Shown here piece after piece: positions 1 through 64,000 of a stretch of 64,000 bases of DNA. Numbering within the stretch: the stretch's first letter is position 1; every line of letters starts with the position of its first letter. The stretch lies in NCBI GenBank assembly GCA_963669155.1, contig OZ022576.1, forward strand, positions 37,230,807 to 37,294,806, given 5' to 3'. Source of the DNA: Arbacia lixula. Lineage: Eukaryota; Echinodermata; Echinoidea; Arbacioida; Arbaciidae. A program made the translations under genes and the position numbers. Under the pieces are notes generated by a model, which was given only the letters and a program-made list of their open reading frames with translations, was not told the origin of the DNA and did not search any database.

Positions 1-198
1 ACAGTATTTTTCCGTGGTATTTGCACTTTTTGCACATTTGTACTTTTTTTTTTACCTTCAGGAGGGCTATACAACATTCATGACCTTTATTTTTTTACGT
101 TGATTAGTAAATTTCGCATTGCGGAAATACAACGCAACTATTGGCCTTTTCGTGATCCTACGGCACATGACACTGACGCCCATCTATTCCCCCACACA

Positions 199-677
199 TT
201 AAAGGGAAAGGTCACCCTGAAGATAAGTTGATTTCAATAAAAGCAGAAACATGGAAGCAACATATAAGTGAGAGTTTGAGGAAAATCCGTCAAGGGATAA
301 GAACGTCACGATCTTTTGAAATATCAAATTTGTGACGTCACGTGCGAGATGCTCGCCCATATGCTATGTAGAATTACATAAATTGCTTTTTTTTTTTTAA
401 GAACGGAATGATTTTTTGTTTTATGGAGTTATGAGTGTGAAAACGTATTTATAATGAAGCATCAAACACATAAGTAAAAGGATGCAATTTTTCAGAAAAT
501 GCACATTTTCGAAAAAAACAATTATGGGAGAGCACCTCGCACGTGACATCACAAAATCAAAACTTAAAAAGATCTTAACCTTCTTTTCCTTTAACGGATT
601 TTCATCAATCCTTCACTAATACGTTTCTGACATGATTGTGTCTGCTATCATCGAAATAAATTTAATTTCAGGGTGAA
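199..677. mobile_element. Palindromic MITE, copy 1 of 3 (right end truncated)
   Basis: The element begins TTAAAGGG followed by a segment like GTCACCCTGAAGATAAG. It ends in the inverted counterpart, AATTTCAGGGTGAA. The two halves are broadly complementary: each carries a degraded (T)GACGGATTTTC-type block and a GTGACGTCACGTGCGAG-type block. Two further copies lie near 45.7 and 62.3 kb, and this one has lost the terminal CCCTTTAA at its right end. There is no coding capacity, so it is presumably mobilised by a transposase encoded elsewhere. Confidence 0.8.
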
Positions 678-842
678 TTCGTACTAAGTACTTTAAACTG
701 CCAAAGAGGCTTCAACCTTGATTTAGAAAATACATGTAGGTCAATAATCATGTTATCGTTATTTTGTCTTTAGCGCAGTAGCTGTGCGTCGACCGCGTGT
801 ACTGTATTTTGTTTTGAATACAATCCTTCACGGAGTTCTGGG

Positions 843-1086
843 TCAGAAACCTTTCAAACTACTTAATCCAGCTTCATTGTTTGTATAGAGTGAATTATAT
901 ACGCAGAAGGTAGGCAAGGCATGTTGGGAGTATTGAGTCCTGCTTGCCCAGAGATATCCAGCCCTCCAATCATGGATATCCGCTTCCTTATCTTCACCAA
1001 TAGCTCCATCCGGGAACCTGGCAGTTATTTGACACCAGTTTCGTTTTGCGTCTATGTGAAATAATTGTCCTTTATAATCAGCCAAA
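843..1086 (-). other. Possible third exon of the secreted-precursor gene (speculative)
   Basis: On the minus strand an open frame follows an acceptor-like AATGCAG at about 1087. It runs in phase 0, which is the phase left by the donor at 2425. The translation begins LCLADYKGQLFHID, then AKR, then NWCQITARF, and contains a dibasic KR and three cysteines. This would suit a prohormone. However, the polypyrimidine tract is poor and the frame runs into low-complexity sequence before its stop. I do not recognise the peptide. It could equally be chance. Confidence 0.2.
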
Positions 1087-1230
1087 CAGAGCTGCATTAT
1101 CCCCCTAAAATCACGTGGGAGATTCTAGGTGATTCGACTTCCCCGTTATCCGCTAGCTAACATTGGTTTTATTCGCTATTATTAAATGTTGAAGAAAACT
1201 TAGCACGTCCTGCGCAGTCTATAATAAGGA

Positions 1231-2141
1231 TTATATTCCACATACTAAGAATGTTGCTATATGATTGGTCAAGAGTTGATCACGTGATGAAGCGTAGTTT
1301 TTCCCATCTGATCACCTGAGAAGAAAAGTTCGTTACACTGTAGGTGATAGTACTTTTTTGAGAAGGAAAGTTCGTTACACTCTAGGTGATAGTACTTTTT
1401 GGTTTCGCTGATCTCTTCACGCCTCACAGTCCTAACGCGTGATCAATATTTTGAGTACGCGCGAAATAAAAGTGCGTAGCTCGGACTATCGGCGCAGACG
1501 ACACCGCGGTGCGCGCGCTGAAATTAAAATTTTTGGTTATAGCGCGCTGCGCCGCGCGCGTACGTACAAAGCAGTGCAAGCCTTATTTCCCCCACACAGT
1601 ATTTCACCAAAGCAAGTGTGCAATTCTCTACCACCTCGTACCAAAATTGACCTAGAATTTCATTTGCCTGTAATTCATGAGAATTATGAAGAGTATTCTC
1701 GGAGGATCTATGTTCTCACCGATACCGCACAGGTAAGAGAATTTCGATTACTTCTTGCTTTTCCGTCAAAATCCGTCAAATTAGCATCACCATGTCATAG
1801 TGTTCGTTGGAATTTGTAGAGTCTATATAGAAACGTGCACAAAGTCAATTTGCTTCCGGGTTTCGGAGCGTCGCGTGAATATGTAGCCGCACCGACACGA
1901 ATGCTTTTGTACGTTAAATTGTCATTTATTTTATAGATTGTTGGCATCAGATGTGGAATATAAAGCAAATAATCAACTTTTGGTTTCAGGCAATGAGACG
2001 AACTATCACTTCCTCGGCGATCTGAATGTATACGCTATCTTTCCTCAGCTAAAAGCTTCGGAAAGATAGCTACATCCAGATCGCCTCGGAAGTGATATTT
2101 CGTCCCATTACCTTCACCGACGTTGATTATTTGCTTAATAT
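1231..2141. mobile_element. Composite of two inverted-repeat elements, copy 1
   Basis: Two elements lie side by side. Element A (1231-1963) has 13-bp terminal inverted repeats, TTATATTCCACAT at the left and ATGTGGAATATAA at 1951-1963. Element B (about 1961-2141) is a palindrome whose arms start AGCAAATAATCAAC and end GTTGATTATTTGCTT. The arms fold through a paired CGATCTG / CAGATCG and GCTATCTTTCC / GGAAAGATAGC stem. The same pair recurs at 15184-15740, where element A has a large internal deletion. Copy 1 also carries a tandem doubling of AAAGTTCGTTACACT (about 1325-1400). Confidence 0.75.
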
Positions 2142-2424
2142 TAACCTATACTCACCATTACACTGGGAAAAGAAGCAAGATTCTCCATATTATTGGTTTC
2201 TTGATATGATGATATTTTCATCATATCATGTTATGTTTCTAGATGAATATGGGATTATCGTGAACTATTACGTTAACAATGCCGGGCCAGCGAAAAGTAC
2301 TCTAGTAATAGGGAAAGGTATGCCACAGCGGCATGAGTTAACACTCTCGGTGTCATGGGTGCATGGAATATGTAATAAGTCAATGATACTTTTTCCTGAA
2401 TTGGTACCAGGGGGGTTAACTCAC

Positions 2425-2537
2425 CAACAGTATGTCTTCATCATCCGTCAGCACCTCAGTGGGCACTTCCCCACTGCCAGAGTAGATGGCTCTCTCCTCA
2501 CGGTCCAGCGTATCCGCCTGCAGTCGGTCCGCGGTGT
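2425..2537 (-). CDS. Secreted precursor gene, coding exon 2
   Basis: The exon has acceptor CCCCCTAG before 2537 and donor TTG|GTGAGT at 2425. It is 113 bases: two bases completing a split Asp codon plus 37 full codons. It enters in the phase left by exon 1 (one base over) and leaves in phase 0. The peptide is hydrophilic and acidic, running TADRLQADTLDREERA, then IYSGSGEVPTEVLT, then DDEDILL. This composition is typical of a propeptide spacer between signal peptide and mature hormone. No family was recognised. Confidence 0.6.
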
Positions 2538-2765
2538 CTAGGGGGTCACGGGAAGATAAACAGGTGGAAAGATCGATCGATTGATTGATAGATAGATCGA
2601 TCACTCAACATATTATGCAGATATATGTATGATTAAACAGACAGACGGATAGATAGATTATAAAAGTATGTAGGAAACAAAACATACAAATTACAGATAA
2701 TTAGTATCTCCGGCGTTTCCATTTGTCTGTATTTTGTATCAACTTTGTTTTCGACACTACATCAA

Positions 2766-2920
2766 TGAACAATTTACTGGTACTACCAAATTTCCAAATT
2801 GCTTTAAAAAGTAACACGTTGGATAACGAAGCTTTTCGATGTTCATATCTGCGTGACAATCTGATGAGCTGCAGATCGAAAAGCTTAGTTATCCAACATG
2901 TTACTTTTTAAAGCAATTTG
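2766..2920. mobile_element. Small foldback element with 13-bp flanking direct repeats
   Basis: The arms at 2794-2840 and 2875-2921 are inverted copies of 47 bp with two mismatches, and the loop is 34 bases. The arms begin CCAAATTGCTTTAAAAAG and close with CTTTTCGAT. The unit is bracketed by GACACTACATCAA at 2753-2765 and again at 2921-2933, which looks like a target-site duplication. It lies in the intron of the secreted-precursor gene (2538-3582). Confidence 0.7.
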
Positions 2921-3352
2921 GACACTACATCAACTTGAAATCATCTCATACAGATTATACAGAAGTACATAAATGGAAACGAGGAAAAATAAATGTGCGC
3001 TAAAAATGATAAACTCGTTACTTCATTATATCACTTCCAAAAACTCTTAACAATATGATGTTCAGTCGCATTACAATGTCTGAATGAATATGGTTATTAT
3101 TTGAAAAATTGTTGTTGTTGAAAAAAAAAATGATAAAGAATGCACGTGATAGTACTGTAACAAGACCTAAACGTAAACATTAGCTTAGTGGGCGTCTTAG
3201 AACCGAGAGAAAAGCCAAAATGACTGTGACTGAATGAGTGTGACTGAATGAGAAAGACGGGAGGTGAAGGAGATATAATATATATATATATTATTCTTCA
3301 TATTACGGAGAATAATGGGATATGGGCTGACAGGGAAATTAAGAGATAGGGA

Positions 3353-3353
3353 A

Positions 3354-3397
<44 letters not shown>
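3353..3397. repeat. (GA)n microsatellite
   Basis: An uninterrupted AG/GA run sits in the intron of the minus-strand precursor gene. The Ser/Leu and Arg/Glu open frames over it are artefacts of the repeat. Confidence 0.95.
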
Positions 3398-3400
<3 letters not shown>

Positions 3401-3582
3401 AATCAAACGGCTAGGACGGAGAAAGAAGAGAGAGGCGTTTGAGATAAGTAAAGATGTAGTTGTGGGAGAGGGGGGGGGGGCAGTAAGAGAGAAAAATGAG
3501 AACAAGGAGGATAAAAGGAGGGGGTAACGAAAGACTTCGATGAGACAAATCTCTTCAACTCGCAAAATACACTCACACTCAC

Positions 3583-3703
3583 CAGGCTGTAGAACGATAG
3601 TATTGTCAAGCAAGTCCGCATATTGCAATTGATCAAAAGGCAAACAGGTTGTCGTACAGACCAACCCGACAACGAAGAGGAGAACGAAACTCCGGCTCGC
3701 CAT
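3583..3703 (-). CDS. Secreted precursor gene, coding exon 1 with signal peptide
   Basis: The start codon at 3703-3701 has a good context (A at -3, G at +4). The 40 complete codons begin MASRSFVLLFVVGLVCTTTC, a textbook signal peptide: a short basic N-region, a hydrophobic core and small residues before the likely cleavage. Next comes LPFDQLQYADLLDNTIVLQP, and the exon ends one base into a codon at the donor CCTG|GTGAGT. Joining to 2537 restores an Asp codon and stays open. A TATA box lies about 200 bases upstream. The layout suggests a secreted protein or neuropeptide/hormone precursor, but I do not recognise it. The rest of the protein would lie left of 2425, possibly outside the window. Confidence 0.65.
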
Positions 3704-3880
3704 CGTAGACACTTCGCAGCGATCAGCGTCGAAGTACCGTGGGTGCCCAAAGTAGAGATGGCTTGCAGTACGCACAATGCGAAGTAAAAAGTTGGTATGA
3801 TTGCAGCCCGCTCGCGTCCAACCGTTCGCCTCAATCACTATCCTTCCACTTATTAGTAACCTCACACCTCAATCACTCAT
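3704..3880 (-). other. Inferred 5' UTR of the secreted precursor gene
   Basis: This stretch lies between the predicted start site, about 25-30 bases below the TATA box, and the start codon at 3703. The transcription start is inferred, not seen. Confidence 0.35.
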
Positions 3881-3902
3881 TATGGTCGACAGAATCCACC
3901 AG

Positions 3903-3910
3903 TATTTATA
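3903..3910 (-). promoter_or_regulatory. TATA box of the secreted precursor gene
   Basis: The minus strand reads GGCGCTATAAATACTGG here. TATAAATA is a strong TATA-box match placed about 200 bases upstream of the signal-peptide start codon, giving a plausible 5' UTR of about 175 bases. Confidence 0.5.
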
Positions 3911-5712
3911 GCGCCAATAAAGAGGGGTGTACCATCATTTCAGCATACATTGAACTACGAGGAGACAAAAAACAACACTTTGCCAACTAATTCGAGAGGA
4001 AGTCAATTTCTTGTAACTATTAAAAACACAAAGCGCATGCGGAAGTGGCTCTGTCGGCTACGTGTCGTGACGTCACCATATTGATAACCCACTTCTCTTT
4101 GGTCCCCCATTGGGTGAAATCCTGTCATTGTTTTAATGCATGGATCATAATGATCATTTGATGTGAACTTTCATTTGTAGTGAGTGACGCCGCACCAGAG
4201 TGACAGGCATATTAGAAGGAAGTGAGGAAGGAAGGAAGGAAGGAAAGAATAGAGGAGTATCGATCGTGGACATAGGAAAGGAAATTACTGGCAGATGATA
4301 AGAGTTCAACATTGAAAAAAACCTTGTCGCGTAATAATACCATGAAGTAGATCTGAACAGTATCAAGACTTATTTCGTAATATCATAAAGCAGTCAAATG
4401 TATTCGGGAAAAGTGCTAAATTCTTGGGAGAGAGAGGTTTCAGAACGACAGAGAGGAAGAGAGGAAGATGCATATTTTGGAAGCTGAAACGTTTGTGAAT
4501 GTACTGACAACGGTTGCATAAGTAATGCGTCAAAAGTTTGATGTATATTATGTAACTTGTCTAAAGAACCATATTTCTTATAACATGATAAATTAATAAT
4601 CATTGTACATTAAAATATATAATGTTTCGTATAAATTCTTATCTAATTGATTGACTTCGGATGTCCATCGATAAAGTGATATTCTGCGAGAGCATTCAAT
4701 AAGCTATGATTTTCATCTGAACGTGAGTAGAAATGGGAAACAAAAATATAATTTCAAGATTTGATACGTATTTATCACTAGGATAGTCAAATTCTTTCCT
4801 GTATCCTAACATAGACCGATAGATCTGACTGTCTATACATCTTTCATAGGAATTACAAAAATATGAAACGACACGGTTCTAGCATTTACTGAAAGTTTAA
4901 AGACATGGGAGCCCTTTTTGCAGGTCAAAACAAAAACATTTTGTAAAAAATGGAACGGAAAATGGACGAAGGTGATTTACAACAACTTATAAAACTGGAA
5001 ACTGACTTCGAACATAATTCTGATGATTTCGGAGAACGGGGACCGCAATACGCACTTACCATGCACTTATTGCGGCTTTTCGCATCGCGCAGTAACGCAA
5101 GCGGCGCCCCGCTGATCGCTACAATAAATGTTGCGATACAATGGATACGGTATATGAATGTAGACATGCATGGTCGCTGCGTTTTAAACATAAATAGGGA
5201 TAGTTGTTTCATACATGTTATAGTTAAGGTATACTGCCGATTCCTGCCGGTTTTATGAACATTGCCCGAGCCACGAAAACAACAAAATGTGCAAAAAAAT
5301 TGCAGATTACGTCTCAAAGTTTCCCCCTAAATAAAAAGTAATTCATAGCCCATCGGGTAATTTGGAAAAAGTTGGCTTTGGCTGGGAAAATAAAGAGGAG
5401 AGACTTGGAAAGAATGAACAAGGGGGCTATTTATCTCAGCGTGGAGCTGATACAAAGAGCTCAGGATAGAGAATTGTGGCACTCCATGCCCATGATCGCT
5501 CACGTCACTAGATCATTAGATAGATAGAGCATGCACTCTACCACGAATGGCTAGAGATCATTCAGGTTCTTGCAGCTACTTTGTCGATGTTACGGGATGG
5601 TATGTTCAACGTACCTACGGCGGAGCCCACGACAGAGGGCAGGTAAGGTAAACGTCATTACGACATGGGTGCTAATGATGAGGGCAACCACTTTGGGCAT
5701 TCGACGAAAGCA

Positions 5713-5743
<31 letters not shown>

Positions 5744-6388
5744 TAGGGGGGGGGGGGTGGGCGGGGACACAGAGATTAAGATATTCAAATGTGGAGAGAC
5801 ATAAATGCATTTGCCAGCCCATGTCTTTTAATACAAAACACCTTATACTTGTCCACAAATATGTCTCGTATTATTGTGTTGTTTTCACATGTACCCGCGT
5901 AAAGTCATATTTCATAAAATACAATGTTTACATAATATACTTTTCTAATAATTTTGAATCACTAATTAATCATTCCATTTACCTTCCAATCATCCGTTTC
6001 CCTTAAAAAATGGTGAAAATAAGGATGAGTGTGCATTTTACCTAAACACGCTATTGATGAAAGGCCTGAATTTTGAGTACATTTCAGTAAATATTACGCG
6101 TTTGGCATCTAATAAGTAATATTCCGTTTTATAGTTTGCATCATCCAAGGTTACTACTCTTAGAGAAAGAAATTAAAAGAAAAAATTGATGCAAGAAAAG
6201 AACCAAAAAAAAAAAGGAAGAAAAATATTGCTCTATGTCATACGAGATAGAAGGAAAACAACACAGAAAGGATGAAAAAAAAACGTTAAGCGATGGTTGC
6301 CAGGAGTTCAGGTGTCGTGGGTTCGGGCTTCCGCAATTAAGCAAATCACCCTTACCGACTACCATTAGTTCCCTTCTGGTATGGCGAC
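3911..6388. other. Intergenic, no supported gene
   Basis: This is AT-rich sequence upstream of the precursor gene. It contains an AAGG tract (about 4217-4248), a GA run with an adjoining G run (about 5716-5758) and chance open frames. The frame at 4950-5258 (start MERKMDEGDLQQLIKLETD) looks more protein-like than its neighbours, but nothing else supports it. Confidence 0.6.
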
Positions 6389-6617
6389 TTTGTGACTTTT
6401 GAAAGGTTACATTTTTGGCTTTAAAATTTGCCCACTCTTGCATGACTTATCGGATTAATGTGATTTTTACACAGAAGATAGTCAATAAGATAGGAAACAT
6501 TCCTGCCAAATTGTTTTGCCCCAAATCTGTTTGATAAAATGTTATGCTATTTTTTTTTTTTTTTTTTTTTTTTTTTGGGGGGGGAACTTACTTTTTTTGT
6601 TGTGTTTATATTGACAG
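6389..6617 (+). repeat. Dispersed repeat, partial copy A
   Basis: The core runs TTGTGACTTTTGAAA, AAAATTTGCCCACTC, GGATTAATGTGATTTT, CCTGCCAAATTGTTTTGCCC and ends at ACTTACTTTTTTTGTTGTG. It matches the segment at 7379-7583 in the same direction and the segment at 6876-7062 inverted. It contains a poly-T run (6550-6576). Confidence 0.7.
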
Positions 6618-6875
6618 ACCGAGAGGAAAACCACATCCCGGAGACCAGCCAGAAAAGATGATAAAGAAAAAGATGAAAATAATGATTATAGAATCGAAGT
6701 TTTTAGATAAGTAGAATTAATATTTGCTTGACACATTTTGTTTGAGCTATTAAAAATCAATAACAAAAATTCAGGTAGGCCATGTAGATAAAAAAAATTG
6801 TTGCAAATCATTTTGTATTATTTTTTTTTATTAAATTGTTTTGTCCATTTACTATTACGGTTATCATAATTGTCT

Positions 6876-7583
6876 AAACACACACACAAAAAAGTAAGTC
6901 CACCCCTAAGCAAAACAGTATAACTTTTTATCGAAGAGGGTTTGGGCAAAATAATTTGTTCCTGAACATACTGTGTGAAAATCACATTAATCCGATTAGT
7001 CATTCATGCGTGGGCATATTTTAAAGGCAAAAATGTTACTTTTCAAAAGTCACAAGGGTAATTGTTCATGCCATTTTAACAATATATTTTGGCATTTCTT
7101 GTGCGATTTTTAAAGTGTTTTCACTCAACCATGACACAAAAATGACTTCTTACGCTCACATAACAGGTCATGTCACATCTTTGTCACAATATCCAGAGGT
7201 TGTTTTTTTTCACCAAAATAAAGGGTTGTTAAAAGTTTCAATCTCAAGAGGGATAAATACTTGTTAAACGGGATAGGTGTTAGTGCATCAAGAGATGGAT
7301 GATAAACATTGAAAGGACATAAATTATGCACAAGAAATGGAATTTATCAAAAATTCATATGACAGAATCCCAAAATTACCCTTGTGATTTTTGAAAAGTA
7401 ACAATTTTGCCTTTAAAATTTGCCCACTCATGCATGACTCATTAGATTAAAGTGATTTTCGCACATAAGTTAGTCAATAAGTTTAGGAACAACCCTGCCA
7501 AATTATTTTGCCCAAACCTCTTCGATAAAAAGTTATGTTATTTTGCTTAGGGGGGCTTACTTTTTTCGTTGTGTTTATATCAA
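6876..7583. mobile_element. Foldback element with about 190-bp inverted arms
   Basis: The left arm (about 6876-7062) begins ACACACACAAAAAAGTAAG and ends at TCACAAGGGTAAT. The right arm (about 7379-7583) is its diverged inverted copy, from TTACCCTTGTGATTTTTG to GCTTACTTTTTTCGTTGTG. A loop of about 315 bases separates them. No open frame of note lies in the loop. Confidence 0.7.
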
Positions 7584-7616
7584 TAGTAACATCTACATTA
7601 TGATGTTGCAAGTGCA

Positions 7617-8754
7617 AAGGGGGGGGGGGGGGGGTTGGAGGGGGCAATTCTCTTTAAGTCATAGCGCATTCATTTAAAGTCTTGATGTTTTGAGAGTCTA
7701 AACTGTGGTCTTGGTAATGACATGCACATAAAGAGTTGCGATGCGAATGTAACACACAGGATGCTATAAAAACAACATAGCATGTATTCATGGGGAAAAT
7801 TCTGAAACAACCTTTTTTCATATACTAGATGAAGTTTGATGGCAAAGTATTGTTTAAAAGGAAACGGTTTCAACATACCACTAGTTCATGTCAAGCTAAG
7901 TCAAGGGCACACACTTTAGTGACATAAGAACTAACTATAGCGCATCAAGTTTTTCTATCCGGTGTAGTTGGACGCTATCGAACAAGCCCTCAGCCCTGTA
8001 GTTGGCAGTTACACTGATCGCTTAGCATGCCGCGCCGGTCAGACCCGAGGAGGAACGCGTATCGGAAGGAAGGAAGGAAGGAGGAACGTGGGTGCCCGCA
8101 AAGTGAAAGTGGAACTGAGTCCTTATAATTAAGGTTTAGCTGCATGGGTGCAGCTTTTTTTTTTTTGGTCTCATGGGCACACGCATGAGTAAAAAACCAA
8201 TGGGGTGTTCATAGCTTAGAACTAAAATGATTAAGTTCAAATACTGAGCGCGTTGTTTGAACCGGTTTAATTTTGTTGTATCACTACTGTTAACATTATC
8301 GTTGCTCTCTCTTAATCATATGAAATATAGCGATCATGGCGAACCATGCTTTAATCATTAAGGTCCCTTATGTCACAAACATTTGTCACATTATTGTACA
8401 CGAGCATGGATAAGAAAAGAAAGTAAATTCTGTTCAATCAGTGTATATTACCGGTTAAACATTAATGAAACGTTAATCACCTAAATTTAACTAGTATTTC
8501 AGCATTTTTTATTGACTCCCAATTGCATTTTTGTCCATTTTGTATTGTATCCATTGTAGACCTTTTAAATGTTTATGTTCCCTTTTGTCGTAGTGCGGAA
8601 ATGGAATTAAGAGGGATGTTATAATTATAGCCATGGTCGCTAGATACATGAACGTATCATGCACGCATTATGTGCACCATCTCCACTCCCTGGAGAACAT
8701 TCTTTGCCCGCTGCACGATATCGGCGCTGGGTCAAGATCAGTCACATAATCGTC
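7617..8754. other. Intergenic, no supported gene
   Basis: There is a G run at 7619-7634, a short hairpin AGCTGCATGGGTGCAGCT followed by a T run (about 8139-8166), and otherwise AT-rich unique-looking sequence. No exon was recognised. Confidence 0.5.
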
Positions 8755-9070
8755 CACCTCCTACCAGGCACCCATTTATACTCCTGGGTAGAGAGCAGCA
8801 TCGTGGATAAAATATCTTGCTGAAGATTACAAGTGCCATGGGCGGGCTTGAACCTGGGACCTGGTATTTCGAGATCTTTAGTCACAGTTCACAACCGGAA
8901 TACCATGATACCTCTACTACGACATTTGCTTTCCCCTCATTATGGACAAAGTATCTTGTGGAAGGACGCAAGTGCCATGGGTGGGCTTGAACCGGGAACC
9001 TCAAGATCTTCAGTCACAGTTCACAACCGCTATATCACGATACCTCCACTACCACATGTGCTTTCCTCTC
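8755..9070 (-). mobile_element. tRNA-derived SINE, tandem double copy
   Basis: On the minus strand there are two similar units of about 130 bp. Each contains GGTTCAAGCCC or a close variant, a match to the tRNA B box (positions about 8846 and 8982 on the plus strand). Each also has GGTTGTGAACTGTGACT-like sequence and a CCATGGCACTTG tail. A third partial segment with CACCCATTTATACTCCTGGG adjoins at 8770-8790. The pattern is of a Pol III SINE family or tRNA-like relic, not a functional tRNA, because no clean cloverleaf can be drawn. Confidence 0.6.
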
Positions 9071-10224
9071 ATTTGAACCTGAGCGTTGGTCACTCGGGTT
9101 TATCGACAGCGAGTGAAAACGACTCCGGATATCTACCTCCGCCCTGCCCGAGTTGGCTGGCTGCCCGAGAGTGCAATACCGGTGGAAGCATTCAACCAAA
9201 GTTATCAGCAAAGAGGGGAAAAGACGGAGACGGAAAGAAAATACCTGCGGCGGAGACAGATGAGACGGGATAGGAAATGATGCGGCTAATAAAGATGGGG
9301 CAAGCTGATGAGATAAGAATAGACATGACAGATAATTTACAACAAAAGTTAAAATAACGGTCACATACATGAATGCACTGGACAACATGGAGGATATCAC
9401 TAATTTATTTGTGCCATTATGAAACAAGTTATCCAATGCACTCGTTCATGACGCTGGTTAAAGATATACATGCACGTGTCAATTAATAAAGAACTGAACA
9501 ATTAATGTGTTAATGTGATCCTTGCTTTGGTATTAAAAGTGTTGAATGTGTGTGTGTGTGTGCATGTATATATGTGTGTATGTATGTACGTTTGGGTGAG
9601 AGAGAGCGAGAGAGAGACTCAGAAAGAAGAAAGGAAAAAGGAAAAAGAGTGTGTGTATGTGCGCTTACATGTATTATGCGTTCGTATATGTGTGAGATAG
9701 AGAAAAAGACAGAGAGGGAGAGAGAGAGCCAGGGAGTGTGTATGTAAATGCGTCGTGAACATTTTTAGAATCATTGATATAATTAGTACTACATAGTAGT
9801 AGCAATAGTAGCAATAGTAACATTGAAAATTCCAAATTAAGTAGTTACACCATACAAAAGGTCAAAGATTTATTCTTTGTTAAGCCATAGTATGTTGTAG
9901 TATCTGAATAATAATGGTAGCAGTTTTACATAACACTTGGAATAGTTATTCAAATATACCTCACAAACCGTTAATCATGCCCCACTGTGCTTAGATAATA
10001 TACAAAACAAAATTATCATATATCTTCAGTTAGTTAATCACTTGTATCAAACCTGTCAATACGCTTTAGTACATATGTATTTTTATGTATTTATATGTAT
10101 CTGTTTAACACATGATAAACTCAGTGCCCAAAACTCTTTATTTAGGCCAGATTTTAGTGAAATTTTAGCCGAATTGTCCCTTCGGTACTCATGAATATTA
10201 ATGAGTCAGATGAAATGAGACTCG

Positions 10225-10545
10225 GTATTTGTTTCCATGTTGTCGTGTCTTGACCCGTGAACTAGAAATAGCTCGCGTGGTTAAGTCGCTGCCCCGTAAG
10301 CAGTAGATTGCAGGTTCAGATCCCGTCTGGTTTCAAGATTTTTGTTTGACTTGTTTTTCATTCATTACAGGATGGAGCGCGCTTTCCTCACTACTGGGTG
10401 TATGCCTAAAATTTCCTTGTAAATATACTCTTTACTTACTTTATTATTTCATTTAAGTGCGTAGGGACATGCGTAGCTATGTGTTATGCGCTACACAAGA
10501 ACTGAATATGATGATGATAATGATGATGATTATTATTACATATAC
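10225..10545 (+). mobile_element. tRNA-derived SINE
   Basis: An A-box-like TAGCTCGCGTGG lies at 10269-10280 and a B box GGTTCAGATCC at 10313-10323, with spacing as in a tRNA gene. The body then runs to GCGCTACACAAGAACTGAATATG and a degenerate (ATGATG/ATT)n tail. An internal Pol III promoter with a short-repeat tail marks a SINE. The tRNA region itself is not a convincing tRNA. Confidence 0.65.
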
Positions 10546-10730
10546 TCATATCACGCAGGAGTTTGCAATATGGAGATGCTCGTTGCTATGTACGATACAT
10601 TGTGGGGCACCAATGGTTAGGCCGACGGGAAAAGATAAAACGCCCTCTTCGACTTAGTGGTGATGGGGAAGTTTGAAAATTTCGGCCAGTTCTCGTCATG
10701 CTCTCCAAAACACAGCTACTAACACACACT

Positions 10731-11129
10731 TTTTTTTTTCATATTCTTTATTTGATTTCATTCATATAATGAAATAAACAATTTCACTTTATAACAGAAT
10801 TACAAATCCATAAACGTAATATTTCTATTGATTCAATAAACACAATAAAGTATGATATACCACTTGTATATAAACACAATATATATGTGCCATATTCTAC
10901 CTGAATATGAAACTTATAAATTATATTCCTATTAAATAGAATAATAATCATAATACTAATAGATATGTATAATAGTAATGATAATAAAGCAATTCCATAA
11001 TACATAAGAATGAAATCTTTTCTGATACCCCCCCCCGAACATATAAGTCCACCTCCACACAAAACATGTAAGTCCACCCCATCCCCCTACACACACACAC
11101 ATACACACTCACATACATACTCACACACA

Positions 11130-11173
<44 letters not shown>

Positions 11174-11829
11174 ACTCTAACCTTATGTGCTATTTCTTAA
11201 AAGGTAACATTCTCCCATTTTAACAGATGTAATCCTAACTTGTTTCTTTTTAAAGCAATTTCTTTTTCTTCATTCCGATATTCCGTTATCTTTTTAAATA
11301 TTACCTCATGAGATGGAATTACACCCTCCGATCTAGATCGAAAAATAATGTATTTTAAGATAAAAATGACTGTATTGCAACATTTTATATTAAGATCTTT
11401 TCCCTTGATACCTACATGAATATCTATCCACTCTGCATTTTCAAAAACTATCGCTTCCAATCTTTCTATAACTTTTTGCCATAAAGGTTTGATATACACA
11501 CAATCCCAGAATACATGTTGATACGTTTCTACCTTAACGCCACAAAAGGAACACTGATTATTATCAACAAACCCGAACATAAAAAGGTTTTCTTTTGTAT
11601 AGATAGCTCCATGCAGTAATTTATACTGAAATTCCCTGACTTTTGTTAGAAGTGTTGTACTTCGTGGTCTTAGAAAAATATCTGTAATCTCTTTCTTTGA
11701 AAATGTGAAATCATGAAGATTATCTTTAATTCGTAAAGTGTATGATTCTTGTAATTTTGTAACAAATACTTCATACAGCTTTCTGGATGGGAGATCTTTG
11801 AGTAACATTGTATTTTCAAAAATCATCAA
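10731..11829 (-). mobile_element. Degraded LINE retrotransposon, 3' end of the reverse-transcriptase ORF
   Basis: The minus-strand frame 11829-11197 encodes about 210 residues. It contains FQYKLLHGAIYTKENLFMFG and then CSFCGVKVETYQHVFWDC, a Cys/His zinc-binding motif like that after the reverse transcriptase domain of L1/Tx1- and jockey-type LINEs. Upstream, the frame is broken by stops and shifts near 11830-11900. Downstream there is a 3' UTR, an AATAAA at about 10745-10750 and an A run (the T run at about 10731-10739 on the plus strand). It is 5'-truncated and flanked by CA repeats. (CA)n has also expanded inside at 11085-11172. It is a dead fragment. Confidence 0.75.
11085..11172. repeat. 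(CA)n microsatellite in the LINE 3' UTR
   Basis: CA repeat with small interruptions such as ACATACTC. The neighbouring Val/Cys frames are artefacts. Confidence 0.9.
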
Positions 11830-11920
11830 TGAAATACTATATTACTGTACATCAACTGAGTAGAAGTCATATACATTCCCTTTGTATTTCCCACTTGTTA
11901 AAATTGCATTACATATTTCC

Positions 11921-12040
11921 ACACACACACACACACATACACACAAACACACACACACACACACACACAAACAAACACACACAAACACACACACACAAAA
12001 AAAAAATACACACGCATGCATACATGCACACGCACAACAA
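11921..12040. repeat. (CA)n microsatellite
   Basis: CA/CAAA repeat adjoining the 5' end of the LINE fragment. Confidence 0.9.
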
Positions 12041-15000
12041 AACAGGAGAAGAAATTAGAATGTAAAGGGGAAGATTGACATGACAGGCAGAGCCTAAGTT
12101 TAAACAATGATAAGTGAAGAGGAGAATGAAGAGAAATATGAAACGAATGTAATTCAAAATAGCGGAAAGGCGAATTCAACGGAGAAAGGGAAGATAAAAT
12201 AGAAAACAACGAGAAATAGGGAAAAAAGAAAATCAATGTTTTTTGGCTGTTGAAAGGGAAGGCGAAATGACAATGACGACCGGGTCAATTATAGAGCAAA
12301 AGGTGAAAGTGCTGTTGTGACATGGACTGATGGAGCGATGATAGTAGTGATAAAAAATCGTGATGAAGAGGAGGACGATGAGGAGAGAGGAGAGAGATGA
12401 GCAAAAAAGGAGAAGGGGAAGGAGGAAGAAAATGTCATGACGATAGCAATGAACGATCGATCGTATGTAATCACGAGGAAAGAGATGGAAGAGAGCAGGC
12501 TATTACACACACACGGCTAGTTCGCAAGCTACAGTCCGCCGTTACCACAGGCAACAGTAATAGTTACGGCATTTCATCAGCACGCCAATAGAAAGGAAAT
12601 TGTTTAAAGTGTGTATTTAGCACACAGCTAAAGCGATCACACGGTATCCTGACCTACTTTCTTTCACTATCGATTCAACTTCTTATCACTCGTGATATCA
12701 CGTCGGGAGCATGTTTTTTACATGCGGCAATAACATTTCCTGAAAGTTAATACCCTTTTTTCTATCTTGTGCAGAAAAACTCTCTGAAACTAACTTTTTG
12801 GTATTTTGTCACTGGGTAATGCCAATGTTGTAAACGACGTGTGAGCTATCGCTCTACCGATCAATTCTGGAGGGAGAAAAAAGTGAGAAGAAAAACTGAT
12901 CTAGCACGTCTGCGCGTGGGTGCACACGAGCGTGTAACGTAAAACAGGTACCAAGTTTACCGTATTTCCTTTCTGCTCGTCGCCTTTCATTTCAAAAGGG
13001 AGAGATGCAGCCTTGCCACTGGCCAGCCCGTAGGCGTATAAACACCGAAACACCTGCTTGTTGTAATGTTTCCTTTTAAATCATCCTCATCGCACATAAG
13101 CACTTGAAATATCTAGAGCCAGTAAAACGCTGGCAATGGATTTTCCGCTGTGACGCGAGGGAGAAATTTCTCGTGTCGTCTCACATGAATGGAGCGATTC
13201 ATTCGACCGGTGGGGCCTGGGAGTCGGCGGCGCAGCGCGCGGGCTTGCCAGGAAGAAGCCAAAATCAATGCGCGGAAGTCGTTGTGGGTGGTGTTATGCG
13301 ATTTCGCTCCCGCCGCCGTATTTTCTCTTCTTGATAAAATGAGCGAAAGGAACGATTTAAAGCATACCCGGCAGGTGGTCCGCCTGAGTGCAGTCTTTTG
13401 TTCCCATTGTCACAGATGATTAGCGATTCGCCGCGGCGGAGAGGTTATAACCGTGGGCTGTCTGCTCACAGACCACTTACGCGCACGCACACAGTTGGGT
13501 CGCCGTAGCCGATGTCGTCCTGGCAATTATGCTAGTTCAACATCTTCTGTAGATAGAGCCCGTACTTAGCACAATGCGGTGGAGATCGACAGCCTATTGC
13601 TAAATATCAATATATGACACAATGTGGGAACCTATTACATATGGACAATTACATATCTATATCTATATAAAAACACATTTATTTCGTTTATTCATTAATT
13701 AACACCTCCAACACACACACACACACACATACACACACAAATGCACAAAATCAAGTTGAATGATCACAACATTTTAACGAATCAATACATATGACGTGTC
13801 TGACCTCTTTCCCCGCGAGCGATTTTTTAAAACTGGCACATATAATTTGAAACATTTCTTTAATCTGCTCCAGCCCAACCCTTTCAACTTCCCGGGATAA
13901 AGGCACAATCTGGTGGCCTGATTTCAGCCCCAACTTATTCTCATCTATATTTTAAACATTTTTTTTTTGAAAATGTATCTATAGTAACTATTACAATGAA
14001 AGGAAGTCTGAATGATTAAAATGTGTGTATTATAATCATAAGAACATGCTTCTCAGTATTCTGTAAAGTAGTTTAAGTGTAACGTGTATAACTCCATAAC
14101 TAATTATGCATGCTCAACATAGGCCTCACACGGAGAAAAGAGAAAAGTTGCATTGGTAGAAACCGGTCGCGCAACTCTTTGCGGCTGGTCTGCGTCGGAT
14201 TTCGCAGAAAACCATTGCGTCGAACGCAGGGAGAGGCATGCATGAACACGCAGGAGGACGCGGTAACTCATTATTTATATTTGCCCCACAATTCGCATTT
14301 GGCTCTTGCGGTTTGATGAATGCATATAATACGTGCAGATATTGCAAGGAGGTGCATGGAGGTGCAAGTTCATCTTGAAAGGTTTGCAAGGTTTGCGATT
14401 TGAACCAGCGGTAGTCGCAACTTCAGTGCACATCCCCTGTGCGTTTGACGTGCGACCTGCACAACTTAGTCGCACACCGTGCGGTCACCCTGTCTGGTTG
14501 TGTTTTTGCTATGATACAGCTATGTCAAAACGCAAGGCATCTCAAGAGTTGGCCCACACCCGACGCGAGCTTGTCCTACGCACGCTCGTGCAAAAACACG
14601 CACGACCGGTTGTGACCAAAGCACAACGCTTGTTGATGAAGAGGATGTATGGGGAAGGCCGAATGCAGAAAGCTCTCTGGGTTAAAGAGAAGACTGTGAA
14701 ACTGTCAAGTTATATTTACGCCAGGGCCTCATCATTGTTGATGATCACCTTGCTTCGCCCACATTGCACCAACATAGACCTTCGTTTTATTCCTCACAGT
14801 ACATCATTATAAAGGTTTATATTTATACAGCTTCGTGTTATTTTTTCAAATTGCATACAAGTATATATGTATGATTGTCTTCATAAAGCTTCAAGTTATT
14901 TGTTACAAAAATATATACCTATATCTTTATGCATACGTAAACAGCCGGCGTCGTTAATACATTCTAACCACCCAAATCGAGATAGACAATAGATAAACAA

Positions 15001-15183
15001 TTTGATTGACTAGAGTATAGATTGAGTGAGTTGTACAGACTGTTTCGCCAGAAGGCTCATCAGCAGCTATTTAAAAAATATAAGGTAATGTACAATATAC
15101 CCAAGTGCAGTATGACAAAAGGACATACAATAGAAGCATAACAATACACTAGTAAAATACTATGAGGGCATATATATATTTAT
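12041..15183. other. Intergenic, no supported gene
   Basis: The stretch is a mix of AG-rich sequence (12080-12430), GC-richer sequence with several chance open frames (12800-13440), a short CA run (about 13710-13738) and AT-rich sequence. The frame at 14333-14812 includes an internal MSKRKASQELAHTRRELVL, a basic stretch that could be a transposase relic. No motif could be assigned. Confidence 0.5.
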
Positions 15184-15740
15184 TTATATTCCACATACTA
15201 AGAATGTTGCTATATGATTGGTCAAGAGTTGATCACGTGATGAGGCGTAGTTTTTCCTATCAGATCACCTGAGAATAAAAGTTCGTTACACTCTAGGTGA
15301 TAGTACTTTTTGGTTTCACTGATCTCTTCACTCCTTCCAGTCCTAATGCGTGATTAATATTTTGAGTACGCGCGAAATGAAAGTGCGTTACACTCGGACT
15401 ATCAGCTCCCACTAACGCGTCATAATGCGCGTCCTAATTAACGCGCATCCTAACGCGTGTTCCCCATGGCAGCGGCTCGGGGTTAGGTAGAGAAGTAAAC
15501 ATTACTTTTGTACGTCAAATTGTCATTTTTGGTGTAGATAATTGGTTTCAGATGTGGAATATAAATCAAATAATCAACTTTTGGTTTCAGGCAATGAGAT
15601 GAACTATCACTTCCTCGGCGATCTGAATGTATACGCTATCTTTCCTCAGCTGCGCTTCGGAAAGATAGCTACATCCAGATCGCCTCGGAAGTGATAGTTC
15701 ATCCCATCACCTTCACCAACGTTGATTATTTGTTTAATAT
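15184..15740. mobile_element. Composite of two inverted-repeat elements, copy 2
   Basis: This has the same architecture as 1231-2141. Element A runs from TTATATTCCACAT to ATGTGGAATATAA (ending about 15564). It is immediately followed by palindromic element B, ending GATTATTTGTTTAATAT. Element A is about 350 bp shorter than in copy 1. It lacks the doubled AAAGTTCGTTACACT block and most of the GC-rich interior. Confidence 0.75.
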
Positions 15741-15989
15741 ACGCCGGAAAAAAGTGCTCGAAATCTGTTCCTTCTTTATCAAGTTGTTTGTGTTTACATC
15801 TACATTTTTAGCGCCATCGCAACCTGACATCATCTGACTTCTTCTTGTATATCTTGTACATGTGCCGTACTTGATATTTCCGGTACATGTACATTGAGGG
15901 AATTACAACACGTTTCGTCACGATATGATTTAGTCACCATACTTGTATTTTCTTCAGAAGAAATATACACACTTTATCATGAAGTCATT

Positions 15990-16431
15990 GATGATATCAA
16001 TTAAAAATTGAGTTTCCTGTTATATCTTCAGGCAACAGGCGATGTCCATAAGATAAGATAAGATAAGATGTCTTTTTGGCAAGGAATCTGACTCTGGAAA
16101 GTATGATCTACTTGACCAGTGAGTTTAGTAGCATGAAGTCATATTATATATATTATAATTCAGATTTAATTGATTTACACTTCTTCTGTGTTACTTTGGT
16201 GGTGTTTCTGGTGAATCTATGTTTTATCTCTTTTTTCCGTGTTCTGTTGGCTGTGCAACGAGTAAAGGCTGGCGAAAAAAATATATACCAGTAATTCAAA
16301 CATGCTACTAAACTCACTGGTCAAGTAGATGATACTTTCCAGATTCAGATTCCTTGCCAAAAAGACATCTTATGGACATCGCCTGTTGCCTGAAGATATA
16401 ACAGGAAACTCAATTTTTAATTGATATCATC
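15990..16431. repeat. Long near-perfect inverted repeat (hairpin)
   Basis: The left arm 15990-16135 and right arm 16301-16431 are inverted copies with about two mismatches over 131 bp. The only other difference is a 15-bp expansion of GATAA units (ATAAGATAAGATAAG) in the left arm. The loop of 165 bases is AT-rich. The arms begin GATGATATCAATTAAAAATT and end TGAGTTTAGTAGCATG. Such high arm identity means recent origin or ongoing gene conversion. No terminal motif or target duplication is evident, so the element class is unknown. Confidence 0.85.
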
Positions 16432-16887
16432 ACCTTTATTGCATATAAGCGTTCCATGAACGAGAGTGAGATAGGCAGTACTGATGTTCGATTATGTGCC
16501 GTAGATGCCATGAAAAATGCTAGATTGCTGATAAATGTTTATACTGTTTCTTTCCAACCAAGGTGCTAATGATAACATTCCCATGGACTTAATGATACAA
16601 ATGATCATAAGATTAAGAATATTTTTATTCTTGCCGATTCAAAACTCCAAGCTAAGCAGAAAAGTGTTCGATTGCAGGAAATAAACCATTGAACGAAATT
16701 TGTTCACTCTCGTGCGCGCCCGTCGTATGCCTGGACGACATAATGACACGCCGTGAAGTAGCAACCTAAGATAGATCGGCTGAAATCGTCCGTTCTCAAC
16801 TTCATTAGAAAATACACCTGCATGAGGGAGTCACTGCACTATAGTGGAACAGCGAAGCAGCATCGCGGATATCCCTTGCTGCACCTA

Positions 16888-16888
<1 letters not shown>

Positions 16889-16922
<34 letters not shown>

Positions 16923-17077
16923 GTCACAACCCTCTCTCTCTCTCCTTCTCTCTCTCTGTATCTCTTTCTCTGTCTCTGTATGTCCCCACCCCCTCTCTCT
17001 CTTTCTCTCTCTGTCTCTGTCTCCCTCTGTCATATTTGTGTTTCTCCATCTATATCTCTCTCCATCTCATTCACTAC

Positions 17078-17162
<85 letters not shown>

Positions 17163-17345
17163 ACCCCTCTCTATCTTTTTCTTTCTTTCTGTTCCTGCAT
17201 ATGTCTCTGTCCGTCTGACTGTCTGTCTGTCTGTATATCTGTCTCTGTCTCTCTCTCTCCCCCCCCCCTCTCTCTCTCATCTCCCCACTCTGCCTCCTCT
17301 CTTCCCGTCCCGTCTCTCCCCCTCTCCCCATCTATGTCTCTCTCT
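16889..17345. repeat. CT-rich microsatellite tract
   Basis: Nearly continuous (CT)n with CTGT and CCC interruptions. The long Ser/Leu open frames on it are not genes. Confidence 0.95.
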
Positions 17346-17551
17346 CATCCGTAATACATTAGTCTCCTTCTCTGCCTTTCATTTCTATAGCTCTTACCAT
17401 CGAACAATTGAAAGACGTACAACAATTCTATTACCGTACTGTAAGTAATGTCAACACGGACAATCTGCAAATTCGAACAACAAGAAAGTATTACACTAAT
17501 ATGCCCCTCTCCACCATACACAATTGCCATTTTCTTTTCCCATGCTTCCCC

Positions 17552-17731
17552 CTCTCTCTCCCTCCACTCGTCCACTCTCTTTTTTACACCATCTCTCTCT
17601 CTCTCTCTCCATCTCTCTCCCTCTCTTCCGCTCTCTCTTTATCTCTCACTCTCTATTCTCTCTCTCTTTCTCTCTCTCTCTCTCCCTCTCTTCCTCTCTC
17701 TTTCTCTCTCTCACTCTCTCATTCTCTCTTT

Positions 17732-17787
<56 letters not shown>

Positions 17788-17822
17788 TCTCCCTCTCTCC
17801 CTCATCCCCCTCTCTCCCCATA
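17552..17822. repeat. CT-rich microsatellite tract
   Basis: (CT)n with TTT and CCC interruptions, separated from the previous tract by about 200 bases of ordinary sequence. Confidence 0.95.
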
Positions 17823-18637
17823 TCTTACGCGATCTAGATGCCAGACACGAAAGCCCCCCTCATTCATAGCGGTCAATCCTGAGCTAAACCTTGGCTCAAT
17901 TCCTTTTCGTTGTTGTTCTATCGAAGTCTTTTCATCCCGGCTTATCGAATTGAATAAATCATATTTGTAAAGGGAAAAAGCTTCTTTAAAGATGATCGTA
18001 TTTTGCTAGTTCTTCCTTTAAAAATCCATTGTATTTTATTGTATTAAGTACAAGCCACATCAGCCTACATTCTATGCGCAGTTTCTTCTTTTTTTCTCCC
18101 CCCCTTTTTTTTTTGGGGGGGGGGGAATGTTTGTTTAAGAATTGCAATGTGTGTGTCTGTTGTCATTTCTGATTAAGTTCGATTATGCACAATTGTTTCT
18201 TTAAGTTATTATGTTTTATAATAGTGTATGTACTCTTTTGATTAACGGGCAACCAAGCGCCCCAGGAATAATAGTGCCGTGCACATCAACAAATAATGGA
18301 CGAGGCTCGTTATCTTAAGAAGTTTGCAGTCTTATTGGTAAACAAAATGTTCTATAAAATGTTTTTGTATGACACTTTTCATTAGTGGTCGGTTTATATC
18401 GAAGAATAACATTGAGACAGATACTCATTGATGCGTTAGCGGAAAAATAGGATTCGATAACAGAAATGTTTATGATTAATGTTGATAATCGTTTAATTAA
18501 ACCAGATGGAATGGGCTGTAACCAATGTCTATTCCATAGACTGTATTATGGAACTAATATATAATCAGCATTAGAACAGAATATGATTCTGGGGAAGGTA
18601 AGTTACTGTTGTAATATGAGTTATTTCATTCCATCTA

Positions 18638-18794
18638 GGCCCCGTAACATAAAGGTTTGCGATCAAACACAAAATGGCAACAGCCAATCAACATCATTGT
18701 TGCATGCGCTTTTTGTTCAAAAGACCGTCTAGTAACCAATCACAATTCGTCTTTCAAATGTTCAATTGATCACAAACCTTTATGTTACGGGGCC
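18638..18794. mobile_element. MITE with GGCCCCGTAACATAAAGGTT ends
   Basis: The terminal inverted repeat is at least 22 bp: GGCCCCGTAACATAAAGGTT at the left and AACCTTTATGTTACGGGGCC at the right. The total length is 157 bp and the interior is non-coding. It resembles the element at 37272-37440, whose end reads GGGCCCCGTTGCATAAAA. Confidence 0.85.
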
Positions 18795-20105
18795 CTGGAT
18801 TTGTATTGTTCATTGTTGATATGCCTCGCATATCAGTCAGCATGTATCAGATTCCTTTATGTCTAGTTTTTCATTAATGTTATATTTATACATTTTAGTA
18901 AGTTATTTTTATGTATTTATTTGATTTTTTTGGAAGTAAATCAATCATAAAAGAGTATGGTATGTTTCGTTTCCAATTTTGGAAATCACAAACGCATATA
19001 ATGCAATTATCTGTGGTATGCTTTATTTGCACATTGTGATTTACGTGTGCAAATTTATTGCATATCACAATCAAATATTATACTATTATTTCAGCTTTTG
19101 TATTTTGCTAGTAAATACATACAGCAATTGTGATTAGAATGGTGTATAGAATGTGTTTTGTGTATGTACTCATAGTATGCTATTCTGTTAAAGTTCGGTT
19201 TCACTTTTGCTCTAACCCATAATTATAGTGTCATCATAATGACGTGTCTATTCTATATTATGATCGGTTCTAATGTTCCTTGTATGTTCACAATATTCAT
19301 TACCCATGTCTCTCTAGTAATAGTTTATCGAAGGCGCTATTGCTACACCTGACAGCATTATATGCAATGACTTTGAGAAGATATTAAACACATTTCTGTT
19401 TTGCTAATACACTTCAAGGAACTGCCGTGCTTAAATCTCCCTTACCACGTGCATTATAGAAGTCGCAACAAAAATATTGACTTCAATTCATGATGACATT
19501 TTGTTGCCATCACAAAATTTCATTAAGCGTTAAAATCTTCGGGCCTGATTACCCGCGTATAATGCAGCCATCGCATCGACGGCGGGGCAGGGTAAAGTGA
19601 TAATAATCATCATCATGGGTTCCACCTCCTGTCAAATGGAACAGCCTTCACACTTGACTAACCAATCAGAGCACCCAATGAATAATATAGTCAGGTATAC
19701 GTGAGGGGGGAGGTGGGGGGATGCGTGTACATGTTCGGGTTTCGCGCGCTTGCTCCTGTCTGCATGCATGCTACGGCTCATGGACATGACGGGGCAAGGC
19801 CGTGAGAATTAGACGAAAACGCGCGCTCCGTCATCCACACGAGAAGAAGTACGTTCCACTGGATCGTCGTAAACAGGAGGAGAAAGGGGTGGAGAAGAGA
19901 AACGCGGGAGCGAAAATAATCTATCTGGCACCGCCATGCGGGAATGTCACCAAGTCGCAACCACGACCCCTCACTGAAACACCTGTAGTCACACACAGCA
20001 ATCATCGTTACCCCACTGCAGCGGGCTAAAATAAGTGTCTACACAGCCAGCTAACAAAGTACAATTTGGCGAGTCGCTTTGCATCACTCATCTACTTCTC
20101 CCGAG
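18795..20105 (+). other. 5' flank and probable 5' UTR of the Pax gene
   Basis: The stretch is AT-rich to about 19550, then more CpG-bearing up to the first coding exon. The 5' UTR must end at 20105, but its start is not visible. CTAAAATAAG near 20026-20035 is a weak TATA-like match. No upstream exon was recognised. Confidence 0.35.
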
Positions 20106-44603
<24,498 letters not shown>

Positions 44604-45565
44604 ATTCAGCAAGATTAGACTGTTCTGCAAGTTGGCCTCGGCCTGTGGCATTAGTGCATCACGTTCAGGACATTTTGAAATGACGGAGGTGTGGACAATT
44701 TAGTAGTTAAGACACAACTCGACTTGACAGTACTTCATTGCGTCTCTTCGAGTGAAAAAAAAATATGTAGATCCTGATTGGGGAGGCTTATAATGCAGAA
44801 AAACCTCAACGAGATATGAGCATAAAGAATTAAACATATTTATAGTTAAATTGGTACGAGCTATTGCTCCATGCTCACCAAAGTTCGTGTGTTTTTATCA
44901 CTAAAATGAAAATTTGGAACCAGCAAAATTACTTTAGTTTGACAAAAACGCAAATCTTCTGATCGGCTGTAAGCTATTGATATAATATTTATGACGCAAC
45001 CACAACACCAAATCAACTTGGTTGTATCATGTTCTTGTGTGATTCTTATACTCATTCTTCGCTTCGAAACCAAAAAGGTTCAACGGAGCGTACACGCTCC
45101 TCAGACCAGTGTCATCTCAGCGATTTTCTTTCACAGTCACCATAGTTACCATCACCACCACCAATACCCAACACCACCACCACCACCATCAACACCACCA
45201 CCAACACCGTCACCACCACCACCATTAACACCGCCACACCACCAACACTAAACTCATTAACATCACCAAATACACCCCTAACAATAGCACGTCTGACAAC
45301 CATAACAGATAAACAAAACAGCGACTTACACTCGCACAAAAGCTGTCTCTGCCGATTGATCTTGTTCATTTTAATGTCTTTTTTCTCTTCACTCTGCACT
45401 CGCCGTCATAATAATTTTCGTCACAGATCCACGCTGAGGTGTCTTAGACCAATTGTAATACATGTATTAGTAATGTTTATCTAAAGTGTTGTGATTCATT
45501 ATGCAGAATATTATAGACTTATAAATGTATTTGGTGCAATAAAAAGTGCAATATACAAGTCGTTG
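44604..45565 (+). other. Pax gene 3' UTR (inferred)
   Basis: From the stop to about 20 bases after the AATAAA at 45538. It includes a (CAC/CCA)n tract at 45146-45245. The exact cleavage site is inferred. Confidence 0.55.
45538..45543 (+). terminator. Poly(A) signal of the Pax gene
   Basis: A canonical AATAAA is followed within 30 bases by a GT/T-rich stretch (GTTGTATAGTTAAGTTTTGTTT), a plausible downstream element. It is the first good signal before the MITE at 45664. Confidence 0.6.
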
Positions 45566-45663
45566 TATAGTTAAGTTTTGTTTATCTTTTCGTTCTTATA
45601 TATTTGAGCGTGTTAAGGCAAATATTGTTCGATTGAAAAATGTTGCACAATGCTCACCCTCAA

Positions 45664-46134
45664 TAAAGGGATAGTCCACCCTAAAGTTAATTTGGTTTCA
45701 ATAAAAACAGATATATGAAAGAAACATAATTATTGGTGAAGGTATGATGAAAATCCACCGAAAGATAAGGAGTCATGATCTTTTGAAATTTTGATTTTGT
45801 GACGTCATGTGCGAGGTGCTCTCCCATATTTTGTGTGCTGTTTTCGAATGACATTTTTTTCATACAGGTTTATGTGTAAAAACTTATTTTTAATGATGTA
45901 TTAAATGCAAAGGTCAAATTATGCATATCCATTTGAGAAAATTGACATTTTCAAAACAAAATTATACACCACACATGAGAGAGGACCTTGCACGTGACGT
46001 CACAGAATCAAGTTCAAAAGATTATACCTTTCTTATCCTTTGACGGATTTTCATCAAAACTTCACTTAAACGTTTCTTTCATGTTTCTGCTTTTATTGAA
46101 AACATCTGAATTCAAGGGTGGAGTATCCCTTTAA
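45664..46134. mobile_element. Palindromic MITE, copy 2 of 3
   Basis: Starts TAAAGGGATAGTCCACCCT and ends GGGTGGAGTATCCCTTTAA. The halves are inverted copies of each other and share the TGTGACGTCA and TGACGGATTTTCATC blocks with copies 1 and 3. It lies between the converging Pax and PARP3 genes. Confidence 0.85.
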
Positions 46135-48912
46135 TACCTCCCTGTTCAGATGACAACCGTGTAGAGACGCGTCTTATTTACACAAAAAACGCCCTCACTT
46201 CTCAACACCATTGTGGTAATACATGACCAGACTGTACAAGAGCAGACTGCCTCAACACACAAATAGTCATGGTATTCTACCTCTTTTTTTAATCAGTAGG
46301 GTGAATGGTAAATATTACGGTACAATGGTAATGGTAAATATTACAATAGTAAATATTACGTAATGTTACGTAATGTCATAGATTATGGTAAATATGACCT
46401 TCATAAATTATACATTTACATTGTAAGACCTACTCACAAAACACTGTCTATTTCACGCAAAGAAACAAGCACAATTTGCATTCACATCAAGAGCTGCTTT
46501 ACATATTGCATATCCATATTACTTTGATAGTACATGTATCTCTCCAGGCACTGATTACTTTAATGTTTATTAGTCTGATAAATTCAACACTGGAATATGT
46601 TGAATCGCTTGATTGTAATGTATAATGATAACACACCATTCATAAAAAAATATTAAACAATGTGCAATGATGATGCTCTGTTTTGCAGCAATATCTAGGC
46701 AAACATAAAGAAACACAATTTTAAACACTTTCTGCCTGTAATAAAGCATCACAATACATGTATCACTCTGCAATGACCTTTTTTGGCAAAACTTATGACA
46801 AGACCTTTAAAATGATTAACTTTGTTATACATTTATATTGCAATGCATCATGTGAACTTAACACATACATGTACTACTGCTACAAATGTTCAAAAGACGT
46901 GACTCTTTATGACATCAAGATTAAATAGAGGCTAAATGTATACAAACATTATTCAACGATTAAAATGACTAATATCAACATTGATGACAAGTTTACAAGT
47001 TTATCTCATAAAAATACATACTATATATGTCATCAGATAAAAATTTGAAAGGCATGCATTCATCTAAAATATCAATAGCTATGCGATATAAAATATACAC
47101 CTTAAAGGTTATATATAATCTTTAAAGTAATGATACATCATTTTCCACAACACGTGACAAAAATGTATTTCAGTGCAAAATAGTGCAAGTAATATGAAAG
47201 ACAGACAAGTCACCTGACCAAAACAACAAAGGTACTTTCTAGATGAGGACACAGGGCGAGAAAAAACATGGCACAACAGTTTGGCAAGTTCATGCCAAAT
47301 TGAATGCTGCATTGCTGATATTTCTTTCTTTCACGTTTCATGAAATCATTCACCCAAATCGTTCATATCAGCATATCAACACTTTTTTATCAACTCCGTA
47401 CTAGCAGGTATCAGTCGATGATAAAATGTGTTATCTGCTATATGTTTGAGTACATTATTGCTTCTGTTCATCTTCATAAAGCATAAATCCCAGGCCTTTT
47501 TTTGATGTGATATGCAGTATCTTACACCCTTATTGGAGGACATTGTGTAACAAATATATGCCGTATATATCAATTGTTTAAAACAGGCTCATCTGTGTAA
47601 AGAAAACAGGAATATGACACCTAAACGAGTCATATTTATTAGATAATCCCTAAACATGGGTCTTTGGTGCACCAGGAGATACCTGAATAAAGTTCAGGCA
47701 ATAATTTTTACTAAACATTCTTCACATGGATTCTCTCATAAATATATTTTTTTGCTATACTGGTAATAATGAGATAAAATCTGAGGACTATTTGTCTTAA
47801 ATCACGCCACAGCAAGTCGACTTTCTAGGTCAAGTGATTTAAAATATGTACATGTAATCAATGGCAAGAGTGTATAAAAGTCTGATAAAAGGGTCCCTAA
47901 AATTATCAAAGGTTTACAAAATTATGCAACAGGCTCTTGACATTTCTTAGATACTTCCAAGTATGTCGGAGGCAGATATCATTGATAATTATAATTACAA
48001 ACTTCACAATACTTTCAGCCTGGCTGTAAGCACAATTGACAAGTAAAAGACCTCTTAGTTTTCCTTCCTTTTCCCCTTTGATGTGAAAATGTGAAGGATT
48101 CTCCTTAATCACAAGTGATGAATTTGACATAATTCATTCTCTTATGTAGCCATAGAGTTGTAGATTCAGCAGTACCAAATTAAAGGTATATATTGGAAAA
48201 ACAGCACATTTATGGAAATGTCAGCTTCACCACAATTACAGTTTTGTTTTGTTTACAAATTCAGGAAATTCACATGTTTGATTGATTCTATTCAATAGCT
48301 CCACGGCCTTGCTATCCGTTGTCCCATAAGTCTTTGCTGACATCACCAACTGCTACATTAGTCAGAAAAATATTAACGGTCTCAGTACAATACGGCCATG
48401 ATATGTACAGTACTGAATGGGGCTCTCCTGGCTTGGTAATGAGAGAGTTAAAGCAAAGATATGAATGGGTACCTATACTCTGACTGATACATACTGGAAC
48501 ATGTATGTATGGGACTGGCATCATATCACTCACAACTAACAGAACGATGTTCACATCCACCCTGAAATAATCAAATAATATTCTGAAGCACTGTTGCATT
48601 GGTATGCTGCCAGCCTGCCTAAAGGATCATGCTAATTTTGAGCACAAAATTTAAAATGATCCAGCCATTTTTGTATCTTTTGCCGCATTACACAGTCAAC
48701 AAAAAGGAGGGATGAATCCTATATTGTTTTGGTCACAGGTTGAACGTTGAATGCCACCTAAAGACTAATCCATGACCGAACTGGCAGGGTATCTAAGAAG
48801 TGTTAATATTTTCTGTCAATTGTATAAAGAAAGTAAAAGAGAACTCAATTCAGCTTTGAATACACAGCGCAAAATTAAAACTATGGACTGCAAATGTTGA
48901 TATGTGTACAAC
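46135..48912 (-). other. Intergenic AT-rich stretch, possibly including the PARP3 3' UTR
   Basis: No coding exon was seen. On the minus strand AATAAA occurs at 47640-47635 and 46571-46566, and either could end the PARP3 transcript. That would mean a 3' UTR of about 1.3 or 2.35 kb. A short degenerate tandem of GGTAAATATTAC lies at about 46307-46400. Confidence 0.35.
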
Positions 48913-49088
48913 TCAATATCTGAACTTGAAGAGGCACAGATACCTCATCCTGTTCTGGCTCTCCTTGTAGAGGAGATACTCGCTCTGGTAGAAATGAGAC
49001 GACGAGCGCTTGGGCTGCGGGACTGGTTTTCCTTGAGGGATGACGACGTCTTTGCCGTCGTACTTCCAGGTTATGTCCTTCTTGGGAT
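48913..49088 (-). CDS. PARP3: PARP3 coding exon 11 (last)
   Basis: Acceptor TCCACCCAG. Two bases complete Asp480, then PKKDITWKYDGKDVVIPQGK leads to QSEYLLYKESQ with the catalytic Glu516. The exon ends MRYLCLFKFRY and a stop at 48915-48913. Confidence 0.93.
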
Positions 49089-49215
49089 CTGGGTGGAGAC
49101 GAGAACAAGGCCACAATGAGTTGCTGACATCTTTCTCTCCTCTCTCCTCTCTCTCTTGCTCCCTCTATCTTTTGCTCTCTCTTTCTCTCTCCCTCTCCTC
49201 TCTCTCTTTATCTCT

Positions 49216-49268
<53 letters not shown>

Positions 49269-52200
49269 ACAAACCCTTTAAACACATTGGCCCATATTCA
49301 CAACGATGGTTTAACTTAGTACGTTTACTTAACCAGGAAGGTTTTTCACCAAGCTGTTCGTAAGTTACGAACGACTTTACGAACGACTGGTGATCACTTC
49401 TTGTGCTAAATACGATACCACACTTCGTTCATTGAGAATCTGGTTTAGCACAAGAAGGGATCACCAGTTATTCATACAGTCGTTCGTAACTTACGAAAAG
49501 CTTGGTGAAACATCCCCCTGGGCTAACTTCATGGAACAAGGTGGTTCACAAACCATTTGTCTCGCCTGCTTTCGCAATGGCCTCATATCATTTGACCTTT
49601 TGACCCCTAGATGACCTTTGACCTTACCGTCCTCATCAACACACATGTGGTATTACCCAAGGCTCATTTGTACCAAGTATGAACACAAGTGATGCAGAAA
49701 TAAAGAAATGAGAGCAAGTTCAACCAAAACTTAAAACATTTTTGTAAGAGACTAACAGAATCACAGGAAAAGTGAAAACTAGGTCTCAGCCAAAGTTCGT
49801 TCAGGCGAGACAAAAAAACAACATGAGACATTATTATTGAAACACTGTTTATTTAATTTTGTCCTCAGAATCACTATGGTATATTAAGTTGATCAAGATA
49901 ATTTATAGCAAAAAACTGAAATCACCCACTGATGTAATTCTGTGATGAAAATCAATGATTTTGTGACAGCATCAAATGACTGCCCCAATAGCAAAGTTAC
50001 ACTTTACATGGATCACAAGTCAAGCTACGATTGATCACAATTCTTGAGAAGACAGACCCCTGTTTTTGATTGTAGACGTACTGACCTGGTTCCTGTTGTC
50101 CTTTGGCAATGACACAGTCCGCCTTCCCGGGGGCAGCGGTCAGCTGGGACTGATTGCACATTACATGGTGCTCTACCCCCAGTGCCGCCTCGTTTAGGAA
50201 CATCACCGCACGGCCATCACTGCATGATCCAACTGCAGAATAATCATAAATCATAACGACATCTATGACACATGATATGTACATCATTAAAGACAGAATG
50301 TCCCTTTTTCAAAAGTCGTGAAACTCAGCAGGAATCAGCAGTACACCCCAACAATGTGTTTAAAATCTCATAGTGAAAAACTATCCTTGTTTACATTTGA
50401 ACCACAGCAGGCATAGTCTAAATTCATGATAGCATTGTCCCGTTCAGCGCACGATGAGGGCATCACTCCCATTGACAGCATGCGCCTTGGAGCTGACAGA
50501 TGCTGACCATAGCGCACATCTCTAGGCTTCAGGTTTCAGATGACCCGCCAAAAATGTCCTCAAAGTCTACCGATTGCTATTATTCCGCTTAAAAGTCAGT
50601 TTCCAGTTCGATTATTGGGAGGGAAGTTCTTATACAGTATCTCCTTTTATTTTCTGTGGTTTTTATTACATTTTATTTGTTTTTTTGACTGGCAAAAAGG
50701 GTACCCTGTGGTTGACCTATTTCTCTATGATCTGTACATTATGATAGATACAATGAACAAGCATAATTTATAAAAAATGAATATACAGGGAAACCCTGTT
50801 ATAACGAGGGGGACAGGATCCACACTTTTTCCTCAATATAGCCGATTGCTCGCTTTACCAGTACATGATCAAAACATACAGAAACAAATGCATCTATAGG
50901 ACTACACAAACAATAACATATTTACCGCTAGGACTGTAATATTCATATGGCTTTGCAAGCATTCTAAACTGAATTTATTATCTAAAAATTCACTAAAAAT
51001 GTAAATAAATGACACTGAGTTCTTACCGTATCCCCGTGACTTGGCATTCTCGGAAGCAAGGTAGATTCCTCTCCCCACACGCCCTCCGGAGTGTGGCATA
51101 ATGCGAAGACCAGTCTTCAAGATGGCCGCCACAACAGCAACATTGGTGCCATGCCACAGCAGACGACGGTTGGTAATGTTCTTATGGGCAGCAAATCTAG
51201 CATCCTGTCATTCGAACAGGGAGCACAAATAAAGGGGTGCATGGACAAAGCAAAAATGAGTACGATAAAAATTGTAGGAAAAGCCTAGTGACATCATGTG
51301 ATACATGTATAACAGTATTGCTTCTTGCCTAAAACCCAATTGAATAAATAATGACTTTGAATAAACAATAACAAAAATCAGATTTCATTTGAAATTTCAA
51401 AACTTTTTAACATGGCATTGTTGATTATGCTACTCTGCATAGTAAAAGAAAATTTGACCTTTGTGCCATCTTTTTTTCATGGATTATAGATAAATATCTC
51501 AAATAGGCATCTAATTTGCATACAATTGTAAACAAATTTAAGGGCTTTTTATGCAGCCACGCTCTTTACATGTGCCTTGCAAAATTTCAACCTTCCGTGG
51601 CCCAGATATTTCAACCACACTCCCCCCCCTTCCCCCCAGTCAAAACTTGCTCTCAAAAATCCCTGTCAGAATAGGGTTACCGTACTGACCGGCGTATAAG
51701 CCGTGGGTGTTTTTTCTTGAAAATCTTGGCAAAGTCGGGGTGCGGCTTGTACTAGGCGTTAGCAAAAAGTCGCGTCTTTCAAACCAACACGTGTACACAT
51801 GTATGGGATAATGCATTGTGTGACAACAGTCAACAACAAAATAGATGGCTTTAATAGCCATCCCAGTGTGACACAATTTACGTACCGGTAGTAAGATCTC
51901 AATCACATCAACAGCATAATTACCTGTACTAAGAAAGTACCATGATTAGTAGTTGTCCAAGACAACTCAGAGATACCGATAATGAGAAAGCTAAGGCTCA
52001 AACTAGCAAACTCCATTAGATGCAGAGTTTTTTTTTATCTCTGGCGGCCACGAGATGGTGGTAAACACTTACATCTTACGGTCGTGTATCTACCGCCACC
52101 TTGTGGTGCCATACTGCCATCATGTGTATACATTGGTTTGAAAGACCCAATCAAAAAAAAAAAAATTGAAATTGCGTCAGGGGTGTGGCTTCTGTGCGGG

Positions 52201-55200
52201 TGCCGCTATTACAATGGTCAGTACGGTAAGGTGCCAGTGAAGCACTATTGCACCAGCAACACACACACACCACACATACATGTAGAGCACCACATTCTCT
52301 GGCATGCAAAGGGATTTTAAGATAAGATGCCACATGCTCACCTCTCCCTCTCTGTCCATCTTCCAGATCTCAAGCAGTTGCTTCCCATCATTACCACAGC
52401 TGGTATTGTCGATGTAGGTCTTCAGATACTGCAGAGGGAAGACAGAGGTAGATGCTTGTAGTTGGGAGTATCGAAAGAACAGTGTATCAAGACATCATAC
52501 AAATTTCCGTAACTGTGACAAATAACACCTATAAATAATCCAACTGGTTCCAAACAATGCCACGATCCACTGGTAAAAAGCATCATACTTTTGAGAGCCA
52601 CATCAAGTGTATGTCAAATTTATAAACCTTATACGAACTGCATATTATCAGTATTAAAGAAAAAAAGGTACATATATGCATATATATATATACTCAATGT
52701 AAATCATTGATATAACTCCAGACTAAGAATTTTATAAATCTCAATCTGTAAAGGATTTCAAATTTAAGTTGGAGTTGGACTTCCTTGGTAATTTCTGAGC
52801 AGCAATGACCCAATTTGATTGGCCTATAAATATCCAGATGGCTTGCTGGCTTGAACAGTTACCAAGAGGCATCTCTTGGCACCTGGAATTGATAATACTT
52901 TATCCCATTGCACACTTAAAGATTTTCAGACTTTGTGAACCCTGGCCCAATGAGGATCTCAAAATTTGCTATGGAACTGCAATAACCTCAGGGGCGTGGA
53001 TTAACTGCACCCTATAAGGAATTTACAGCTTATTCATAACCTGTCGTGTATTGATTACGCTGATTATGCGGGAGTCACGCTGCTCAGCATCTGAATGGAG
53101 TAGAGCCATCCCCAAATACCTGGGCTCAGTAAAGAATGGGTTCACCCTTTAAAGATGGCCCGTCCCTTTTAAAAACATATGCAAGCTTTATGAAAGTTTG
53201 TACACACTTAGCATGTATCTTTTTGAATACCAACTGTGAAATTCTACGATCAGAAGTACTATAACTCCCGTAGCATAAATGAAAATCTAACTAGTTTTCA
53301 ATGAGATTTGACTATTTTCGTGGTACAAAAAAACAAAGCTCGATCAATCATCGAAGATTGTTTCCTCAAAACCGGATATTACGCTTTGTCGATTCCAGGG
53401 AAAGGTTAAATAGCCACTCTCTCTCAAATGATGACAAAGTCAGGGAACTTTCAGAAATAGGTCTGCAAAAGGGACAGGCTACCTTTAACCTCCACTGACG
53501 CATTTTTGCACAAGTAATAAACATAAATCCTATAGTGCAGCATTTTGTTTAGAACTTGAAGGGTTAAATACCTTGAACTCCTGACATGCGCTATCCAGCC
53601 GCTCCAGCTTGCACTTGAGCAGTCCGTACTTGACGTCCAGGGGATTAGGAACAGCATCGCCAGCCGCCAGCTGTTGCCATGACAACAATCATCCATCAGG
53701 GGAAAAAAAATAAGAATTCAACAAATCAACCACTAAATCAAAGTACTGGTACTCAAATAACTCTGAAGCAAAATAAGTGTATTCAGATAAATTGATGAAT
53801 GCATACCCAAATAATTCAGGATCTATGAGTAAATGCAAAGCAACTGGGAACAATCAATTAGATAACAACTTTCCTGTTGAATTCATACATGCTGGTCTTT
53901 CTTTTGCTTTACATGCAAATTTGCCCAGAGAAGATCAAAGATCAAAATCAAAATCAAAATCAGTGATGTAATTTTCATTCAACCTGTTCATACACGTTTG
54001 TACACTTTTCCAGAGCCAGGAATGAAATCATTTGTACATGACGCTGAGGAAAACATTCTAACAAACATCCAGTTACAATGTTTCTTACCGCTTTCTCTGT
54101 CTTGCTCTTCTCCTTCTGCATGGTTTGGGCAATCTCAATGTCTCCAAGAACCTGGAGGAAAGAAGCCAAGGTTAGGAAGAGAATCACAAGGGTGATTACT
54201 GTGTGAAAGACCACAACATACACAAACAGAATAACTATGATAATATTTATGCTGTGTAATATTATATTTCATGAAGGATGTTGTGAATGTCAACATGTAG
54301 AACAAAATTTCATTCAATAGCTTTTTTCCTATAATATATGAGCTATGCACTCGAAATCTGAAGAATACTACGATTTCCACTTCTACAGTTTTTTTCCAAT
54401 GTAATTCAGACCTAATGAACAAACATTATATTGCATATTATTACATATTTTTGACAGACTATAATAATGCCATTTACAACACTCAGGTATATTGTATTTC
54501 CTGTGCTGGGTAACAGGTTACTTTTGTTTCTTAAACAGTTTTCATGTGATATATGTCTTTCAATGCATAAACTAACTTCAAACCTCAAATAACCTATTCA
54601 GATTTCTTTTGGTTCATCATTCAATATCAGTGACCATAGATCAGTACTGTCTGAAACGGACTGTGTAGTAGTTTGGACCTAGGATCAAATATGTCCTTAC
54701 CAAAAGCATGTCCTTCTTTTCCTGGATCTTCTCTGGGTTATCAATGACTGGAGGGATTTTCCTCCCAAACGAGTGGGGAATTATAGTGTAGAACTTGGAG
54801 GAAAGATCTGCAAGTATGGGTTTTTTCTTTTTGGCCTGCACTGCTTGCTCAATTTCATCCAGAGCTTCGAATCCTTTAGCGATCTGAGCTTTGCTCAAGT
54901 TTCCCAGTGGCATCTTCTTCACATCTAGATGCATATAATAGAAAAAGAAAAAATACAAGATTTGATTTGCAGGCATGATACATGACGACAGATCCAGTAT
55001 CGTACTTCTCATGCAGCTTTCCAACCACCAATCAGAACGATAGAACAATAGCAGCCAATCACAAATCAGAGCTTTCTAAACATTGATCAGAACGATAGGC
55101 TAGTAGCGGCCTATCGCAATTCAGCTATTGGAACACGCCACACTCTGTGTTTCATCTAATAATCTCCAGCCATCTTCAATGCGGCCTTTGTCTCTCTCTC

Positions 55201-58200
55201 TCTCTCTCTCTCTCTCACTCATTCAATCCCTTTACTTTCTTTTTCACTTTAAACAGTGAGGATCTCTTTCCTCTATCTACTTTCTCCCTTAAATAACCCA
55301 TAAATTGCGTTTAATCTAATTGCCATTGGCAACTCAGTCTTATTCATCAGTCAATCTGTGTCTCCACCCCCCACCCCCCTATTTCTTTCTGCCAAGTAAG
55401 GATGTCCATCCCGTTCTCCCTGCTCCTTCTCACGCTTGACCTCACCCACCCCCTAGCCTCACTTTAAGGCTCTCTGACCGATTTAATCAAGATTACCACA
55501 GGTACATATCAGTCTCGTATGGGCTGGACTAATTCTTTACTCCCAGATGTCATGCATAAGAACCAGAATGCAATCGTCCAAACCGCGTACAAGGAAAAGT
55601 TGTCCCACAATTCACTGCACAGCACACGTTCGCAGTCATACCCAATTCCATCCTTATACACTAATATAGACTAGACTGGAATTGTGTATGACTGCGGACA
55701 TGCGCTGCAGGGTGCATTCTGGGATGTCTTTTCCAAGCATGCGGTAATGGAGTGTTAACTAGTGCGCTTCAGCCCAATATGTTGATTATATCGAATTTGA
55801 ATTATATCAAACAGCCTGGAGCCAAACTTCCACTGTCCCAGTTTCATTTCTCCATCTTTACCAATCTCAAACTTGGTCATCTGTTCTTTGAACATGTCCT
55901 CGTTGAAGATCAGCTTGACCAGCTCCTGGGTAGCACTGTCCAGAGTCGAGGGGAGAACCGTCTTGGCGCCTGATGCTGTATCCAGCTCATTCAGCTGGGG
56001 GAGATGAATAAAGGGCACACATGTACTTTTACCCTTTCGCATCAACATCTTAAGACAAGCACTCGCCGCCTACAACAAATATTTGTGGCTACCAGGCCGT
56101 TGTACCTGTGTATCGTGCAAGGGTATATCATTGATAAACAACAGGGGAATATTGATCATAACTGCTTGCTCGTGAGCATTGCCCATTGTGTGTCCACTCC
56201 AGATTTTGCATTGTTACTGCAATGTGCCACAGCACACGCAGTGCGTACTTTCCTTCAGATTCCTCAGACATATATACAATGTTTGGAAAAAAAAAACTTC
56301 TCAAACAATAATTCCCCAATGAAGTTGCACAAATATGTATACACAAGTATTACTTGTGAATAATTTTGCATTTGGCAAATTGAGAGTTACACATCGTCGC
56401 CTACCTTGTCGGTCTTTTCTTTCAGCTCTTCCACCCCCGCCTCTGCTACCTCAATCAGGGTGTACTTGCCAGCCACAGGCTTGAAGTTGGCCCGCTCCTC
56501 CCACTTATTCTTGGTCTTGTCTGTGAATTTCTTACAGAAGAACTTCTTGGCTCCTTCCAGATCATTGCCAAACGTGCTGGTGGAGTTCTGGCCGGACTCT
56601 CCCTGACAAGGTGCAAAAGAAATGTGAATATGGGTGAAGACGAGGTGTTCCATTTGCAAAAGTTGTGAAACTCTGCAGGAATCGGCAGTATTCCCTAACA
56701 ACAATGTCTGAGTAATCTCACAGTCATAGCCTCACAACCTCATCAAGAAAAACGAAAACTGTTGATGTTTACATTTAAAACCTAGCGGCTGTAGTCTACA
56801 TTCACAATCGTATTGCCCGTCAGTGAGCTAGCGCCACACACCGCAGGCATGCTCCGATTGAACGCATCCGCTGTGGTGCGGACCATAGCGCACAACGGTC
56901 TCTGCTCTCTAGCCTATACATGTAGGTTTTGGATGACCAGCCCAAAACCTCCTCAAACCTAGCGATCGCTATAATTTTACTTAAAATCAGTTTCTAGTTC
57001 TATTAATGGGAGGGAAGCTCTGACACAGTATCTTCTTCCATTTTCTGTGTTTTTTACATTTTTTTTTTGTTGCCCTGCAAAAGGGACATTCTGTCTTTGA
57101 AGCTAAGTGAGTCAACCCTGAATGGAAAGAATCCTCATGGGAGACAAGAAATGGAGTCAGTATTTAAGCAGGTGGTCTTTCTGTATAAATTATTTGAATT
57201 CAGGTTTCAATGAAAATGTTCTCAAAGGAAATGTGGTCTTCATAGCCAGGGGGTGGTGATTAGAGAAGTGTTCACTGTATTGTGCTATTGCCCAAACAAT
57301 CCATAAATCTTTGGAAAAATCCATGTAATCAAAGGCTTCAAAGTGGCATGCATTTTCTCCCCACTGGGTCCATTTAAAGCATGTCTGATAAGCAGATATT
57401 AAAGGCTTTCACGCGTCGATTCTGCGGGGAGACGTCACTATTTAGCTGCTACGCGTACTTGTGAACTCAATGCACGTATGCGAAATGGCTAGCCACGATC
57501 AGGGCTGAAGGTTTAGCTTCAGTAAGGATGGTGCGTTCTAACCAGGCGGGTAAATGCGTAAGTGCCCAAAAAACAATACACATAGGTAAGTGTGCGTTTT
57601 GCACGGAACGCACAGCGTATGCAATATGGCAGCGCGCTAGGGATATATCCTGTGTACGACGCGTGATCGAATGCCTTTAAAGTTCATTGTGATATCAGGG
57701 GCACTCACACACAAAAGTAAGTGGAATCCTGACCGAGGTCAAAATCTCACTAATCCTTACATGCATTCACACAAAAGTTAGAAAATCTGTGGGAAAGTGT
57801 GGAAAGGCAGTAACACTTCATTTGATAAATCTATACACTTTTTTTTATATATTTAAGGATTACAGACATTAGACCAAAACATCTGCATTTGTGGTTTATC
57901 TACAGGAAATGTATATTCTGATTTTAAAAATATATCAAATGATGCAAGCAGTTAGCCTTGATAGCATTGTGATAACAAGGAAAATCTCCATTTCATGACA
58001 TCAGTCTTGAAAATTAACCCCAGCAGAATTATTCACCCCCCCCCCCCCCCCCCACACCCATCCAGTAGAACTTACTACTCTGCCCCATCTGGTCCAAACA
58101 TAGTACTCCGGACCAAACTGTCGCAGCAGCTGGATGACGTAGAACTTGTTATTGTTAAAGCCAATGTTCGTCTGGTTTAACATGCAGTCATAGTCGTCTT

Positions 58201-59377
58201 GAACCTGCATGGAAAAAAAAGAGAAAACCAGTAAAAAATAAAATCCACTATATCACGACTATGGTACATGACTGTCTTTCATGTTGAGTCAAATGAAAAT
58301 GGTTCCTTCTTTTTAAAAGGTAAAGGTGTGTGAAAATTAAAACTGTACTTCAAGGGATTAGTTAATGTCTATGTGTGCTTAGGTAGAAGGGTAGGACATT
58401 AGATTCACCAACTGTATTTCGGCAACTGGACCATCTAAATTATTATTTTAAATACCTTGTTAAATGGCGGACTGATCGGTCAACATGTATCAGATCTTTT
58501 AATCTTTAACTGAATTTTCGTGTGGACTCTACGCTCTGGGTTATGCTGTACAAAGTTATGTGGCTTTTTTGGACTGAGCTGGAATTTAAAGAAATCCAGT
58601 ATGTTCAAGACTTCATCAATTTAAGTCTCAACTGAATGCTTGTACATATGGTGAGTGTATTCAGGATTATGTCGAGTTTTAGTATTTGATGAATTTAGTT
58701 TTTGTGCAATCTTTATCCATGCTTTTTCATAGCTCTTTCACTCTCCCTCTGTTCCATCATCTGTATGTTTAGCTTGCTTTACATTTTCTACTTAAAGCGC
58801 ATACCAGTACTAGCTTATTTTGTAACAGAAGCTGAAAAACGTTTACATGTGTTGGGAAAGGGAAAATATGTTAGGTAACTTTCTTGAACATGTGGTGCAC
58901 AACTGTGTAACATGCAGTGCAAAGAGAGCAAGAAAAATAAGTATTCTAAAAATGACAACATTTCTGGCAATCAATCTCACCCTTGGACTAATATAATTTT
59001 TTGGGGGGTGAAACTATGCAAATAAGGTGTAGGGTTAGGGTTACATTTAGAATAAGGGTTACAGTTCGGGTCAGGGTTAGGTCAGAGTTATCATTACATT
59101 TAAGGTTATAGATTTCATCACCTTTCAGGGACATGAACCACAAAATCACATTAGGCTTAGCGCTCACAATGTAGGTTACTTAAATAAACAGACTCACTGC
59201 AACAGACGTCAGGCCACACTGGCTGTCCACCCTGTGAGTGACCAGCTTTCCTTTATCGGCTGTCTTCAGCTTCTCTACCGCAGCCTTCAGATCCGAGTCA
59301 TCTGGCGTCTCCTTCTTGGCTACCTTGGCTTGGCCTTTAGCCGCTTTGGTGGGCGCGCTTCGCTTCCTGGGAGGCAT
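48913..59377 (-). CDS. PARP3: PARP3, poly(ADP-ribose) polymerase family member (11 coding exons)
   Basis: The joined exons are 59377-59198, 58204-58076, 56602-56405, 55994-55862, 54924-54701, 54151-54089, 53670-53572, 52428-52342, 51204-51027, 50232-50086 and 49088-48913. They give 1614 bases, 537 residues and a stop, close to human PARP3. Residues 1-59 are a short Lys-rich N-terminus. The WGR domain spans about 60-170 (RWGRV at 99-103). The helical regulatory domain is about 180-305 and the ADP-ribosyltransferase domain about 315-537. The catalytic H-Y-E triad is intact: His389 in WHGTN, Tyr419 in GIYLAS and Glu516 in QSEYLLY. All introns are GT-AG with consistent phase. The family is nuclear, is activated by DNA breaks, mono-ADP-ribosylates proteins and DNA ends, and helps end joining. 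WGR plus a short N-terminus excludes PARP1. PARP2 is less likely given the match to PARP3 segments such as CMLNQTNI and VVAAILKTGLRIMPHSGGRV. Confidence 0.93.
49131..49266. repeat. (CT)n tract in PARP3 intron 10
   Basis: CT repeat with small interruptions on the plus strand (AG on the PARP3 sense strand). Confidence 0.95.
49289..49523. mobile_element. MITE with long inner hairpin
   Basis: The left stem 49341-49413 (GTTTTTCACCAAGCTGTTCG...ACGACTGGTGATC) pairs with the right stem 49444-49510 (GATCACCAG...CTTGGTGAAAC) over about 65 bp. The outer ends GGCCCATATTCAC and GGGGGATGTTTCACC-like sequence are degenerate. It lies in PARP3 intron 10. Confidence 0.75.
50086..50232 (-). CDS. PARP3: PARP3 coding exon 10
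   Basis: Acceptor TATTCTGCAG and donor CCAG|GTCAGT. It encodes GSCSDGRAVMFLNEAALG, then VEHHVMCNQSQLTAAPGK and VIAKGQQEP, within the catalytic domain. It matches the human region containing FLGEVALGREHH. Confidence 0.92.
50293..50709. mobile_element. PARP3-intron MITE, copy 1
   Basis: Starts ACAGAATGTCCCTTTTTC and ends GCAAAAAGGGTACCCTGT. It shares many ordered blocks with 56643-57094, for example GTGAAACTC(AG)CAGGAATC, GACCATAGCGCACA and ATT(A)TGGGAGGGAAG. Confidence 0.75.
51027..51204 (-). CDS. PARP3: PARP3 coding exon 9
   Basis: Acceptor GAATGACAG and donor TACG|GTAAGA. It encodes DARFAAHKNITNRRLLWHGT, then NVAVVAAILKTGLRIMPHSG and GRVGRGIYLASENAKSRGY. It contains catalytic His389 and Tyr419. 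Confidence 0.95.
51677..52229. mobile_element. DNA element with perfect 14-bp terminal repeats in PARP3 intron 8
   Basis: TTACCGTACTGACC at 51677-51690 and GGTCAGTACGGTAA at 52216-52229 are exact inverses. Adjacent GGCGTATAAGCC and degenerate CGGCACCCGC-like blocks continue the similarity. The total length is 553 bp with no transposase frame. Confidence 0.8.
52342..52428 (-). CDS. PARP3: PARP3 coding exon 8
   Basis: Acceptor CCTCTGCAG and donor GAG|GTGAGC. There are 29 codons, YLKTYIDNTSCGNDGKQLLE then IWKMDREGE, at the junction of the regulatory and catalytic domains. Confidence 0.92.
53572..53670 (-). CDS. PARP3: PARP3 coding exon 7
   Basis: Acceptor CATGGCAACAG and donor AAG|GTATTT, a less common donor. 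There are 33 codons, LAAGDAVPNPLDVKYGLLKC then KLERLDSACQEFK, corresponding to human HPLDRDYQLLKCQLQLLDSG. Confidence 0.9.
54089..54151 (-). CDS. PARP3: PARP3 coding exon 6
   Basis: Acceptor TTTCCTCCAG and donor GCG|GTAAGA. There are 21 codons, VLGDIEIAQTMQKEKSKTEKA, written in two parts: VLGDIEIAQTM and QKEKSKTEKA. This is the end of the helical regulatory domain. Confidence 0.9.
54701..54924 (-). CDS. PARP3: PARP3 coding exon 5
   Basis: Acceptor ATGCATCTAG and donor TTG|GTAAGG. Two bases complete Asp214, then 74 codons follow, including VKKMPLGNLSKAQIAKGFEA, FYTIIPHSFGRKIPPVID and KKDMLL. This is the hallmark regulatory-domain sequence of PARP1/2/3. Confidence 0.94.
55593..55734. mobile_element. 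Short hairpin MITE in PARP3 intron 4
   Basis: Arms of about 57 bp run from GGAAAAGTTGTCCCACAATT through CGCAGTCATACCCAATTCCA and back through TGGAATTGTGTATGACTGCG to TGGGATGTCTTTTCC. They close a loop of about 28 bases. Confidence 0.75.
55862..55994 (-). CDS. PARP3: PARP3 coding exon 4
   Basis: Acceptor CTCCCCCAG and donor ATTG|GTAAAG. There are 44 codons plus one base: LNELDTASGAKTVLPSTLDS, then ATQELVKLIFNEDMFKEQMT and KFEI. This is the start of the helical regulatory domain. Confidence 0.92.
56405..56602 (-). CDS. PARP3: PARP3 coding exon 3
   Basis: Acceptor CCTTGTCAG and donor AAG|GTAGGC. There are 66 codons, with GAKKFFCKKFTDKTKNKWEE and FKPVAGKYTLIEV, the C-terminal half of the WGR domain. 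Confidence 0.94.
56643..57094. mobile_element. PARP3-intron MITE, copy 2
   Basis: The left end is degraded (GGTGTTCCATTTGCAAAAG) and the right end intact (GCAAAAGGGACATTCTGT). The interior is collinear with 50293-50709. It lies in intron 2, starting about 40 bases upstream of the exon 3 acceptor. Confidence 0.75.
57399..57680. mobile_element. MITE with TTAAAGGC...GCCTTTAA ends
   Basis: The ends TTAAAGGCTTTCACGCGTCG and CGACGCGTGATCGAATGCCTTTAA are inverted copies, apart from a 3-base gap in one (second end given as CGACGCGTGATCG plus AATGCCTTTAA). The interior is GC-richer than the intron. TTAA at both borders is suggestive of piggyBac-type insertion, but the duplication cannot be proven. 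Confidence 0.75.
58076..58204 (-). CDS. PARP3: PARP3 coding exon 2
   Basis: Acceptor TTCCATGCAG and donor GTA|GTAAGT. There are 43 codons, VQDDYDCMLNQTNIGFNNNK then FYVIQLLRQFGPEYYVWTRW and GRV. This is the N-terminal half of the WGR domain with the signature WGR. A C run (58027-58053) lies just downstream in the intron. Confidence 0.94.
58250..59190. other. PARP3 intron 1 (coding), nothing else recognised
   Basis: AT-rich sequence with a TTAGGG-like degenerate patch (about 59029-59085: repeated GGTTAGGGTTA, GGGTTACAGTT, GGGTCAGGGTTAGG), but no exon or clear element. Confidence 0.5.
59198..59377 (-). CDS. PARP3: PARP3 coding exon 1
   Basis: Start codon at 59377-59375 in the context CATCATGCC. 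There are 60 codons, MPPRKRSAPTKAAKGQAKVA, then KKETPDDSDLKAAVEKLKTA and DKGKLVTHRVDSQCGLTSVA, with donor GCA|GTGAGT. The basic N-terminus is probably the nuclear-localising and DNA-contacting tail. VDSQCGLTS corresponds to human VDPTCPLSS. Confidence 0.93.
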
Positions 59378-59824
59378 GATGGATGGCTGCTAGATGCTGG
59401 ATGGATGTGGACTGGTAGAAAAACATCCATGGGCATACAAATTAAAAGCTGAATCCTAAATACATGTAGTACAACACTATAACATAAGCGCCTTGGCTTG
59501 AGCATCTGATTAAGATGGAAAGTGCGTTATATAAATTCTATGTATTTTATTAAAGGCTGATAGAGGATTATTGCATCTCTGGAAGTATGATGATGGCTGC
59601 TAGATGCTGAGGCTATAAAAGAAGTAGACAGGAATAACCGTCTCATTCGGGGGCATTCTTTAATCAAAATGACATTTTTGGACATACCCCCCGGAGCCAG
59701 ATGCAATCTCAGCGGATCCAACGTCCTATAGAGACTGATTTTTTGGTCTATAAAAGAAGAAGCTTCAGACCTACAAAGTACGACACTGTTATTATATTTT
59801 ATACTAAGTTATAGTTATACTTAC

Positions 59825-60020
59825 CACCAATACCCTGGTTTTTACACTTCAGTAATGTTGTTAGTTGATGAGCTGAATCATGAGATCACACGTGCACTGA
59901 CTCTTCAATTTAACCGAGTACCTGGATCACCGTTGTACTTGTAAGTTGTACGTTTATAACGTAAAAACTAGGCACCAGTCCGACACAATCGGAGATGAAT
60001 CATACACAGTCTAAACAAGA
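59825..60020 (-). other. Probable non-coding 5' exon of PARP3 (3' boundary defined)
   Basis: On the minus strand GGTATTGGTG|GTAAGT gives a strong donor at 59825. A matching acceptor, TTTTTCTACCAG, lies just before 59411 and would add 34 bases of leader (59411-59378) before the start codon. The 5' boundary is unknown, and 60020 is only a guess. Confidence 0.4.
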
Positions 60021-60299
60021 ACGTTATTTTACGAGGAATGGTTACGATATCAACCTCACTAAAAACGGGGGGATATCCTGGCCTGGCCTGGCCTGGTTGC
60101 ACAATACTCGGACTCACAGTTCACACATCAACTGATGTAGTTTTACATCTATCCCGGCAATTTGTAGCAAGAAAATACCGTTATTTCCTACGCTCACCTT
60201 TGGACGGCAAGCCTCAACTTGATGCCGACTCGACTCGGCTGAGGACTCAACGAGGAAGCTACATGTTTGCACATGCTGAAAATTGAATGACGTCAGATG

Positions 60300-62300
60300 T
60301 CAATGTAAAAATTTAGTCTTCTTTACAGGCGTTTAAGTTTTTTATTCGTGTGCCTAAAGATAAAAGAGATTTGTGTGTTACACCATCCACTAATGAGTTC
60401 CATGCATTTTGGTAGCAAGTATGATGTAAAAAAAATAAGTTCTTTCTTCGGTACATGATCCCATACTCCGTAGATGCAGTTTAATCCCTACTATGCCTAA
60501 AACCTACGCCGGATCATGAAGGCCTTTAACTTTAAAATGAGTTTGTCACTTGCGATAATGTTTCTATACCTATTTTTACATTTAACCATGCAGGTATAAT
60601 TTTTTCTTATTTTTCATCAATTTGCCCTGACGAGTATGTTACCATCATGCAATCTGACGTCCACTCTTAACATTTTGTGCATGTGACCAATAATTCTAAG
60701 CGCCTTGAGAAAAGAGTATGCATGAAGTGGGCGGGGCTGATAACAAGAAGACAGGCGACGACCGTCTCGCGTCGATTCATGGCCGATATTGTCGAGTGTA
60801 TTTTGATTCAAATAAGTGAATTTGTGATAGGCCTAATGTTCCTTGATTAGCAGAATGTTCTGCTCGAATTGGATAAGCTTATAACATCACACTTTGGGTA
60901 TGATATTTAAGCAGTAGGCTACTGAGTTGTTAATGACTCGGCCACTGTATTGTCTGTTCGGAGACAATGTTTTGATTGCTTGTAGATTGAAATAGAGATA
61001 TAAAAAGGAAATTTAATGAAAAATCTGAGTAATTAAAAAAATGGCAACTATGGAAATAAAACAATTGCTAGGTCAACAAAATCTCAAGATTTTAGACGAA
61101 TGTAACATGTTGTAGTTTGTTAACACCCAATCAAATTTGAATTAGATTTCATGGCAGTTTGATTTACATGAAAATAATTTTTTTCTTGTTGATATCGTTT
61201 ACGAAGAGCAGCACGTTTGCAATTACGGAAAAAAAAGTGGGCGTGGTCTCAAACTGAACCGGTTTCCATGGTAAAGCTACACTTGTTATTGAGAACTACC
61301 ACAGCTCACGAAATTACAAGACTATTTCCTTCCTACTAAGTTTTAATTCAACAACAACAACGCGAATAGGGCATATTGCCATACCATTCATTTCTTAATA
61401 GTGCAACTCGATCTGGATATACACAATATTGACAATCATATTCAAGTCTTTTCATTAACACTAGTTCAATACATTGGCGAGCATAGATCTACCTCAAAAA
61501 GAGCCCGTGGGTGCCAAATTCACTTCAACAAGAGGTGTATACATATCTTGTTACAGTGTACTTGTAAAATGCTGGCATTGACTACTAGGCACGACTAGAC
61601 TCGTTATCACACTGAGTAGATAATAAATGCCTGTATACTTTGTCTCCCCTTGCTCCCCTTTCTCTCAATTTCACAGTCATATTTTATGAGCCAATCTCCT
61701 CTCATTACAATGACCTATATGTTGTCAAGCAATTATATTAGTCTAATATGTCCGAAGTATTTCTTCAACAATAACCAAATTTCTGTAGCTTTGATTAGGT
61801 AAACCATGAATTTATTCAGCTTCCACCTTTAGCAGCCTCACACGAAAACGTACCAAATAAAATATTTTAGTAAACAAAATCTACAAGTCATATTAAGGTT
61901 TATGTGCGTTTATATTATTTCTCATCCTGCTAAACGACTCATTCGCCGTTCTTCTCTTTATTCATTCTTTCTCTCCAATGTAATGAAACCTCCAAGTAAT
62001 AGGAGAATATTTTGTACTTTCTCATATCCGTGAGATCACATCTCAATCATGTCAAGTCATCTTTCTTTTTTGTTACTTTAATATTCTGTTCCTCCTACGA
62101 TTGACTGGCAAACCTATCCTAGGTACTAGGCTGTGAGGTGCATGGGCACAACCCAGTCTATGAACAATTATGTCTGGAAACACAGACTATACCCTAATTC
62201 CATCCTCCCTCCTCAGAGGATCGAGCCATGATGTAATTAGGGCGTAGTCTGTGTTACAAGACATAGCACATAACACACATATGTGCTATTTAGTGTGACT
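60300..62300. other. Intergenic, no supported gene
   Basis: AT-rich sequence upstream of PARP3. A short (GGCCT)n stretch lies at about 60078-60096, just to the left. No exon, RNA gene or clear element was recognised. Confidence 0.55.
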
Positions 62301-62780
62301 TTAAAAGGTACAGTTTACCCTGGAAATTATTTTTGTTTCAGTAAACACAAACACATGAAAGAAAAACAATAAGAAAGGTTTGATGATAGTCCGTCAAAGG
62401 ATAATGAAGTTATGATATTTCTCTCCTATAATTATGTTGTGTACAATTTTTTTCGAAAATGTGGAAAAGCCGTTTTCACACACATACCTGTATCCTCGTT
62501 TAGTTCCAAACGGAATGTTGAGGAGTATTCCAAAGAAGAGGAAGAAGAAGAAGAAAAAAAAAATCCGTTGTCCAAAACAGGAAAAGAGCAATTTACTGTA
62601 CGCATCTTAAGGGAGAGGCAGAGAGCAACTCGCAGGTGACTTCACAGAATTGAAAATTAAAAAGATCAAAACTTCCTTATTCTTTGACGGATTTCCGTCA
62701 AACCTTCACTGATATGTTTTTTTCTCATATGTCTGCTTTTATTGAAACAAAAATAATTTCAGGGTGAACCATCCCTTTAA
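62301..62780. mobile_element. Palindromic MITE, copy 3 of 3
   Basis: Starts TTAAAAGGTACAGTTTACCC and ends AGGGTGAACCATCCCTTTAA. The inner ends are GGAAATTATTTTTGTTTCA and TGAAACAAAAATAATTTC (inverted copies). An internal GAA-rich stretch has expanded at about 62535-62562. Confidence 0.85.
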
Positions 62781-63120
62781 TAATCACAGTCAAAGAAAGA
62801 AAAAAATATGGGGTGGGGTGTATTTGTGGCGCTTATGAGTGTGTGTCTGTTTGTGTGTTTGTATGTATTACGTGTGTAGATGTGTAATCTGACAATGTAG
62901 CATGCTAAGCTGTGGCGAAAAATATGTAATCGAGCTCACTCGCAGCGTTTAGCTTCAATCCAGAACAATATTAATATTTATTTGAATATTTTCTGAATAT
63001 TTCGTTGGACGTATCATACTCTGTTGTATGTGAATATTGTACATGTACATACCGCCGTACCTCAGAATAGAGGATGTTTATTCATACACCCCTCCCCCTC
63101 CCCCCTCCCCCCCTCCCCCC

Positions 63121-63166
<46 letters not shown>

Positions 63167-63174
63167 GAGAGTGA

Positions 63175-63213
<39 letters not shown>

Positions 63214-64000
63214 TCTCGTCATTACGTCCCATCCGTCTTTACCCACTTGCAGCACCACAAATGCCTTTTCAACCAGCTGAGGATCTGAGCATAGGGTCCA
63301 TGATCTGAGCAGGGAGGTGTTACGAAGGAGTAGAAACCCGAGCATAATACATTCAATCATCTGTATGGGTTCTAAAGCGTGCTCATGAATGTCAAAAGCA
63401 TTCCATAATCATGACAATGCTTTGAAGTTCCATGTGCCGAGCCGACATTTAGCTGATGTCAACTTAAAAAGAAATTTCTTTAATTTCCCATTTGTCTGTA
63501 GACGTTTTGTTTTTGACAAATTTGTTTGCAAACTATAAGGAAGTTAACGGCAGATAATGACAGATCCTTTACTCTGCTTTTGTTTCGAAAAGTATTGAGG
63601 AATCATTAAAAATCGGACATATAAGCTATTTGTATTACTCACAGAATTCACAAATTTCTTCACTTTCCGACATCTTGTGCATTTGGGGGATTCAACCACA
63701 CTCAAAATGATATATTAAGCTGTGTATTATCATTAACGGCGTTTGTGTGTGTTTGCGTGAAACAGAGATATTTCACTTGAAAAATTTGTTTATTTTTGTT
63801 TGCTGATACCTGTTATGCTCATGGAAGTATTAATTCCATTAACAGAACGGGACAAGCGAAATGAGACTGTACATTTCTTTTGTTCTCTCTGAGAAGCCGT
63901 TGCCACACAATCATGTTCATAATTGTTCAAACACCTGAACAGCACCTGTTGAAAACACCATAACTTTTCAGCGGCTTGGCACATGGGTTCAAAGAAAGAA
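62781..64000. other. Intergenic, no supported gene
   Basis: Contains a C-rich patch (63090-63121), a GA run merging into a CA run (63123-63209) and otherwise AT-rich sequence to the window edge. Confidence 0.55.
63123..63209. repeat. (GA)n-(CA)n compound microsatellite
   Basis: A GA run to about 63175 is followed directly by a CA run. Confidence 0.95.

Follow-up and report, generated by a model that had tools for sequence, protein, structure and literature searches.

A probable 5′ gene end for a secretory-pathway protein on the minus strand of an Arbacia lixula contig

Results

A probable gene start and two coding exons in register on the minus strand

The minus strand of positions 2425 to 3910 of the window (the whole 64,000-nucleotide stretch of DNA that was analysed) very probably holds a real 5′ gene end with the first two coding exons of a gene for a secretory-pathway protein. 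This grading is our judgement and was not computed. With better than even confidence, we read the sequence as part of an ordinary gene that would continue to the left of the window and whose product is secreted or spans the membrane once. As seen here, one more secretory-pathway gene is represented by its 5′ end, and how much it is worth rests on exons that were not found in the window. The features are given below, with a slash marking exon borders here and in the text.

3905..3910, minus strand: TATA box, TATAAAT on the minus-strand reading
3583..3703, minus strand: coding part of exon 1, MASRSFVLLFVVGLVCTTTCLPFDQLQYADLLDNTIVLQP and the first base of Asp-41
2538..3582, minus strand: intron 1, 1045 nt, phase 1, GTGAGT...CTAG, 36% G+C
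2793..2922, no strand assigned: inverted-repeat element within intron 1, 53-nt arms, 92% complementary
2425..2537, minus strand: exon 2, 113 nt, 59% G+C, the rest of Asp-41 and then TADRLQADTLDREERAIYSGSGEVPTEVLTDDEDILL, ending in phase 0
2467..2481, minus strand: Ser-Gly-Ser-Gly-Glu (residues 60-64) in acidic context, possible glycosaminoglycan attachment site
2419..2424, minus strand: GTGAGT donor of intron 2, phase 0, exon end TTG/GTGAGT at 2424

The TATAAA at 3910-3905 lies 207 nt upstream of the ATG at 3703, which has an A at -3 and a G at +4 and so a strong start context. The frame of exon 1 opens with MASRSFVLLFVVGLVCTTTC, which has good signal-peptide shape, continues with LPFDQLQYADLLDNTIVLQP and then reaches the first donor, G/GTGAGT at 3582. 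Residues 1-20 are signal-peptide-like, with a mean Kyte-Doolittle value of 3.4 for the best hydrophobic 9-mer. Judged by hydropathy and the small-residue rule, the product has an N-terminal signal peptide of the kind found in precursors, with its cleavage site assumed. The intron 1 acceptor, CCCCCTAG/AC, is at 2537. The first-pass annotation had named a TATA box, a strong start codon, a signal-peptide-like start, a GTGAGT donor, a CTAG acceptor and a second GTGAGT donor, and all of them were located. Its in-frame join through a split Asp codon was confirmed as well, with Asp-41 divided G/AC across intron 1. The spliced length of 77 residues has to be corrected, since the joined frame of exons 1 and 2 gives 78.

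When the donor at 2424 is left unspliced, the frame runs on for two codons to a TAA (LLVS, then stop) and gives 80 residues. We consider a two-exon gene with this ending less likely than splicing; the nearest AATAAA or ATTAAA downstream, at 1930, lies some 490 nt past exon 2. Part of each arm of the inverted repeat in intron 1 also matches 11229-11261. A second signal-peptide-like first exon (MSTFIYRIHCIATFIVAISGAPLALLRDAKSRNKCM; 5060-5167, minus strand) lies upstream of this gene start and has a GTAAGT donor. It has no Pfam match, and because it ends in phase 0 it does not fit the acceptor at 2537.

No convincing third exon in the remaining 2424 nucleotides

Candidates for a third exon were collected in two ways. 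The first list took YAG at 2364 and below, with at least 55% pyrimidines ahead and followed by a phase-0 frame of at least 15 letters or by a donor (8 shown); the second took AG at 2360 and below with an acceptor score of at least 0 (15 shown), weaker acceptors being left out. None of these listed candidates makes a convincing third exon within 1-2424. The longest frame of the first list, 54 residues at 363, lies in the repeat at 197-676 and is not among the acceptors scoring at least 0. The longest of the second list, 47 residues at 1667, was also rejected. It lies within 1231-2142, which together with 15184-15740 forms two copies of a transposon-like element, and it is probably repeat-borne because the end pieces of the two copies share 78% and 92% of their sequence; about 310 nt in the middle are found in the copy at 1231 alone. 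The strongest listed acceptor (2162, minus strand) ranks 12th of 7426 on both strands, and 7 nt further on the donor at 2155 ranks 18th of 7304. This pair was considered as a possible microexon downstream of exon 2 and set aside; the window has one further pair of this kind (37246). The open frame at 843-1124 (93 residues) has no Pfam match.

Both 1-2424 and intron 1 contain several repeats, and repeat sequence makes up the whole or the ends of 197-676 and 1231-2142. Since no convincing third exon was found in this partly repeat-filled stretch, the part that defines the protein probably lies beyond the left edge of the window.

The visible part of the predicted product is acidic and lacks dibasic sites

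The 58 residues past residue 20 include 15 acidic and 3 basic ones, are free of cysteine and have a computed pI of 4.05. No dibasic site is present within the 78 residues, and no evident hormone-like peptide was seen in the 58 residues after residue 20. Single arginines occur at 45, 53 and 56, where monobasic cleavage may in principle take place. Searches for relatives gave little. The 78-residue product had no Pfam match up to E 10, an empty result that says little about a propeptide, and PDB sequences gave one weak match only (CheA, E 0.64). In viral contigs 44 stretches fitted a pattern, with no relative among them, and nothing in the whole window reached the gathering score in Rfam. The exact peptide strings occurred in no paper of the library searched, which says little since sequences shown in figures are missed by a text search, and the matches listed for PMC6209648 on larval neuropeptides (12 of 20) contained no precursor sequence.

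Most signal-peptide genes are not neuropeptide genes, which we state as a prior and not as a result. A neuropeptide or peptide-hormone precursor is a possible but minority reading, and we hold it to be unlikely. Its exon 1 would carry the signal peptide, exon 2 an acidic propeptide serving as spacer, and one or two following exons the peptides with dibasic sites, from which prohormone convertases would release the peptide. The gene start, the signal-peptide-like N-terminus and the two coding exons agree with the secreted-precursor reading of the first-pass annotation, but its word 'prohormone' goes too far for 78 residues without a dibasic site or an evident peptide and for a window without a convincing third exon. 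The second exon is cysteine-free and, as had been described, acidic. An acidic stretch after the signal peptide is no mark of novelty, because acidic spacers are described in the echinoderm precursors Arnp11, Arnp15a and Arnp15b (available part of PMC4772807).

Upstream of the TATA box, the cAMP-response-like palindrome TGACGTCA (4068) at first looked promising as evidence for a neuropeptide promoter. We dropped it, since this 8-mer occurs six times in the window and its surrounding 21 nt have 86% likeness to a section of the repeat at 197-676. That repeat shares matching inverted-repeat sequence with 45661-46135 and 62621-62781, and the first two of the three hold TGACGTCA.

How strongly the structure stands out

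Elsewhere in the window, two exons of a Pax gene were found on the plus strand (~34820-35040 and 37072-37251; Pfam PAX, borders from splice scores). The first Pax exon has Pax5 as its best PDB sequence match, and in its wording the paired-box gene presumably resembles Pox-neuro. Pieces of a poly(ADP-ribose) polymerase gene lie on the minus strand at 50905-56731 (WGR, PARP_reg and PARP catalytic domain matches), as does a retrotransposon reverse transcriptase fragment at 11200-11841 (zf-RVT).

Splice sites were scored with matrices entered by hand. The two donors of the structure rank 4th and 23rd among 3761 minus-strand GTs, and the acceptor at 2537 is moderate (144th among 3889 minus-strand AGs). 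We then scanned both strands for a signal-peptide-like exon, a donor, an in-frame acceptor, an exon of at least 90 nt and a second donor, with thresholds placed just below the structure's own scores after these had been seen. At these tight thresholds the real 64-kb window contained this one full structure and no other on either strand. Null windows with at least one structure numbered 0 of 60 for a Markov model of order 3 and 10 of 300 for order 4. When the thresholds were loosened, at least one structure appeared in 113 of 300 null runs of order 4, and the real window gave five structures with four distinct first-exon donors; in two of the five the first exon is doubtful and is joined to exons of the paired-box or PARP domains. 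Signal-peptide-like frames were found 53 times in the real window versus a null mean of 27.3. Because of this excess, and because the thresholds were chosen post hoc, the null test flatters the finding.

Codon scores were trained on 350 domain codons from the window's own paired-box and PARP genes. The score of exon 2 is the best of its six frames, and 2.5% of the 3201 stop-free 37-codon frames that were sampled score as high. That of exon 1 is unremarkable, with 58% of frames as high and its own frame the lowest of six. A G+C content as high as that of exon 2 is found in 3.0% of the window's 113-nt stretches. An antisense frame of 162 uninterrupted codons spans exon 2 (2053-2541); its sole Pfam match, DUF247 (E 0.081), is weak and below the cut-off. 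TATAAA occurs 92 times in the window on both strands, or about 0.29 times expected per 400-nt single-strand stretch, and the TATA box is therefore weak evidence.

These numbers bear on whether there is a gene at all. A signal-peptide-like frame and splice-like sites could have come together by chance in a repeat-rich stretch, as the positive null windows of order 4, the surplus of signal-peptide-like frames, the repeats in 1-2424 and intron 1 and the lack of a codon signal in exon 1 would allow. Yet the null model takes no account of the exon 2 codon score, the G+C step, the strong start context or the TATA box, and we consider a chance origin improbable.

A Ser-Gly-Ser-Gly-Glu stretch in exon 2, a possible attachment site

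The N-terminus of the product may resemble that of syndecans, in which a signal peptide is followed by an acidic Ser-Gly region. Syndecans have a transmembrane segment and a conserved cytoplasmic tail, which would be encoded by later exons; neither is seen here. The N-terminus of a syndecan-like proteoglycan core would consist of the signal peptide and a short acidic Ser-Gly exon with a glycosaminoglycan chain, and a spacer and a transmembrane segment would follow in later exons. According to the available part of PMC8418075, attachment of such chains tends to occur at Ser-Gly near an acidic cluster. SGSGE, which is flanked by acidic residues on both sides, agrees with this general rule. However, the stringent E/D-G/A-S-G motif reported there for C. 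elegans is absent from this stretch, in which Tyr precedes the first Ser-Gly and Ser stands two before the second Ser. The same paper cautions against predicting proteoglycans from motifs alone, and a single short acidic Ser-Gly stretch is weak evidence for one. We regard a syndecan-like core as quite improbable. As prohormones can carry glycosaminoglycan chains too, according to that part of the paper, this reading need not exclude a neuropeptide precursor.

That the gene encodes a precursor of a peptide family undescribed in any animal, with the peptide exons just past the left edge, is in our view highly improbable.

Discussion

We favour the reading in which the gene is an ordinary one and its product either secreted or a single-pass membrane protein. 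The minus-strand segment would then belong to a real protein-coding gene and form its promoter-proximal end, with a signal peptide in exon 1 that would route the protein into the endoplasmic reticulum. Exon 2 would add an acidic, cysteine-free and probably unstructured stretch, most likely an ordinary propeptide or N-terminal spacer, and the working part of the protein would be encoded by exons outside the window. The elements, the frame across the join and the composition can be read directly from the sequence; transcription, splicing, secretion, the lack of structure, the role of the acidic stretch and the further exons are inferred. In favour of an ordinary gene we counted the elements in register, the sole occurrence of the structure in 64 kb at the tight thresholds and its rarity in the null runs, the exon 2 codon score, the step from 59% to 36% G+C, the start context, the TATA box, the acidity and the lack of a dibasic site and of a Pfam match. 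The exon 1 codon score, the moderate acceptor, the antisense frame and the post hoc null test were counted against it.

The intron phases of the gene, 1 and then 0, can be compared with those of known precursor families, as far as the available parts of the cited papers give them. Somatostatin-type genes have a phase 0 intron in their N-terminal part (PMC7536072). The echinoderm SS1 and SS2 would resemble the product in an N-terminal propeptide ahead of a C-terminal peptide, but their N-terminal intron is in phase 0, whereas the first coding intron here is in phase 1. The same difference separates the product from SALMFamide genes, in which a phase 0 intron lies between the signal-peptide exon and the peptide exon (PMC9400282, PMC9793003). 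Phases 1 and 0 argue against the somatostatin and SALMFamide types, while the calcitonin type and unknown families remain compatible.

Three families with a phase 1 intron disagree on other grounds. The kisspeptin-type KPP1 shares this intron and has its peptides in coding exon 2, but exon 2 here contains neither a dibasic site nor an evident peptide. In bombesin-type genes the phases, 1 and then 0, agree with those of the gene described here, and the first intron interrupts the peptide sequence (PMC12002301), but no peptide with an amidation Gly and a dibasic site is found at the junction. In PrRP-like genes the phase 1 intron lies inside the peptide adjoining the signal peptide, and the C-terminal coding region is uninterrupted (PMC7314547); here a second intron is present and a peptide with a cleavage site is lacking. 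The orphan echinoderm precursors Arnp11 and Arnp15a,b, whose names derive from the sea urchin Spnp11 and Spnp15, are alike in the acidic spacer after the signal peptide. They differ in their dibasic sites at 45/46, 54/55 and 63/64, followed by a six-cysteine polypeptide (available part of PMC4772807); here no dibasic site is seen through residue 78.

If the gene did encode a hormone precursor, it would be of interest because precursors from echinoderms are useful for placing neuropeptide families on the way from protostomes to vertebrates. Among known families the calcitonin-type layout would be the most plausible. The type is marked by a peptide that has two N-terminal cysteines and ends in Pro-amide, which would lie in exon 3; no calcitonin peptide, dibasic site or convincing third exon is seen here. 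The layout alone is non-specific, and the comparison, drawn from the available parts of the papers, covers the order of exons, the signal-peptide length and the cleavage sites. In the sea cucumber, exons 3 and 4 of a calcitonin-type gene with four coding exons each encode one of its two peptides (PMC12638048, PMC6586643), and the starfish PpCTP, whose signal peptide is 21 residues long, has the first of its listed cleavage sites at 68/69 (PMC6002491). The likeness to AjCTP1 consists of two exons ahead of the first peptide exon, and both AjCTP1 and PpCTP have a signal peptide of 20-odd residues, with the first listed cleavage of PpCTP coming late. A signal peptide of about 20 residues and no dibasic site through residue 78 fit the layout of AjCTP1 and PpCTP roughly.
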